From the NCBI RefSeq assembly GCF_029690045.1, contig NZ_CP121464.1, positions 4,774,001 through 4,838,000 of the forward strand: a stretch of DNA of 64,000 nucleotides, in the 5' to 3' direction. The notes beneath the pieces are model-generated. The model was not told the DNA's origin, did no database searches, and was given only the letters and a program-made list of their open reading frames with translations. Origin of the DNA: Janthinobacterium rivuli (GTDB lineage: Bacteria; Pseudomonadota; Gammaproteobacteria; Burkholderiales; Burkholderiaceae_D). The position numbers and the translations under genes were made by a program. Of the stretch, positions 1-64,000 are shown one piece after another. The first letter of the stretch is position 1. Every line of letters starts with the position of its first letter.

Positions 1-47
1 CAGGCAGTGGCCACAGCGAATAGCAACAGGAAAATAGGTGACTTCAT
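1..47 (-). CDS. N-terminus of a signal-peptide protein, cut by the window edge
   Basis: Only the first 15 codons are inside the window. Reading leftward from an ATG at 47, the translation is MKSPIFLLLFAVATA, a basic start followed by a hydrophobic stretch, as in a signal peptide. An AAGGA ribosome-binding site lies about 7 bases upstream, inside the end of tagF. The tagF stop codon is 9 bases upstream, so it is probably the next gene of the same T6SS operon. The mature protein is not visible and no function can be given. Confidence 0.6.
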   Translation of the reverse strand, partial: MKSPIFLLLFAVATA

Positions 48-56
48 CGCAATCCT

Positions 57-1037
57 TCAGACAAAGGTATCGGCAAACATGGCGCAGGCCGAGCGCAGCG
101 ACAGCTGCTCCTGCTGCAGGCAGGCGGAAAACCGGCGCAGCGCCGCCTCGTGTCCCAGCTGCTCCTCGACCCAGTCCAGCTGGTCGAAGACGATCAGCCG
201 TTCGCTGCCGGCCTGCGGATCGATCAGCGCGCGCAAGCCATGCGGGTCGGCGCCGCAAAAGCCGATCACCAGCACGGGCGCCTCGTCGAGGTGGGAAAAG
301 AACAGCGCCAGTTCGAAATCGGCCTGGTGCAGGAAAGGCGCAATCAAATGCAGCCAGAAGCTGGCCACCAGCTCGCGCAGCTGCGCGTCCTGCGGCAGCG
401 GCAGCACCAGGCTTTTTTCCAGGCGCGGCAAGCCGCTCTGGCGCACCGGCTGCAGCAGCAGGCCCAGGCCCAGCAGCAATTCGCGCACCGTCACCGGGAA
501 GGCGGGCGAAGCGAGCAGCGTTTGCAGGCCATGCACGGTCTGCGCCTGCAAAAAGGCGGCCAGCCGCGCCGCGTGATCCGGTGCGGCCGGTTCGACTTCG
601 ACCACGTTGCCGGCCAGCGCCAGCAACGCCGGCCCCGGTTCGGCGCTGGCCACGATGCCGTGCGACAGCTGCTCCACGCGCTGCCACAGGGGCGCGAGCG
701 CCAGCGGGCTGCAGGCGACAAAGGCTTCGGCGTCATCGACTTCCAGCGCGCCCATGGCCATGAAGGGAAAGCGCCGCAGCGACTGGTCGTTGCTCGCTTC
801 CAGGCGCCCGGCGATGGCGCGCCGGCTGCGCGTGCCGACAAAGGCAAAGCGCAGCGGCGGCAAGGCGTCGTAATTGAGCTTCCAGCGCGGTTCCACCGTC
901 AGGGCCGTCATCACCTGCGCCAGCCAGTCGTCGAGCAGTTGCACCAGCGCGTGATTGTCGCAAGCCTTGATGAAATCGCCGCGCGCGGGGATCTTGCCAA
1001 AGTAACCGAGGCGCACCTGCTGTTGCGCGCGCATCAT
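57..1037 (-). CDS. tagF: T6SS-associated protein TagF (ImpM family)
   Basis: A 326-residue protein with the TagF/ImpM N-terminal signature GYFGKIPARGDFI at residues 9-21. TagF proteins are known as post-translational repressors of the type VI secretion apparatus, acting in the cytoplasm with Fha and the threonine phosphorylation pathway. The ATG at 1037 overlaps the tssM stop codon by 4 bases (ATGA), which fixes the start; the open frame continues upstream only as tssM shadow. The coupling to tssM supports the call. The usual partners (tssL, tssK, tagH, ppkA) would lie left of the window. Confidence 0.9.
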   Translation of the reverse strand: MMRAQQQVRLGYFGKIPARGDFIKACDNHALVQLLDDWLAQVMTALTVEPRWKLNYDALPPLRFAFVGTRSRRAIAGRLEASNDQSLRRFPFMAMGALEVDDAEAFVACSPLALAPLWQRVEQLSHGIVASAEPGPALLALAGNVVEVEPAAPDHAARLAAFLQAQTVHGLQTLLASPAFPVTVRELLLGLGLLLQPVRQSGLPRLEKSLVLPLPQDAQLRELVASFWLHLIAPFLHQADFELALFFSHLDEAPVLVIGFCGADPHGLRALIDPQAGSERLIVFDQLDWVEEQLGHEAALRRFSACLQQEQLSLRSACAMFADTFV

Positions 1038-4000
1038 GGCGCCACTCCGGTCGCCGCAACTGCAGCGACGACTGGCACAGGCGCGCCCGGCATGCCGACG
1101 ATGGTCTCGGGCAGCTGCATGCCGCGAAAACCCTGCTCCTGCAGCGCCGTGGCGGATCCCGCGCCCGAGGTTTCGGCGCTGCTGGTGATTTTCAGGTCGA
1201 CCGCCACGGCCACCTCGCCGCGCGCCCAGCGCAGTTCGAACACGCCGCCCTCCTTGCGCTTTTTGCTCGCCGCGTCGATCATGCGCTTCAGGCCGAATTG
1301 CCCTGGCTCGTTGAACAGTTCCACCGTGCGCCCGTCGAAGGTGACGGCCGTGATGCGCGCGCCTTGCTGGCCCGCCGCGCCCTGCGGACCCGGATGCACC
1401 ATGTTCGTCCACTGCGCCGGCGTATTGCGGTAGCGTAGCTGCTGGCCGTCGATCTCCACCGTGTATTCCAAGGTGCCCGGCGCGGGCGACGGCTGGATCT
1501 GGAAGACGGTTTGCGCCGCCGTCGAGGTGGCCGCCACGCCGCCCGCGCCCAGCGGCGCGATCCAGCCGGGAAAGCGCGCCACCACCTGCGGCGACAGGCT
1601 GATGCCCATGTCGGCCCAGGTGCGCGGCGCCAGCACGTCGCCGCGCCGCACCACCAATGGCCCCATCGACGTCGTGACGAATTTCGCCACCAGTCCTTCC
1701 GGGCCGAAGAACTGGCCGATTTCCAGGTTGCTCGCCTCGATGCGCGCCGTGGGCGCGAACGGATATTTGTTGGCCAGCGATTTCTGGAACGGTTCATACA
1801 CCTGCGCCGCCCAGGTCTTGTTGATATCGAGTTCGGCCGGCGCGACGATGACGGCAAAGGTCTGCATCAGCGGGCGCACGAGGATGGGGCGTATCGCCTG
1901 CTTTTGCGCGTCACTCATCCCCGTGAGCACCTGCTCGTCGACCAGTTTCAGGGCGTCGGCCAGCTCGGAACCACTGCCCTCCAGGGTCTGCTGCATGAAC
2001 TGGCGCGCGCCCGGTCCCGCGTCGCCCTGGTTCTTCAGCTGGTTCAAACGGCTGCGCAGTTTCGACAGCGCTTCCAGATAGGCGCGCATCAGCGAGGCAT
2101 TGTTGTCCCTGGCCGCCACCAGCTTGCCCACGCCGGCAAATTCGCGGCCCACGGGGCCCATGGGCTTGTCCAGGCGGGCCGGGTCGAGCTGCGCATTGAC
2201 GCCGGGATTGGCCGTCAGCTGCGACGGCGCGCGGCGCAGCACGGTTTCCTTGAACCAGGCGATGAGGCCCCGTTCCGCCTTGCGCAATTGGGCGTTCTGC
2301 AGCGCCGGATTGTCCCACGAGGTTTCCTCATAAATGGTCGTCAGCAGCTTGGCGATCGGCGACGACTGCGGGTCGCCCAGGCGGTTCATCGCCTGCACGG
2401 CGCCGTCAAAACCTTTCAGGTCGGCGACGGCCACGCCCTGCACGAATTTCTGCCACTCGCGCGCATAGTCGGCCTTGTACATGGCCACCAGGTTTTTCTC
2501 GATCTGCTCCGGACTGCCTTCCAGGGTCAGGTCGTCGGTCGAGGCGCTTTTCAGCACCCAGTCGGCGCTTTGCAGCTCGCGGTTGGCGGCGTCGCGAAAC
2601 GCGCCCTCGACGAACTTGTCCCACGCCTGGCGCGTAAAGGCGCCGGAGACGGCGTAACTGCCAGCCAGCAGCGCCTGATCCTGCTCGCCGACGATGCGCG
2701 CCACCGTCATGCCGGGAAAACGCGTCGAGGCGCGCGCCTTGACGTCGGCATACACGCGCTCGCGCGCCGGCATGCCGCGTACCACGCGGCGCAGGTTTTC
2801 GCGCGCCTGGTCGACCAGCGCCAGCTTCTGCTCGATGCGCGGCCAGGACGGGTCGCCGATCTGCGCCAGATAAAACGTCAGCAGCCGTTCGGCGCTGCGT
2901 ATCATCTGTTCGCGCGGCATGGCGCCCCGGTTGCCCTCCAGCCAGGCGCGCCAGAAACGCGTCAGCTGGTCGTTCAGGTGGCTGCCTTCCGCATGCGATT
3001 TATCGGCCAGCATCAGATAGGTTTTCAGCGCGTTGTAGGCGTCTTCCACATTCGTCGCGCTGGCCGCCTGGTACTGGACATTGCGTGGCGAAGAAGATGC
3101 GGCGGCTGGCGTCTGCGGCGTGCGCGCCGTGGGCTGCAACTGGTCGGCGCTGGCGTTCATCTCGAACAGCAAGGCTTCCAGCGCGCCCGCCACGGGGGTC
3201 AGCATGACCTGGCGCGCGCCGGCGAAATATTCCTCGCGCAGCTTGCGTTCAAGCAGTTCGCCCTGATACAGGCCCAGGCGCAATGACCAGGGACGCTGCG
3301 TGCGGTACGCTTCCAGTTGCTCGATGCGGTCCTGCAATATTTCAAGCGCTTCCAGGCGCGACTGCAAGTCCAGGCGCCGCTCCTGCAGCTTCACCACTTT
3401 ATTCAAGTCGGCCTCGACGTTGGCCACCAGTTGCCGGTTGCCCAGGTAGGACCAGCTCCAGCCGCCCAGGCAGGCGCCCAGCGACACGGTGGCGGCAAAG
3501 AACACGGCATATTTGAAGCGCAGCCTGGCGCGGTTGGCATAGTTGGCCACCAGATGCTTATCGGCAAAAATCACCTTGCGGAACAGCTCCAGCAGGAAAT
3601 AGCCATGCTGGCGCGCACCCGTGGGCAGCACGGCCGGGGCCGGCGCAAAGGCCAGGTCGAAGCGGCGCGCCACCTGCTGCGAGGAGGCGCTGACGGGCTC
3701 GCCTTCCTGCAGCGCGCTGGTAAAATAAAAGCCGCGGAACACGGGCTGGAACTGGAACGGGTTTTCCTCGAACAGGGTGGCAATAAAAGCGCGCAGGGCC
3801 GGCTTGATGGCGGCAAACTCCAGCGGAAAGGTGAACACGCCGGGCGCCATCGTCTTGCGTTGCCGGTGAGCCATATTGGCCAGGCTCAGCTCCGTCAAGC
3901 CATCGTGCAATTCATCGAAACTCTGGTCGAAAAACGCCAGCAAATCCGCCGTCGGCAGCTTGCGCTGGTAGGGCATGGTGGCGCCCCAGACGCGCTCACG

Positions 4001-4843
4001 CTCGCTGCGTTCGGCATCGGCGAAAAACTCCGTGAAGCCGGCGATCAGGTCCGCCTTGGTAAACACGATGTACAGCGGCGCGAATACTTCCAGGCGCTCG
4101 ATGACGTCCTGCACACGCTTGCGCAGGCTGCGCGCCAGTTGCATGCCGACATCAGGATCGCCACCCAATTCGGCGATGCTGACGGCGATGAGGATGCCGT
4201 TGACGGGCGCCTTGCGCCGGTATTTTTTCAGCAGGTCGAGAAAGCCGAACCACTCACCGCGGTGCTCGTCGACGACGCAATAGCGCCCTGCCGTGTCGAG
4301 CACGATGCCGTCCGTGGTGAAAAACCAGTCGCAGTTGCGCGTGCCGCCCACGCCTTGCACGACCTTGCCGTCGGCGAAAGGAAATTGCAGGCCCGAATGC
4401 AGGATGGCGCTGCTCTTGCCGGCGGCCGGATTGCCGATGATCATATACCACGGCAATTCGTACAGGGCGGCGGCGCCCGACTTGAGGCCCAGCTTGGATG
4501 TCTTGATGGTCTCGATGGCGGCCAGCATGCCCGTGCGCACGGCGCCGAGTTCACCCTGCTGGGTGCTGCTGGCCGTGGACGCCGAGGCCGCTTGCGCGGC
4601 GGCGATCTCGGCCTCGTTGAGGATGGCCTGGCCCAGCGCCTGCGCATCGCGCCGCGCGCGGCGCCGGCGCCACAGCCACAGGCCCAGCCAGGTAAGAAAT
4701 GCCAGCAGCAGCAAGGCCAGCGCCCAGATCAGCGCCACTTCCAGCACCTCGGCGCCCAAGTACAGGGACACGGCCAGCGCCACGAACCCAAGGATGGTCA
4801 GATTGCGGCTGTCGGTAAGGAAATGCCAGATTCTTCGCAGCAT
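1034..4843 (-). CDS. tssM: T6SS membrane complex protein TssM (IcmF)
   Basis: A 1269-residue inner-membrane protein of the type VI secretion TssJLM complex, which anchors the sheath baseplate to the envelope. Two membrane segments lie at about residues 15-58. The cytoplasmic NTPase-like domain has a Walker A motif GNPAAGKSS at 137-145 and a Walker-B-like VLDTAGRY. A third membrane segment, AVFFAATVSLGACLGGW, precedes the long periplasmic IcmF-related part. Length is normal for the family. I chose ATG at 4843 (MLRRIWHFLTDSRN); the frame is open for 53 more codons upstream, but that stretch has no hydrophobic or family character. The next upstream gene is a TagX-like peptidase on the same strand, about 217 bases away. 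Confidence 0.95.
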   Translation of the reverse strand: MLRRIWHFLTDSRNLTILGFVALAVSLYLGAEVLEVALIWALALLLLAFLTWLGLWLWRRRRARRDAQALGQAILNEAEIAAAQAASASTASSTQQGELGAVRTGMLAAIETIKTSKLGLKSGAAALYELPWYMIIGNPAAGKSSAILHSGLQFPFADGKVVQGVGGTRNCDWFFTTDGIVLDTAGRYCVVDEHRGEWFGFLDLLKKYRRKAPVNGILIAVSIAELGGDPDVGMQLARSLRKRVQDVIERLEVFAPLYIVFTKADLIAGFTEFFADAERSERERVWGATMPYQRKLPTADLLAFFDQSFDELHDGLTELSLANMAHRQRKTMAPGVFTFPLEFAAIKPALRAFIATLFEENPFQFQPVFRGFYFTSALQEGEPVSASSQQVARRFDLAFAPAPAVLPTGARQHGYFLLELFRKVIFADKHLVANYANRARLRFKYAVFFAATVSLGACLGGWSWSYLGNRQLVANVEADLNKVVKLQERRLDLQSRLEALEILQDRIEQLEAYRTQRPWSLRLGLYQGELLERKLREEYFAGARQVMLTPVAGALEALLFEMNASADQLQPTARTPQTPAAASSSPRNVQYQAASATNVEDAYNALKTYLMLADKSHAEGSHLNDQLTRFWRAWLEGNRGAMPREQMIRSAERLLTFYLAQIGDPSWPRIEQKLALVDQARENLRRVVRGMPARERVYADVKARASTRFPGMTVARIVGEQDQALLAGSYAVSGAFTRQAWDKFVEGAFRDAANRELQSADWVLKSASTDDLTLEGSPEQIEKNLVAMYKADYAREWQKFVQGVAVADLKGFDGAVQAMNRLGDPQSSPIAKLLTTIYEETSWDNPALQNAQLRKAERGLIAWFKETVLRRAPSQLTANPGVNAQLDPARLDKPMGPVGREFAGVGKLVAARDNNASLMRAYLEALSKLRSRLNQLKNQGDAGPGARQFMQQTLEGSGSELADALKLVDEQVLTGMSDAQKQAIRPILVRPLMQTFAVIVAPAELDINKTWAAQVYEPFQKSLANKYPFAPTARIEASNLEIGQFFGPEGLVAKFVTTSMGPLVVRRGDVLAPRTWADMGISLSPQVVARFPGWIAPLGAGGVAATSTAAQTVFQIQPSPAPGTLEYTVEIDGQQLRYRNTPAQWTNMVHPGPQGAAGQQGARITAVTFDGRTVELFNEPGQFGLKRMIDAASKKRKEGGVFELRWARGEVAVAVDLKITSSAETSGAGSATALQEQGFRGMQLPETIVGMPGAPVPVVAAVAATGVAP

Positions 4844-5060
4844 GATGAGCCCAGGGTGAGGTCGCAAAGCAGGAGGAACGCCGCCGCGCAGCGAGGCGGA
4901 GTCGGCCCATGCTGACAGCAATGCGGCGCGCCTTTGTTGACATATGACAAGTACCAGGCGCCAGTGCGCGGCAGGCGCCGGTGTGCCCTTGACGCTGCGC
5001 AAGCAAGCTTGCAGCGGTGAAAATCTAGCCGCCGCGCGGCGCTAGAATGGCTGGCGCGGC

Positions 5061-5900
5061 TTACTTGCCCAGCACGCGCGGTTGCGGCAATTCCGTGTGG
5101 CCAAAATCCATCATGGTCCAGCGTCCGCCCCAGCGCAGGCCCACCGATTCGGCCGTCACGCCATATAAACGGTAACCGCGCATGGCCCAGGCATTTTTTT
5201 CAGAAATGATGAGCTTTCCTTCATGCATGAATGCGCAATCGGCCGCCAGGCCATACTGGTGATAGCTTTGAAACGCCTTCGCGTTCGTCACGTTCGGGCC
5301 GGCCGCCGCCAGTTGATCCTGGCGCGCGGGGCTGCGATAGCCTTCCAGCAAGACCATGTCATAACCATGCACGTCTTTCATGATCTTGAAGACCAGCAGC
5401 AAACGCTGCGCGAAATCGTGGTCGAGCAATTGCCAGTTGCGGCTGGCGCCGCCCAACAGCGGACGCAGCTGCGTGACTTCCGCCGTGGAAAACAGCAGCG
5501 GCGGCAGGGTTGGCGGCGGCACCAGCTGCTCGCCTTTCAGCAGGACGCTGACCTGGTCGTTGATGACGTGTTGCTGATCGGCATAGCCGCGCAGGGCGAT
5601 GCGGTCGCTGGACAGCCAGGCCAGCAGCGGCGGCACGATCACCAGCACGCTGCCTGCCAGGCTCAGCCAGCGGTGCCGCCACAGCAGCTGCCAGGCGCGC
5701 GCCATGCCCGAGCCCGTATGCCGCTGCACCCGCTGCCACTGCGCGCCGCTGCCACCCTTCAGGTGCTGCGCGCGCCGCTGCATGCGCCAGCCCAGGTTGA
5801 CGAGCGTGTGCAGCACGGTGGCGCGGCCGCCGGGAAACAACAGCAGCCAGCAGGCAAAACAGGCGAGCAGGAAATACATCAGGACCAGGGCGACGAACAT
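5061..5900 (-). CDS. membrane-anchored M15 peptidase, TagX-like
   Basis: About 279 residues. One N-terminal membrane segment (FVALVLMYFLLACFACWLLL) and a second around the LSLAGSVLVIVPPLLAWL stretch lead into a peptidase M15 domain (VanY/endolysin type). Zinc-site residues are visible as SYHQYGLAADCAF (His and Asp seven residues apart) and a second His in DFGHTELP. M15 enzymes cut peptidoglycan peptides. A related membrane-anchored M15 protein, TagX, is known from Acinetobacter T6SS loci, where it opens the cell wall for secretion-system assembly. Its position just upstream of tssM on the same strand suggests the same role here. I chose ATG at 5900, preceded by GGAG; an ATG at 5942 is in frame but has a weak ribosome site. 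Confidence 0.8.
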   Translation of the reverse strand: MFVALVLMYFLLACFACWLLLFPGGRATVLHTLVNLGWRMQRRAQHLKGGSGAQWQRVQRHTGSGMARAWQLLWRHRWLSLAGSVLVIVPPLLAWLSSDRIALRGYADQQHVINDQVSVLLKGEQLVPPPTLPPLLFSTAEVTQLRPLLGGASRNWQLLDHDFAQRLLLVFKIMKDVHGYDMVLLEGYRSPARQDQLAAAGPNVTNAKAFQSYHQYGLAADCAFMHEGKLIISEKNAWAMRGYRLYGVTAESVGLRWGGRWTMMDFGHTELPQPRVLGK

Positions 5901-6039
5901 GGGGCGCTCCGTGACGGAAATCGGCGGGACCGGGCAATCCATTGCTCGGTGGTATCGCTAGATCGTAGGCGTGCGCGGCCCGCATGAGCGCGGTTTACAT
6001 CAAGGTCAGTCGAATTTGATCCACTACGGAGGTGATATT

Positions 6040-6714
6040 TTGTCTTTACTGAAAACCGGGGATGGCCAGGCGCGCGGTCCCGACCTGTTGAGCAAGGCCG
6101 GCGCGGCTGGCGCGCGCATCGAAGGCAAGGGCATCCTGTCGCAGCTCGAACACGGCGTCGCCGCGCCTGCGGCCATGCCGGCGCTGCGCTGGCGCCCCGC
6201 CTGGCGGCACTGGGCCGCTGGCGCGCTGTGCCTGACGGTGCTGATCACGGCCGTGCTCGCCTACGATACGGACGTCATCCTCCTGCCGCCCGCACCCGCC
6301 ACGGCCATGGTTCCGCCCATCATGCCAGCGCCAGCCGTGCTGCAACAGGCGGCGCAGGCGGCGCAGGCGGCCACCATCGTCAATACGGCGGCACCGCCCT
6401 TGCCCGAGGTGGCCGCCGCGAGCGCGCCGCGCAAGACGCCGCCGCCCGCGCGCCAGACGGCCGCGCGGCCACAAGGGACAAGGCCGGCTGCCGCGCCCGG
6501 CGACAGCGACGTCACCCTGCTGACGGCGATGGTGGCGCATGCGCACCGGCAAGAAGGCACGGCGGCACCCGCGCGCGACGTGGTGCTGCGCAGGCAGGAA
6601 GAAGAAACGGCGGAACTGTTGCAGCGCTGCAAGCAGCTGGGCCTGATCGAAGGCATGCTGTGCCGCTCGCGCATCTGCTCGGGCCGCTGGGACAGCGATC
6701 CCGCCTGCCATTGA
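6040..6714 (+). CDS. uncharacterised single-pass membrane protein with TTG start
   Basis: I do not recognise this protein. A TTG at 6040 is preceded by a near-perfect ribosome site GGAGGTGAT ending 3 bases before it, with GGAGGT itself at a spacing of 6, so I prefer it to the upstream ATG at 5971. The 224-residue product has a cytoplasmic head of about 45-60 residues and one membrane segment (WAAGALCLTVLITAVLAY). An Ala/Pro-rich periplasmic linker follows. A compact C-terminus carries four cysteines (RC, LC, IC, AC). It is divergent from the TagX-like gene with 139 bases between them, so the promoters may be shared. A T6SS role is only a guess from position. Confidence 0.6.
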   Translation: MSLLKTGDGQARGPDLLSKAGAAGARIEGKGILSQLEHGVAAPAAMPALRWRPAWRHWAAGALCLTVLITAVLAYDTDVILLPPAPATAMVPPIMPAPAVLQQAAQAAQAATIVNTAAPPLPEVAAASAPRKTPPPARQTAARPQGTRPAAAPGDSDVTLLTAMVAHAHRQEGTAAPARDVVLRRQEEETAELLQRCKQLGLIEGMLCRSRICSGRWDSDPACH

Positions 6715-6719
6715 GGAAC

Positions 6720-7511
6720 TCATGTGTGTCTGGGATGCGTGGCCGCGTCCATGCGGCCTTGCAAGAAGCCTTCCATCAGCGCCAGCAATGCCTGCGGCTG
6801 CTCCTGGTGCGGCGTATGGCCGCATTGCTCGACCATGGCGGGCACGGCGTTGAGCGCCTGCGCCACGATGGTGTCGACCTGGGCCGCGCTGCCGTACTGG
6901 TCCTCGCTGCCCTGCAGCACCAGCGCCGGGCATTCGACGGAGGGCAGCAGATACTCGATGTTCCAGAACTGGAAGCCATAGCTGAGCCACGTGTCCGACC
7001 AGGCCTTGAAGATGGTCTCCGTCTTGTCGCCATGGTATTTCGCCAGCGCGCGCAGCTTGCCCGCGCCAAATGCCGCGTCCGCCACGCGGATGCCATCGAG
7101 CGTGATGTCCTCGACAAACACGTGCGCCGCTTCGGTGATGATGCCGCGCAAGCGCGGTGGCTGCTGCGCCGCATAGATCAGGGCGATGCTGCCACCATCG
7201 GAGTGGCCGACGAGAAAATGGTCCTGTCCCGGCAGCAGTGCCGCCAGCACTTGCGGCAGCTCGCACAGCGCGTAGTCGTGCAAATAATGGAGCTGGCGGC
7301 GCGCCGCCAGCGGCGACGACTGCCCATAGCCGTGGCGGTCATACAGCAAGCCGCGGCACCCCGTCGCCTGGCATAGCTGCGCGGGAAAATCTTTCCACAT
7401 CGCACAGCAGCCGAGTCCCTCGTGCAGGAATACCAGGCAGGGCTTGGCGGGGTCGCCCTCGATCAATTCGTAATAGATATCGGTTTCGGCACTCAGGTTC
7501 AGTATCGGCAT
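6720..7511 (-). CDS. alpha/beta hydrolase
   Basis: A 263-residue alpha/beta hydrolase fold protein without a signal peptide. The nucleophile elbow is GHSDGG (Ser near residue 99). The acid is probably the Asp in GSEDQYG and the general base the His in CGHTPHQE. An HEGLG stretch near residue 31 fits the oxyanion-hole loop. Substrate cannot be deduced; family members include esterases, haloperoxidase-like proteins and C-C hydrolases. It converges with the preceding plus-strand gene with only 5 bases between their stop codons. Confidence 0.85.
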   Translation of the reverse strand: MPILNLSAETDIYYELIEGDPAKPCLVFLHEGLGCCAMWKDFPAQLCQATGCRGLLYDRHGYGQSSPLAARRQLHYLHDYALCELPQVLAALLPGQDHFLVGHSDGGSIALIYAAQQPPRLRGIITEAAHVFVEDITLDGIRVADAAFGAGKLRALAKYHGDKTETIFKAWSDTWLSYGFQFWNIEYLLPSVECPALVLQGSEDQYGSAAQVDTIVAQALNAVPAMVEQCGHTPHQEQPQALLALMEGFLQGRMDAATHPRHT

Positions 7512-7845
7512 GGGCTAGGCTCGCAACGGGTTCCGTATCGGCAGGTGGCTGGGCCTATTGTGCCATTGTCCTGCCCGGCCTGCGTAGCGCCCCGTAAAAA
7601 TAGCCTGCTGGAAAAGATATTGCCGCTTGTCTGCAAAGTGTTTGCGCCAGCACAAGCGAACGCTGCTTTTCCGGCCGCCCGCCGCGCTTTCGCCTCCTGT
7701 GTACGCCTAGAATGAATTACTCCAACAGCATGGAGCAGGCGGCTACCTTATCAGCCAGGACGTGACACTGGCCGTCACGGCAATATAGATAGGGCGTCTT
7801 GCCGCACGACGACAGGCGCGGCGTCCAAACTATCAGGAGTACATC
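7512..7845. other. 334-base intergenic region
   Basis: No convincing gene. It separates the start of the minus-strand hydrolase from the plus-strand orphan at 7846, so it must hold promoters for both. A possible sigma-70 promoter for the plus-strand gene is listed separately. No repeat or RNA structure stands out. Confidence 0.5.
7762..7789 (+). promoter_or_regulatory. possible sigma-70 promoter of the 127-residue orphan
   Basis: GTGACA (7762-7767) and TATAGA (7784-7789) are separated by 16 bases and lie about 55 bases before the ATG at 7846. The match is moderate and was read by eye. Confidence 0.3.
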
Positions 7846-8229
7846 ATGGAAATGAAAGTAGAACACCGTACCGGCAGCAACCTGGCCCCGGAAACCACCG
7901 ATCTGCCGCTGGAGCAGGACGGCCAAGCCGCGAAAGGTGCGGCCGCACAGGACTTGAACCTGAGCGCCGCCGCCTTCACCACCTACTACACGTGGACGGC
8001 CAATGGCGTCAATCCTTCGGTCAACTTCACCAATGCCAACGTGCACGCCAATTCGCGCGTCTTCGTCAACATCAGCGAGTATGCCGCGACGCCGCAAGAC
8101 CGTTTCATCGGCGCCGCCCGTATGGCCGTGTACAACATCGCGCCCTATAACGGCGGCTTCCGCGCCTGGGTGGATATCTCATGGGGCAGCCCGCTCAAGG
8201 TGCGTTTCGACGTGTTTGTCGATCCCTGA
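7846..8229 (+). CDS. orphan protein of 127 residues
   Basis: I do not recognise this family. The ATG at 7846 has a clear CAGGAG ribosome site. There is no signal peptide or membrane segment. The N-terminal 35 residues are charged and low in complexity. The rest is rich in aromatic and beta-forming residues (TTYYTWTANGVNPSVNF, YNGGFRAWVDISWGSP) and ends in KVRFDVFVDP, suggesting a small beta-sandwich. Good codon use, its own ribosome site and a plausible promoter support a real gene. Confidence 0.7.
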   Translation: MEMKVEHRTGSNLAPETTDLPLEQDGQAAKGAAAQDLNLSAAAFTTYYTWTANGVNPSVNFTNANVHANSRVFVNISEYAATPQDRFIGAARMAVYNIAPYNGGFRAWVDISWGSPLKVRFDVFVDP

Positions 8230-8307
8230 TCCGGGAAACACCGCGCACGTCGCTGACGCATTGAAGCGATGACTGGCGTGAATGGGAAACCATGCGCGCA
8301 TGACAAA

Positions 8308-8333
8308 AGGGCCACGTGTTGCCACGTGGCCCT
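8308..8333 (-). terminator. terminator of tRNA-Asn copy 1
   Basis: A perfect 11-base-pair hairpin (AGGGCCACGTG / CACGTGGCCCT, 4-base loop). On the minus strand it is followed by a run of T at 8305-8308, just downstream of the tRNA 3' end. A short T tract on the other side may let it also end the plus-strand orphan gene. Confidence 0.8.
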
Positions 8334-8349
8334 TTGCTGCTGCTTGTTC

Positions 8350-8425
8350 TGGCTCCCCGACCTGGACTCGAACCAGGGACCTGCGGATTAACAGTCCGTC
8401 GCTCTACCAACTGAGCTATCAGGGA
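8350..8425 (-). tRNA. tRNA-Asn (GTT), copy 1 of 4
   Basis: A 76-base cloverleaf with encoded CCA. The 7-bp acceptor stem is TCCCTGA/TCGGGGA with one T-G pair. The D arm is GCTC/GAGC, the anticodon loop CTGTTAA gives GTT, and the T arm contains GGTTCGAGTCC. The sequence is identical to the copies at 19126, 20768 and 20979. Confidence 0.97.
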
Positions 8426-8436
8426 AAGGAGGCCGA

Positions 8437-8465
8437 ATTATATACGTCAAAATTTCTCATGTCCA
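8437..8465 (-). promoter_or_regulatory. promoter of tRNA-Asn copy 1
   Basis: On the minus strand a TGGACA -35 box (8460-8465) and a TATAAT -10 box (8437-8442) are separated by 17 bases. Exactly 11 bases separate the -10 box from the tRNA 5' end. The same geometry recurs at the other three copies. Confidence 0.8.
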
Positions 8466-8684
8466 GTTTCAATCTGCATGACCGGCAAAACAGGCCGCCA
8501 GGAAGGACGCTTCACCGGGCGGTTGCGCCCGTCTGCGCGGCGCCACGCAAGATAGTAGAATAGCCATGCCTTGCCGACACGCAAGGCGCACAACGGCATG
8601 CCGGCAGCGGAGCGTCACCACGCCGCCGCGCGGACATGCGCTTGCAAGGCTCACCTTGCTCCTGGCTTACTGCTCTCATCCGAC

Positions 8685-9392
8685 ATGACAGAATCAAGCG
8701 CAACCCTGGTGGACAAACCCGGCAGCGGCGACAGCTCGGCGGAAATTGCCCAGCATATCGCGGCCGCCATCGTGGCGCGCCAATTGCCGCCCGGAACGCG
8801 GCTGCGCGAAGAAGCGCTGTGCCGGCTGTATGGCGTCAGCCGCACGAAGATCCGCGCCGCCCTGCTCATCCTCTCGAAAGACAAACTCATACGCATGGTG
8901 CCCGACAAGGGCGCCTTCGTCAGCCAGCCGACCGAAGCGGAGGCGCGCGACATCTTTGCCGCGCGGCGCATCATCGAGGCGGCCCTGGCGCGCGAATTCG
9001 TCGCGCGGGCCAAGGCTGCCGACTACAGGATGCTGGAGCGCCACCTGAAAGCGGAACGCCTGGCGCTGACGCAAGCGACGCCGCTGCGCTCGCAACTGCT
9101 GGGCGACTTTCACGTGCTGCTGGCCGATATCGCCGGCAATGCCGTGCTGCGCGATATCGTGCGCGAACTGGTGGGCCGCAGCTCGCTCATCACCATGCTG
9201 TACCAGTCGGGCCACGCCGCCGCCTGCTCATACGACGAGCACGGGCGCTTTCTCGAGGCGGCGCGCAGCGGCGATGCGGATCTGGCGGCGCGCCTGATGG
9301 TCGAGCATCTGACGCACGTGGAAGCGGCCCTGCGCTTCGACGGCAGCGCCGGCGAGGCCAAAAAAGATCTGGTGGCCGCTCTGCTGATGTAG
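8685..9392 (+). CDS. GntR family transcriptional regulator (FadR/FCD type)
   Basis: About 235 residues: an N-terminal GntR winged helix (IAQHIAAAIVARQLPPGTRLREEALCR region, then YGVSRTKIRAALLIL recognition part and the DKGAFVSQP wing), followed by an all-helical FCD ligand-binding domain. Members bind small acids or purine breakdown products and repress nearby catabolic genes. I chose ATG at 8685; the frame extends 38 codons upstream without family character. It converges with the AzgA purine permease and could regulate it, but nothing in the sequence proves this. Confidence 0.85.
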   Translation: MTESSATLVDKPGSGDSSAEIAQHIAAAIVARQLPPGTRLREEALCRLYGVSRTKIRAALLILSKDKLIRMVPDKGAFVSQPTEAEARDIFAARRIIEAALAREFVARAKAADYRMLERHLKAERLALTQATPLRSQLLGDFHVLLADIAGNAVLRDIVRELVGRSSLITMLYQSGHAAACSYDEHGRFLEAARSGDADLAARLMVEHLTHVEAALRFDGSAGEAKKDLVAALLM

Positions 9393-9408
9393 GCGGCGCC
9401 ATCAAAAA

Positions 9409-9439
9409 AGGCCGCCGGTGCGGATGCACGGGCGGCCTT
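9409..9439. terminator. bidirectional terminator between the GntR gene and the purine permease gene
   Basis: AAGGCCGCC and GGCGGCCTT pair perfectly. An A run lies to the left and a T run to the right, so the hairpin can end transcription of both convergent genes. Confidence 0.8.
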
Positions 9440-9486
9440 GCCTTTTTACATGTCAGATGCAGCGGCAAGGCCGCTATTCGCCCACG

Positions 9487-10785
9487 CTACTCACCCAGGT
9501 AGATAAACTTGAACAGGAAGATGGCGGCGATGATGTAAGCCACCACGGATACCTGCTTGCCCTTGCCCGTCAACAGTTTCAAGACGGCATAGGTGATGAA
9601 ACCAAACGCGACGCCGCTGGCCACGGAATAGGTAAACGGCATCATCAAGGCCGTGATGGCGGCGGGAATGCTTTCCGTGCTGTCATCCCAGTCGATGAAG
9701 GTCAGTTCGCGCAGCATCAGGCACGCCACGTACAGCAGTGCTGGCGCCGTCGCGTACGGCGGCACCGTGTGCGCCAGCGGGGCGAAGAACAGGCTGCCCA
9801 GGAACAGCAGCGCGACGGCCACGGCCGTCAAGCCCGTGCGTCCGCCCGCTTGCACGCCGGCCGCGCTTTCCACAAAGGCCGTCGTGCTCGACGTGCCCAG
9901 ACAGGCGCCGGCGGCAATCGCCGTGCTATCGGCCAGCAAGGCCTTGTTCATGCGCTCCATCTTGCCGTCTTTCAGCAAGCCGGCGCGGTTGGCCACGCCC
10001 ATCAGGGTGCCCGTCGCGTCAAACAGTTCGACCAGGAAAAACACCAGCACGACGTTGACGATGCCGATCGACAGCGCGCCCATGATGTCGAGCTTGAACA
10101 GGGTCGGTTCGATGGCCGGCGGCGCCGAGACGATGCCGTTGAACTGGTTGCCGCCAAAGAAGAAGCTGGCAATCGTGATGGCGAGGATGCCGATCAGGAT
10201 GGCGCCCGGCACTTTCAGGCGATCCAGCGCGACGATGATGAAAAAGCCGAGGATGGCCAGAATAGGCGCCGCCTGGTGCAAGTCGCCCAGGGCGATGATG
10301 GTGGCCGGGTTCGACACCACGATACCGGCGCTTTTCAGCGAAATGATCGCCAGGAACAGGCCGATACCCACCGTGATGGCCGTGCGCAGCGCGGGCGGGA
10401 TGCTGTTGATGATCATCTCGCGCACCTTGAACAGGCTCACCAGGATGAACAGGCAGCCGGAAATGAAAACGGCGCCCAGCGCCACTTCCCAGCTCATGCC
10501 CATGCCCTTGACCACCGTGTACGAGAAATACGCATTCAAGCCCATGCCCGGCGCCAGCGCGATCGGGTAGTTCGCATACAGGCCCATGATCAGGGTGCCG
10601 ATGGCGGCCGCCAGGCAGGTGGCAACGAAAACGGAGTCTTTCGGCATGCCCGCGTCGCCGAGGATGGACGGGTTGACGAAGATGATGTAGGCCATCGTCA
10701 GGAACGTGGTCAGGCCGGCCAGCAGCTCCGTGCGCACATTGGTTCCGTTGTCCTTCAGTTTGAAATAGCGTTCCAGGAACTGCAT
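9487..10785 (-). CDS. AzgA-type purine permease (NCS2 superfamily)
   Basis: A 432-residue polytopic membrane protein with 12-14 predicted helices and the AzgA-group signature TTFLTMAYIIFVNP at residues 26-39, plus GLNAYFSYTVV. Characterised relatives (AdeP, GhxP, GhxQ) import adenine, guanine or hypoxanthine with protons; the exact substrate here is unknown. An AAGGGG ribosome site precedes the ATG. The leader contains a 14-base palindrome that may be an operator. It follows gtrA on the same strand but has a 75-base leader of its own. Confidence 0.88.
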   Translation of the reverse strand: MQFLERYFKLKDNGTNVRTELLAGLTTFLTMAYIIFVNPSILGDAGMPKDSVFVATCLAAAIGTLIMGLYANYPIALAPGMGLNAYFSYTVVKGMGMSWEVALGAVFISGCLFILVSLFKVREMIINSIPPALRTAITVGIGLFLAIISLKSAGIVVSNPATIIALGDLHQAAPILAILGFFIIVALDRLKVPGAILIGILAITIASFFFGGNQFNGIVSAPPAIEPTLFKLDIMGALSIGIVNVVLVFFLVELFDATGTLMGVANRAGLLKDGKMERMNKALLADSTAIAAGACLGTSSTTAFVESAAGVQAGGRTGLTAVAVALLFLGSLFFAPLAHTVPPYATAPALLYVACLMLRELTFIDWDDSTESIPAAITALMMPFTYSVASGVAFGFITYAVLKLLTGKGKQVSVVAYIIAAIFLFKFIYLGE

Positions 10786-10820
10786 GATTAACCCCTTGTT
10801 TTGGTAAAACTGCGCGCCTG

Positions 10821-10834
10821 GTCTTGGCCAAGAC
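10821..10834. promoter_or_regulatory. perfect 14-base palindrome upstream of the purine permease
   Basis: GTCTTGGCCAAGAC is a perfect inverted repeat 36 bases before the permease start codon. It could be a dimeric repressor site. A T run follows it on the plus strand only, so it is not a terminator for gtrA. Confidence 0.35.
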
Positions 10835-10860
10835 GCATCTTTTTTTCTTGCAATAACCAG

Positions 10861-11262
10861 TTACTTGGTCGCTGCGCCTGCCGGCTTGAAGGCCCACCAG
10901 CGGCTGCCCGCGAAATTCCAGACCAGCCCGATGCCCGTCGCCAGCACCTGCGCCAGCCAGTAATACCAGCCCAGCTGGTGCACCAGCAGCCACATCAGGC
11001 CCGTATTGATGCACCAGCCGATGCCCAGCAAGGCAAAATACTTGCTGGCCGCCTCGCCATGGCCCTTGTCGCTTTTAAACGTGAAAAAGTAATTGAGAAG
11101 GTAGTTGACGACGGAACCGAGGATGTAGCCGATGCCGGACGCGGCGGCGGCGCTGATGCCGGCCCATTCCACGCCACCCCACAGCACGCTGTATTGCACG
11201 GCCGTGCCGGAAGCGCCGACGGCGGCGAAACGTAAAAATTGGTGATGCAGGGAATGGGACAT
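10861..11262 (-). CDS. GtrA family membrane protein
   Basis: A 133-residue protein with four hydrophobic helices and GtrA-family features: QFLRFAAVGASGTAVQY near the N-terminus and the C-terminal NFAGSRWWAF stretch. GtrA proteins are thought to flip lipid-linked glucose or arabinose for lipopolysaccharide or teichoic acid modification. No glycosyltransferase partner is nearby, so the substrate is open. I chose ATG at 11262; the 26 upstream in-frame codons lack family similarity. Confidence 0.85.
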   Translation of the reverse strand: MSHSLHHQFLRFAAVGASGTAVQYSVLWGGVEWAGISAAAASGIGYILGSVVNYLLNYFFTFKSDKGHGEAASKYFALLGIGWCINTGLMWLLVHQLGWYYWLAQVLATGIGLVWNFAGSRWWAFKPAGAATK

Positions 11263-11402
11263 TGTCAATTTTAAAATAAGGCGAACACACTCGCCAGGAT
11301 AGTGCCAGAATAAAAAATGGCTACGATTGCTCGTAACCATTTTTCAGCCTGCATTTTACTGCAAGTTGCGCCCAACGTTCATATTCGCCGCCGTTTCAGT
11401 AC

Positions 11403-12863
11403 TTATTCCTTGCGCTGACGGCGCCGGCGCAGCCATACGGACAGCGCGATCAGCAGCAAGATGCCCACGATGCCGCCCGGCAGCATGAACGGCTGAGCAC
11501 GGGCCAGCACGGGCTTCTCGCCACCGCTGCGCGCCTGCGCCACATACGCGGGCGTGACGGACACATCCGGGTTGCCATACTGTTTCAATACGTAATTGGC
11601 GATCGAAGCGATCTGCTCGTCCGTCAACGGTTGCACGTAGGAACGCTGGTCGAAACGGGGCATGAACGCTTCGTGCTCCTCCCCTTCGATCTTGCGCTCG
11701 ACGCCAAACAAAATGGCCGACACCAGGTTGGCAGGCGTATTGCCGCCCGTCGCCGTGTTGTTGAACAGGGCGGGGTAGCTTTGTCCCGTGCTGCCCGCGC
11801 CGCTGGCCGAATGGCAGCTGGCGCAGTAGCCGGAAAACAGCACGGCGCCGCTGTTGAGCGAGTGATGTTCGGTGGAACTGGCCATGCCGCGCAAGGCGGC
11901 CTCTTCGCTGGCGGCGCTGCCGTGGCTGAAGGCAGCCTTGGCCTGCCCAGGCGCGCGCACGGGCGGCACCGTGCGCAGCCAGGCCACGATGGCGGCCACG
12001 TCGTCGTCGCGCAGGAACTGCAGGCTGTTCTGGATGGCTTCAGCCATGCCGCCCGCCGCCTGCCCCTTGCCTTCCACGTGGCCCGTCTTCAGGTAAGCCG
12101 TAAGTTCCGCATCCGTCCACGCGCCGATACCGCTGACCTTGTCGGACGTGATGTTCGGCGCATGCCAGGAACCGAGCGAGGCGCCGGCCAGGGTCTGGCT
12201 GCCGATTTCCGCCATCAGCGCATTGCGCGGCGTGTGGCAGGCGCTGCAGTGCGCCAGGCCTTCGGCCAAATAAGCGCCCCGGTTGATCTGCGCGCTCTTC
12301 GCCGGATCCGGCACGAAGCGCTTATTGTCGAGGAATAAGGTATTCCAGCCCAGCATGGACAGGCGCACATTGAACGGGAATGGCAACGCCGTCTGGCGCG
12401 CCGGCTCGTCGACAGGCTTGACGGCCTGCATGAAGTAGTAATACAGGTCGCCCACGTCCGCATCCGTCAGCTGCGCATAGCTGGTGTAAGGCATGGCCGG
12501 ATACAGGTGGCTGCCATCGGCGCGCACGCCTTCGCGCAAGGCGCGCGCAAAGTCGGCTTCCGTGTAATGGCCGATGCCGCCTGTTTTCGACGGCGTAATA
12601 TTCGTCGCGTAAATCGTGCCCAGCGGCAAATCGATGGCGTAGCCGCCCGCATACGGCTTGCCGCCCGCTGCCGTATGGCACGCCATGCAGTCGGCGGCGA
12701 TGGCCAGGTAGCGGCCCCGTTCGAGGCGCGCATCGGGCTTGGCGGCCACGGGCGCGGCTGGCCGGTCCGGCGTCAGGGTAACGGGAGGCGCCGGCGGCAC
12801 AGCGTGCGCAGCCAGCGGCAAGCCGGCCGCCAGGGTCAGCGTCAGCAAGAGGCGGCGCATCAT
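11403..12863 (-). CDS. triheme cytochrome c subunit of a membrane-bound FAD dehydrogenase
   Basis: A 486-residue protein with a signal peptide (MMRRLLLTLTLAAGLPLAAHA). Three haem c sites are visible: CMACH (59-63), CSACH (206-210) and CASCH (347-351). A C-terminal membrane anchor is followed by RRRRQRK. This is the beta subunit design of FAD-dependent glucose, gluconate, sorbitol and alcohol dehydrogenases: it passes electrons from the flavoprotein to ubiquinone at the periplasmic face. Its ATG overlaps the stop of the GMC catalytic subunit by 4 bases, so the two are translationally coupled. Confidence 0.93.
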   Translation of the reverse strand: MMRRLLLTLTLAAGLPLAAHAVPPAPPVTLTPDRPAAPVAAKPDARLERGRYLAIAADCMACHTAAGGKPYAGGYAIDLPLGTIYATNITPSKTGGIGHYTEADFARALREGVRADGSHLYPAMPYTSYAQLTDADVGDLYYYFMQAVKPVDEPARQTALPFPFNVRLSMLGWNTLFLDNKRFVPDPAKSAQINRGAYLAEGLAHCSACHTPRNALMAEIGSQTLAGASLGSWHAPNITSDKVSGIGAWTDAELTAYLKTGHVEGKGQAAGGMAEAIQNSLQFLRDDDVAAIVAWLRTVPPVRAPGQAKAAFSHGSAASEEAALRGMASSTEHHSLNSGAVLFSGYCASCHSASGAGSTGQSYPALFNNTATGGNTPANLVSAILFGVERKIEGEEHEAFMPRFDQRSYVQPLTDEQIASIANYVLKQYGNPDVSVTPAYVAQARSGGEKPVLARAQPFMLPGGIVGILLLIALSVWLRRRRQRKE

Positions 12864-14518
12864 GCGGCCTCCCTTGCCAGGGTACGGGCGATGTCGTCGG
12901 CCGCGCGCAGGCCGAGCGCGGCCATGCTGAGGGTGGTGTTGACGACGCTGGCCGACGGCATGGCGCCGCCGCCCGGCAGCCACAGATTGGCATGATCGTG
13001 GGCGCGGCAATTGCCGTCGACCACGGAGTCAAGACGATTTGAACCCATGATGACGCCGCCCATGATGTGGTTATTCGCGTTCAGGCTGTCGGTGATGTGG
13101 AATTCCACGGCGCCGAGCAGCTTGCCGATGTGCTTGAGCTGCGCATGCGCGGCCTTCGCGCCATCGCGCACATAGTCGCCCACGTCATAGTAAATGTCGG
13201 GGCAGGCCAGGCCCAGCGGGTCCTTGCGCGTCTTGCTCAATGTCAGGCGGTTATGCGCTTCGGGCAAGGGTTCCAGGCTGATCGACAAGTCCACGCCGAA
13301 CGCGGCGCGGCGGCGGATCTCGTCATCGAGATCCTTGCCTACCAGGCCCAGCTTCAACGACTGCTGGGTAGCCGGTCCGACACGCGTGATGTTATTCAGG
13401 ATCATCTTGTTGGCCGAATACTGCGCACGGAAGGCGCCGTCGCGCGGGCCCACCAGGCAGCTGCTTTGCGCGGGGCCACGGCCCGTCCAGATCGGTTCAT
13501 TGGCGAGGAAAGTACAGTGGAAACCCGAGTGGTCCATCATGTTGCGGCCCACCTGGTCGGAACTGTTGGCGATGCCGTTCGGATTGTTCTGGTTGGCCGC
13601 CAGCAACAGCAAGCGCGGTGTTTCGATGCCATTACAGGCGATCACGAAGGCCTTGCCGGTCGCCATGTGCGACTGTTTCTTGGCGTCGTACCAGTGCACG
13701 GCGGTGACTCTGTTGTTCTGGTCCGTGTCGATGCGGTAGACGACGGCCTCGGCCAGCACACCCGCACCCTTCAGCTCGGCCCGTTCCACGTGGTGGATGC
13801 CGTTGTACATGGCGCCGATGGGGCAGATCGGCTGGCAATTGTTATTGCCGCAGCAGGTCGGGCGGCCCTGCCATGGGCGGGTCGAACGGCCTTGCGGGAT
13901 CGGCACGGAGCGGTAGCCGTGCGGGTTGACCACTTCGGCAAAGCGCTTGTCGCCATAACCCCAGGGCACCATGTCCATCGGATACGGCGCACTGCGCTCG
14001 CTCGGCGATTGCAGGGCGGGATCGTTGGGGCCGGCCACGCCCATTTCCTGCTCGGCGCGGCAATAGTACGGCTCCAGCTCATCGTAGGAAATGGACCAGT
14101 CGCGCCCTACCCCGTAATCGCTCTTCATGCGCATGTCGGACGGCAAATGGCGCCAGCACGACGCGGCCCAGTGCCAGGTTGTGCCGCCCACCGTGCGCAG
14201 ATAGCCCTGCTGGAAACTGCTGCCGTTGGGGCCGGACACTTCCACGTAGTTATTCTTCGGGAAATACAGGGGTGCGGGCGCGTTTTCCGCCTGGGGATAC
14301 AGGCCCTGGAAGTCGGAGCCGACGCGGTTTTCGAACGGCATGTTGCGCCAGTTTTCCACGGCTTGTCCCCGCTCGATGCGCAGGCCCGCTTCCAGCATGA
14401 TCACGGAATGGCCTTGCGCAGCCAGCTGGTCGGCCATCATGGCACCGACGACGCCCGTGCCGACGATGACGACATCAGCGACGACGTCGCCATTACTCTT
14501 GAATTGGGGTGATTTCAT
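12860..14518 (-). CDS. catalytic alpha subunit of an FAD/[3Fe-4S] sugar dehydrogenase (GMC family)
   Basis: A 552-residue GMC oxidoreductase. The FAD dinucleotide-binding motif is at residues 15-45 (VIVGTGVVGAMMADQLA). The motif CCGNNNCQPICPIG at 222-235 matches the cysteines that hold the [3Fe-4S] cluster in Burkholderia cepacia FAD glucose dehydrogenase. The C-terminal active-site region has NNHIMGG and SVVNTTLSMAALG. The likely reaction is oxidation of a sugar or polyol at the periplasmic face, with electrons going to the cytochrome subunit. Exact substrate (glucose, gluconate, sorbitol) cannot be read. It overlaps both neighbouring subunit genes by 4 bases. Confidence 0.93.
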   Translation of the reverse strand: MKSPQFKSNGDVVADVVIVGTGVVGAMMADQLAAQGHSVIMLEAGLRIERGQAVENWRNMPFENRVGSDFQGLYPQAENAPAPLYFPKNNYVEVSGPNGSSFQQGYLRTVGGTTWHWAASCWRHLPSDMRMKSDYGVGRDWSISYDELEPYYCRAEQEMGVAGPNDPALQSPSERSAPYPMDMVPWGYGDKRFAEVVNPHGYRSVPIPQGRSTRPWQGRPTCCGNNNCQPICPIGAMYNGIHHVERAELKGAGVLAEAVVYRIDTDQNNRVTAVHWYDAKKQSHMATGKAFVIACNGIETPRLLLLAANQNNPNGIANSSDQVGRNMMDHSGFHCTFLANEPIWTGRGPAQSSCLVGPRDGAFRAQYSANKMILNNITRVGPATQQSLKLGLVGKDLDDEIRRRAAFGVDLSISLEPLPEAHNRLTLSKTRKDPLGLACPDIYYDVGDYVRDGAKAAHAQLKHIGKLLGAVEFHITDSLNANNHIMGGVIMGSNRLDSVVDGNCRAHDHANLWLPGGGAMPSASVVNTTLSMAALGLRAADDIARTLAREAA

Positions 14519-15174
14519 TTTGCTTGCTTGCCTTTAGTTTCAGGGGTGCCGGTGGTGGCCGGGGCCGGTACGGGTTTCGGTTCCACGGGCGCGGAAACGC
14601 GCACGGCCGGCGGCGCCTTCAGCCACCACAGGGGGCCGTAGTTGCAATAGGTCGGCACGACCTGGCCATCGGCCACCGTGCGGTACATCAAGGCCTCGGC
14701 GTAGGCGACGACGATGGACTTCGTGCCCTGCGCCGCGTTGCCGGCGACGGTGCCCGTGTACCAGGCGGCAACGATGGCCAGCGCCAGTTCGCGCAGGCCG
14801 GCATCGGCGGCGCTGGCGGCCGCCAGCAGGGCTTTCGCTTCCTGGCCCGTGACGAGCAGCGCGCCCAGCTGCGGCAAGCGCTCGGCGAAGCCGGGCACGT
14901 TCGTACGCATGGCTTGCTCGATGCGCGCCGCCGTCGCGGCGGACAAATCGCGGTGGCCCGTGATCGTTTGCGACAGGGTGTAGAACAGCATGGTGGCGGG
15001 CGCCAGGCCCGTTGCCGGCCCGCTAGCCGGCGCCTGCATGGCGGCCGACAGGGGATTGCTCCAGAAACCGGCCTGCGCCAGCAAGGCGGCCAGGCCGATC
15101 AGGGCGTGGCGGCGGCTGATACGGGGAAAGGATGAAACGGATGTTGCAGATGGATCGCTGTCTGGATGGTTCAT
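14515..15174 (-). CDS. Tat-exported small gamma subunit of the sugar dehydrogenase
   Basis: A 219-residue protein. A twin-arginine signal (SRRHALIGLAALLAQAG) near residue 20 is followed by the small-subunit domain of FAD sorbitol/glucose dehydrogenases. Known gamma subunits fold the catalytic subunit and carry it through the Tat pathway, since alpha has no signal of its own. The C-terminal 35 residues are Pro/Lys-rich and longer than in the B. cepacia protein. The gene order gamma-alpha-beta is the same as there. A GGGAG ribosome site precedes the ATG. Confidence 0.88.
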   Translation of the reverse strand: MNHPDSDPSATSVSSFPRISRRHALIGLAALLAQAGFWSNPLSAAMQAPASGPATGLAPATMLFYTLSQTITGHRDLSAATAARIEQAMRTNVPGFAERLPQLGALLVTGQEAKALLAAASAADAGLRELALAIVAAWYTGTVAGNAAQGTKSIVVAYAEALMYRTVADGQVVPTYCNYGPLWWLKAPPAVRVSAPVEPKPVPAPATTGTPETKGKQAK

Positions 15175-15239
15175 GAGACTCCCGCAAGACTTGTTGTTTT
15201 ATTGACTTCGATGATTGCGCCACATTGCATTTGCGCATA

Positions 15240-15257
15240 TATGGAACCGGTTCCATA
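15240..15257. promoter_or_regulatory. LacI-type operator candidate upstream of the dehydrogenase operon
   Basis: TATGGAACCGGTTCCATA is a perfect 18-base palindrome centred on CG, 66 bases before the gamma-subunit start. LacI/GalR-family repressors typically bind such sites (AACCGGTT core). It sits in an AT-rich stretch with promoter character. No LacI regulator is encoded in the window. Confidence 0.55.
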
Positions 15258-15297
15258 ATTATCCTACAGAACTGAATTATTTGCTGATGGAGTATGA

Positions 15298-16314
15298 CTA
15301 CCGGAAGTCTGGCTTGGGCAATGCCTGCGTGAATGCGGGCGTTTCGCGCAGGGAAAATACCAGTCCCGGCTGGCCGCCCAGGCGGTACTGAAAATCGAGC
15401 ACGCTGCCGCCAGCCAGACTTGGCTTGCCCGGCAAGGCCAGTGGCAGGTTCAGGCTGCACGCATGGTCGCCCAGAACGATGTCGCCATGCACGCGGATGC
15501 GCGTGAGCAAGCGCGGCGCCTCGTCCAGCACGTCGGGCAGGCGGATGCTGGCGGCCGGCAGCGTGTCGCCCGGCTCACCCTGCCAGGCGCGCAAGGCGGC
15601 CGCATCAAGGGTAAATACGCGGCCCCAGTCCGTGCACGGCTCGCCAGGGCTGCGCCGATCCAGGCCCAGGTGCACCGTGACGGCCGCCGGCAGCAGCGCC
15701 GCCGCAGGCGCTTGCGCATGCAGATTGCGCAGGATGGCCACCTGCGGCTCCTTGCCCAGCGCCGTATTCATGGTTTCGCTGACGATGACGTCCGGCATGG
15801 CGCCGGCAGGCATTTGATAGGCGGCCGCGTCGGCGCAAATATACTCAGCGACGTGGCTGTCGAGGCCCAGGGCGGCGATCAGCTCGCGCGCATAGTCCAG
15901 GGTTTCCGCATGCACGTCGAGGATGGCAAACTGCACTTCGCTGGCGTCCAGCACGGCCATCACCGGCAGGGCCAGCAGCGCAAACGGGCCGCAGCCCGCA
16001 TATAGCACGCGCACGGGCCGCCCGCCGCTCACGGCCAGCCGCTCGCGCACGGCCAGCGCCAGGCCCTGGATGAAGGCGGCGCTGCGGTAGGGCTCGCGCG
16101 CGCACAGTCCCGCCTGCACGGGCGAGATGGCCCAGCCGCTGGGCAGAAAACTCTCGCCATCGCGCAAGCCGTCCTGCCGGTCCATGGCCAGGCCCGAATG
16201 GCGCTCGACGAGCTGGCGCAGCTGCACGGTTTCGCCGACCAGGCTGGCCAGGGAACGCCGCGGATCGCACAGCGCGGCCGCCATGGCGGCCAGTTCCGCG
16301 CGCGCCGAAGTCAC
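15298..16314 (-). CDS. SAM-dependent methyltransferase resembling protein arginine methyltransferases
   Basis: About 338 residues from GTG at 16314. The SAM-binding motif I is VRVLYAGCGPFALLALP, the acidic loop is FAILDVHAETLDYAREL, and DVIVSETMNTALGKEPQ resembles the double-glutamate loop of arginine methyltransferases. The C-terminus is beta-rich, as in PRMT-like barrels. Start choice is uncertain: no ATG lies in frame before residue 13 of this model. A 14-codon reading frame with a good ribosome site overlaps the GTG start (listed separately). It is divergent from the GNAT/hydroxylase/sulfotransferase operon. Substrate unknown. Confidence 0.7.
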   Translation of the reverse strand: MTSARAELAAMAAALCDPRRSLASLVGETVQLRQLVERHSGLAMDRQDGLRDGESFLPSGWAISPVQAGLCAREPYRSAAFIQGLALAVRERLAVSGGRPVRVLYAGCGPFALLALPVMAVLDASEVQFAILDVHAETLDYARELIAALGLDSHVAEYICADAAAYQMPAGAMPDVIVSETMNTALGKEPQVAILRNLHAQAPAAALLPAAVTVHLGLDRRSPGEPCTDWGRVFTLDAAALRAWQGEPGDTLPAASIRLPDVLDEAPRLLTRIRVHGDIVLGDHACSLNLPLALPGKPSLAGGSVLDFQYRLGGQPGLVFSLRETPAFTQALPKPDFR

Positions 16315-16355
16315 GCGCGGCTCCACGGGCAAGGCAGGATAAAGACAGAATGCAT
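16311..16355 (-). CDS. possible 14-residue leader peptide coupled to the methyltransferase
   Basis: ATG at 16355 is preceded by AGGGA at good spacing and encodes MHSVFILPCPWSRA. The TGA overlaps the GTG start of the methyltransferase in the arrangement GTGA. This could be a coupling leader. Alternatively it is the true N-terminus, separated from the main frame by an indel. Confidence 0.35.
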   Translation of the reverse strand: MHSVFILPCPWSRA

Positions 16356-16452
16356 GGCGGCTTCCCTGAAATGATTGCAAGTACGCGGAAAAATTGGCAG
16401 CATAGCAAATAAATATACGCCTGCGCATTTGCCACCACCTGCCGGAGCACCG

Positions 16453-16941
16453 ATGCACGACTTGCCGCTTTCCGCCCCCTACCAGTTGCGCCTCCAGCGC
16501 GACGACGACGATGGCTTTGCCGCCGCGCTGTACAGTTCCACGCGCGACGACCTGCGCCAGATGCCGGCCGATCCCGCCGTCATCGAACAGCTGATCGCCA
16601 TGCAGCGGCGCATGCAAAGCCACGGTTACCGACAGGCGTATCCGCACGCCGTGTACCTGGTGCTGCTGCACGGCGACACGCCCATCGGCCGCCTGATCCT
16701 CGACCGCCAGGATCAGGTGCTGCACCTGGTCGACATCGCCATCCTGCCCGCCGCACAAGGCCAGGGCGCCGGCAGCGCCGTGCTGCGCGGCCTGCAGGCG
16801 CAAGCGGGCGCACAGCAATGCCGGATCCATCTTGCCGTCAACAAAAGCAACACGGCAGCGCACGCCCTGTACCGGCGGCTGGGCTTTCGATTGCGCGGGG
16901 AAAACGACGTCCAGGAGCAGCTGGAATGGAGCGCGCCATAG
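16453..16941 (+). CDS. GNAT family N-acetyltransferase
   Basis: A 162-residue GNAT protein. The acetyl-CoA pyrophosphate loop is visible as VDIAILPAAQGQGAGSAVL, and NKSNTAAHALYRRLGF marks the C-terminal part of the fold. GGAG precedes the ATG at 16453. It is the first gene of an overlapping operon with the hydroxylase and sulfotransferase; its end overlaps the next start by 16 bases. The substrate is unknown; the setting suggests it modifies the same peptide or small molecule as its partners. Confidence 0.82.
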   Translation: MHDLPLSAPYQLRLQRDDDDGFAAALYSSTRDDLRQMPADPAVIEQLIAMQRRMQSHGYRQAYPHAVYLVLLHGDTPIGRLILDRQDQVLHLVDIAILPAAQGQGAGSAVLRGLQAQAGAQQCRIHLAVNKSNTAAHALYRRLGFRLRGENDVQEQLEWSAP

Positions 16942-17663
16942 TGCCGGCACCGAAGCCCCCGAGCACCTGGCTGCGACTGCCGCTGCGCTTCGACGTGGCG
17001 CGCATGCAGCGCGAGAGCGACCAGTTCGCCGCCGGCGAGTGGATCAATCATTTCAATACGGGCGCCTATGAAAACGGCTGGAGCTGCGTGCCGCTGCGCT
17101 CGCCCGGCGGAGCAGCCGGCGACATCATGCCCGTCGACGGCGCCGCCTATGCCGACACGCCGCAACTGGCGCGCTGCCCCTGCCTGCGCGAAGTGCTGGC
17201 CAGCTTCGCCTGCGAGATCCGCGCCGCGCGCCTGATGGCTTTGGCACCGGGCGCCGTCATCCGCGCGCACCGCGACGCCGGCACGTCACTGGCCGATGGC
17301 CTGGTCCGCATCCACATCCCCGTCCACACTACGCCGCAGGTCGTGTTCAGCATCGACGGCGAGAACGTCCACTTTGCGGCCGGCCACGCCTGGTACATGG
17401 ACGCCAGTTGCCTGCACGCGGTGCACAACCAGGGCGCGGCGCCGCGCATCCACCTCGTGCTCGACTGCGTCACCAATGCCTGGCTCGAAGCGCTGTTCGC
17501 CTCGGCCGGCTTCGTGCCGAAAGCGGCCCCGAAATATGGCGACCCCAGCATCAACGATGGCAATGTGCGGGCCGTCATCGCCCAGCTGCGACTGTCGCCC
17601 TCGCCTGCCAGCCTGGCGCTGGCCGGCGAATTGGCCGCCTTGGCCGACGGGAGCGCGCCATGA
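16926..17663 (+). CDS. aspartyl/asparaginyl beta-hydroxylase family dioxygenase
   Basis: A 245-residue member of the AspH-type Fe(II)/2-oxoglutarate dioxygenases. The metal site is visible as IRAHRDAG (His-x-Asp) and a distal His in CLHAVHNQG. RIHLVLD carries the arginine that binds 2-oxoglutarate. Family members hydroxylate Asp/Asn in proteins, free amino acids or peptide natural products. I chose ATG at 16926, with AGGAG upstream inside the GNAT gene; a GTG at 16941 is the alternative. The stop overlaps the sulfotransferase ATG by 4 bases. Confidence 0.82.
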   Translation: MERAIVPAPKPPSTWLRLPLRFDVARMQRESDQFAAGEWINHFNTGAYENGWSCVPLRSPGGAAGDIMPVDGAAYADTPQLARCPCLREVLASFACEIRAARLMALAPGAVIRAHRDAGTSLADGLVRIHIPVHTTPQVVFSIDGENVHFAAGHAWYMDASCLHAVHNQGAAPRIHLVLDCVTNAWLEALFASAGFVPKAAPKYGDPSINDGNVRAVIAQLRLSPSPASLALAGELAALADGSAP

Positions 17664-18667
17664 GCGCCGCGCCGGGCCTGGCGCAGCAGGAACGCTTGCT
17701 GGCCAAGGGGAAGTCGGTGGCATGGCACGAAGGCATGGACTTGCGCGGCTGGTATCCGCTGTACGTGGAGCGCGGCGAAACATTGGCGGACGCTGCCATA
17801 TGCTGGCGCGACTTGGGGAAAACGGCTTTCAGCGACGCCTTCTTTGTCGATACCCTGGCGCGCCAGCCGCATGAGGAGCGCCGCGTCTGCCGCACGCCGC
17901 TGGCGGCGCTGGCCACGCTGGGCGATGGCCTGGCGCCCGACGCCTTCATCTTCCACGTCTCGCGCTGCGGCTCAACCCTGCTGAGCCAGCTGCTGGCGTC
18001 CCTGCCGCAATGCATCGTCATGTCCGAACCGCCCGTGATCGATTCGCTGCTGCGCCTGCATCACGATGGCCTGGCGGGCAGCGACAACATCGCCCTGCTG
18101 CGCCAGGCCATCCTGGCATTGGGACATCGCCGCTCCGGCACAGAGACGCATTTCATCATCAAGTTCGACTGCTGGCACATCCACAGCCTGGACTTGCTGC
18201 GGCAAGCGTTTCCCGGCACGCCCTGCCTGTTCGTCTACCGCGAACCGCTGGCCGTGCTGGCCTCGCACCAGCGCCAGCGCGGACCGCAAATGGTGCCCGG
18301 CATGCTGCACCCGGCGCAGCTGCCGCTGCCCGCGCACCAGCTGGAACCCGGCGAACTCGATGGCTATACGGGCCTCGTGCTGGCCAGCCTGTTCGACGCC
18401 GCCCTGCCCCATGCGGCCGCCGGCCAGCTGCAGTTAATTCACTACAAACAATTGCCCGACATCCTCTTCAGCGATGTATTGGCCCGCTTCGGCATCACCG
18501 CCACGCTGGCACAGCTGCAAGCGATGCGCGCGCGCGGCGGCGTGCATGCGAAATACGGCACGGCTTACCACGGCGATCCGCCAGTGACCGCGGCAAGCGG
18601 CCTGGCCGCCATCGCCGCGCAAGTGCAAACGAGTTATCTGGCGCTGGAAGCATTGCGCACAGGGTAA
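17660..18667 (+). CDS. sulfotransferase family protein
   Basis: A 335-residue protein with a P-loop-like PAPS-binding motif FHVSRCGSTLLSQLLAS near residue 97 and a second conserved block FIIKFDCWHIH...PCLFVYREPLAVLASHQRQ. The latter matches the 3'-phosphate-binding region of sulfotransferases. It would move sulfate from PAPS to a hydroxyl or amino group. It is the last gene of the GNAT-hydroxylase-sulfotransferase operon (ATGA overlap). An attractive but unproven idea is that the hydroxyl made by the hydroxylase is the sulfation site. Confidence 0.8.
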   Translation: MSAAPGLAQQERLLAKGKSVAWHEGMDLRGWYPLYVERGETLADAAICWRDLGKTAFSDAFFVDTLARQPHEERRVCRTPLAALATLGDGLAPDAFIFHVSRCGSTLLSQLLASLPQCIVMSEPPVIDSLLRLHHDGLAGSDNIALLRQAILALGHRRSGTETHFIIKFDCWHIHSLDLLRQAFPGTPCLFVYREPLAVLASHQRQRGPQMVPGMLHPAQLPLPAHQLEPGELDGYTGLVLASLFDAALPHAAAGQLQLIHYKQLPDILFSDVLARFGITATLAQLQAMRARGGVHAKYGTAYHGDPPVTAASGLAAIAAQVQTSYLALEALRTG

Positions 18668-18670
18668 TAC

Positions 18671-18991
18671 TCACAGCGCAGCGGCATTGTCCTCGCGCCA
18701 CTTGCGCACCATCTCGCTGCTGATTTCGCGTTCATAGCAGATGGGAGCGTAACCGCCCTTCCGGCTCCATGCGCTGCGTCCTCCGCAGGCGCTGCCATTT
18801 TTGGCCGCATTGTAGGGACAGGGGCAGCGGCCCGGATAGGCCGCAATCGACTCGGCGATGATCTGCTGTTTGACCTTCGCTTCGGCTGGCGCCTGGCGTC
18901 CCTGGCCGCCGGCAAGGGGCGCATAGGCCGTGCCGGCGGTCAGCATCAGCACCAGGGCGCAGAGATTCTTCATAGGAAAGGTTGTTTTCAT
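18671..18991 (-). CDS. small secreted cysteine-rich protein
   Basis: A 106-residue protein with a signal peptide (MKNLCALVLMLTAGTAYA). The mature part holds CPCPYNAAKNGSACGGRSAWSR and then ICYER, a pattern I have seen in small uncharacterised proteobacterial proteins. The clustered cysteines suggest disulfides or metal binding. Function unknown. The start could be ATG 18991 or 18973; neither has a strong ribosome site. It converges with the sulfotransferase gene, with stop codons 3 bases apart. Confidence 0.7.
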   Translation of the reverse strand: MKTTFPMKNLCALVLMLTAGTAYAPLAGGQGRQAPAEAKVKQQIIAESIAAYPGRCPCPYNAAKNGSACGGRSAWSRKGGYAPICYEREISSEMVRKWREDNAAAL

Positions 18992-19081
18992 CGAGAGGCA
19001 GTAAACAGACTCTGCAAGTATGGCAGATGCTTTTCGGCAAATCTGCGTGAAATGTCACGCACGCCATGGCCGCAACGCAAA

Positions 19082-19107
19082 AAGCCCAACCGTGAAGGCT
19101 GGGCTTT
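19082..19107 (-). terminator. terminator of tRNA-Asn copy 2
   Basis: AAGCCCAACC pairs with GGCTGGGCTT (one mismatch), followed on the minus strand by a T run at 19079-19083. Nearly the same hairpin follows copy 3. Confidence 0.75.
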
Positions 19108-19125
19108 TCGATACTGCTGATGTTC

Positions 19126-19201
19126 TGGCTCCCCGACCTGGACTCGAACCAGGGACCTGCGGATTAACAGTCCGTCGCTCTACCAACTGAGCTATCAGGG
19201 A
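19126..19201 (-). tRNA. tRNA-Asn (GTT), copy 2 of 4
   Basis: A 76-base cloverleaf identical to copy 1, with anticodon GTT and encoded CCA. Flanked by its own promoter and terminator. Confidence 0.97.
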
Positions 19202-19212
19202 AAAGAGGCCGC

Positions 19213-19241
19213 ATTCTATAGGGCAAATTTTCAGTTGTCCA
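19213..19241 (-). promoter_or_regulatory. promoter of tRNA-Asn copy 2
   Basis: TGGACA (19236-19241) and TAGAAT (19213-19218) on the minus strand are separated by 17 bases, with 11 bases from the -10 box to the tRNA. Confidence 0.75.
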
Positions 19242-19274
19242 GATTTACGCCAAAAAATTTATGCGCGGCGCCGC

Positions 19275-19601
19275 TCAGCCCGGACTTTCCCTGGGCTGAT
19301 AGTCAAATACCAGCACCCGCCCCAGCCATGGCTTGAGCAGATCGACAAAGGCCAGGTGGGCCGGATGGGCCAGGTACACGTCGCGCGCGCTGGCGCCATC
19401 GAAGGTCAAGGTAAAGCAATCGGTAAAGCCGTCATCGAGGCCTTCCGGACTGACATTCGGCCCCCATTCGAATTGCAGCACGCCGGGAATGCGGTGTTTA
19501 AGCTGGGAAAACTCATGGACCAGCTCGGCATGCTTGGCCGGTGTGATGTCCTCGAGAAAATCACACAGGACGATATGGCGCAACGGGATAGAACAGGTCA
19601 T
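19275..19601 (-). CDS. Dabb family protein (stress-responsive alpha/beta barrel)
   Basis: A 108-residue protein matching the dimeric alpha/beta barrel (Dabb) fold: an N-terminal strand RHIVLCDF, GVLQFEWGPNVSPEG, FTDCFTLTFDG and a C-terminal YLAHPAHLAFVD block. Members act in stress responses or as small enzymes; no specific role can be assigned. I chose ATG at 19601 because AGGAGAG lies just upstream; an upstream in-frame ATG at 19628 lacks one. Confidence 0.82.
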   Translation of the reverse strand: MTCSIPLRHIVLCDFLEDITPAKHAELVHEFSQLKHRIPGVLQFEWGPNVSPEGLDDGFTDCFTLTFDGASARDVYLAHPAHLAFVDLLKPWLGRVLVFDYQPRESPG

Positions 19602-19762
19602 GGTGGCAGCTCTCCTATGGGGTTGCATTCAGGATAGCGCAAAACGAAAAAGCACACAGGCAGCGGCCAGCCACGCCGCACATATTTTCTATATGCAACA
19701 TGTTATTCGGATAATATCGTCCATGGACACCCCCTACCTCAGGCAACCATCCATCTCAAACC

Positions 19763-20716
19763 ATGACAAAGTTACTGGCAGTGCTATTCATCACCTTGAT
19801 GCCATTTTCCGCATGCAAAGCGCAAGCGCTTGCCATCGACACGCTGCTGACACCGGACATCGGTGGCATCAAGCAGTTTGTGGAAATCAAAACAGATGAC
19901 TCAAAAAAACCTGTTCTGCTCTTCTTATCGGGCGGGCCGGGAAGTTCGATGATGAAGAATGCGGATGCCTTTACCGCCATCCTGAAAAACAGATTTACGC
20001 TGGTGCAATGGGATCAGCGCGATGCGGGAAAAACCCTGAAACTGAATCCGTCGCCTAGCCAGCCTTCCGTCGCGCAGATGGAACAGGACACCTACCAGGT
20101 CATCACGTTTCTGCAAAAAGAGCTCAAGCAGGAAAAAATATACTTGCTGGGCAGTTCCTGGGGCAATGTGCTCGGCTTTCATATCGTCAAACAGCATCCG
20201 GAACTGCTGCATGCGTATTTCGCCGTCAATCCCGTCATCAGCCAGCTGGCCAGCGAAAAGGAATTACTGAAAACCTTGAAAGTGCATTTCAAGGACAATG
20301 CCGTCGCCAGCCAGGAACTGGGAAGCATCACTTTCCCGTTTACCAGTGACGAAAGCATGTTTTATCTAAGGAAATGGCTTTTTTACAAGGATGGCAAGGA
20401 ATTTGCGACGAGTGAGGGCTTCAAGACGGGTTTTCTTCAATGGTCGAAAACCTGGTCGCCAGTCTGGAACGAAGTCATGAACATTGATCTGCCCAAGACC
20501 TTGCAAAGCGTTGACTGCCCCGTGTATTTCTTCGTCGGCAAGAACGACATCCAGACCTCCACTCGCATCACGCAAGACTATTTTGAGCAGTTGCAGGCGC
20601 CAAGGAAGGGGCTGTTTTTATTTGAACAGTCGGGACATCAGATACACCAGGATGAACCGGAAAAATTCCAGCGATCGATCATCGGGACCCTGCCCGCGCC
20701 AATCGCGTCGCGCTGA
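19763..20716 (+). CDS. secreted alpha/beta hydrolase, proline iminopeptidase-like (S33)
   Basis: A 317-residue protein with an N-terminal signal or lipoprotein signal (LLAVLFITLMPFSACKA). The oxyanion GGPG motif (LFLSGGPGSS), the WDQRDAGKT block, the nucleophile elbow GSSWGN, an acid in VGKNDIQ and the base in SGHQIH are all in S33-family order. Such enzymes remove N-terminal proline or cleave small esters and amides. Codon use is clearly more AT-rich than the neighbours (many AAA, ATA, TTT codons), suggesting recent acquisition. It lies between tRNA-Asn copies 2 and 3. Confidence 0.82.
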   Translation: MTKLLAVLFITLMPFSACKAQALAIDTLLTPDIGGIKQFVEIKTDDSKKPVLLFLSGGPGSSMMKNADAFTAILKNRFTLVQWDQRDAGKTLKLNPSPSQPSVAQMEQDTYQVITFLQKELKQEKIYLLGSSWGNVLGFHIVKQHPELLHAYFAVNPVISQLASEKELLKTLKVHFKDNAVASQELGSITFPFTSDESMFYLRKWLFYKDGKEFATSEGFKTGFLQWSKTWSPVWNEVMNIDLPKTLQSVDCPVYFFVGKNDIQTSTRITQDYFEQLQAPRKGLFLFEQSGHQIHQDEPEKFQRSIIGTLPAPIASR

Positions 20717-20721
20717 AATGC

Positions 20722-20753
20722 AAAAAGCCCAACCGGTAAAGGCTGGGCTTTTT
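20722..20753. terminator. bidirectional terminator shared by the hydrolase gene and tRNA-Asn copy 3
   Basis: AAAAAGCCCAACC and GGCTGGGCTTTTT form a long hairpin with A and T tracts on the two sides. It lies between the end of the plus-strand hydrolase gene and the 3' end of the minus-strand tRNA. Confidence 0.8.
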
Positions 20754-20767
20754 GCTACTACATGTTC

Positions 20768-20843
20768 TGGCTCCCCGACCTGGACTCGAACCAGGGACCT
20801 GCGGATTAACAGTCCGTCGCTCTACCAACTGAGCTATCAGGGA
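20768..20843 (-). tRNA. tRNA-Asn (GTT), copy 3 of 4
   Basis: A 76-base cloverleaf identical to the other copies, with anticodon GTT and encoded CCA. Confidence 0.97.
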
Positions 20844-20854
20844 AAAGAGGCCGT

Positions 20855-20883
20855 ATTATATAGGCCAAACCTGACGCTGTCCA
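20855..20883 (-). promoter_or_regulatory. promoter of tRNA-Asn copy 3
   Basis: TGGACA (20878-20883) and TATAAT (20855-20860) on the minus strand are separated by 17 bases, with 11 bases to the tRNA. Confidence 0.8.
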
Positions 20884-20943
20884 GATTTCCATAGGGAAAA
20901 TCTTATCTTGCGGCAAGCTATGCGCCGGCGGCGCAAAAACAAA

Positions 20944-20972
20944 AAAGGCCACGTTTTTCAACGTGACCTTTC
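20944..20972 (-). terminator. terminator of tRNA-Asn copy 4
   Basis: AAAGGCCACGTT pairs with AACGTGACCTTT (one mismatch). On the minus strand it is followed by a T-rich tract. It resembles the hairpin after copy 1. Confidence 0.75.
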
Positions 20973-20978
20973 GAATTC

Positions 20979-21054
20979 TGGCTCCCCGACCTGGACTCGA
21001 ACCAGGGACCTGCGGATTAACAGTCCGTCGCTCTACCAACTGAGCTATCAGGGA
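20979..21054 (-). tRNA. tRNA-Asn (GTT), copy 4 of 4
   Basis: A 76-base cloverleaf identical to the other copies, separated from copy 3 by only 135 bases yet with its own promoter and terminator. Confidence 0.97.
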
Positions 21055-21065
21055 AAAGAGGCAAT

Positions 21066-21094
21066 ATTATATGTCGCTTGTTCCATATTTGCAA
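21066..21094 (-). promoter_or_regulatory. promoter of tRNA-Asn copy 4
   Basis: TTGCAA (21089-21094) and TATAAT (21066-21071) on the minus strand are separated by 17 bases, with 11 bases to the tRNA. The -35 box differs from the other three copies. Confidence 0.7.
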
Positions 21095-21185
21095 GACTGA
21101 TACTGCATCGCCACAAACACGGCCATCGCCGACTTTCTACCGCCATCAGCGCCGCACTTGCATGCAGCGCCGAAGAAGCAAGATA

Positions 21186-22400
21186 TTAAAGTACTTTGGC
21201 GATCGCGTCAATGACGATGTCGATATTGCGCGAATTCAATGCTGCCACGCAGATACGGCCCGTGTCGACGGCGTAAATCGATTGCTCGCGCAAGGACGCA
21301 ACCTGCTCCTTGGTGAGGCCCGAGTACGAGAACATGCCGATTTGCTGGCGCACGAATTCGAAGTCGTGGGCTGGCGCCTTGGCTTTCAGCTTTTCCACGA
21401 AGGCATTGCGCATTTCGCGGATGCGCACGCGCATGCCGGCCAGTTCCTCTTCCCACAGCTGGCGCAGTTCCGGCGTGGCCAGGACGGTGGCGACCACCTT
21501 GCCGCCGTGGACTGGCGGGTTCGAGTAGTTGGTGCGCACGACGCGCTTCAGCTGCGACAGCAATCGGGCCGCCTCATCGGCGCTCGATGCGACGACGCTC
21601 AGGGCGCCCACGCGCTCGCCGTACAGCGAGAACGATTTCGAGAACGAGTTCGACACCAGCAGCGGGCCGCCCGCGTCGGCGAAGCGGCGCACCACGGCGC
21701 CGTCTTCGGCGATGCCGTTGGCGAAGCCTTGATACGCCATGTCCAGGAACGGCACCAGGCCGCGCGAAGTGACGACAGCGATGATCTGATCCCATTGGGC
21801 CACGCTCAGGTCGGCGCCAGTCGGGTTGTGGCAGCACGCATGCAGCACGACGATGGAGCCGGCCGGCATGGCGTTCAGGCTGGCCAGCATGCCGTCGAAG
21901 TTCACGCCATGGGTGGCGGCATCATAGTAGGTGTAGTTATTCACGACGAAACCGGCGTTTTCAAACAGCGCGCGGTGGTTTTCCCAGCTTGGGTCGCTGA
22001 TGTAGACTTGCGCGCCCGGCGCGAAGCGCTGCAGGAAGTCGGCACCGATCTTCAGTGCTCCCGTGCCGCCGATGGCTTGCACGGTCACGGCGCGGCGCTC
22101 TTGAATTACGGCGCTGTCGGCGCCAAATACGAGTTCTTGCACAGCCTTGTCGTAGGCGGCGAGGCCTTCGATCGGCAGATAGGTGCGTGGCGCCGCCTGT
22201 TCGATCAGGATGGCTTCCGCCTTGCGTACGCAAGCTAACAGAGGCACTTTACCGTTGTCGTCATAATAGACGCCAACGCCCAGATTGATTTTGGCGGGAT
22301 TCTGGTCCGCGTTAAATGCTTCGGTGATGCCCAGGATCGGGTCGCGTGGGGCCATCTCGATGGCGCTAAACAGACTGGCAGAAACAGTTGGGTTCGTCAT
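21186..22400 (-). CDS. aromatic amino acid / aspartate aminotransferase
   Basis: A 404-residue class I PLP aminotransferase of the AspC/TyrB group. The start SLFSAIEMAPRDPILG and the NLGVGVYYDD motif are typical. The PLP-binding lysine is in SNSFSKSFSLYGERVGAL. HACCHNPTGADLS holds the cofactor-contacting Asn. It moves amino groups between aspartate or aromatic amino acids and 2-oxoglutarate in the cytoplasm. AspC and TyrB types cannot be told apart safely by eye. I chose ATG at 22400. Divergent from uvrB with 112 bases between. Confidence 0.92.
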   Translation of the reverse strand: MTNPTVSASLFSAIEMAPRDPILGITEAFNADQNPAKINLGVGVYYDDNGKVPLLACVRKAEAILIEQAAPRTYLPIEGLAAYDKAVQELVFGADSAVIQERRAVTVQAIGGTGALKIGADFLQRFAPGAQVYISDPSWENHRALFENAGFVVNNYTYYDAATHGVNFDGMLASLNAMPAGSIVVLHACCHNPTGADLSVAQWDQIIAVVTSRGLVPFLDMAYQGFANGIAEDGAVVRRFADAGGPLLVSNSFSKSFSLYGERVGALSVVASSADEAARLLSQLKRVVRTNYSNPPVHGGKVVATVLATPELRQLWEEELAGMRVRIREMRNAFVEKLKAKAPAHDFEFVRQQIGMFSYSGLTKEQVASLREQSIYAVDTGRICVAALNSRNIDIVIDAIAKVL

Positions 22401-22512
22401 GATAAGATTGGATTCGATTGGAAGCAGGTTCACAGCGGAGTTGTAGACAGCGCCCCAAAATACAACGCCAGGGCCGCCAGCAGAGCACTATTCTAACAAA
22501 GGTCTGATTCAC

Positions 22513-24592
<2,080 letters not shown>

Positions 24593-24606
<14 letters not shown>

Positions 24607-24688
24607 GCCCTGCGGGCCGTAATCCGACAACATCGTTGGCGCTGGTGGCGTTGTCGGATTACGCGGCCTTGCCGCTAATCCGACCTAC
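24593..24688. repeat. extragenic palindromic repeat (GTAGGTCGGATTA type)
   Basis: A 96-base imperfect inverted repeat. GTAGGTCGGATTAG at the left is mirrored by CTAATCCGACCTAC at the right, and an inner pair GTAATCCGACAA / TTGTCGGATTAC flanks a short centre. This REP/MITE-like design could fold into a long hairpin and may help end uvrB transcription. It contributes the last four codons and the stop codon of uvrB. Confidence 0.85.
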
Positions 24689-24743
24689 TTGAAAAGCCTT
24701 GACCGCACGAGCGAGTACAGTTTTGCTGCCCATGGGCTTTGCC

Positions 24744-25238
24744 CTACTCCGGCAGCGAATAGTCGATGTCGTAGAAATGCTGGCCATCGACGATGCGGAT
24801 GGCCAGCGTCCCGCTGATGCCCGTCAGCTGCCCCGTGCCGGAATGCGGCACGATGACGATGGACAGCGTCTGCTGGCCGTCGGCCATCGTGCCCGCATGC
24901 TGCGCCACGAAGCTGCCTTGCCGGCCCTGCAGCACGCCCGTGATGGCTTCCATGGCGACATAACCGGCCGCGCCTTTGGTATCCGTCACGGCGCTGAGCA
25001 TCTCCCCTTTGGCCGTGGCGACCAGGTCGCCAGCATATACTTTGTCGAGCAGCACCTTGCCCAGGGTCGTGCGCCCCGAGCGCTGCGGCGCCGCGGCTGG
25101 CGTCATGGTGATGCTGAAACTTCCCGTAGCGTGCACTTGCATGCGATGATCTCCCTCTGCAGATGAGGCGGCGCCGGCCGGCGCCACCGATAGACAACAT
25201 GCGGCCAGCATCAGGCCCGGCAAACTGTATGATTTCAT
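24744..25238 (-). CDS. secreted DUF3224 family protein
   Basis: A 164-residue protein with a signal peptide (MKSYSLPGLMLAACCLSVAPAGA). The mature part fits the DUF3224 beta-barrel family: GSFSITMTP at its start, LLDKVYAGDLVATAKGEML, AGYVAMEAITGVLQGRQGSFVAQHAG and the C-terminal HFYDIDYSLPE. Function is unknown. An AAAGGGAA ribosome site supports the start. Divergent from an AraC regulator that might control it. Confidence 0.85.
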   Translation of the reverse strand: MKSYSLPGLMLAACCLSVAPAGAASSAEGDHRMQVHATGSFSITMTPAAAPQRSGRTTLGKVLLDKVYAGDLVATAKGEMLSAVTDTKGAAGYVAMEAITGVLQGRQGSFVAQHAGTMADGQQTLSIVIVPHSGTGQLTGISGTLAIRIVDGQHFYDIDYSLPE

Positions 25239-25294
25239 GATTCCCTTTCAATCGATGCGAGAGAGCCATCCTAGTGCCGCGCAGGAGACAAATA

Positions 25295-26137
25295 TTGGAT
25301 AAAGCCGACAGCACGATGAATCTGCTCGCCACGCGCGGCCAGGCGCCCAAAGGCATCGTCGACCCGCAGGCGGCGGCACGCCGCATACGGCTGGCGACCT
25401 ATCCGCCGGCTGGCGCGCTGGCGCCGTTCGTCGAGTATTTCTGGGTGGTCGAATGGGACAGGCGGGACTGCGCGCCGCAGACGCAGCGCGTGCTGCCCTA
25501 CCCGAACGCCCACCTGGTGTTCGACCTTGGGCGCACGGCCATCCATGGCGTCGTGCGCGGCGCCTTCGACCGGCCATTGAGCGGAGCGGGCAAGGTGCTG
25601 GGCGTGCGTTTTTCGCCGGGCGGCCTGCGCCCGTTCATCAGCCAGCCCTTGTCGTCATTCACCGATACGACCATCGCCGCCGACGCCCTGCTGGACATGC
25701 CGGCCGCGCAAGCCGAGGCGCTGGTGCTGCTGCAAGCCGACGATACGGCGATGGTGGCACAGGCACAGGCGCTGTTGCTGGCAAGGCTGCCGCAGGTCGA
25801 TGACGCGGCCCTGCTGGCCGCCAGGCTGACGGCCGCCGCGGCGGCCCGCAATGGCCCGGCGAGCGTGGCGCAGCTGTGCGAAAAAATGGGCATCGGCGAA
25901 CGCCGGCTGCAGCGCCTGTTCGCCAACTATGTGGGCGTGCCGCCGAAGTGGGTGATCCAGCGCTACCGCCTGCAGGAAGCGATCTGGCGCCTGGCGCAGC
26001 CCGATGCGCCCGACCTGGCCAGCCTGGCGCAGGAACTGGGCTTTTTTGACCAGGCCCATTTCAGCCGCAGCTTTGCGGAACTGGTGGGCAGCACGCCGCT
26101 CGACTATCGCCGCTCGCAGCGAGAGGCAGCCGCCTAA
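25295..26137 (+). CDS. AraC family transcriptional regulator
   Basis: A 280-residue regulator with an N-terminal sensor-like domain (YPPAGALAPFVEYFWVVEWD) and a C-terminal AraC double helix-turn-helix. In the latter, the first helix pair is around VAQLCEKMGIGERRLQRLFANYVG, and the second holds SLAQELGFFDQAHFSRSFAELVG. I chose TTG at 25295 because AGGAG lies 7 bases before it, while the ATG at 25316 has no ribosome site. The signal sensed is unknown; the divergent DUF3224 gene is the likeliest target. Confidence 0.85.
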   Translation: MDKADSTMNLLATRGQAPKGIVDPQAAARRIRLATYPPAGALAPFVEYFWVVEWDRRDCAPQTQRVLPYPNAHLVFDLGRTAIHGVVRGAFDRPLSGAGKVLGVRFSPGGLRPFISQPLSSFTDTTIAADALLDMPAAQAEALVLLQADDTAMVAQAQALLLARLPQVDDAALLAARLTAAAAARNGPASVAQLCEKMGIGERRLQRLFANYVGVPPKWVIQRYRLQEAIWRLAQPDAPDLASLAQELGFFDQAHFSRSFAELVGSTPLDYRRSQREAAA

Positions 26138-26145
26138 CTCTGCGC

Positions 26146-27060
26146 TTACCCCCGCCGCCCCTGCTTGCCGATGCTCGCGTTCATCATGTCGAACAGGGTG
26201 CGCGACGCGGGCGGCATCGCGTGCTGATGCCGGCTGATCAGGCCCAGCGTCCGTTTCACGGCGGGATTGACGAGCGGCACGCCGACCACCGTGCCTTGCC
26301 GCTCCGGCAAAATCGACAGCCCCGGCACCGCCGCCACACCCAGGCCCGACTCCACCAGCGCCAATATGCCTGACACGTGGTTGATCTCGCACGAGATCCA
26401 CGGGTGCTTTTCCACGCCGGCCAGCGCCGCATCGAGCACGCTGCGGTTGCCGCTCGACTTGGCCACCGAGATATAGCGTTCGTCGACGGTGTCTTTCCAG
26501 CTCAGCTTCTTGCGCTTGGCCAGCCGGTGATCGTTGCGCATCGCCAGCACGTAGGTCTCGACGTAAATGGGCTGGAAATGGATTTCCGGATTTTCCGCGC
26601 CCGTGAAGCTGATGCCGAAATCCGCCTCGCCTGTCAGCACAAGATTGAGCACGTCCTGCGCACTTTCGTCATGCACGCGCACGCGGATTTTTGGAAACTG
26701 CGCGCTGAAGCGCTTGAGCACGTCCGGCAGAAAATGCCACACGGCCGATGGCACGCAGGCGAACGTCACCGTCCCGGTGCGGTGCGCGGCCAGGTCGGCG
26801 ACACCGAGCACGGCATCCTCGAGGCCGTTGAGCGCATCGCGCACGTTCACCAAAAACACCTGCCCCACATTGGTCAGCTGCACGCGCCGGGTGGTGCGTT
26901 CGAACAGCTTGACGCCCAGCGCATCTTCGAGTTTTTCAATGCGGCGGCTGAGCGCCGGCTGCGACAGGAACAGGTCGGCCGCGGCCTGGCGAAAGCTGTT
27001 GCGCTCGGCCACGGCCACGAAGGCCTGCAAATCATGAAGTTCGTAATTGATGCGCTGCAT
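26146..27060 (-). CDS. LysR family transcriptional regulator
   Basis: A 304-residue LysR protein. The helix-turn-helix (ELHDLQAFVAVAERNSFRQAAADLFLSQPALSRRIEKLE) is at residues 7-45, followed by a periplasmic-binding-like effector domain. It is divergent from the porin / ModA-like protein / MFS genes with 106 bases between, the classic layout for a LysR activator of a catabolic uptake operon. The effector is likely the transported tricarboxylate. The homologous role would be that of TcuR. Confidence 0.9.
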   Translation of the reverse strand: MQRINYELHDLQAFVAVAERNSFRQAAADLFLSQPALSRRIEKLEDALGVKLFERTTRRVQLTNVGQVFLVNVRDALNGLEDAVLGVADLAAHRTGTVTFACVPSAVWHFLPDVLKRFSAQFPKIRVRVHDESAQDVLNLVLTGEADFGISFTGAENPEIHFQPIYVETYVLAMRNDHRLAKRKKLSWKDTVDERYISVAKSSGNRSVLDAALAGVEKHPWISCEINHVSGILALVESGLGVAAVPGLSILPERQGTVVGVPLVNPAVKRTLGLISRHQHAMPPASRTLFDMMNASIGKQGRRG

Positions 27061-27166
27061 GCATGAATCCCCGGAAAAATTGCAATTATCAAATTATGCC
27101 ATTTCAACGATGATGGGGTCTTAATGCTGAGCCTCGCCAAGAAGGCATCACCCCGAGGGAGACACC

Positions 27167-28258
27167 ATGCGACATTGTTCCACGTTCGCGCTATTGTTCG
27201 CGGCCAGCGGCACCTGCCTGGGCCAGAGCGGCGCGGTTTTGTATGGCATCGCGGATGCCGGCATCCGTTATGGAAAAGGCTTGACCGCCGCCAACGCACC
27301 GACGGCTGGCGGCGCCACGCCCGCCATCAGCAGCGGCATCAACAACACGAGCCGCTGGGGCCTGCGCGGCCAGGAAGACCTCGGCGGCGGCTGGCAGGCG
27401 CTGTACCGTCTCGAGGGCGGGCTGAATCTGGACACAGGCAGCGCGGCCAAATCCGACAAGCTGTTCGACCGGCAAGCGTGGGTGGGACTCAAGTCGCCGC
27501 TGGGCTCCGTGACCCTGGGGCGCCAGGCAACCTTGCTGGCCGACGCCATCGCGCCGGTGGATCCGCTGGGCATCCGCTATGCCTCATTCAATCCGAACGT
27601 CAACATCACAGGATTGAGCAACACGGCTTTTGGCCGGCATGCGTTCGGCCAGCAATACGGCAGCAGCGGCTATGCCGACAACTTCTACCGGCTCGACAAC
27701 ATGGTGAAAACCAGCGCCAGCCTCGGGCCGGTGGTGGCGCGCGCCGCCTATTCCTTCGGCGAGGTGACGGGCGCCACGTCGCCATTGTCGACCTGGGGCG
27801 GCGCCCTGACCTACCAGCAGGCGGGGCTGGCCATCTCCGGGGCGCTGATGCGCTTTCGCAATCGCGACAACCGCAGCCTCGACGCCGCCACCGTGGGCGC
27901 CGCCTACAAGGTGGACGCCTGGCAGTTCAAGGCCAATCTCGGCGTCAACCGCGCCGACGTGGGCGCCGGCAAGTCCGTGCGGCAGGGTGTGCTGTCCGCC
28001 GGCGTGGGGCGGCAATTGGGTCCGGACGTGCTGCTCACGACCGCCTACTACAAGGTGCGGCGCAGCGCCACGGGCCATGTCGACGACGGCTTCCAGCGCG
28101 CTTTCGCTTACCTGGAAAAAACGCTTTCGCCGCGCTCCACCCTGTACCTCGAATCGGACTACACCTTGTGGCAGGGCGATGCCGCCGGCGTCACGGAAAC
28201 GCGCGCCAACGACCGCAAAGGCATGGGCTTGACGCTCGGCCTCATGCACAAATTTTAA
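27167..28258 (+). CDS. outer membrane porin, Burkholderiales general-porin type
   Basis: A 363-residue protein with a short signal peptide ending near GTCLGQS. It has trimeric porin features: ITGLSNTAFG-like loops, the SLGPVVARAAYSFGE and QLGPDVLLTTAYYKVRRS strands, and a C-terminal terminal-strand signature LTLGLMHKF ending in Phe, which the BAM complex recognises. It lets small hydrophilic solutes cross the outer membrane. As first gene of this LysR-controlled operon it probably serves uptake of the same substrate as the MFS carrier. GGGAGA precedes the ATG. Confidence 0.9.
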   Translation: MRHCSTFALLFAASGTCLGQSGAVLYGIADAGIRYGKGLTAANAPTAGGATPAISSGINNTSRWGLRGQEDLGGGWQALYRLEGGLNLDTGSAAKSDKLFDRQAWVGLKSPLGSVTLGRQATLLADAIAPVDPLGIRYASFNPNVNITGLSNTAFGRHAFGQQYGSSGYADNFYRLDNMVKTSASLGPVVARAAYSFGEVTGATSPLSTWGGALTYQQAGLAISGALMRFRNRDNRSLDAATVGAAYKVDAWQFKANLGVNRADVGAGKSVRQGVLSAGVGRQLGPDVLLTTAYYKVRRSATGHVDDGFQRAFAYLEKTLSPRSTLYLESDYTLWQGDAAGVTETRANDRKGMGLTLGLMHKF

Positions 28259-28275
28259 CGACAGGAGAAACAACC

Positions 28276-29064
28276 ATGCTTCAACAGACCCTCGTGCGGC
28301 GCTCCGCCCCCATCCTGGCCGGCTTCATGCTGCTGGCCGCCAGCGCGGCGCATGCCGCCGACATCCGCGTGGTCAGCTCGGGCGGCTTCGCCCAGGCCTA
28401 CAAAAACCTCGCGCCCGCCTACGAGCGCGCCAGCGGCGACCATCTGCTCTCCGAATGGGGACCATCGATGGGCACCACCAAGAATGCGATCCCGGCGCGC
28501 CTGGCGCGCGGCGAGCCGATCGACGTCGTCATCATGGTGGGCGACGCGCTCGACAAGCTGATGCAGGAAGGCCGCCTGGTCCCCGGCAGCAAGGTGGTCC
28601 TGGCCAATTCACCGATTGCCTGCGCCGTGCGGCGCGGTGCGGCCAAGCCCGACATCAGCACCACCGAGGGCTTGCGCAGCGCCTTCCTGAAGGCGGACAA
28701 GGTGGCCTATTCGGACAGCGCCAGCGGCGTCTACATCGAGACGCAGCTGATGAACAAGCTGCATATTTCGGAGCAGATGCAGGGCAAGGCCGCAAAAATT
28801 CCCGCCACCCCCGTCGGCGAAATCATCGCCCATGGCCAGGCTGATTTCGGCTGCCAGCAGCGCAGCGAGCTGCTGCCGGTCGAAGGCATCGACATCGTCG
28901 GCCTGCTGCCGCCGGAAGTGCAGAAGATGACGCAGTTTTCGGCGGCACTGGTCCCGGGCGGCAAGGAGCCGGAAGCCGGCCGCGCCCTGCTGCGCTTCCT
29001 CGCCGCCCCTGCCAACGCGGGCGCGATCGAAGCGACCGGACTGGAACCGGCAGCGGCGCACTAG
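28276..29064 (+). CDS. periplasmic ModA-like protein, probable aconitate isomerase
   Basis: A 262-residue protein with a cleavable signal (ILAGFMLLAASAAHA) and the fold of molybdate-binding ModA proteins (VVSSGGFAQAYKNLAPAYE, DVVIMVGDALDKLMQEG, VAYSDSASGVYIETQL). No modB or modC gene is near. The following gene is a TcuC-like tricarboxylate carrier. The aconitate isomerase described from a trans-aconitate-growing Pseudomonas is, as I recall, a periplasmic protein of this family and size that converts trans- to cis-aconitate. That fits the context better than a metal-binding role. The alternative is an orphan solute-binding protein. Confidence 0.72.
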   Translation: MLQQTLVRRSAPILAGFMLLAASAAHAADIRVVSSGGFAQAYKNLAPAYERASGDHLLSEWGPSMGTTKNAIPARLARGEPIDVVIMVGDALDKLMQEGRLVPGSKVVLANSPIACAVRRGAAKPDISTTEGLRSAFLKADKVAYSDSASGVYIETQLMNKLHISEQMQGKAAKIPATPVGEIIAHGQADFGCQQRSELLPVEGIDIVGLLPPEVQKMTQFSAALVPGGKEPEAGRALLRFLAAPANAGAIEATGLEPAAAH

Positions 29065-29098
29065 GCGACGTCACTCATCTTTCATCAATAGGTAAATC

Positions 29099-30433
29099 AT
29101 GGCCATTCCCTCCACCGCCGCCCCCATCGCCAGGGCCGCAACGCCGCGCGCGCAAGTGCGCCCGCCCTCGCGCATCGCCACCGTCATCCGGGTGACGAGC
29201 GGGAACTTCATCGAAATGTACGATTTTTTCCTGTTCGGCTTTTACGCCACGTACATTGCCAAGGCCTTTTTCCCCGCCACCAGCGAATACGCGGCCCTGA
29301 TGATGACGTTCGCCACCTTCGGCGCGGGATTTTTCATGCGTCCGCTGGGCGCCATCATCCTCGGCAGCTACATCGACCGCATCGGCCGCCGCAAGGGCCT
29401 GGTGCTGACCCTGGCCATCATGGCTTCCGGCACGGCGCTGATCGCCTTCGTGCCCGGCTATGCCACCATCGGATTGCTGGCGCCGTTCCTCGTGCTGATC
29501 GGGCGTTTGCTGCAAGGTTTTTCCGCCGGCGTGGAACTGGGCGGCGTGTCCGTCTACCTGTCCGAAATGGCGACGCCCGGCAACAAGGGATACTACGTCA
29601 GCTGGCAGTCGGCCAGCCAGCAGGTGGCCATCATCTTTTCCGCCGCGCTGGGCTACTATCTCAACGAGACCCTGAGCAAGGAATTCATCGCGGACTGGGG
29701 CTGGCGCATCCCGTTCTTCATCGGCTGCTCCATCATCCCTGTGGTGTTCTACATCCGCCGTTCGCTGCAGGAGACCGAGGCTTACCTGACGCGCAAGTCG
29801 CATCCGACGTTCCGGCAAATGCTGGGGACCATCGCCCTCAACTGGCCGCTGGTGGTCACCGGAACGATGCTGATCGTGCTGACGACGGTCGCCTTCTACC
29901 TGATCACCGTCTACACGCCGACCTTCGGCAAAAACGTGCTCAAGCTGAGCACCGAGGAAAGCCTGCTCGTCACCTTGTGCATCGGCCTGTCGAACTTCAT
30001 CTGGCTGCCCGTCATGGGTGCGCTGTCCGACCGCATCGGGCGCTGGCCCATCATGGCCGTATGCTCGGCACTGACGGTATTGACGGCGTATCCGGCCTTG
30101 TCCTGGCTGGTCGCCCATCCCAGCTTCGAACACATGCTGATGGTAGAGCTGTGGCTGTCCTTCCTGTACGGCAGTTACAACGGGGCCACCATCGTCGCGC
30201 TGACGGAAATCATCCCGGCCAGCGTCAGGACGACGGGCTTTTCTCTGGCCTACAGCCTGGCCACCGCGCTGTTCGGCGGCATGACGCCGCTCGTGTCAAC
30301 TTTGCTGATCGAGAGCACCGGCGACAAGGCGGCGCCAGGCTACTGGATGGCCGGCGCCGGCGCCATCAGCCTGCTGGCGACGTGGCTGATCTATCGCGGC
30401 ATCGTCAGAGAGCGCCATCCGCTCCCGGCATGA
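29099..30433 (+). CDS. MFS transporter, tricarballylate/citrate (TcuC-like) type
   Basis: A 444-residue 12-helix carrier of the metabolite:proton symporter group. It has [25 protein letters not shown] at the first helix, DRIGRRKG after helix 2, [14 protein letters not shown] in helix 4, and a second DRIGRW loop at mid-length. This pattern is shared by citrate (CitA), tricarballylate (TcuC) and shikimate carriers. With the porin and ModA-like isomerase it would form an import route for trans-aconitate or a related tricarboxylate. Confidence 0.87.
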
Positions 30434-30435
30434 TG

Positions 30436-31086
30436 TTACGGCCAGGCGGGCCGGCGCATGTGGAACAGGCTGTCCGGCCCGATCTCGAAATAATCGGCCG
30501 GACCGCCGCCGCGCAAGATCGGTGCGGCGGCCGCCGTGTCGTACACGCCATCGGTCAACAGGTGGCGCGCGATGTGCACGCCCACCACTTCCCCCAGCAC
30601 CAGCCAGCTGCCGACACCGTCGCCATTGACGCCTTGCAGCTCGATGATCTGCGTGCGCCGGCATTCGAACGAGACGGGACTTTCCGCCACGCGCGGCACA
30701 TTCACGATGCGCGAGACGGCCGGCGTCAGGCCGGCCAGCGCGAATTCATCGACTTCGGGCGGCGCCGGCGCGCAGCTGATATTCATCGCGTCGGCCAGTG
30801 GACGGGTGGCCAGGTTCCACACGAATTCGCCCGTCTGTTCGATATTGCGCAAGGTATCCTTGCGGCCGATGCTGGAAAAACCGATCAGCGGCGGATGGTA
30901 ATTGAAGGCGTTGAAAAAGCTGTACGGCGCCAGATTGAGCACGCCCTCGCTGCTGCGCGAGGCGATCCAGCCGATGGGCCGCGGCCCCACGATGGCGTTG
31001 AACGGGTCATGCGGCAGGCCATGGCCCTGTGCAGGTTCATAAAAGTGAATATTGTCGGCCACGCGCGTTCCTGAAATCGAAGTCAT
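30436..31086 (-). CDS. flavin reductase family protein (FMN-binding split barrel)
   Basis: A 216-residue FMN-binding split-barrel protein. Family hallmarks are VGPRPIGWIASRS, NLAPYSFFNAFNYHPPLIGFSS and TLRNIEQTGEFVWNLAT. Members reduce FMN with NADH for two-component monooxygenases or act as stand-alone reductases. It converges with the MFS gene, with stop codons almost touching, so it is not in that operon. Partner and substrate unknown. Confidence 0.88.
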   Translation of the reverse strand: MTSISGTRVADNIHFYEPAQGHGLPHDPFNAIVGPRPIGWIASRSSEGVLNLAPYSFFNAFNYHPPLIGFSSIGRKDTLRNIEQTGEFVWNLATRPLADAMNISCAPAPPEVDEFALAGLTPAVSRIVNVPRVAESPVSFECRRTQIIELQGVNGDGVGSWLVLGEVVGVHIARHLLTDGVYDTAAAAPILRGGGPADYFEIGPDSLFHMRRPAWP

Positions 31087-31155
31087 GGGCGCCCGGGATG
31101 GAACGCCTGGAGCGACAGCTTACTGGAATTATTCCCGACCAGCCACCCTGCCCCA

Positions 31156-33348
31156 TCAAAGCTCAGAGATGTGTTTGACAGCCCATTCATGGGCTTGGAC
31201 GATGTCGAGATGCAGGCTGGCAAACGACATCTTCAGCAAGCGCTCTGGCAGGGCCCAGTCCCATTTCGCGCGCCGCAAATTATGCTCCTTGTGCAGAAGA
31301 AGCTCAACAGCGGGCGGTGCCTCGCTGGCGAAGGCCAGCAAGCACCCAGCCACACGCTGTTCGCTTGCATCGTCAACCTTGACGGCAGGGCCTTGCGCTG
31401 TCGCTGCCAATCCCCGCGATTTCAGCACCAAAGCAATCGCCTCATTGGCATGGTCTCCCAGCCACGTAAAAACAAAAACACGGCCGCCGATCATCAACAG
31501 CGGCTTACGCGCCAGTCCGCAACGTTGAAACGTTTGACAACCTTCCAGCATGAGCTTTTTCGCCCCCTCATCCATAAAGGATAGCGGCAAGCCTGACTGG
31601 TACAGTTCCCGCATGCGTTCTCTGACTTTAGTATGGACATGTCCGCCACTGCCATTGAACAAGGGAGCACGACCTGTATTTGTTTTACCAACAAGAATAG
31701 TCTTGCTATCGTCGTCTATATCTTCCACCACCCAGGTCCTGCCCGCAAAAAGTATGTAGTCGCCAACACTGACCGAACTCGATACGGGCAGAGACCCAAG
31801 TACCCGGCTTGCATTGACGATACGGAACTCATCCTCCGTGGCGAACGCCGCATAAAAAGTGTAGTGATTTACCAGCCGTTCTCCCTTGGAGCCATGCAAT
31901 AGCAGGCCGGATGCCTCCTGCTGTAATAGTTCCATTTTCCCCAGGTGACGCAACAACTCGGCAAAATCCTTTTTTTCGGTACTCGCAAAAGGCCCTCTGG
32001 CGCAAAGGATATGGTAGGCATCGGCTGCCTGGATGCCACCGTGCTGGGCAATCAGCGACAACAACTGCTGGATCAGTGTCGACAAATGCAAGCCATGTGT
32101 TTTTGGCGGCTCGATCCAGCCGTCCAGCATCAAGCTGACCATCGCGCCAAATTCCAGCGTTCCTTCCCTTAATTGGTCCATCAGCTCAGATTCGACATGC
32201 AATTCACGTTCGGTAACATAACCGCGCAAGATGGCAGATTCCCCCGCACGCCGCCCGGAACGCCCCATGCGCTGGCGCATGCTGGCCACCGATGGCGGCG
32301 AGCCGATCTGCGCCACGCTCTTGACTGCGCCAATGTCAATACCAAGCTCGAGGGTATTGGTGCAGATGGCAGTGGCGCAACCTTCCTTGTTTTTCAAGGC
32401 CGCCTCTGTTTCCTCGCGAATTTCACGCGACAGGCTGCCATGGTGTGGCCAGAACTCATTGGGCGCCTTGGCGGCCTCGCATAGCCGGCGCAACGCATAT
32501 GTGTATTGTTCGACTTTGCCTCGGCTATTCGGAAAGATCAGGTTATTGGATCCTCGCAGCTTTGCAAACAGGTCTTGTACGATCGACAGCTCGGAGGCGG
32601 ACTCGCCATCCGGATCTTCGTCCGGTGGCGTCCCCATGTCGAGATAACCCTTGATACGTATGTTTAACGCGCCACGGTCGGCTTTTGATTCGATGATATC
32701 GACCGCTACGCCAGCATGCGGGCGCAAAAATTCTGCTCCCAGCGGCAGTTCGCCCAGCGTGGCCGACAAACCTATGCGCGGCACCGTACGTCCGGCAGCC
32801 TGCTCGATGCGCAGCATCAGCGACTGCAGTTGCTTGCCTCGTTCCGTACCGATAAAGGCATGCAGTTCATCGACCACGATGTAGCGCAGACGCGCAACGA
32901 TGCGCGGCATCTGGAAACCGCGATTGCACAGCATGGCCTCCAGCGACTCTGGCGTGATCAGCACCACTCCAGACGGCTGTTTGAAAAACCGCGTCTTGGA
33001 CGAAGATGAAATATCGCCGTGCCATGGCCAGACGGGGATTTCCAGCGTCTCGCACAAGCGTTCCAGCCTGCCGAACTGATCGTTGATCAAGGCCTTGAGC
33101 GGGCTGATATACAGGCACAATCCATGCTCTTCGCCAGCCTTCAGCATATTGCTCAGCACGGGGAAAAAAGCCGCTTCAGTCTTGCCTGCAGCAGTGGCGG
33201 CAGCAATGATGACATCGCTTCCACCACCGCTGATCGCAGCGATCGAACGCTCTTGTACATCGCGCAACTCGCTCCAGTTCTCCGCCCAGATCCAGCGCTG
33301 GATGCGCTCATCGAGCAGGGAGAACGACGACGAAAATGGGGCAGTCAT
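31156..33348 (-). CDS. sngC: Shango defence helicase SngC (Lhr/BrxHI-like)
   Basis: A 730-residue superfamily 2 DNA helicase. Walker A ATAAGKTEA is at 51-59, the DEAH-type box is VVDELHAF, and motif III is GLSATLGE. Motif V is TNTLELGIDIG and motif VI QRMGRSGRR, followed by a long C-terminal region of Lhr type. The same helicase family is paired with BrxD in type 2 BREX (BrxHI), but no PglX or PglZ is present here. Together with the TerB protein and DUF2791 ATPase it fits the third component of the anti-phage system Shango. Five bases separate it from sngB. Confidence 0.85.
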   Translation of the reverse strand: MTAPFSSSFSLLDERIQRWIWAENWSELRDVQERSIAAISGGGSDVIIAAATAAGKTEAAFFPVLSNMLKAGEEHGLCLYISPLKALINDQFGRLERLCETLEIPVWPWHGDISSSSKTRFFKQPSGVVLITPESLEAMLCNRGFQMPRIVARLRYIVVDELHAFIGTERGKQLQSLMLRIEQAAGRTVPRIGLSATLGELPLGAEFLRPHAGVAVDIIESKADRGALNIRIKGYLDMGTPPDEDPDGESASELSIVQDLFAKLRGSNNLIFPNSRGKVEQYTYALRRLCEAAKAPNEFWPHHGSLSREIREETEAALKNKEGCATAICTNTLELGIDIGAVKSVAQIGSPPSVASMRQRMGRSGRRAGESAILRGYVTERELHVESELMDQLREGTLEFGAMVSLMLDGWIEPPKTHGLHLSTLIQQLLSLIAQHGGIQAADAYHILCARGPFASTEKKDFAELLRHLGKMELLQQEASGLLLHGSKGERLVNHYTFYAAFATEDEFRIVNASRVLGSLPVSSSVSVGDYILFAGRTWVVEDIDDDSKTILVGKTNTGRAPLFNGSGGHVHTKVRERMRELYQSGLPLSFMDEGAKKLMLEGCQTFQRCGLARKPLLMIGGRVFVFTWLGDHANEAIALVLKSRGLAATAQGPAVKVDDASEQRVAGCLLAFASEAPPAVELLLHKEHNLRRAKWDWALPERLLKMSFASLHLDIVQAHEWAVKHISEL

Positions 33349-33353
33349 GTGCG

Positions 33354-34655
33354 TCAGAGCTTGAACGACGCGAACTCGTCGTCGGCTTCGACCTCGCTAT
33401 CAGACACCCCGGCCATATCAGGCATGACTTCAATGGCACCTAACAATTGCCGCCATGAAGCACCAGGATTTTGCTCCAGCACCGCCAGCAAATTGACAAA
33501 GGCTGTGATGGTCGTGCGCGGCGTACGAAAGTAACTGTCGCCGAGGCGCCGCGCGCAATGTTCCATGAAAGCCGGTAACGCTTCATCGGGCAGCAGATAT
33601 TTCTCAGCGATGCCATGTGCGTGCACATGACGCAGCTTGTCCAGCAGCACATAAAAGTCTTCGGGGCGCAAGCTCGCCAACCTCAGCACGGGGCCGCTGT
33701 AATCGACCAGACCGGCTACGGCAAAGGTATTTTCCGCCAGCCGGCTTTGCAGGGCAGGATAGCTGAACAGGCCGCGCCGCGTATCGAGAAGAAATTCCGG
33801 CGTACCGCCCAAAATGAATCCAAGTCCTACCGCCGTACCTTGCAAGGTGTCGTTCAGGATACGCAGTATCTGCTCATAGTTGGCGTTGCGCGCCGGCGTA
33901 TTGGCCAGCTTGTACAAATTGACCAGTTCATCAAGACAGACGACAAAGCCGGCGTAACCAGCCAGTCGCACGAAGCGGGCGAACAGCTTCAACTGATCGT
34001 AAAAAGAGGCATCGTCCACAATGGAACGCACGCCCAATGCCTGGCGCGCTTCAGTCTTGGTATTGAATTCACCGCGCAGCCAGCGGATCGCATCGGATTT
34101 CAATACCTCGTCACCTGCCTCGAACCCACGACAGTATGCCGCGATCACATCAGCAAAATCAAAACCGTTGACCATCTCCGTCAAATGTTCAAGCTTTTGC
34201 CGTATTACTTCCTCAGTACTGGCACCTTGCGCCAGCGCCTCGGTTTTGGCGTTGGCAATAAACCGTTCCACGATACCTGCCATAGCGCCACCATCAGGCT
34301 TGGTGCGGGTCGACAGATTGCGCATCAATTCCGCGTACAACGAGCGTGCCTGGCCGCCGGTCGCATGCAGGCGCCGGTCGGGATTCAGGTCGGCGTTGGC
34401 GGTCACCAGTTTTTTCTCCATCACCACAGAACGTATCAAGTTGAGAAAAAAAGTCTTGCCAGCGCCATATTCACCGATAACGAAACGTATCGTCGAACCA
34501 CCGTCAGCGATACGATCAAGATCTGCCACCAGCGTCTCGATCTCTGGTTTGCGACCAACCTGGATCAGGTGTTGGCCAGCACGTGGCACCACGCCCGCAC
34601 GCAAGGACTGGATCACCGCGTCGCGGTCTTTGGAACGAATGGCTGGAGCGTTCAT
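33354..34655 (-). CDS. sngB: Shango defence ATPase SngB (DUF2791 / BrxD-like)
   Basis: A 433-residue P-loop ATPase. Walker A is GEYGAGKT at 61-68, Walker B is GFVVCLDELVNLY, and GLGFILGGTPEFLLD resembles the sensor segment of DUF2791/BrxD ATPases. The family is known from BREX and other defence loci. Here it lies between a TerB-domain protein and an Lhr-like helicase. The ATG overlaps the sngA stop by 4 bases. It likely couples ATP use to assembly or DNA loading of the helicase. Confidence 0.87.
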   Translation of the reverse strand: MNAPAIRSKDRDAVIQSLRAGVVPRAGQHLIQVGRKPEIETLVADLDRIADGGSTIRFVIGEYGAGKTFFLNLIRSVVMEKKLVTANADLNPDRRLHATGGQARSLYAELMRNLSTRTKPDGGAMAGIVERFIANAKTEALAQGASTEEVIRQKLEHLTEMVNGFDFADVIAAYCRGFEAGDEVLKSDAIRWLRGEFNTKTEARQALGVRSIVDDASFYDQLKLFARFVRLAGYAGFVVCLDELVNLYKLANTPARNANYEQILRILNDTLQGTAVGLGFILGGTPEFLLDTRRGLFSYPALQSRLAENTFAVAGLVDYSGPVLRLASLRPEDFYVLLDKLRHVHAHGIAEKYLLPDEALPAFMEHCARRLGDSYFRTPRTTITAFVNLLAVLEQNPGASWRQLLGAIEVMPDMAGVSDSEVEADDEFASFKL

Positions 34656-37030
34656 TGTGCAAGTCTTTCAAGAATGTCGGGGTTAATATCGATCGGGTCA
34701 TCGCCTTCGGTGCAGGGCATATCGAACGCGTCGAAGCAGGCCTCGTTGAGCCGCTCCAGGGCGCCATCGAGCATGACGCCTGCATCGTGGGCAACGGGTT
34801 CCAGTTTAGAGCGCCGCCACGAAGCGCGCGACAGCAGGTGGCGGGAAAACGCGGCGTGCATGGCATCAAGACCAAGTAATCCGTCTTGACTGTCGAGTGG
34901 CGGCAGCGTGACTTCAGAAGTCGCTTCGTCCTGGAAGATATCGCCCAATAGCGTTGCCACCTGTTGACTGTCTTTTTGTAATGCCGCAATGCGTGCGAGA
35001 TCCAGAACAAAGCCGCCTGACGACACACTTGAACCGTTTGCTGGCGGATGTGCTGTCGCGGCAGCATGTACTTGACTGTACATTTTTTCATGCTCAACGC
35101 CCAACAGTGTGCAGACCTTTTCCAGCACCGCGATTTCCTGGCGTGTCGCAGGTGCTCCTACCATCGTGATGATGCAGTCGGCACAAGCATCCCGTGCGGT
35201 CAGTGGGAGCGCCGCAATACGACGTTTGAAGGAACTCAGCGAGACTGGTTGCAGCAGAATAAGGCGCGCCATCAGGCGCTGCTGCTGGTGGGGCGTCAAC
35301 TGGCGCCAAGTGGTGATCTGCGCCTGGCAAATTGGCCATTTATGGTCAGAATACACACCTTCCGACTGCGCCATGGCAATCAGCAACTCCAGGCTCAGCA
35401 AGGCAGTATCGTAAAACGGTGCACCATCGCCTGCTTCGTCCGACGCCACCACGCGGTACAGCGCCACCCGTTCGGTCAAAGCTGCGTTGCCGGCCATGGA
35501 CAAGATGTCCGGCTCCATGGCAATCTGCTGCGCCAGCAATGCCGCCGCCAAAGCACGCAAACTGTCTTTGCCGATCCCGTCCGATGCACCAAAATGCCGT
35601 GCCAGTTCATTGACAGACATCACCAACACCGCCTCGCCCAGGCTCGCATTCACGTAACACAGAGCTTGCTTCGCCGCCTCCGGCCATAGCGAATATGGCA
35701 ATAGTACCCAGGCATCCAAGGTTGTTCGTCTATCAGGACGATGTTCGATGAAACGACTATAAGCGTCCAATTCAGCCGAGCAGGTATCGATCAACTTTTG
35801 CAGCATTTGCTGCGGAGCGCTGGCCACGGTGAGATCGGGAATATCGCCTAGCACCACACTCCTTCCAGCGCCGTCTTTCAATCCGGGTGATGCGGGCGAA
35901 TACGGCAGGCACAGCTTGTGCGACGTCGAAACAAGCGCGATACCATCGCCATGCAGCCGCCTATAAGTGAGGCGAAACAAGCTTTCAAATTCTTCAGGAC
36001 AGCGGCTTGCCGCAGTGCGCAATATCAGCGCCGGATCGTAACGGACCCACGCCCAAGCCATATCTACGGTCAGTAGCGTCTTGTCGCGACATGCTTGCCC
36101 AAGCGCCACCCGCAAATGCAGGGGCATGCCATCTTCAGGACTCAGATCTGGTATCGGCTGCAGATATAAGCGCTCTGGATTGCTTGCCAATTGCAGAACT
36201 TCTAAAAGAGACATGCAGTGACGCGAAAACAATCCAGACTTGCCGCCATAATGTTTATGCAGCCGTGTGAGCTCCTTGATAATCTGCGGTATTTCCACAT
36301 CAATGGCACGGTGATTTTCCGCATCGATCAATACTCGCCGTTCGAGTCCATAAAAGAAGGCGAATACATAAGCGATATCTGCATCTGGACTACTACGCCC
36401 ATCGGCAAGCCAACGCAAGTAAGCGCCGCGCTGCTGAGGCAAGGCATCCGAATAACTCGACCAGTAGAAATTCACGGGAGTCGCATAGTCGCTTCCAAAA
36501 TCGACACTCTTGCCAGGATCGATCAGGGCGGGATCAACCTTACCATTATTTCCTGGCAAGCTTTGCCCAACATAAATCATCCCGCCAGAAATCAACAGAC
36601 CGCCAATCTCCACACTTTCATGACGCCCTATCCATTGAGCGACAGGGGTATGCAAGGGCGGCGGCGGGGGAATGCGGTAGCCAGATGGATCAGCCAATAG
36701 AACCTCGCTTGTTTTGTCCTGATATGTTGATGCTGGCGGCACAAAATCACTTACGATGCTTGCCACGGGCAAAGATGCGGTCGATGAAACTGCCGCCTTT
36801 GCCGGGGGCGGCACGAAACAGGATAGCAATTCAGGCGGCGGAGAGCGCCGCAATTTCAAAGTGCGCGCGCGATAGCGGCATCCTACATACAGTGCACCGG
36901 CAATCAACGACAGCAGCAAAGCTGGGCTCATCAAATGGTAAGCGGCAAATGCTAGCAATACATTGAAAAACATCCAGTGCCATGATGAGACACGCTCTAA
37001 CAAAAACCGGAGTCTTTTCTTCCACCTCAC
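34652..37030 (-). CDS. sngA: Shango defence TerB-domain protein SngA
   Basis: A 792-residue protein. Two membrane segments lie near residues 16-52 (MFFNVLLAFAAYHLMSPALLLSLIAGALYVG). A TerB_N-type region follows (PVAQWIGRHESVEIGGLLISGGMIYVG...DPALIDP). A TerB-like helical domain (LELLIAMAQSEGVYSDHKWP and GAPATRQEIAVLEKVCTLLGV) and a TerB_C-type end complete it. TerB proteins are linked to membrane-associated stress and phage-defence systems. The start is a GTG at 37030 and is uncertain, since no strong ribosome site is visible. GC content is visibly lower than in flanking genes. Confidence 0.82.
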   Translation of the reverse strand: MRWKKRLRFLLERVSSWHWMFFNVLLAFAAYHLMSPALLLSLIAGALYVGCRYRARTLKLRRSPPPELLSCFVPPPAKAAVSSTASLPVASIVSDFVPPASTYQDKTSEVLLADPSGYRIPPPPPLHTPVAQWIGRHESVEIGGLLISGGMIYVGQSLPGNNGKVDPALIDPGKSVDFGSDYATPVNFYWSSYSDALPQQRGAYLRWLADGRSSPDADIAYVFAFFYGLERRVLIDAENHRAIDVEIPQIIKELTRLHKHYGGKSGLFSRHCMSLLEVLQLASNPERLYLQPIPDLSPEDGMPLHLRVALGQACRDKTLLTVDMAWAWVRYDPALILRTAASRCPEEFESLFRLTYRRLHGDGIALVSTSHKLCLPYSPASPGLKDGAGRSVVLGDIPDLTVASAPQQMLQKLIDTCSAELDAYSRFIEHRPDRRTTLDAWVLLPYSLWPEAAKQALCYVNASLGEAVLVMSVNELARHFGASDGIGKDSLRALAAALLAQQIAMEPDILSMAGNAALTERVALYRVVASDEAGDGAPFYDTALLSLELLIAMAQSEGVYSDHKWPICQAQITTWRQLTPHQQQRLMARLILLQPVSLSSFKRRIAALPLTARDACADCIITMVGAPATRQEIAVLEKVCTLLGVEHEKMYSQVHAAATAHPPANGSSVSSGGFVLDLARIAALQKDSQQVATLLGDIFQDEATSEVTLPPLDSQDGLLGLDAMHAAFSRHLLSRASWRRSKLEPVAHDAGVMLDGALERLNEACFDAFDMPCTEGDDPIDINPDILERLAQ

Positions 37031-37092
37031 ATGCTTCTTTCGGCAATGAATACAGGTAAGTTAAAGGTAATGCAATGAAAATAGGATGCTTT

Positions 37093-37120
37093 ATTGTATA
37101 GAAATGTTTGCATTAGCGAA
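37093..37120 (-). promoter_or_regulatory. possible promoter of the Shango operon
   Basis: On the minus strand TTCGCT (37115-37120) and TACAAT (37093-37098) are 16 bases apart, about 65 bases before the sngA start. An inverted repeat GCATT/AATGC overlaps the -35 box and could be an operator. The whole leader from 37031 to about 37180 is AT-rich. Read by eye; only moderate match. Confidence 0.3.
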
Positions 37121-37304
37121 TGCTTATCTTGCCTTGCGGATTTTTTTGCAACGTCACATCAACTGCCCGCTGGTTATACAAGCACCAGTGCGACTTTTGC
37201 CTACCGCCTCGCGCACGGACTACCAAGGCGACAATTGTATGGCGCGCAGCACCACGCCTCGCTTATGATGGGACAACTCAACCCTTATCATTCCGCTACC
37301 GCCC

Positions 37305-38366
37305 ATGCCTACCCTCACGCTGCATCAGAAAGTGTTCCTGCTCCTCCTGAGCATCGTCACCATCGGCTTCGGCTGGATACTGGCGCCGTATGCGGGCGCC
37401 ATCTTCTGGGGCGTCATCCTGGCGATCCTGTTCGCGCCCGTGTACCGCTGGCTGCTGCGGAAAACCAAGGGCCGCGCCGGCCTGGCGTCGCTGCTGACCT
37501 TGCTGCTGATCATCGTCATCGTGATCCTGCCGCTGTCGCTCATTTCCGTGTCGCTCGTGAACCAGGCGGCCAGCGTCGTGGAAATGGTGCGTTCGGGCGA
37601 GATCACGGTCGCCATGTTCTTCAATAAAATCATGGCCGTGCTGCCGCAATGGCTGATCAATTTGCTCGACCGCTTCAACCTGACCAGCCTGGCCAGCCTG
37701 CAGGACAAGCTGGCCGAGGGCGCCACGCAGGTGAGCCAGGTGGTGGCGGTGAAAGCCATCAACGTGGGCCTGTACACCTTCGAATTTCTCACCAGCCTGT
37801 GCATCATGCTGTACCTGCTGTTTTTCCTCATGCGCGATGGCTCGACCCTGTCGGCCCGCATCAAGGGCGCCGTGCCATTGAGCCGCAAGTACAAGCAGCG
37901 CCTGTTCACCAATTTCACCACCGTGATCCGCGCCACCGTGAAAGGCAACATCCTCGTGGCGATCGCCCAGGGCGCCCTCGGCGGGCTGGCGTTCTGGTTC
38001 CTCGACGTGCCGGCGCCCCTGCTGTGGGCCGTGCTGATGGCCTTCCTGTCGCTGCTGCCGGCCGTCGGCGCCGCCCTCGTCTGGGCGCCCGTGGCCGCCT
38101 ATTTCCTGGCCACCGGCGCCATCTGGCAAGGCGCGGGCCTGGCCGCCTTCGGCGTCTTCGTCATCGGCCTGGTCGACAACGTGCTGCGCCCCATTTTGGT
38201 CGGCAAGGATACCAAGATGCCCGACTACGTGGTGCTGCTGTCGACCGTGGGCGGCATGGCCCTGTTTGGCCTGAACGGCTTCGTCATCGGCCCCGTGGTG
38301 GCAGCGCTGTTCATCGCCTCGTGGGATCTGTTCGTCTCGGCCAGCGAATTCCAGGCCGAGGATTGA
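37305..38366 (+). CDS. AI-2E family transporter (PerM/YdiK type)
   Basis: A 353-residue membrane protein with about eight helices. The N-terminal pair is VFLLLLSIVTIGFGWILAPYAGAIFW, and the conserved C-terminal block VIGLVDNVLRPILVGKDTKMPDYVVLLSTVGGMALFG is the family signature. Some members export autoinducer-2 or act as sodium/proton antiporters; most are uncharacterised, so the name does not prove quorum signalling. It is followed at once by a membrane-anchored orphan on the same strand. Confidence 0.9.
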   Translation: MPTLTLHQKVFLLLLSIVTIGFGWILAPYAGAIFWGVILAILFAPVYRWLLRKTKGRAGLASLLTLLLIIVIVILPLSLISVSLVNQAASVVEMVRSGEITVAMFFNKIMAVLPQWLINLLDRFNLTSLASLQDKLAEGATQVSQVVAVKAINVGLYTFEFLTSLCIMLYLLFFLMRDGSTLSARIKGAVPLSRKYKQRLFTNFTTVIRATVKGNILVAIAQGALGGLAFWFLDVPAPLLWAVLMAFLSLLPAVGAALVWAPVAAYFLATGAIWQGAGLAAFGVFVIGLVDNVLRPILVGKDTKMPDYVVLLSTVGGMALFGLNGFVIGPVVAALFIASWDLFVSASEFQAED

Positions 38367-38369
38367 GGC

Positions 38370-39104
38370 GTGGCGGTCTGGGCAGGCGGGAAACAGATGC
38401 GCATCGACCTTGCAGGACAAGCGCATGATTTTTCTCTCGGCCAGCGTTCCCATGGCCGCTACATCGCCGCGATTATCGTGCTGCACCTGGCGCTGTTCTG
38501 GGTAGCCACGCGGCCCGCACACATGAGAATCGAGCACGATGAGCGGATCTGGCTGCAGCTGATGCCGCCACAACGCCCAATGCAACGCTTCATTCCCCCC
38601 GCCAAGCCCGATCCGGCGCCGGCAGGCGCGCCAGCCCTTCCATCGAGCGCGGCAAGCGTGTCGCCGCCAAAGAAGGCGACGGCATCGGTGCAGGACCAGC
38701 CGCAAGACGATGCCCTGCCGGCAGAACCGGCGCCTGCCGCACCCAAGACCGGCGCCCTCCCCCTGGCGCAACGGGCGCTGCAGGCAGCCGGCGCCATCGA
38801 CCGCCAGCTGCGCGCCGAGCATCCGCAGGAGTTCGTGGCGCCGCCCGATACGCCACAGACGCGCCTGGCAAAGGGATTTGCGGAAGCGCATGCGGCGGTC
38901 AAGCCGAAGTGGTTCGAAGCGGCCCGCATCGAGCTGTTCAGCGCGCCAAACGACCCGAAACGCATCTACCGCGTCATCACGGCGACCGGTGAATACTGCA
39001 TCTATTTACCGGACAAAGGCAGCATGTCGCTGAACCTCAGCGCGCGGTCCGGCTACGCCGGTTTCGGCGAAGGGACGGCGGCGCCTTGTCCCATCCGGTT
39101 TTAA
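38370..39104 (+). CDS. uncharacterised TonB-like membrane-anchored protein
   Basis: A 244-residue protein with a short cytoplasmic head, one membrane segment (YIAAIIVLHLALFWVA), a Pro/Ala-rich periplasmic stretch and a folded C-terminus ending in KRIYRVITATGEYCIYLPDKGS. The outline resembles TonB-like energisers, but I see no TonB C-terminal motif. The start is GTG 38370 (GAGGA upstream) or ATG 38397. It follows the AI-2E transporter with a 3-base gap and is probably in the same operon. Function unknown. Confidence 0.65.
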   Translation: MAVWAGGKQMRIDLAGQAHDFSLGQRSHGRYIAAIIVLHLALFWVATRPAHMRIEHDERIWLQLMPPQRPMQRFIPPAKPDPAPAGAPALPSSAASVSPPKKATASVQDQPQDDALPAEPAPAAPKTGALPLAQRALQAAGAIDRQLRAEHPQEFVAPPDTPQTRLAKGFAEAHAAVKPKWFEAARIELFSAPNDPKRIYRVITATGEYCIYLPDKGSMSLNLSARSGYAGFGEGTAAPCPIRF

Positions 39105-39131
39105 TAGCGGTCGATAGCGGTCGATAGCGGG
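39104..39131. repeat. short tandem repeat, 10-base unit
   Basis: ATAGCGGTCG is repeated about 2.7 times just after the stop codon of the preceding gene. It is too short to assign a role. Confidence 0.6.
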
Positions 39132-39144
39132 AAAGCGCGCCGTT

Positions 39145-39450
39145 TCAGGCAAACACGGGCCGGAAAAAACTGCGCTCATAACTGATGATGCAGCGCGTCT
39201 CTTCGGCATAGCGGAAGGCGGCCTGGCATTCGGCGTCCTGCATCGAGTCGCTGCGGTACTGCTCGTACAAGGCCAGGCTGGGGAACGAGAACATGGCCAG
39301 CGCCACATTGCTGGCGCCCTCGGATGGCAAAAAATAGCCGTGGTGCTGGCCGCCGAAGCGTTCGACCAGCGGTATCCACAGCTTGCCGTAGGCTTCGAAT
39401 TCCCGCAATTTATACGGGTCGATGATGTAACGCAGGTAACAGGTGATCAT
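39145..39450 (-). CDS. NIPSNAP family protein
   Basis: A 101-residue protein of the NIPSNAP ferredoxin-like fold: YLRYIIDPYKLREFEAYGKLWIPLVERFGG at the start and FPSLALYEQYRSDSM in the second half. Function in bacteria is mostly unknown. The ATG overlaps the stop of the WD40-like gene by 4 bases, so it is the last gene of a small operon. Confidence 0.85.
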   Translation of the reverse strand: MITCYLRYIIDPYKLREFEAYGKLWIPLVERFGGQHHGYFLPSEGASNVALAMFSFPSLALYEQYRSDSMQDAECQAAFRYAEETRCIISYERSFFRPVFA

Positions 39451-40373
39451 GCGGTTTCCTTGTAAACGTTCAGATCCATCAGCATGCCGGACTCCCAGGA
39501 GCCGATGGCGGTCAATGGCGAGCCAGGCACAAAATCCAGCGCGCAGGGATAGGTAACATCTTCCTGCGCCAGGACGGCAAGCCCGGGCCAGGCGTAGAAC
39601 AGCAGCTTGCCCTTGCCGATGCGTCCCAGCGCGCTGCCGTCGGGCAGCCAGCGCAAGGCGTCGCCCGTGCCGGCGCCCGCCTCCACGCGCGTCGTGGCCA
39701 GCACGCGGCCATCGTCCATCGCATGCACGGATAAGAATTCCTCGCCGCCGGTGTCATGCAGCACGGCCAGGCGCTCGCCGTCGGGCGATGGCGCGCACGA
39801 CGCCAGGCTGGGCAGCGACAGCACCTTGCGCCCGCCTCCCGCCTGCAAGGGCCAGTCCCATACGCTGCAGTAGTCTGGCGGCTGCGCCTGCCCTTCCTCC
39901 ACCGATTTGACGCCATGCAGGACCAGCAAACGCCGCCCGCCATCGATGGCGTAGGTTGCGCGCAGCATTTCGCCCGGGTGCTCGTGCTTGAACAGTACTT
40001 CGCCCGTCTGCGCATCGCGCACCCGCAAGCAGCCATCCCAGCCACCGTCGGCCAGATACCGGCCGCACGGCGACCACGCGGGGCCGCTGCCTTCGCCATC
40101 CTTTTTATTCTGGAAGCTCACCAGCACTTGCCCCGCTACGGCATCGAGCACGGCCAGCTGGCCCGTCGTGCTCTTGATGGCCAGCCGGCGGCCGTCGGGC
40201 GAGAATGCCATACTGGAGCAATGCGCGATGAATTTGCCGCGCCACAGTTTCTGGCGCACCGCCACGTCCCACAGCACCAGGTCGCGCCCCAGCACGGCCA
40301 GGCGCGTGCCATCGGGCGAAAAGCGCACGCCGTAGCTGCAGCCCAGCTTCAAGGGCTTGCGCGTAACCGTCAT
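39447..40373 (-). CDS. WD40-like beta-propeller protein
   Basis: A 308-residue protein with repeated propeller blades: VRFSPDGTRLAVLGRDLVLWDV, MAFSPDGRRLAIKSTTGQLAVLDA and WSPCGRYLADGGWDGCLRVRDAQTGEVL, each with the SPDG...L..WD pattern. Seven blades would fit the length. No signal peptide, so probably cytoplasmic. Such proteins are interaction platforms. It overlaps both neighbours (GNAT upstream, NIPSNAP downstream) by 4 bases; no specific role is known. Confidence 0.82.
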   Translation of the reverse strand: MTVTRKPLKLGCSYGVRFSPDGTRLAVLGRDLVLWDVAVRQKLWRGKFIAHCSSMAFSPDGRRLAIKSTTGQLAVLDAVAGQVLVSFQNKKDGEGSGPAWSPCGRYLADGGWDGCLRVRDAQTGEVLFKHEHPGEMLRATYAIDGGRRLLVLHGVKSVEEGQAQPPDYCSVWDWPLQAGGGRKVLSLPSLASCAPSPDGERLAVLHDTGGEEFLSVHAMDDGRVLATTRVEAGAGTGDALRWLPDGSALGRIGKGKLLFYAWPGLAVLAQEDVTYPCALDFVPGSPLTAIGSWESGMLMDLNVYKETA

Positions 40374-40879
40374 GGGCGCGGCAGCCGGTAGACGACGCTA
40401 TCGAGGTCGTAATGGCGCTCCATGCCCGCGTACTGCATGCCCAGGCGCGTCATGACCTTGATCGATGCCGCATTGTCGGGATGGGCGACGGCCACCACTT
40501 CGGGCGCGCCGACGACGTCGAACGCATGCGCGACGATGGCGGCCGCCGCTTCGCTGGCATAGCCCTGCCCCCAGCTGGTGCGCGCCAGGCGCCAGCCGAT
40601 TTCCAGGGGATTGGCCTTGACGCCGGAGAGGTGCTGCAGGCAGGCCATGCCCACCAGTTCACCATCGTCGAGGCGTATCATCGCCCACCACGAATAGCCC
40701 CACTCGGCCCAGCGGCCCATGGTGCGCGTGATGGCCGCGCGCGTGTCCTCTTCCGTCTCGGGCTGGCCCGCGTTCAGATACGTCATCACCTCGGGATCGG
40801 TGTTGAGCGTGCGCATGCGCTCGTAATGGCTCTCATTGATCGGTTCCAGGCGCAGGCGCGCCGTCGTCAGTATGGTCAT
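40370..40879 (-). CDS. GNAT family N-acetyltransferase (RimJ/RimL type)
   Basis: A 169-residue GNAT of the RimJ/RimL group: TTARLRLEPINESHYERM at the start, IGWRLARTSWGQGYASEAAAAI with the acetyl-CoA loop, and HPDNAASIKVMTRLGMQYAG near the end. It probably acetylates an N-terminus or a small amine. I chose ATG at 40879; the frame extends upstream into the terminator hairpin, so it cannot start earlier. Confidence 0.85.
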   Translation of the reverse strand: MTILTTARLRLEPINESHYERMRTLNTDPEVMTYLNAGQPETEEDTRAAITRTMGRWAEWGYSWWAMIRLDDGELVGMACLQHLSGVKANPLEIGWRLARTSWGQGYASEAAAAIVAHAFDVVGAPEVVAVAHPDNAASIKVMTRLGMQYAGMERHYDLDSVVYRLPRP

Positions 40880-40895
40880 CGCATTTCCTTGGACG

Positions 40896-40928
40896 AAAAA
40901 AAAGACGATACACGATCGTCTTTTTTTT
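40896..40928 (-). terminator. terminator downstream of the purine phosphoribosyltransferase gene
   Basis: A perfect 14-base-pair stem (eight A then GACGAT, pairing with ATCGTC then eight T) with a 5-base loop. It lies between the phosphoribosyltransferase gene and the GNAT gene, both on the minus strand, so the GNAT operon needs its own promoter. Confidence 0.85.
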
Positions 40929-40944
40929 GCAAGCGCGCACGCAA

Positions 40945-41490
40945 TTACTTGCCTGCTTCGCCCTTCTTGATCCACGCCGCCAGCTGGTGCGGACGCAGGC
41001 CGTCGTAGTCTTCGAACGGCTGGTGGATCCACGGGTTGTGCGGCAGTTCGTCGAGGAAGTAGTCGGGACGCACGACGGAGCAGCCTTTCAGCCAGATCAC
41101 GGCCGATTTGACTTCGGTCACGTCAGGGAAGTTTTCCTTCAGGTGACGCGTGACCTTGTCCAGGGTGACGCCCGAATCGGCCAGGTCGTCGACCAGCAGA
41201 ATGCGGCCGGCCAGCGGGCCCTTGGTCATGGTCATGTACTTGGCGATATCGAGGTCGCCGCGCACCGTGCCCGCGTCTTCGCGGTAGGAGCTGGTCGACA
41301 GGATAGCCAGTGGCAAATCAAAAATGCGCGAGAAGACGTCGCCGGGACGCACGCCGCCGCGCGCCAGGCACAATACCTGGTCGAATTTCCAGCCCGATTC
41401 GTAGACCTTGAGCGCCAGGCGCTCGATCAGGCGGTGGTATTCTTCCCAGTTGACCCAGAGGTGTTGATCGTTCGATTGTGGGGTAGTCAT
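40945..41490 (-). CDS. purine phosphoribosyltransferase (xanthine/guanine or hypoxanthine type)
   Basis: A 181-residue type I phosphoribosyltransferase. The PRPP-binding motif is ILLVDDLADSGVTL and the CLARGGVRPGDVFSR loop is typical of the Gpt/Hpt-like group. It salvages a purine base with PRPP to the nucleotide in the cytoplasm. Base choice cannot be read with certainty. It lies just downstream of purA, consistent with purine metabolism. Confidence 0.87.
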   Translation of the reverse strand: MTTPQSNDQHLWVNWEEYHRLIERLALKVYESGWKFDQVLCLARGGVRPGDVFSRIFDLPLAILSTSSYREDAGTVRGDLDIAKYMTMTKGPLAGRILLVDDLADSGVTLDKVTRHLKENFPDVTEVKSAVIWLKGCSVVRPDYFLDELPHNPWIHQPFEDYDGLRPHQLAAWIKKGEAGK

Positions 41491-41556
41491 GATAGTGGAA
41501 TCTTATTATTAGCGTGATTAAAAAAATCCGCCTTGCGGCGGATTGTGTCCAGCAGC

Positions 41557-42873
<1,317 letters not shown>

Positions 42874-44034
42874 TTAACCTAAGTTTTTAAGAATCCAGCT
42901 ACTACCATTATCGGCAAGTACCAGCACGCGATCGCACTCGAACTCGTCTTGTTCATTACTGTGACCCGGCATACTCTGGATCACGACCTCGCCCGCCTTG
43001 CGCAACTCGGCGATTTTTTCCTTCAATTCTGGCGCGCTGCCCCACGGCGCGCGGATCGAATGCTTCCGTTCCGCGGTCGGCAACAGGCGCGCCAGTTCGC
43101 GCAAATCGAGCGAGAAGCCGGTCGCGGGACGTGCCCGGCCGAACGCTTCGCCGACGTGGTCATAACGGCCGCCGCGCGCAACCGCGTTCGGCAAGCCTGG
43201 TACATACAGCGCAAACATCGCGCCACTTTCATATTGGTAGCCGCGCAGGTCGGCCAGGTCGATCGCCACTTCGGCGCGGCCCAGCGCGGAGCCTGCCAGC
43301 GCCGCCAGCTCGGCCAGCGCTTTCAGCACGCCCGGCAGCGGCGGCAGCACTTCGCGCGCACGCGCCAGCACGTCGATGTCGCCATACAGGTTCGGCAAGG
43401 CCAGCAGCGCATCGCGCGTGACGGCATCGTAGGATGCGGTCAGGGCGCGCAGGCCCGGCGCATCTTTCGCGCGCAGCAAGGCGTACAGCGCAGCTTCGTC
43501 GCGCTCGGCGGCGGCGTCTTGCGCAATGATAGCGCGCAACAGGCCGACGTGCGACAAATCCAGGCGGACGCTATCGAAACCGGCCAGTGCCAGCGAAGCG
43601 AGCGCCAGCTCCTGGATCTCGGCATCGGCTTCCAGGCCGGCGTGGCCATAGATTTCGGCGCCGATCTGCAGCGGTTCGCGGGTGGCGTGCAAGCCCGATG
43701 GACGGGTATGCAGCACGCTGCCGGCGTAGCACAGGCGGGTGACGGTGGCGCGGTTCAGCAGATGGGCGTCGATGCGCGCCACTTGCGTCGTCATGTCGGC
43801 GCGCAGGCCGAGCATGCGGCCAGACAGCTGGTCGACCAGTTTGAACGTGCGCAGGTCGGTATCCTTGCCAGCGCCGGTCATCAGCGATTCCAGATACTCG
43901 AGCAGCGGCGGCATCACCAGTTCATATCCGTACAGACGGAAATTATCCAGCATGAGGCGGCGCAGCTCTTCGATCTTGCGCGCTTCCGACGGCAGAACAT
44001 CGGCAATATTTTCGGGCAAAAGCCAATTCGGCAT
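42874..44034 (-). CDS. hisZ: ATP phosphoribosyltransferase regulatory subunit HisZ
   Basis: A 386-residue class II histidyl-tRNA synthetase paralogue: [23 protein letters not shown] at the start, [19 protein letters not shown] as motif-2-like block, and [21 protein letters not shown] near the C-terminus. It lacks tRNA-binding parts and serves as regulatory subunit for the short form of HisG, the first enzyme of histidine synthesis. HisG is not in the window. A terminator separates it from hflC. Confidence 0.95.
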
Positions 44035-44223
44035 GAGGGAGCGAGATACGGAAGAAAGTTGAAAAATGCATCATGCGAGGCAGCGGCGAGCGCGCCAGGC
44101 AAGAGGCCGAACCTGATATTTTACGCGAAAACACGGGCCTTTAGGGATAAGTTGTCCGAAACGCTGCCGCACAGCCCTAAAAACACCGCATTTTACGCCT
44201 TCCCGCAACAGCCTGACGGGCAC

Positions 44224-44256
44224 AAAAAAACGGGGCCGGCATCGATGCCGGCCCCG
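44224..44256 (-). terminator. terminator after hflC
   Basis: A perfect 26-base palindrome (CGGGGCCGGCATC and its complement) followed on the minus strand by seven T. It ends the hfq-hflX-hflK-hflC transcription unit. The rest of the 269-base gap up to hisZ shows no gene and must contain the hisZ-purA promoter. Confidence 0.9.
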
Positions 44257-44303
44257 CTCATGCTGCATCCGGCCTCGCGGCCGGGGGCAGTGTCGATGCT
44301 GCC

Positions 44304-45191
44304 TTACTTCTTGGACGGAACGGCCGTGCCGTTACCCTTTAAGTACTTGAAGAATTCCGAACTCGGATCGACCACCATCACGTCGCCCTTGTCCTTGAAC
44401 GTGGCGCGGTAGGCTTCCAGGCTACGGTAAAACTTGTAGAACTCCGGATTCCGGCCAAACGCTTCCGCATACACTTGCGATGCCTTGGCGTCGCCCTCGC
44501 CGCGGATCTTCTCGGCTTCGCGGTACGCTTCGGCCAGGATCACCGTGCGCTGCTTGTCGGCGTCGGCGCGGATTTTCTCGGAGTCGGCCGAACCGGTCGA
44601 ACGCAGCTCGTTGGCCACGCGCACGCGCTCGGACTTCATGCGCTCGTACACGGAGTTGTTGATCTGCTCGACGTAATCGACGCGTTTCAGGCGCACGTCG
44701 ACGATGCCCACGCCGATGGCCTCGGCCTCGGCCGCCACCTTGGCCTTGATCGCCTGCATCACCTTGCCACGCTCGCCCGAGATCACTTCGCGCACCGTGC
44801 GCTTGGTGATTTCATCATTCAGCGCGGCCTTGACGATTTGCGACATGCGGTTGCGGGCGCGGCTTTCATCACCGCCAAAGCTGCGGAAATAGGTCTTCGG
44901 ATTGACGATGCGCCACTTCACATACGCGTCGACGAGAATATTCTTCTTCTCGGCCGTGATGAAGCGCTCCGGCTCCGGCGTGTCGAGCGTCAGGATGCGC
45001 TTGTCCAGGTAGATCACGTTCTGGAACGGCGGCGGCAGCTTGAAGTACAAGCCTGGTTTGCTGATCTCGTCCTTGACTTCACCCAGGGCGAAGACGATGG
45101 CGTATTTACGCTGATCGACGACAAACACGGTCGAGGAAAGGAGCATGATCGCGATAAAGCCCGCGATCAGGGCGGCGACGATACGGTTCAT
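44304..45191 (-). CDS. hflC: protease modulator HflC
   Basis: A 295-residue prohibitin/SPFH protein with one N-terminal membrane anchor (VAALIAGFIAIMLLSSTVFVV). The SPFH core has RILTLDTPEPERFITAEKKNILVDAYVKWRI, followed by a helical stalk rich in Glu/Arg/Ala. With HflK it forms a periplasmic cage around FtsH and limits proteolysis of membrane proteins. The ATG overlaps the hflK stop by one base (TAATG). Confidence 0.96.
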   Translation of the reverse strand: MNRIVAALIAGFIAIMLLSSTVFVVDQRKYAIVFALGEVKDEISKPGLYFKLPPPFQNVIYLDKRILTLDTPEPERFITAEKKNILVDAYVKWRIVNPKTYFRSFGGDESRARNRMSQIVKAALNDEITKRTVREVISGERGKVMQAIKAKVAAEAEAIGVGIVDVRLKRVDYVEQINNSVYERMKSERVRVANELRSTGSADSEKIRADADKQRTVILAEAYREAEKIRGEGDAKASQVYAEAFGRNPEFYKFYRSLEAYRATFKDKGDVMVVDPSSEFFKYLKGNGTAVPSKK

Positions 45192-46486
45192 TAGCGGCTC
45201 TCCCGTTCACGCGAAGAGCGGCTGTCGCGACGCGAATTGACTTCTACTGTCTGCATGGCTTCCTGTGGCATTACGGTATTGGCTGCGGGTGCGGCCGCTG
45301 TGGCGCGCGCTGCCGCGGCCGAGGCGTCCGACGCCGCCTGCTGGGCGATCAACTTGTCGAGCGGCAGATACAGCAGATTGCTGCCCGTCTTGGCGTCAAC
45401 CATGACCTTGCTGGCACTGCTGAACACTTGCTGCATCGTTTCCAGGTACATGCGGTCGCGCGTAACGGCCGGCGCCTTCTGGTACTCGACCAGCACCTGC
45501 TTGAAGCGCGACGCATTACCTTCGGAGTTCTCGGTCACCATGGCCCGGTAGGCCTCGGCTTCCTGCACCAGGCGGAATGCCGCGCCGCGTGCTTTAGGAA
45601 TGACGTCATTGGCGTAAGCCTGGCCTTCATTCTTCTGGCGTTCACGGTCCTGGCCTGCCTTGACGGCATCGTCGAAAGCGGCTTGCACCTGCTCCGGCGG
45701 CTGCACGGCCTGCATCGTCACGTTGTTGATCAACACGCCAGACTTGTAATCTTCCAGAATCTGCTGCATCAATTTCTGCGTGTCGAAGGCCACTTTTTCG
45801 CGGCCTTCATACAGCACGAAATCCATCTTGCTGCGGCCGACCACTTCGCGGATCGCCGTTTCGGCGACCTGGCGCAAGGTGTCTTCCTGGTCGCGCAGGC
45901 TGAACAGCCATTCCACCGGATCTTTCAAGGTGTACTGCACCGCGAACTGGATGTCGATGATGTTTTCATCGTCCGTCAGCATCAGCGACTCGCTGGCCTG
46001 CTTGTTGCGCAGCGACGTGCGATAGCCAACTTCCACCGTGCGCACTTGCGACACGTTGACGGTTTCATCAGTCTGGAACGGATACGGCCAGCGCCAGTTG
46101 AGACCGGCCGGCGCCGTGCGCGTGTATTGGCCAAACGTCAGCACGACGCCGCTCTGGCCCTCTTGCACGATGAAGGCGCCGCTGGCGAGCCAGATGAAGA
46201 CGGCGATCACGCCGACCACGCCGGCGGTGATGCCGGCGCCCTTCATGTCGGGGCGCGGGCCGCCGCCACCGCCGTTGTTATTGCCGCCGTTGTCGGGACG
46301 GTTCTTCTGTCCGAAAAAGGCGTTCAGGCGCTGATTGAAATCGCGCCACAACTGATCGAGGTCCGGCGGACCTTCGCCGGGCTTTTTGCCTTCTTGGGCT
46401 TTCTTGCCGTCGTCCTTGCGATTGCCCCAGCGGGGATCGTTCAGGGACAACTTCAAGCCTGTTTTTTTGAGTAGGGAGACAAGCAT
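45191..46486 (-). CDS. hflK: FtsH protease activity modulator HflK
   Basis: A 431-residue SPFH protein. A charged cytoplasmic head has a Gly/Asn-rich stretch (NGGNNNGGGGG) near residue 70. The membrane segment is GITAGVVGVIAVFIWLASGAFIV, followed by an SPFH domain and a Gln/Ala-rich C-terminus. It is the partner of HflC in the FtsH-HflKC complex. Two bases separate it from hflX. Confidence 0.96.
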   Translation of the reverse strand: MLVSLLKKTGLKLSLNDPRWGNRKDDGKKAQEGKKPGEGPPDLDQLWRDFNQRLNAFFGQKNRPDNGGNNNGGGGGPRPDMKGAGITAGVVGVIAVFIWLASGAFIVQEGQSGVVLTFGQYTRTAPAGLNWRWPYPFQTDETVNVSQVRTVEVGYRTSLRNKQASESLMLTDDENIIDIQFAVQYTLKDPVEWLFSLRDQEDTLRQVAETAIREVVGRSKMDFVLYEGREKVAFDTQKLMQQILEDYKSGVLINNVTMQAVQPPEQVQAAFDDAVKAGQDRERQKNEGQAYANDVIPKARGAAFRLVQEAEAYRAMVTENSEGNASRFKQVLVEYQKAPAVTRDRMYLETMQQVFSSASKVMVDAKTGSNLLYLPLDKLIAQQAASDASAAAARATAAAPAANTVMPQEAMQTVEVNSRRDSRSSRERESR

Positions 46487-46488
46487 AA

Positions 46489-47712
46489 CTATCGTGTTCC
46501 GACTTGGGAGTGGGTGGAAATCCTATCGTCCTCGCCAGGCTCTTCGTCCTGGTCCGGGGCGGCGCCATCGTGCTGGTCGTACTGACCGTCAAACTGATCT
46601 TCCTGCGGTGCTGCGTCGTTCTGGTACAGATGGGCCGAACGAGGCGCCTTCCTGGCCATCTCGACGATCGCATCGCGCAGCAGGTCGAGCCCGCTGCCCT
46701 TCTGCGCACTGACGAACACGCGACTGATCGTAGCATATTCATCGCGTTCCACCGAAGGCTCCAGCCCGGCCGCATCGATCTTGTTCCACACGAGGATTTG
46801 CGGAATATGATCGGCGCCGATCTCTTTCAAGACCAGGTTGACCTGTTCGATCTGCTCCATGCGCACCGGCGACGCGGCGTCGACGACGTGCAGCAGCAAA
46901 TCGGCATGGATGGTTTCTTCGAGCGTGGCGCGGAAGGCCGCCACCAGCTGATGCGGCAATTCGCGCACGAAGCCGACCGTGTCGGAGATCACCACATTGC
47001 CCACTTCCTGCCCCAGGTAAACCCGGCGCGAGGTGGTGTCGAGGGTGGCGAACAACTGGTCGGCGACATACACGCCGGCCTTGGTCACGGCATTGAACAG
47101 GGTCGACTTGCCGGCATTGGTATAGCCGACCAGGGACACGGAAAATGTGTGATTGCGGCCGCGCGCGCGGCGCTGCGTTTCGCGCTGCTTGTGCAGCTTT
47201 TCCAGGCGGGCGCGCAAGGCCTTGACGCGGTCGCCGATCAGCCGGCGGTCGGTCTCGAGCTGCGTCTCGCCGGGACCGCGCAAGCCGATACCGCCCTTTT
47301 GCCGCTCAAGGTGGGTCCAGCCGCGGATCAGGCGCGTGGCCAGATGCTGCAGCTGCGCCAGCTCGACTTGCAGCTTGCCCTCGTGGCTCTTGGCGCGCTG
47401 CGCGAAGATGTCGAGGATCAGGCTGGTACGGTCGAGCACGCGCACATTCAGGCGCTTTTCCAGATTGCGCTGCTGCGCCGGCGAAAGGGCATGGTTGAAG
47501 ATGACGATTTCCAGGCCATCGTTGACGACGACGTCGCCAATTTCATCGGCCTTGCCGCTGCCGACGAAATACGCGGAATCGGGACTGGAACGCTTGGCCG
47601 TGATGGTGGAAATCGGGTCGGCGCCAGCCGAACGCGACAACAGCATGAGTTCCTCCATGCTGGCGGCGAAGTCGCTGTGACCGAAGTCAACCCCGACTAG
47701 TGCCGCGCGCAT
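46489..47712 (-). CDS. hflX: ribosome-associated GTPase HflX
   Basis: A 407-residue Obg-superfamily GTPase. An N-terminal nucleotide-binding domain (GSGKADEIGD) is followed by the coiled linker with GGIGLRGPGETQLETDRR. The G domain has G1 GYTNAGKST, DTVGFVRELPH and NKID. HflX splits stalled or heat-damaged ribosomes. The C-terminal 40 residues are unusually acidic (DQFDGQYDQHDGAAPDQDEEPGED). It is downstream of hfq as in E. coli. Confidence 0.96.
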   Translation of the reverse strand: MRAALVGVDFGHSDFAASMEELMLLSRSAGADPISTITAKRSSPDSAYFVGSGKADEIGDVVVNDGLEIVIFNHALSPAQQRNLEKRLNVRVLDRTSLILDIFAQRAKSHEGKLQVELAQLQHLATRLIRGWTHLERQKGGIGLRGPGETQLETDRRLIGDRVKALRARLEKLHKQRETQRRARGRNHTFSVSLVGYTNAGKSTLFNAVTKAGVYVADQLFATLDTTSRRVYLGQEVGNVVISDTVGFVRELPHQLVAAFRATLEETIHADLLLHVVDAASPVRMEQIEQVNLVLKEIGADHIPQILVWNKIDAAGLEPSVERDEYATISRVFVSAQKGSGLDLLRDAIVEMARKAPRSAHLYQNDAAPQEDQFDGQYDQHDGAAPDQDEEPGEDDRISTHSQVGTR

Positions 47713-47826
47713 GATGGCAACTGATGAGTTGTGGCGAACGCCGACGCCGATGCAAACGCATCAGCGCCGCTGGCGCGGACGGGGGCGATGGAGGGTGAAA
47801 GGCGCTGGGCCGTCAAGCTCAACGCT

Positions 47827-48063
47827 TTACTCCGCTTCAGATTCAATATTGAGATTGACGGCACGGGCCGGCACCACTGTCGAGATGGCATGCTTGTACA
47901 CCATCTGTGTCACCGTATTGCGCAGCAATACGACATATTGATCGAACGATTCGATATGGCCCTGCAATTTAATGCCATTGACCAGGTAGATCGAGACAGG
48001 AACATGCTCTTTGCGTAATGCATTGAGGAATGGGTCTTGTAACAGTTGCCCTTTGTTGCTCAT
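47827..48063 (-). CDS. hfq: RNA chaperone Hfq
   Basis: A 78-residue Sm-like protein: [29 protein letters not shown] is Sm1 and [22 protein letters not shown] is Sm2 with the YKHA RNA-binding motif. It forms hexamers that pair small RNAs with mRNAs. A GGAG ribosome site precedes the ATG. The short C-terminal tail is typical of betaproteobacteria. 114 bases separate it from hflX. Confidence 0.98.
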
Positions 48064-48248
48064 AACAGCTCCGTTGTTTATGTTGTTGTGTAAGAATTGG
48101 AGGCGACTCGCTTGATTTCAAGTGCTCTCACACCTTTCAAAGAAAGAAAGATGCGTCATAGCTACTGTAACCTGTTTTCGCGATCGCTGTCGCGCATGGC
48201 GCATTAACACTTTATTATTTCCGTGCAAACAGCCATTAAATGGTGGCC

Positions 48249-48273
48249 GGCGCCGCATTATCTCCGCGGCGCC
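48249..48273 (-). terminator. GC-rich hairpin between der and hfq
   Basis: GGCGCCGC and GCGGCGCC form a perfect 8-base-pair stem with a 9-base loop, about 31 bases after the der stop codon. A good T run is missing, so it may be a weak terminator or an RNA-stabilising stem. The rest of the 241-base gap holds no gene and probably the hfq promoter. Confidence 0.4.
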
Positions 48274-48304
48274 TTAATCTGCACTTAATTCAGCATGTAA
48301 AACA

Positions 48305-49651
48305 TTACTTGCTTGGCGTGCGGGCAAACGGATTTTTACCCGTGCGCAGTTCGATGCGCAGCGGCGTGCCGACCAGGGCAAACGTATCGCGGAAATGTTT
48401 TTCCAGATAGCGTTTGTACGGGTCGCCGACGGCGTCGAGCGCATTGCCGTGAATAACGATCACAGGCGGGTTCATGCCGCCCTGGTGGGCGTAACGCAGC
48501 TTCGGACGGATCGAACCCTTGCGGCGCGGCTCCTGCTTCTCCACGGCCTCGATCAGGGCGCGCGTCAGCTTCGGCGTCGACAGGTCGCACATGGCGGCCG
48601 CATACGCGGCGTTGAGCGACTTCATCAATGGACCGATGTTGGTGCCCTTCAGCGCCGAAATGAAATGCATCTGCGCGAACGACAGGAAATCGAGCTTGCG
48701 GTCGATATCGATCTTGATTTCATCGCGCTCGTGCGATTGCAAGCCATCCCATTTGTTCACTGCCACGACCAGCGCGCGGCCCGATTCCAGGATAAAGCCG
48801 GCGATGTGCGCGTCCTGCTCCGAGATATCCTGCTGCGCGTCGAGCATCAGCACGACCACGTTGGCTTCGGAAATCGACTGCAGCGTTTTCACCACCGAGA
48901 ATTTCTCGATCGCTTCAAACACCTTGCCGCGGCGGCGGATACCGGCCGTGTCGATCAAGGTGTATTGCTGGCCATCGCGCTCGAACGGGATTTCGATCGA
49001 GTCGCGCGTCGTGCCCGGCATGTCGAAGGCGATCACGCGCTCTTCGCCCAGCAAGGTGTTGATCAAGGTCGACTTGCCCACGTTCGGACGGCCGACGAGG
49101 GCGATCTTGATGCCGCGGTCGGTCTTTTCCAGCTCTTCAGGCTCGTCCGGACGCTGCGCGAACGCCAGGTCCAGCATCACTTCGACGAGGTCGTTGACGC
49201 CGTCACCGTGCGCCGACGAGATCGCATACGGATCGCCCATGCCCAATTCATAGAATTCGGACACGACGGCCGTGTAGCGCATACCTTCGCTTTTGTTGAC
49301 CACCAGCAAGACCGGGCGACCGCTCTTGCGCAGGAAGTCGACGATGGTCTTGTCATGCGGGGTCAGGCCTTGACGGCCGTCCACGATGAATACCACCACG
49401 TCGGCCTCGGCCACGGCCTGCTTGGTCTGCAGTGCCATCTGGTGCATGATGCCTTCCTTGGCGACGGGTTCGAAACCACCCGTATCGATGACCAGGAAGG
49501 GACGTTCGCCGACACGGCCTTCGCCATAGTGACGATCGCGCGTCAACCCAGGCAAATCCGCCACCAGCGCATCGCGCGAGCGGGTCAGACGATTGAATAA
49601 AGTCGATTTCCCAACGTTGGGTCGACCTACTAGTGCAATTACCGGCTTCAT
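48305..49651 (-). CDS. der: ribosome biogenesis GTPase Der (EngA)
   Basis: A 448-residue GTPase with two tandem G domains: [14 protein letters not shown] at residues 8-21 and [14 protein letters not shown] near 190, each with its DTGG / DTAG and NKxD motifs. A C-terminal KH-like domain follows. Der is needed for 50S subunit maturation. Four bases separate it from bamB, the usual bamB-der order. Confidence 0.98.
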
Positions 49652-49655
49652 TGTA

Positions 49656-50801
49656 TTACTCGACCGCGAGAGCGGTCACTGTCCCTGATTGGGTTTGAAA
49701 AATCAAATTCGAACCGGCAACAACGGGAGCCGAAACAATCGGGCTACCGTCGGTGCTGACACGACCTATTAATGCGCCATCTTCCCGTGACAGGAAGTGG
49801 ATGTAACCTTGATAGTCGCCGACGGCGACGCTGCGGCCGTAAGAGGCCGGCGTCGACAGGCGGCGGCGCGCCAGCGCCTCGTTCTTCCACGCGCTCTGGC
49901 CGCCTTCGCGGCTGAACGCCACGACAGCGCCCTGAGCGTCGGCAACAAACACGAAACGCTGGTCGACGGCCACGCCCACATCGGACGAGATCGGCTTGGT
50001 CCAGCGCGGCACGCCCGTGGCGGCATCGAAGCAGCCCGCCTTGCCCTGGTACGTCACGGCGCATACTTCGCCTTCGAACACCACCGGTGCGCCGGCGATG
50101 TCGGAGACGCGCTCCAGTTCGGTGGCGCCGCGCGGTTCGCTGACGACGATCTCCCAGCGTACCACACCGGTGGCCGCCGTCAGCGCCAGCAGCTTGCCGC
50201 CCGGCTGGGCCACGTAGATGTTGGCGCCGCCCATTACCATGCCCGGCGCATTGCGCAGGGTCAGTGCCGGCGTGGCGCGCTGCACCGTCCACTTGCGTTC
50301 GCCCGTCTTGGCGTCGAAGCCGACGATGCGGTTGTCGACGCTGCGCACGACGACCACGCCCTGCCCCACGACGGGCGCCGTCAATACCTCGCTGGACGCC
50401 TGCGCTTTCCACAGTTGCTTGCCATCGGCGTCGAACGCCAGCACGGCGCCCTTGGCGGCGCCCACTGCGACGACCGCGCCATCGCTGCCGGCGCTCGACG
50501 TGATGTCGCTGCCGGCCTTGATGCGCCACGTCTCACGGCCGCTGGCCGCATCCAGGCGCGCCAGCGCACCATCGGCATTGACCACGTACAGGCTGCTGCC
50601 GGCCAGCGCAGGCGTAAACGCGTACACGCCGGCCTTGCCGATCGAATACTTCCACGCGTCGCGCACGGCGATGCTCGATTTTAACTCGACCAGCTTGGCC
50701 GGTTCGACTTTCGGATCTTTCGAGGCGAACGGGTTCCAGGACGAGCAACCGGCCATCAGGGCCAACAGACTTGCAGCTACCAGCTTTTCAGTGACACGCA
50801 T
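49656..50801 (-). CDS. bamB: outer membrane assembly lipoprotein BamB
   Basis: A 381-residue lipoprotein with lipobox LMAGC (Cys19), followed by an eight-bladed PQQ-type propeller: repeated GxxxAxDAxxGxxxW blades such as [22 protein letters not shown] and [26 protein letters not shown]. It is a periplasmic subunit of the BAM complex that inserts beta-barrel proteins. I chose ATG at 50801; the 13 upstream in-frame codons precede the signal peptide. Confidence 0.95.
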
Positions 50802-50886
50802 AAGTGTTATCCAACCTTTTTCTTGTACTTGTAAGGGCAAGGCAGGCGACGCACAACGCCGCGCTGCACAACCATCAGTGTTCCTG

Positions 50887-51555
50887 TCAGGCGGCAGCCT
50901 TGTCAGCCTTGGCCTTGTCTTCCGGTACCGTACCGCCGATGGCTTCCAGCTTGACCTGGATCAGCTGACGGCCTGGATTGTTCTTGTCCGTCGCGGCTAT
51001 CGCGGCCAGGTAAGCCGTGCGCGCATCGGCCAGCTTGTTTTGCGCCACCAGGATGTCGCCCTTGCGGTCGGCCACGGCGCCGGCAAATTGCGCCACGGAA
51101 GCCGTCGCCAGCACTTTCAGCGCTTCATCGTAGGCTTTTTCATCCAGCAGCACGCCTGCCAGGCGCAGCTTGGCGATGGCCTTGTACTCTTCCGTGCCAT
51201 GCTCGGCCACCCATTGCAACTGGGTCTTGGCCGTTTTCAGGTCATTCGCGTCGAACGCCACCTTGGCAGCGGACAGGGCGCTCATCTGCGCATATGCCGT
51301 GCCGCCGAAACGCGACTGCATGTCGCCGGCCGCGCGCATCACCTTGGCCGTGTCCTTGGCGGCGATGGCGTTTTGCAGTTCGTCGTACAGCTGGCCCGCT
51401 TGCGCAGCCTGCGTGCGCTGGTAGTACTGCCAGCCAGCCCAGCCGCTGTAGCCTGCCAGCGCCACGATCAGGACCCAGGAGGTCAGATTGCCATTGCGCT
51501 GCCACCAGGCCTTGAGGGTTGCCAGTTGTTCTTGTTCTTCGTGATCGTATGCCAT
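50887..51555 (-). CDS. YfgM-like TPR protein of the Sec translocon
   Basis: A 222-residue protein with one N-terminal membrane anchor (LTSWVLIVALAGYSGWAGWQYY) and periplasmic TPR-like helices (TPR_21 family). YfgM binds SecYEG and the chaperone PpiD and helps hand over secreted proteins. Position between hisS and bamB is the same as in E. coli, which supports the call. Confidence 0.9.
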   Translation of the reverse strand: MAYDHEEQEQLATLKAWWQRNGNLTSWVLIVALAGYSGWAGWQYYQRTQAAQAGQLYDELQNAIAAKDTAKVMRAAGDMQSRFGGTAYAQMSALSAAKVAFDANDLKTAKTQLQWVAEHGTEEYKAIAKLRLAGVLLDEKAYDEALKVLATASVAQFAGAVADRKGDILVAQNKLADARTAYLAAIAATDKNNPGRQLIQVKLEAIGGTVPEDKAKADKAAA

Positions 51556-51609
51556 GGGTCGTCAGTTTTAATGAGTAGTTGATCGAGGGTAGAACGGTCT
51601 TGCTGCAAA

Positions 51610-52971
51610 TCAGTGGTGGTGATGCACGTGGCCGCCAGGACCGTGGTCATGGCCGCAATCGTGGTCGCCGATGATCTGATCCACCACGTAGTCGACGACG
51701 TCGTCGAACGGCACCGTGTTCTGCTGCGCGCCGGCATCGGCTTCGCGCATGGCTTTCACCGTCGCGACATTGTTGGCGATTTCATCGTCGCCCATGATCA
51801 CGGCAAACGCCGCACCGCTGGCGTCGGCCTTTTTCATTTGCGTCTTGAAGCTGCCGCCACCGTTGCTCGCTGCGCAATGTAGCACAACGTCCAGGCCCGC
51901 ATCGCGAATCCGCTCCGCCAGCACGAACGCTTGCAAGCCTGCCTGCTCGCCCTGATGCACCAGATACACGTCGCACTGGGCTGGCTGTTCCGGCTCGGCC
52001 GCATCCTTCATCAGCAGCACCAGGCGTTCGACGCCCATGCCGAAACCGACGGCGGGCGTCGATTTGCCGCCGAACATTTCCACCATGCCGTCATAGCGGC
52101 CACCGGCGCAGACCGTGCCTTGCGCGCCCAGCTTGTCGCTGACCCACTCGAACACCGTGCGGTTGTAGTAATCGAGGCCGCGCACCAGGCGTGGATTGAT
52201 GACGAATGGAATATTGTTGTGGTTCAGAATCTTCTGCACGCCGTGGAAGTGGGCCAGCGATTCCTCGCCCAGGTAGTCCAGCAGCTTCGGCGCGCCATTG
52301 ACCAGATCCTGCATGGCAGGGTTCTTGGTGTCGAGAATGCGCAGCGGATTGCTGTGCAGGCGGCGCTTGGCTTCTTCGTCAAGCAGCTCGCTGTGGCTTT
52401 CCAGGTAGGCGATCAGGTCGGCGCGGTGGCGCAGGCGCTCGGCCGCGTCGCCGATCGAGTTCAGTTCCAGGCGGATGCCTTCCAGGCCCAGATCATCCCA
52501 CAGGCGGCGGGTCATCATGATCAGCTCGGCGTCGATATCCGGGCCCGTGAAGCCGATGGCTTCCGCACCGAACTGGTGGAACTGGCGGTAGCGGCCTTTT
52601 TGCGGGCGCTCGTGGCGGAACATCTGGCCTTTGTACCACAGGCGTTTCGGGCCTTCGTAGACGAGGTTGTGCTCGACCACGGCGCGCACCACGCCGGCCG
52701 TGCCTTCAGGACGCAGGGTCAGGTTGTCGCCGTTCATCGAATCGGTGAACGAATACATTTCCTTTTCCACGATATCGGTCACGGCGCCGATGGCGCGCGC
52801 GAACAATTTCGTTTCTTCCACGATCGGCGTGCGGATCTGCTGGAAGCCATAGCTTTGCAGCACGGATTGCGCCGTGTTTTCAAACAATTCCCACAGCGGA
52901 GCGTCGGCCGGCAGGATATCGTTCATGCCTTTGACGGCGGTGATCTTGTCGAGCTTTTTATTTTCGGACAT
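51610..52971 (-). CDS. hisS: histidyl-tRNA synthetase with a His-rich C-terminal tail
   Basis: A 453-residue class II synthetase. Motif 2 is [20 protein letters not shown], the histidine-specific [15 protein letters not shown] is present, and motif 3 is [14 protein letters not shown]. It charges tRNA-His. The protein ends in [17 protein letters not shown], a His/Gly tail of about 18 residues that most HisS proteins lack. It could bind metal ions; the native function is unknown. It sits between ispG and the yfgM-like gene. Confidence 0.97.
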
Positions 52972-53004
52972 AGTGTTCTTCTTTACTTTTTTATCGGATC
53001 AGGC

Positions 53005-54273
53005 TCAGACGGCAGCCGTGTTTCCATAGTGACTCTGTACATACTTCAAGACGATGTCCTGGAATTCCTCGACGATGCGTTCGCCGCGCAGGGTGACGAC
53101 TTTTTCGCCGTCGACAAACACGGGCGCGGCCGGCGACTCGCCCGTGCCGGGCAGGCTGATGCCGATGTTCGCATGCTTCGATTCGCCGGGACCGTTGACG
53201 ATGCAGCCCATGACGGCCACGTTCATCGCTTCCACGCCCGGATACGATTTCTTCCATTCCGGCATCTGCTCGCGCAGATACGTCTGGATGTTGTCGGCCA
53301 GCTCCTGGAAGGTGGTCGACGTCGTGCGGCCGCAACCTGGGCAAGCGATGACCATGGGCGCGAACTTGCGCAAGCCCATGGTTTGCAAAATTTCCTGGCC
53401 GACGATCACTTCGCGCGTGCGGTCGCCGCCCGGTTCGGGCGTGAGCGAAATGCGGATGGTGTCGCCGATGCCCTCTTGCAGCAGCACGGCCAGCGCCGCG
53501 GTGGACGCCACGATGCCCTTGCTGCCCATGCCCGCTTCCGTCAGGCCCAGGTGTAGCGGATAGTCGCAGCGCTGCGCCAGTTCGCGGTACACGGCGATCA
53601 GATCTTGCACGCCCGAGACCTTGCACGACAGGATGATCTTGTCGCGCGCCAGGCCCAGCTCTTCGGCGCGCACGGCGTTTTCAATCGCCGACGTCACCAG
53701 CGCTTCGTACATGACGGCTTGCGCCGGCCACGGTTCGACGCGGCCCGCGTTTTCATCCATGATGCGCGCGAGTAACGCTTGATCGAGGCTGCCCCAGTTC
53801 ACGCCGATGCGCACCGGCTTGTCGTAGCGGCAAGCCGCTTCGATCATTTGCGCAAATTGCGTGTCGCGCTTGGCGCCCTTGCCCACGTTGCCGGGATTGA
53901 TGCGGTACTTCGACAGCGCGCGCGCGCAATCGGGGTAGTCGTTGAGCAGGGTATGGCCGTTATAGTGAAAATCGCCCACCAGCGGCACGTCGATGTCCAT
54001 CTTGTCGAGCTGCTCGCGGATGTACGGGACGGCCGCGGCCGCTTCCGGACGGTCCACCGTCAGGCGCACCAGTTCCGAACCGGCACGCGCCAGTTCCTTG
54101 ATCTGGATCGCCGTGCCGATGGCGTCGGCCGTATCCGTGTTTGTCATCGACTGCACCACCACGGGGGCGTCGCCGCCCACCCAGATCTGGCGCTGGCCGT
54201 GCGCGATCAGCACCTTGCGGCTGTCGCGCCGGCCGGATGGACCGGAGCCGATCGCTGTTTTCGAGGTAGCCAT
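53005..54273 (-). CDS. ispG: 4-hydroxy-3-methylbut-2-enyl diphosphate synthase IspG (GcpE)
   Basis: A 422-residue enzyme of the MEP isoprenoid pathway that reduces MEcPP to HMBPP. The N-terminal TIM barrel starts with the [23 protein letters not shown] region. The [4Fe-4S] ligands are in [13 protein letters not shown] and [19 protein letters not shown]. Position between rodZ and hisS is the standard betaproteobacterial order. Confidence 0.97.
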
Positions 54274-54311
54274 AATATTATCTTCTGAGTTTGCTTGAAC
54301 GGTTACTGCAA

Positions 54312-55310
54312 TTATTTGATGCTGACGCGCGAGATCGTGCCGCCGGCAACGGTCGGCAGCTCCAGCTTGGCGCCGCGCAAGGTTGCCTGCACCACACCTG
54401 GCTTACCCACCACCAGGGTGGCCGGTCCCGTGATATCGAACGTTTCCGTGCTGCCCGCCTTGACCATGCGCGAAATCAGCGGCGCGCTGCCAGGGCGGCG
54501 GATTTCCACCCAGGAATCCTGCTCCACCTTCAGCACCAGCGCATTCGCGCCCACGGCAGCGGTGGTAGTAGCGGTAGCCGCAGGCGGCGTGACGACAGCC
54601 GTCGCCGGGGCTGGCACGGCCGCTGGCGGCACTTCGGCAGCGGCCGGCGCCGAAGCGGTGGTGGCAGGTGCGCCCGTCTGCGTATCGTTGCCTGGTGGCG
54701 GCGGCACGGAAATCAGCGGCACGGACGGCGACTGCACCGGCGTCAAGTCCTGGCCCGGCTTGATCAGGGTCGTTTCCACGGGGCCCACTTCCGCATGCGC
54801 CGTTTCTTTCCCGGCCTGCGAGGACAGCAGGCTGGCCGGCACGTAACCGAGTTTATAGGCGCCAAAGGCGGCCGACACGACGACGGCCACGGCGCCGGCG
54901 ATCCAGAGCGGAGTCTGGTTCGACGAGCGCTGCGTCATCGACGGGAAGCGCGATTCGGAAAACGTGGCGGAAATTTCACGCCGCACGGGCGCGGCCGGGT
55001 CTTGCGCCGGCGCCGGATGGACTTCGATCATGGCCACCAGCGGCGCCGCGTCGAGACGCACCACCTTGGCGTAGGCGCGCACGAATCCGCGCACCACGGC
55101 CACGTTCGGCAAAGCCGCCATGTCGCCCTCTTCCAGCGCGATCACCTGGCGCGGCGCCAGCTTGAGCTGGTCGGCCACCTGCTCCACCGGCCAGCCCAGC
55201 GCTTCGCGCTGCGCCTTCAACTGTGCGCCTGCCAACGCAAGATTGCCCTGGGGCTGCTGCTGAGGCGTTTCTGCCCACTCTGAATTCATTGGTATCCCTG
55301 TCTCACTCAT
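54312..55310 (-). CDS. rodZ: cytoskeletal protein RodZ
   Basis: About 332 residues. A cytoplasmic Xre-like helix-turn-helix ([33 protein letters not shown]) precedes a single membrane segment ([21 protein letters not shown]). A Pro/Thr/Ala-rich periplasmic linker and the C-terminal RodZ domain ([26 protein letters not shown]) follow. RodZ links MreB to the cell-wall elongation machinery. The ATG at 55310 overlaps the end of pilW by 8 bases; an alternative ATG is at 55289. Confidence 0.93.
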
Positions 55311-56091
55311 CAAACGCCCCATTTTGATAAGCAGCATATTCGGGGGAGCCGGAATGGTGGTTGCGCAAATGCGCCCCCAGGCCAGCTTCCGCACCCGCAT
55401 CCCCGAGCTTATGCTGCACCTTGATCCCGAGCCACAGCACATCGGCCGTCTGGCTCTCCATTGTCGCCGCTTTACCGAGCCGCTCAAGATAATGAGCCGC
55501 TTGCCGGTAGTCTTGCTGTTCGTAATACACGCGCACCAGACCGGCATAAGTGATTGCCGCGCCAGGTGCGATGCGCTCCGCCTTGAGCCAGTAGCCGGCG
55601 GCGCGCGGGTAATCTTTCATGACCAGGCTGCATGCGGCCGCATTATGCAGCGCCAGTTCAGGCGTGCCATAGGCGGCATCTTGCAATGCGGCATCAAAAT
55701 ACGCCAGCGACTGCGCCGCGCGCCCGGTCTGGCACAGAAACAGGCCATAATTATTGCTCAACTCGGGATTGTGGGGCGCAAGGCGCAATGCGTAAAGAAA
55801 ATCTTTTTCAGCAGCGGCAGGCTGGCGCAAGGCAGCAAAAATCAGGGCGCGCATGCCGCGCACCTGGGCGTTGCCCGGCAGTAGCTGCACCGCCTGATCC
55901 GCTTCTGTCAACGCCACCGCAAACTGGTCTTGCATATAATAGGCGCTGGCCAGCTGCAAGCGCAAGGCGGCGCGCTGCTCGACCGATGCGGCTTGCTGCT
56001 TGTCCGCGGTGGAAGCACAGCCGGCCAGCAGCACGCCCAGGCTGACAATAGCCGCGGCAAGTACCCCAGGATAAGCCATGCGTCCCCGCAT
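55303..56091 (-). CDS. pilW: type IV pilus biogenesis/stability lipoprotein PilW (PilF)
   Basis: A 262-residue lipoprotein with signal and lipobox VLLAGC, then six TPR-type repeats (for example LRLQLASAYYMQDQFAVALTEADQAVQLLPGNAQVRGMRAL split over two helices). It is the pilotin for the PilQ secretin of type IV pili and is encoded between rlmN and rodZ in most proteobacteria. The ATG overlaps the rlmN stop by one base. Confidence 0.93.
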   Translation of the reverse strand: MRGRMAYPGVLAAAIVSLGVLLAGCASTADKQQAASVEQRAALRLQLASAYYMQDQFAVALTEADQAVQLLPGNAQVRGMRALIFAALRQPAAAEKDFLYALRLAPHNPELSNNYGLFLCQTGRAAQSLAYFDAALQDAAYGTPELALHNAAACSLVMKDYPRAAGYWLKAERIAPGAAITYAGLVRVYYEQQDYRQAAHYLERLGKAATMESQTADVLWLGIKVQHKLGDAGAEAGLGAHLRNHHSGSPEYAAYQNGAFDE

Positions 56092-57266
56092 CAGGAGCGG
56101 ATCTCCACGATCTTGCCGAAATTGGCGCCAAATTTCTGTTGATACTCAGTCATCTTTTCCATGCGCTCCTGTACCCGGGTGCGGTCCTTGACTTCGCCGG
56201 CCAGCTGGCCGCAGGCCGCATCGATATCGTCGCCGCGCGTCTTGCGCACGGTGGTGATGATGCCGCCATCCATGAGGACTTGGGCAAAGGCCTTGATGCG
56301 CGGGTTTTTCGAGCGGAACAGGCCCGACTCGGGGAAGGGGTTGAACGGAATCAGGTTGAACTTGCAGTTCACGCCAAACTCGCGGTCTTGCACCAGCGCC
56401 AGCAGTTCGCGCGCGTGCTCGTCGCTGTCGTTGACGCCGTCGAGCATGCAGTATTCAAACGTGATGAAATCGCGCGGAGCGAATTCCAGGTAGCGCTTGC
56501 AGGCCGCCATCAATTCCTTCAGCGGGTATTTCTTGTTCAGTGGAATCAAACCGTCGCGCAAGGCGTCGTTCGAAGCGTGCAGCGAGACGGCCAGGGCCAC
56601 CGGCACTTCCTGCGACAGCTTGTCCATCATCGGCACCACGCCCGAGGTCGACAGGGTCACGCGGCGGCGCGACAAGCCGTAGGCGTTGTCGTCGAGCATC
56701 AATTTCAGGGCCGTGACGGTCGGCTCAAAGTTCAGCAGGGGCTCGCCCATGCCCATCATCACCACGTTGGTGATCTGGCGCTCGCCTTTCGGGCCAGGCT
56801 CGATGCCCTTGGTACGGCGCAATTCGAATTCCGCCATCCACAGCTGGCCGATGATTTCGCCGACACTGAGGTTGCGGTTGAAGCCTTGCTTGCCCGTCGA
56901 GCAAAAACGGCAGTTCACGGCGCAGCCGGCCTGGGTCGAGATGCACAGGGTGCCGCGGTTTTCTTCCGGAATGAACACGGTTTCCACGGCATTGCCATTA
57001 CCCACGTCGACCAGCCACTTGCGCGTGCCATCCGTCGACGTATGGTCGCTGATGATGGCCGGGGCGCGCACTTCGGCGCGCGTGGCCAGCTTGTCGCGCA
57101 GCGACTTGGCCAGGTCCGTCATGGCGTCGAAGTCGGAGGCGCCGAACTGGTGTATCCAGCGTTGCAATTGTTTCGCACGAAACGGTTTCTCTCCCAACTC
57201 GGCGCAATAGGCGATGAGTTGCGCGGGATCGAGGTCCAGCAAGTTGGTGAGGGTCGTCGTATTCAT
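56091..57266 (-). CDS. rlmN: dual-specificity rRNA/tRNA methyltransferase RlmN
   Basis: A 391-residue radical SAM enzyme. The cluster motif is [14 protein letters not shown] and the catalytic cysteines lie in the GCAVNC region and near the C-terminus (DAACGQL). It makes 2-methyladenosine at A2503 of 23S rRNA and A37 of some tRNAs. The GMGEPLLNF and [11 protein letters not shown] blocks are typical. Upstream lies ndk, 125 bases away. Confidence 0.97.
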
Positions 57267-57391
57267 GATCTTGTCTATTCTAAAAATCCGTCCCCGCGCG
57301 CATCGGGAGCGAAAACTCCACAGCGCAGCGGGAACAGGGGGTGATAAGTTATTTCACAGATAACGCCAGGAAATAACGTTATCTAAGGCAA

Positions 57392-57808
57392 TTAAGCCTT
57401 CAGTTCTGGGAAGAAGTAAGCGATTTCCACTTTAGCAGCTTCGACAGCGTCGGAACCGTGTACGGCGTTAGCGTCGATCGAATCGGCGAAATCGGCGCGG
57501 ATCGTGCCTTTTTCTGCTTTCTTCGGATCGGTCGCGCCCATCAGGTCACGGTGGGCCAGAACGGCGTTTTCGCCTTCCAGGGCTTGAATCATGACTGGAC
57601 CGGAAACCATGAAGTCGACCAGATCTTTGAAGAAGCCGCGTTCTTTGTGCGCTGCGTAGAAGCCTTCAGCTTGTTCGCGCGACAGTTGGGTCATGCGTGC
57701 TGCAACGATTTTCAGGCCAGCGTTTTCAAAACGCGAGTAGATTTGACCGATTACGTTTTTTGCAACTGCGTCTGGTTTGATGATCGACAGGGTGCGTTCG
57801 ATTGCCAT
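57392..57808 (-). CDS. ndk: nucleoside diphosphate kinase Ndk
   Basis: A 138-residue enzyme that keeps NTP pools balanced by passing phosphate through an active-site His. [25 protein letters not shown] is the typical start, and the catalytic His is in [10 protein letters not shown]. The C-terminus ends at YFFPELKA. I chose ATG at 57808 (MAIERT), as in other betaproteobacteria; upstream in-frame ATGs precede no Ndk sequence. Confidence 0.97.
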
Positions 57809-58029
57809 GTGTGAAAACTCCAATAAAAAGTAAGGTTTAAAACGGTAAATTGAGAACTCAATCAACCTTTGATTTTACCATACTCCACCCCATATCACCC
57901 AGAGAGGCAGGGGGCATCTTGCCGCCCCACCCCCGTTTAATGAAATCTTAAGCTGCTTTTTTGGCAAATTCCGGCCCTCATGCTATCCTTGGGTAAAGCA
58001 GTAATTTGAATTGACAACACGGAGGCACT

Positions 58030-58716
58030 ATGAATCAGAACATGCAACGCACCTTTGACCTGTCGGGGGGCATGCAGCAAGTCCGCCATCAGGTCTTGCG
58101 CAACACTTACTGGCTGCTGGCGCTGTCCATGATCCCGACCGTGCTGGGCGCCTTCATCGGCGTGCAAATGCATTTGCCGATGCTGACCGGCGGCATGGGT
58201 TTCATCATCTTCATGGTCGTCGCTTTCGGCTTCATGTACGCGATTGAAAAAACCAAGAACTCGGGCCTCGGCGTCGCCGTCCTGCTGGGCTTTACCTTCT
58301 TCATGGGCCTGATGCTCACGCCTATCCTGACGCGTACGCTCGGCTACTCGAACGGCGGCATGCTGATCATGACGGCATTCGGCGGCACGGCCACCATCCT
58401 GGCCGTGATGGCAACCATCGCCACGGTCTCGAAGCGCGACTTCTCGGCCATGGGCAAATGGCTGTTCGCCGGCGTGATCGTGCTGATCCTGGCGTCGGTG
58501 GCGAATATTTTCCTGGGCCTGTCGGCACTGTCGATCGTGATCTCCATGGTCGCCATCGCCATCTTCTCGGCCTACATCCTGTATGACGTGCAGCAAATCA
58601 TCAACGGCGGCGAGACCAACTACATCTCGGCCACCCTGCGCATCTACCTGGACGTGTACAACATCTTCACCAGCCTGTTGTCCCTGCTCGGCTTCGCCGG
58701 CGGCAGCCGCGACTAA
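58030..58716 (+). CDS. Bax inhibitor-1 / YccA family membrane protein
   Basis: A 228-residue protein with seven hydrophobic helices: NTYWLLALSMIPTVLGAF, FIIFMVVAFGFMYAIE, VAVLLGFTFFMGLMLTPIL, LIMTAFGGTATILAVMATI and further helices, ending with the ILYDVQQIINGG and LRIYLDVYNIF motifs of BI-1/YccA proteins. E. coli YccA is a substrate and modulator of FtsH; others may leak calcium. A GGAGG ribosome site precedes the ATG. Confidence 0.93.
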   Translation: MNQNMQRTFDLSGGMQQVRHQVLRNTYWLLALSMIPTVLGAFIGVQMHLPMLTGGMGFIIFMVVAFGFMYAIEKTKNSGLGVAVLLGFTFFMGLMLTPILTRTLGYSNGGMLIMTAFGGTATILAVMATIATVSKRDFSAMGKWLFAGVIVLILASVANIFLGLSALSIVISMVAIAIFSAYILYDVQQIINGGETNYISATLRIYLDVYNIFTSLLSLLGFAGGSRD

Positions 58717-58731
58717 GCATTGCGCTTAAAC

Positions 58732-58759
58732 AAAAAGCCGACCCTCGGGTCGGCTTTTT
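58732..58759. terminator. bidirectional terminator between the BI-1 gene and the LysR gene
   Basis: AAAAAGCCGACC pairs perfectly with GGTCGGCTTTTT around a 4-base loop, between two convergent genes. Confidence 0.88.
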
Positions 58760-58773
58760 TACGTCTGTCGCAT

Positions 58774-59619
58774 CTACTTGATTCTCTCCGCCACTTCCAG
58801 CAGGCAGGCGCGGGCGCGGTCCAGGGTCGGGTTGCCGCGCTGGGCCGCGTAGACGGCGTAGGCGGAATGCGAGAATTCGGGCGCGTCGCGCACGCGGTGC
58901 AGCAAACCCGCATCGAGATAGGGTTGCGCGCTGCCGATGCGGAAATAGCTGGCGCCACCCACGTCCAACAGGTAGACGAGGGCCAGCGGCCCCAGCGAGA
59001 TCGACACGGGCGGACTGCTCAGTTCCGGATACGCTGCCTGGTGGTTCGCGGCAAACGCCGGCCCCCAATCCACGTACACATAGGCATCGGCATGCATCTG
59101 CCCGTCATCGCGCGTGGTCACCATCACGAGCTTTTCCTCGGCCAGCAATTCGCTGGCCAGGCCCGGGCGCTGCGGCGGGTTGTACAGCACGGCCAGGTCG
59201 AGCGAGCCGTCATGCACGGCGTCGAGCAGACGCGCGGAACTGTCGACTTCCGCGCGCAGGGCGATCTCGGGGCAATCGCGCGCCATGCGGATCAGCCAGT
59301 CGCCCAGCAGCGGCTGCCACAAGCTCAGTTCGCAGCCGATGCTGATGGCGTCATCGCGCCCCGGCGGCAAGGCCACCTGGTGGCGCGCCCGCTCCCACAC
59401 CTGCACCATGGTGGCCGCATGGCGCATGAAGCGCTCGCCGGCCGACGTCAGCCGTGCGCCGGCCTTGTTGCGCACGAACAGCTGGCGCCCCAGCTGCTGC
59501 TCCAGGGTGCGGATGCGGGCGCTGACGGCCGTCTGCGTCACGTGCATGCGTTCGGCGGCCATGATGAAACTGCCACAGGAAGCCACTTCCAGGAAGGTAC
59601 GCGCTTGATTGATATCCAT
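58774..59619 (-). CDS. LysR family transcriptional regulator
   Basis: A 281-residue regulator. The helix-turn-helix is at residues 1-40 (INQARTFLEVASCGSFIMAAERMHVTQTAVSARI), followed by the effector-binding domain. An extra TTG codon lies just before the ATG; I use the ATG at 59619. It is 28 bases from the end of the cyclopropane synthase gene on the same strand, so they might be co-transcribed, but the regulated genes are unknown. Confidence 0.88.
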   Translation of the reverse strand: MDINQARTFLEVASCGSFIMAAERMHVTQTAVSARIRTLEQQLGRQLFVRNKAGARLTSAGERFMRHAATMVQVWERARHQVALPPGRDDAISIGCELSLWQPLLGDWLIRMARDCPEIALRAEVDSSARLLDAVHDGSLDLAVLYNPPQRPGLASELLAEEKLVMVTTRDDGQMHADAYVYVDWGPAFAANHQAAYPELSSPPVSISLGPLALVYLLDVGGASYFRIGSAQPYLDAGLLHRVRDAPEFSHSAYAVYAAQRGNPTLDRARACLLEVAERIK

Positions 59620-59647
59620 CAATCCATCATATCAGCTGCCGAGCATC

Positions 59648-60823
59648 TCAACTGACACGCTCGTAGCCGCCCAGCACGCCCTGCTTCGACAAGACCCATT
59701 GCCACAGCTGCAAGTCGCGCGCGCGGAAAGCGCCGGCGCAGGACAGCAGATAGTATGACCACATGCGGTGGAAGCGCTCGCCCAGCTGGCCAGCAAAACG
59801 CGGCCACGCCTGCTCAAAGTTCGCATGCCAGGCCATCAGGGTCTTGTCGTAGTCGGCGCCGAAGTTGTGCAAGTCTTCGGCGACGAACAGATCGTCCATG
59901 GCGTCGCCGATCTGGCCGATCGACGGCAAGTCGCCATTCGGGAAGATGTATTTGTCGATCCACGGGTCGCACGTGGAATGGCGCTTGTTCTTGCCGATCG
60001 TGTGCAGCAGGAACAGGCCGTCATCTTCCAGGCAGCGGTGCGCCACTTCCATGAAGGTGCGGTGATTCTTGTGCCCCACATGCTCGAACATGCCGATGCT
60101 GACGATGCGGTCGAATTTTTCATCGGTGTCGCGATAATCCTGCAGGCGGAAGTCCAGCTGCTCGCCGCCCGGCATGCCGCGCGCATAGGCGGCCTGCTCT
60201 TGCGAAATCGTCACGCCCACGCACTGCACCTGGTATTTTTCCGCCGCATAGCGCATGAAGCTGCCCCAGCCGCAGCCGATGTCGAGCACGCGCATGCCCG
60301 GCTCCAGCCTGAGCTTGCGGCAGATCAGATCGAGCTTGGCTTCCTGCGCCTCGGCCAGGTTGCCCGCATCCTTCCAGTAGCCGCAGGTATATGTCATGCG
60401 CGGATCGAGCATGGCCGCATAGAAGGCGTTGCCCAGGTCGTAGTGTTCCTTGCCCACCATCCAGGCGCGCCGCTCCGTCTGCAGGTTGAACAGACGCGCG
60501 GTCAGGGTGTGGAAGGCCAGGCGCATGGGGCGCACGTCGTCGGCCACCCTGGCGCGCAGCAGATGGCAAAAGAATTCGTCGAGCTGCTGCGCATCCCAGT
60601 CGCCGTCCATGTAGGCTTCACCGAGGCCCAGGTTGCCGCTGGCGAAGGCACGTTCGGGCACACCCCGTTTGCGCAGCTGCATATCCCAGGCGGCGCGGCC
60701 ATTCAAATGGATGCCGGCCCTGGCCAGCAATCCGGCCGCCTCGCGCGTCAGCCGCGTGTCAAGCCGAAGTTCCGTACTAGCTGCTGGTGCTTGCTGTAAC
60801 TGTGTCATTTGCTGCGTGTTCAT
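59648..60823 (-). CDS. cfa: cyclopropane-fatty-acyl-phospholipid synthase
   Basis: A 391-residue enzyme that adds a methylene bridge from SAM to unsaturated acyl chains in membrane lipids. SAM-binding motif VLDIGCGWGSFMRYAAEKYQ, the substrate region MTYTCGYWKDAGNLAEAQEAK with the conserved Cys, and HVGHKNHRTFMEVAHRCL are all present. I chose ATG at 60823 with GGAGG upstream. The modification usually rises in stationary phase or under acid or osmotic stress. Confidence 0.93.
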   Translation of the reverse strand: MNTQQMTQLQQAPAASTELRLDTRLTREAAGLLARAGIHLNGRAAWDMQLRKRGVPERAFASGNLGLGEAYMDGDWDAQQLDEFFCHLLRARVADDVRPMRLAFHTLTARLFNLQTERRAWMVGKEHYDLGNAFYAAMLDPRMTYTCGYWKDAGNLAEAQEAKLDLICRKLRLEPGMRVLDIGCGWGSFMRYAAEKYQVQCVGVTISQEQAAYARGMPGGEQLDFRLQDYRDTDEKFDRIVSIGMFEHVGHKNHRTFMEVAHRCLEDDGLFLLHTIGKNKRHSTCDPWIDKYIFPNGDLPSIGQIGDAMDDLFVAEDLHNFGADYDKTLMAWHANFEQAWPRFAGQLGERFHRMWSYYLLSCAGAFRARDLQLWQWVLSKQGVLGGYERVS

Positions 60824-61002
60824 GCCCTGCCGCCTCCAGATGGTTGTCGGTGCTGGCGCCGCGCCAGCCATCAAATTATCCGCCCGCCATCGCCATCTGG
60901 ATAATGAAACATCGTGGCCATTCATATCAAAATAATTGCTGCAAAATGATTTGAATCAATTAATTTATGGAAATATCTTATACAAGAAGCGCGCCGTAGC
61001 AT

Positions 61003-61027
61003 GAAAAAAGCCGCCTGTACGGCGGCT
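61003..61027 (-). terminator. terminator after the cupin hydroxylase gene
   Basis: AGCCGCC pairs with GGCGGCT around a 5-base loop, followed on the minus strand by six T. It lies in the 228-base gap between the hydroxylase and cfa. The remainder of the gap is AT-rich and probably holds the cfa promoter; no gene is seen. Confidence 0.75.
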
Positions 61028-61051
61028 GTTCGGGGCGGGTTAGCGCTACAA

Positions 61052-62086
61052 TCAAAAGTCGTGATTCGATGGATACTTGCTGTAAAAATCGTTATCCCAT
61101 TTGAAGTTGGTAAATGCCACCGTCATCGAGACGTCGAGCGCTTCGACGAAATGCCAGCAGCCGACGGGCAGGAACAGGATCTCGCCCGGCGCCAGCACGC
61201 ATTCGCGCACTTGCACGTCGGCCATCAGCGGATAGCGCCGCACATCGATGTCGCGCCCGTCGACGGGGGTAAAACAGTGGCGCTGGTTGTACACGCGCGC
61301 CACCTCGCAGGCGGCCATGATGCGCAGCCGCTTGCGCCCTTTGACCTGCGCCATGAAGTTGTTCGTCAGGTCGTGGTGGAACGGCGTCACGGTGCCGGCC
61401 GGGCCAAACCATAAAAAACCCGTGGGACCGCCACTCTGCTCCAGGTATTCGGGCAGCTGGCCGATATCGTCCCACAGCTCGCGCAAGGCTTGCCGGTTCT
61501 GCGAATTGTTATTCGCCGTCATGTAGAAATCGTTGGTCGCGCCGCTGCCCTCGACCAGGCTGGCGTACTCGCCAAAGGCCATCTTGCGCTTGTGGGCCAC
61601 GCTGTTCATTTCGTACTGGGCGTCCGCTTCGCGGCCGAACTGCACTTCCACTTCGCGCTGCGCGTAATGCGCGCGGAAATAGGCCGGGCTCCATTTTTCG
61701 ATGGCGGGCCAGTCGTCCATCATGCCCGTGATGATGACGGGCTGGTTGGTGGAGTAGTACTCGTCGAGGAATTCCTGCGCCGTCAATTTGTCGCGGCGGG
61801 GAATCTCGGGTGAACGCAGCTGGTTCAGCTTGCGCTGGATGTCGATCACCCAGTCGCGCTTGGCCAGGCGGTTCGACAGGCGCACGGCACCGGCCAGGTA
61901 GGGGCTTTGCAGCGCCAGTTCGATTTCGCGGCGCGCCAGCGGCTCCGCGATGCCGGCCTGTTGCAGCACCGGCATCAGCGCCGACGGGTGGCTGCCCAGC
62001 ATGAGGTTTTCCGCGATCCAGCTGCGCCATTCGCGGCTCAGCTCCTGTTCCGGATGTTTTACTCCGAATGTCGATACCGCCGCCAT
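61052..62086 (-). CDS. JmjC/cupin_8-type Fe(II) 2-oxoglutarate hydroxylase
   Basis: A 344-residue protein. An N-terminal helical region is followed by QPVIITGMMDDWPAIEKW, the usual entry to cupin_8 domains. The metal site is TPFHHDLTNN (His-x-Asp) and GCWHFVEAL (distal His), and LFLPVG is the strand before it. Members hydroxylate proteins or tRNA. The target is unknown. It lies 77 bases from the chitinase gene on the same strand. Confidence 0.87.
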   Translation of the reverse strand: MAAVSTFGVKHPEQELSREWRSWIAENLMLGSHPSALMPVLQQAGIAEPLARREIELALQSPYLAGAVRLSNRLAKRDWVIDIQRKLNQLRSPEIPRRDKLTAQEFLDEYYSTNQPVIITGMMDDWPAIEKWSPAYFRAHYAQREVEVQFGREADAQYEMNSVAHKRKMAFGEYASLVEGSGATNDFYMTANNNSQNRQALRELWDDIGQLPEYLEQSGGPTGFLWFGPAGTVTPFHHDLTNNFMAQVKGRKRLRIMAACEVARVYNQRHCFTPVDGRDIDVRRYPLMADVQVRECVLAPGEILFLPVGCWHFVEALDVSMTVAFTNFKWDNDFYSKYPSNHDF

Positions 62087-62115
62087 CGCCCGTCTCCTGT
62101 TTTTTATGTGAACAA

Positions 62116-62144
62116 GCGGCCGGACAGCAATGCCGCCCGGCCGC
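62116..62144 (-). terminator. possible terminator after the chitinase gene
   Basis: GCGGCCGG pairs perfectly with CCGGCCGC around a 13-base loop, 20 bases after the chitinase stop. The following minus-strand sequence is only partly T-rich. Confidence 0.45.
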
Positions 62145-62163
62145 GTCTTACTCTACTCCAGTG

Positions 62164-64000
62164 TTACCGCACTTTCCACACTTCGGTCGCCAGCACGCCA
62201 TTCGCGTCGCCATCGAGTTCCCACGAGAACGCGCCGCGCAAGCCCTGGTCCTTCACATATTTCACCTTGGTGCCGATGACGGTCGGGTCATCGTAGCTCC
62301 ACCACTGGCCGCCCGCCCCCGTGTACAGGTACAGCTGCTTGGTCACGGGATGGTAGTAGCGCGTGCCAGCCTTGGCGACGAGGATTTTATAGTCCTCGAT
62401 GCCCGACTCGTAGGTGCCGGGCGCCGTACCCGTGGCTGCCTGGTACAGGCCATCGCCGTTCGGTCCCGGCGCCACGCCCGTCCAGCCGCGGCCATAGAAC
62501 GGTATGCCCAGCAGCAGCTTGTCGCGCGGCACGCCGGCGGCAATCATGTACTGCACCGCCTTGTCGCCCACGTATTCGCGCGCCATGCCCGTCGACGGAT
62601 CGGCAGGGTCGGCAAACAGCTGGGCGTTGAAGTTGGTGCTGTTTTCCCAGCCGCCGTGGAAGTCGTAGGTCATCAGATTAATCCAGTCCATGTACTGCGA
62701 GTACAGGGCCGGTTCCGTGTTGTCGATCTTGTCCTTGCCGGCACCGACAGCGGCCGTCAACAGGTAGCGCTTGCCATTGGCTGCGCCCAGCGCATCGAGC
62801 TGGCTGCGAAATTCCGCCATCAGCAAGGTGAAGTTGCGCTTGTCGTTGGGGCTGACCGTGTTGTACGGCTGGCCGCCGCCGACCGGATATTCCCAGTCGA
62901 TGTCGATGCCGTCAAAGATGTTCGCCGCCGCGCCCACGCCGCCGCGACCGCCCTGCACCGGCAAGTTGCCCTTGATGTAGATGTCGATGCAGGAACGCAC
63001 CATCTGCTTGCGCAGCGCATCGGTGGCGGAACCGACGGAGAAATTCTTCGACCAGCTCCAGCCGCCCAGCGAGATGAACAGTTTCAGGTTCGGGTGCGCC
63101 GCCTTGAGTTTTCTCAGCTGCAGGAAGTTGCCCGACAACGGAGCATCCCAAGGGATGGCCTGGCCATCGACGGTACGCTTCGGCGTGCGGATGTAATCGG
63201 CCTCGGCATCGCCACCCGTGCCCGCGTCCGGCGAATTCGGATTCGTCGCGCCCGGCTCCGTCTTGGTGATCATGGCGCATTCATAGCCGCCATTTTTCGG
63301 ATAGATATTGCCGAAAGCGTAGTTGATGAAGGTGAGCTTGTCGGCCACGCCGCTCGTGTGCACGTTCGCCACTTCATAGTCGCGGCCATACACGCCCCAC
63401 TGCGCGAAGTAGGAACCGACTTCGCGGCCCGTTGGGGTTGGGGTTGGCGTCGGCGTCGGCGTTGGCGTTGGAGTTGGCGTTGGCGTTGGCGTTGGTGTCG
63501 GAGTCGGAGTCGGAGTCGGAGTCGGCGTTGGGGTCGGCGTCGGCGTTGGCGTCGGGGTTGGAGTCGGCGTGGTGCTGCAGATCTCCTGGCTGGTCCATGG
63601 CTTGCCCGTGCCGGCGGCGCCGCTGCTGGTCGACGGGTTGTCGCCCTGCGTCCAGTAGTTGGCGCGGTAATTCGTGCCCGCATAGCTGACGGTGGCGCCC
63701 GCGCTGTAAGCCGTGCCGGCCACCCACGCCAGTGCGCAGGTGCCGCCGGTTGGCGTGGGCGTTGGGGTAGGCGTCGGATTCGGTGTTGGCGCAGGAGTAG
63801 GCGTCGGGGTTGGTGTCGGAGTTGGCGTCGGGGTGGGCGTTGGCGTGGTGCCGCCATCGCAGGCGCCGCCCGCGCTCCACAGGCTCGGCGTGGAAACGGG
63901 ATTCCAACCGGAACCCACGTGATCCGTCTGCGTCACCAGGGCCGTGTAGTTGGCGCCCAGGTAAGTGACCACCGTGCCCGCGTTATACGTGCCGCCCTCT
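62164..64000 (-). CDS. GH18 chitinase with chitin-binding modules, N-terminus outside the window
   Basis: At least 611 residues; the frame stays open to the right edge, so the signal peptide is missing. In order: a CBM5/12-type chitin-binding module (YNAGTVVTYLGANYTAL... GWNPVSTPSLW), a Pro-Thr linker, a second such module (WVAGTAYSAGATVSYAGTNY), a longer Pro-Thr linker, and a GH18 catalytic domain with FDGIDIDWEYPVGGG. The Glu of DIDWE is the catalytic acid. It cleaves beta-1,4 bonds in chitin outside the cell. The catalytic domain includes WINLMTYDFHGGWE, typical of ChiA/ChiC-like enzymes. Confidence 0.93.
   Translation of the reverse strand, partial: EGGTYNAGTVVTYLGANYTALVTQTDHVGSGWNPVSTPSLWSAGGACDGGTTPTPTPTPTPTPTPTPTPAPTPNPTPTPTPTPTGGTCALAWVAGTAYSAGATVSYAGTNYRANYWTQGDNPSTSSGAAGTGKPWTSQEICSTTPTPTPTPTPTPTPTPTPTPTPTPTPTPTPTPTPTPTPTPTPTPTPTGREVGSYFAQWGVYGRDYEVANVHTSGVADKLTFINYAFGNIYPKNGGYECAMITKTEPGATNPNSPDAGTGGDAEADYIRTPKRTVDGQAIPWDAPLSGNFLQLRKLKAAHPNLKLFISLGGWSWSKNFSVGSATDALRKQMVRSCIDIYIKGNLPVQGGRGGVGAAANIFDGIDIDWEYPVGGGQPYNTVSPNDKRNFTLLMAEFRSQLDALGAANGKRYLLTAAVGAGKDKIDNTEPALYSQYMDWINLMTYDFHGGWENSTNFNAQLFADPADPSTGMAREYVGDKAVQYMIAAGVPRDKLLLGIPFYGRGWTGVAPGPNGDGLYQAATGTAPGTYESGIEDYKILVAKAGTRYYHPVTKQLYLYTGAGGQWWSYDDPTVIGTKVKYVKDQGLRGAFSWELDGDANGVLATEVWKVR
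63430..63572 (-). repeat. long Pro-Thr linker repeat within the chitinase gene
   Basis: A run of about 24 six-base units encoding Pro-Thr, with varied third bases. A shorter run of the same kind lies near 63745-63850 between the two chitin-binding modules. Such repeats are flexible linkers and can change length by slippage. Confidence 0.85.

Follow-up and report, generated by a model that had tools for sequence, protein, structure and literature searches.

The DNA analyzed here, referred to as the window, is a stretch of 64,000 nucleotides of Janthinobacterium rivuli (contig NZ_CP121464.1, positions 4,774,001 to 4,838,000). Between positions 31156 and 37030 it carries three consecutive genes on the minus strand, arranged sngA-sngB-sngC as is the order in Shango. 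The first, sngA (34652-37030), encodes a 792-residue protein with Pfam TerB_N and TerB_C domains; sngB (33354-34655) encodes a 433-residue ATPase of the BrxC/BrxD family, and sngC (31156-33348) a 730-residue SF2 helicase akin to BrxHI and Lhr. All three reading frames are open and of full length in the ORF list of the window. The original prediction described three overlapping genes, which holds for sngA and sngB (4 bases) and fails for sngB and sngC, whose coordinates leave a gap of 5 bases.

When the three proteins were run through PADLOC, each had its own Shango family as top match: SngA at 260.2 bits (1.8e-77), SngB at 611.7 bits (2e-184) and SngC at 891.7 bits (1.2e-268). Querying GTDB genomes with SngB gave 402 relatives. 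The analysis used the best 80 of them, a set in which distant relatives are thus absent; in all 80, sngA, sngB and sngC occur in the same order and on the same strand. Judged by its sequence, the locus is a genuine and complete Shango operon, ordinary in kind. This confirms the observation of the original prediction, which had recognized the Shango set in the combination of a TerB_N/TerB_C protein, a BrxD-like ATPase and a helicase, and supports its interpretation.

The operon lies within a block at 31131-37229, delimited by alignment with empty sites of relatives, with its left edge after 31130 and its right edge between 37207 and 37229. Inside the block, a leader on the minus strand (37031-37229) precedes sngA and presumably holds the promoter. 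A consensus promoter scan of 30900-37400 gave 2 sites against 3.9 expected, none of them in the leader, and both promoter and terminator scans stayed at about shuffle level. Outside the system, the left neighbor is a flavin reductase-like gene (30436-31086, minus strand; Pfam Flavin_Reduct), and the right neighbor encodes an AI-2E family transporter (37305-38366, plus strand; Pfam AI-2E_transport).

Domain architecture and variation of the Shango proteins

Pfam and hydropathy divide SngA into a hydrophobic segment (residues ~20-52), TerB_N (138-341, 167.5 bits), a diverged central TerB region (~548-650) and TerB_C (670-790, 100.3 bits); a sequence search of the PDB gave a best match of only E 0.84. 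The hydrophobic segment forms a single stretch with a 19-aa Kyte-Doolittle peak of 1.89, flanked by basic residues at both ends and broken around H32-P36, a pattern that fits a two-helix hairpin. The long form of the gene starts at a GTG codon, and the protein-database entry begins 19 residues later, on the methionine with which the hydrophobic stretch starts. With a 19-residue mean of at least 1.6 near the N-terminus as threshold, and with two proteins at contig ends dropped, such a stretch is present in 71 of the 78 assessable SngA proteins from the best 80 of 402 loci, and the predicted N-terminal hydrophobic helices are therefore a feature of the family and not peculiar to the window. Among SngA relatives in the protein database, where some entries may be incomplete, a hydrophobic N-terminus occurs in 61 of 119, with two separate peaks in 42.

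Within the genus, SngA varies in its parts. Three of the eight Janthinobacterium carriers (genomes G035, G039 and G015) have an SngA without the hydrophobic N-terminus; in G035 a piece resembling the first residues of the window protein can be read by eye upstream. Residues 421-540 are largely missing in two carriers, with 5 of 120 residues aligning in G015 and 39 of 120 in G026. These missing parts are therefore either dispensable, or the copies are decaying. The N-terminal segment together with the linker that follows is also the least conserved part of the protein, its commonest residue having a mean share of 0.18 against 0.56-0.60 in TerB_N and the TerB_C end.

The central region scores 19.5 bits against the TerB model (PF05099), under the cut-off of 24.4, while precomputed Pfam annotation gives TerB (PF05099) in 100 of the 120 relatives listed, the window's own protein among them. 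Aspartate occupies two sites of this region in most of the 91 aligned relatives (75 and 76, respectively), and we take these signature aspartates to be metal-binding. The window SngA has glutamate and proline there. None of the eight genus carriers keeps both aspartates, the first being present only in G035 and the second only in G015, which counts against a metal-dependent SngA.

SngB matches Pfam BrxC_BrxD with 521.8 bits and contains GEYGAGKT as Walker A and VVCLDE as Walker B-like motif; no PDB sequence matched it at E 0.001. SngC contains the SF2 helicase motifs AAGKT, DELH, SAT and QRMGRSGR and matches Pfam DEAD and Helicase_C, with WH_Lhr under the cut-off. Its PDB search returned 94 sequences, headed by an ATP-dependent DNA helicase (1.8e-28). 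Apart from helicase-type matches such as ResIII and Cas3-like_C_2, no nuclease or methylase domain was found by Pfam in SngA, SngB or SngC at E 0.01.

Compared with the seven other genus copies, the window proteins are 82-100% identical in SngB and 64-98% in SngC; SngA is 43-98% identical in six copies, and the SngA of G015 has no match over half its length. A most conserved SngB with more divergent SngA and SngC would be expected if a conserved core motor worked with partners that evolve faster. When the window is compared with G035, SngC identity in 60-residue bins is 77-97% over residues 1-360 and 38-77% over residues 361-720, and over the latter range G035 is no nearer to the window than the other genus copies are. 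A near N-terminal half joined to a far C-terminal half suggests exchange within the gene, involving the C-terminal half of sngC (31156-32268).

Proposed mechanism of action

None of the papers listed in literature searches was dedicated to the mechanism of Shango, and our proposal draws on related proteins. In the text available from one study (PMC12839542), BrxD is placed among the ORC-Cdc6 AAA+ ATPases and suggested as a possible loader of BrxHI, from which we infer that SngB is the loader and SngC the motor. The placement of BrxHI differs between sources, being Ski2-like in that text and in a separate clade in the relevant part of another (PMC12278908), where SngC shares a potentially separate clade with BrxHI, DruE and DpdJ.

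According to this proposal, SngB, as an ATPase related to ORC/Cdc6-type BrxD, would load or activate SngC on invading phage DNA, and SngC, as a BrxHI/Lhr-related SF2 helicase, would unwind or strip that DNA. Its action would either stall phage DNA replication or lay the DNA open to host nucleases, which are invoked because neither a nuclease nor a methylase domain is apparent in the operon itself. SngA, with its TerB_N-TerB-TerB_C architecture, may serve as both tether and regulatory scaffold, usually keeping SngB-SngC at the inner membrane, the site of phage DNA entry. Complex formation, DNA loading, the site of action and phage defense by the window copy are all inferred.

A different function for the same parts would be abortive infection, in which SngB-SngC would sense phage DNA or replication intermediates and the N-terminal segment of SngA would damage the inner membrane. 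The hydrophobic N-terminus of most SngA proteins (71/78 in the best 80 of 402 loci) and the lack of an own nuclease domain in Pfam at E 0.01 are compatible with such an effector, and Hachiman is described as sensing through its helicase in the text available from PMC12278908. However, the putative effector segment is absent from three of the eight genus carriers and belongs, together with the linker, to the least conserved part of SngA (0.18 vs 0.56-0.60), so that we regard abortive infection as rather unlikely.

The same variation could mean that what this genome has is a relic of the operon, inactive or in decay, given that three of the seven other carriers lack the SngA hydrophobic N-terminus, two lack much of residues 421-540, and the window SngA has neither TerB signature aspartate. 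Against this stand the three window frames, open, of full length and with intact motifs, and the copy in G018, which is 96-100% identical in DNA and has the same gene lengths; decay of the window copy is accordingly improbable.

Chromosomal neighborhood and history of the block in Janthinobacterium

SngB is encoded in 8 of the 40 Janthinobacterium genomes, the window's included, and had no match in the other 32. Neighborhood stretches were obtained from 31 of the 39 genomes other than the window's (all except G003, G020, G021, G022, G028, G030, G031 and G037). In all eight carriers, Shango lies in one neighborhood between uvrB (22513-24606 in the window) and purA, within the stretch toward a phosphoribosyltransferase-like gene, purA and hisZ, and with sngA facing the purA side. 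The names purA and hisZ were confirmed with NCBIfam; the phosphoribosyltransferase-like gene was named by eye and had no NCBIfam match at 1e-20. The exact neighbors vary among carriers: on the other side of the operon, six have the flavin reductase gene, and G026 and G027 have uvrB. Of the best 80 (of 402) loci, five have the neighboring genes within 6 kb at an identity of at least 68%, and all five belong to Janthinobacterium.

The site is naturally empty in 18 of the 24 non-carriers examined, where the matches to the flavin reductase and AI-2E genes lie 153-197 bp apart. In alignments of the window with 11 of these 18 sites, similarity stops at 31130 in every case and restarts at 37208-37230. 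The empty allele of G007 (L017) holds 52 bases of its own between the edges, and the block therefore took the place of a short stretch or gave way to one. No repeat common to both edges exceeds chance: exact direct matches reach at most 6 bases, compared with a mean of 7.5 in shuffled sequence. Inverted matches reach 8 bases, a value taken without a shuffled control, and searches of each edge separately gave one direct pair of 12 bases, to the left of the block. About 10 kb separate the block from the closest tRNA, and an Rfam scan found four tRNAs only.

Other features of the surroundings were recorded alongside. At the same neighborhood, ten loci (L014, L017-L019, L021-L024, L038 and L041) carry a variable insert, an ORF with a maximum length of 541 aa, whose copy in L017 matches a Dyp-type peroxidase at 95.9 bits, just under the cut-off of 100.5; this copy was one of the non-Shango inserts among the neighbors, which were clustered and read by eye in a search for a general defense hotspot. 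A WD40-like beta-propeller protein of 308 aa (39447-40373 in the window) occurs in 25 of 33 stretches. At 19126-21054, three tRNA-Asn copies, with a fourth at 8350, lie around an alpha/beta hydrolase gene (19763-20716) of low GC (51-53% in 1-kb bins), and an ORF that resembles this hydrolase by eye is present in G027 (L012), past transaminase-like and uvrB ORFs.

The block has a GC content of 55.8% against about 64% in its flanks (0.558 vs 0.647 and 0.641), as the original prediction had noted, and GC3 ranges over 0.57-0.64 in its genes and 0.80-0.91 in three genes of the flanks. The G018 copy likewise has a lower GC than its surroundings, as do those of four of the five other carriers measured (0.554-0.596 vs 0.618-0.657), and block and surroundings are alike in G027 (0.584 and 0.581); this comparison covers the carriers other than G026, and G015 over sngC and sngB only.

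In a tree of SngB and SngC built from 33 hand-picked rows, the eight genus copies form one clade with support of 100/100. In an SngB tree of 47 rows, which includes 26 of the 120 database proteins listed, they fall within a clade of 16 rows (support 100/99), whose other eight rows are database proteins, one from J. violaceinigrum and seven without an organism name; no other genus is named among them. Because of these eight database rows, the genus rows do not occupy a single side of a branch (7 changes). The exception is L076, a 5.9 kb contig of a metagenome-assembled genome (MAG) labeled J. lividum, whose SngB is 74% identical and sits on a long branch outside the genus clade.

On a DNA tree of purA and the phosphoribosyltransferase-like gene, Shango presence requires 6 changes, against a mean of 6.3 for shuffled labels, 269 of 500 shuffles being as low as 6. 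Seven carriers are among the 28 rows of this tree, and only 6 of the 25 inner branches are starred; L014 (G039), L023, L030, L031, L033 and L034 were left out because full genes were not available for them. In the operon, the window and G018 share 96-100% DNA identity (300-base bins) and the same gene lengths, and the surroundings reach 91-93% in the flavin reductase gene, 93-96% in the left transporter, 94-98% in the AI-2E gene and 97-99% in purA. This pattern agrees with the block having been exchanged, in either direction, among members of the genus through homologous recombination, with an old residence and repeated loss or regain; as far as these comparisons reach, Shango seems to be a resident of the genus that comes and goes as a block through recombination.

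Low GC had been taken in the original prediction as suggesting acquisition, and the discreteness of the block and the failure of SngB to match in 32 of the 40 genomes of the genus agree with that part. Recent arrival from outside the genus would explain these features and the GC difference (55.8% vs 64%), and the distinct SngB (74%) of the J. lividum-labeled L076 indicates that other Shango types may enter. Recency is disfavored by the grouping of the eight copies (100/100 in the 33-row SngB and SngC tree), by the absence of a named other-genus member from the 16-row clade of the 47-row SngB tree, by the single neighborhood in 8/8 carriers, and by the finding of the neighboring genes (at least 68% within 6 kb) only in five Janthinobacterium loci of the best 80 of 402. 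Because the eight copies group together and share one neighborhood, low GC is no sign of recent arrival, and we consider a recent acquisition improbable.

Returning to residence and recombination, a fuller account of the genus can be ventured tentatively, its elements taken jointly. Janthinobacterium Shango would be an integrase-free presence/absence allele of the uvrB-purA neighborhood that pre-dates the diversification of the genus and is shuffled by recombination; its parts (the C-terminal half of sngC, the SngA N-terminus and the TerB aspartates) would evolve piecewise, and it would work without a canonical TerB metal site. A simpler joint statement seems to us probable, namely that a complete Shango operon forms a presence/absence block in one neighborhood and acts through SngB as loader, SngC as motor and SngA as tether and regulator.

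The three-gene Shango system itself is already known; what is added here is one neighborhood with clean empty alleles, together with naturally occurring SngA and SngC variants in a single genus. These variants of one operon at one place include SngA with and without the hydrophobic N-terminus and with differing remnants of the TerB signature. Combined with the clean empty alleles of close relatives, they offer a direct test of which parts Shango needs.

Relation to BREX and other known systems

Type 2 BREX (Pgl) resembles Shango in having a related ATPase and helicase, BrxD and BrxHI, encoded by adjacent genes, as described in the available text of PMC12839542; Shango adds the TerB_N/TerB_C protein. 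The original prediction called the ATPase-helicase pair the same as BrxD-BrxHI. The two pairs are related, but the Shango models score far higher in PADLOC, with 612 bits as SngB against 154 as BrxD and 892 bits as SngC against 392 as BrxHI, and the NCBIfam BrxD model reaches 151.6 on SngB against a cut-off of 350. In the genome, a single contig of 6.33 Mb, the window's sngB is the only PF10923 (BrxC/BrxD) match, so that no BrxC was found beside a BrxD; PglZ, predicted to be lacking, had no match in the genome, and the same search matched in 2 of the 14 control genomes. With only one BrxC/BrxD-type gene and no PglZ, the system is Shango and not BREX, and membership in type 2 BREX is rejected on these results together with the SngB and SngC scores. 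Neighboring BREX genes, which the original prediction had named as a finding that would overturn it, did not turn up in this search for PglZ and BrxC/BrxD. The further idea of a partial or stripped-down type 2 BREX, to which the secondary BrxD and BrxHI matches might point, can be dismissed for practical purposes, as the SngB and SngC models lead by hundreds of bits, BrxD stays at 151.6 against 350, and neither PglZ nor further BrxC/D genes were found.

The Shango systems of Pseudomonas aeruginosa PA14 and Escherichia coli share the families of the window copy, a TerB-type protein, an ATPase and a DEAD/DEAH helicase, in the descriptions available, and the P. aeruginosa PA7 system, among the best 80 of 402 relatives, has the same gene order. 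According to the accessible text of PMC10250203, PA14 Shango introduced into PAO1 reduces the plating of many phages, though not all, by 10-100 fold, and anti-phage protection is stated for E. coli Shango as well, citing a 2022 paper. The settings differ: PA14 Shango lies at the cDHS1 hotspot (PMC10250203) and E. coli Shango in genomic islands (excerpts of PMC11096173), whereas the window copy is near purA, in one uvrB-purA neighborhood, with no mobile gene in the block. The window SngA further departs from other Shango in its diverged central TerB. Hachiman (HamAB) is similar in having an SF2 helicase within a small defense operon, but no HamA-like nuclease is among the PADLOC matches shown for the window, and in the available text of PMC12278908 HamB is placed near the Ski2 helicases and SngC with the BrxHI, DruE and DpdJ group.

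Phage records contained no SngB relative at E 1e-5. On plasmids, SngB relatives occur in 694 of 72,556 records, 545 of the 694 being typed as conjugative. The plasmid records are largely from Klebsiella (452 of 694) and Salmonella (144 of 694), and in both plasmid regions L123 and L124 the genes for a TerB-type protein, an ATPase and a helicase are consecutive.
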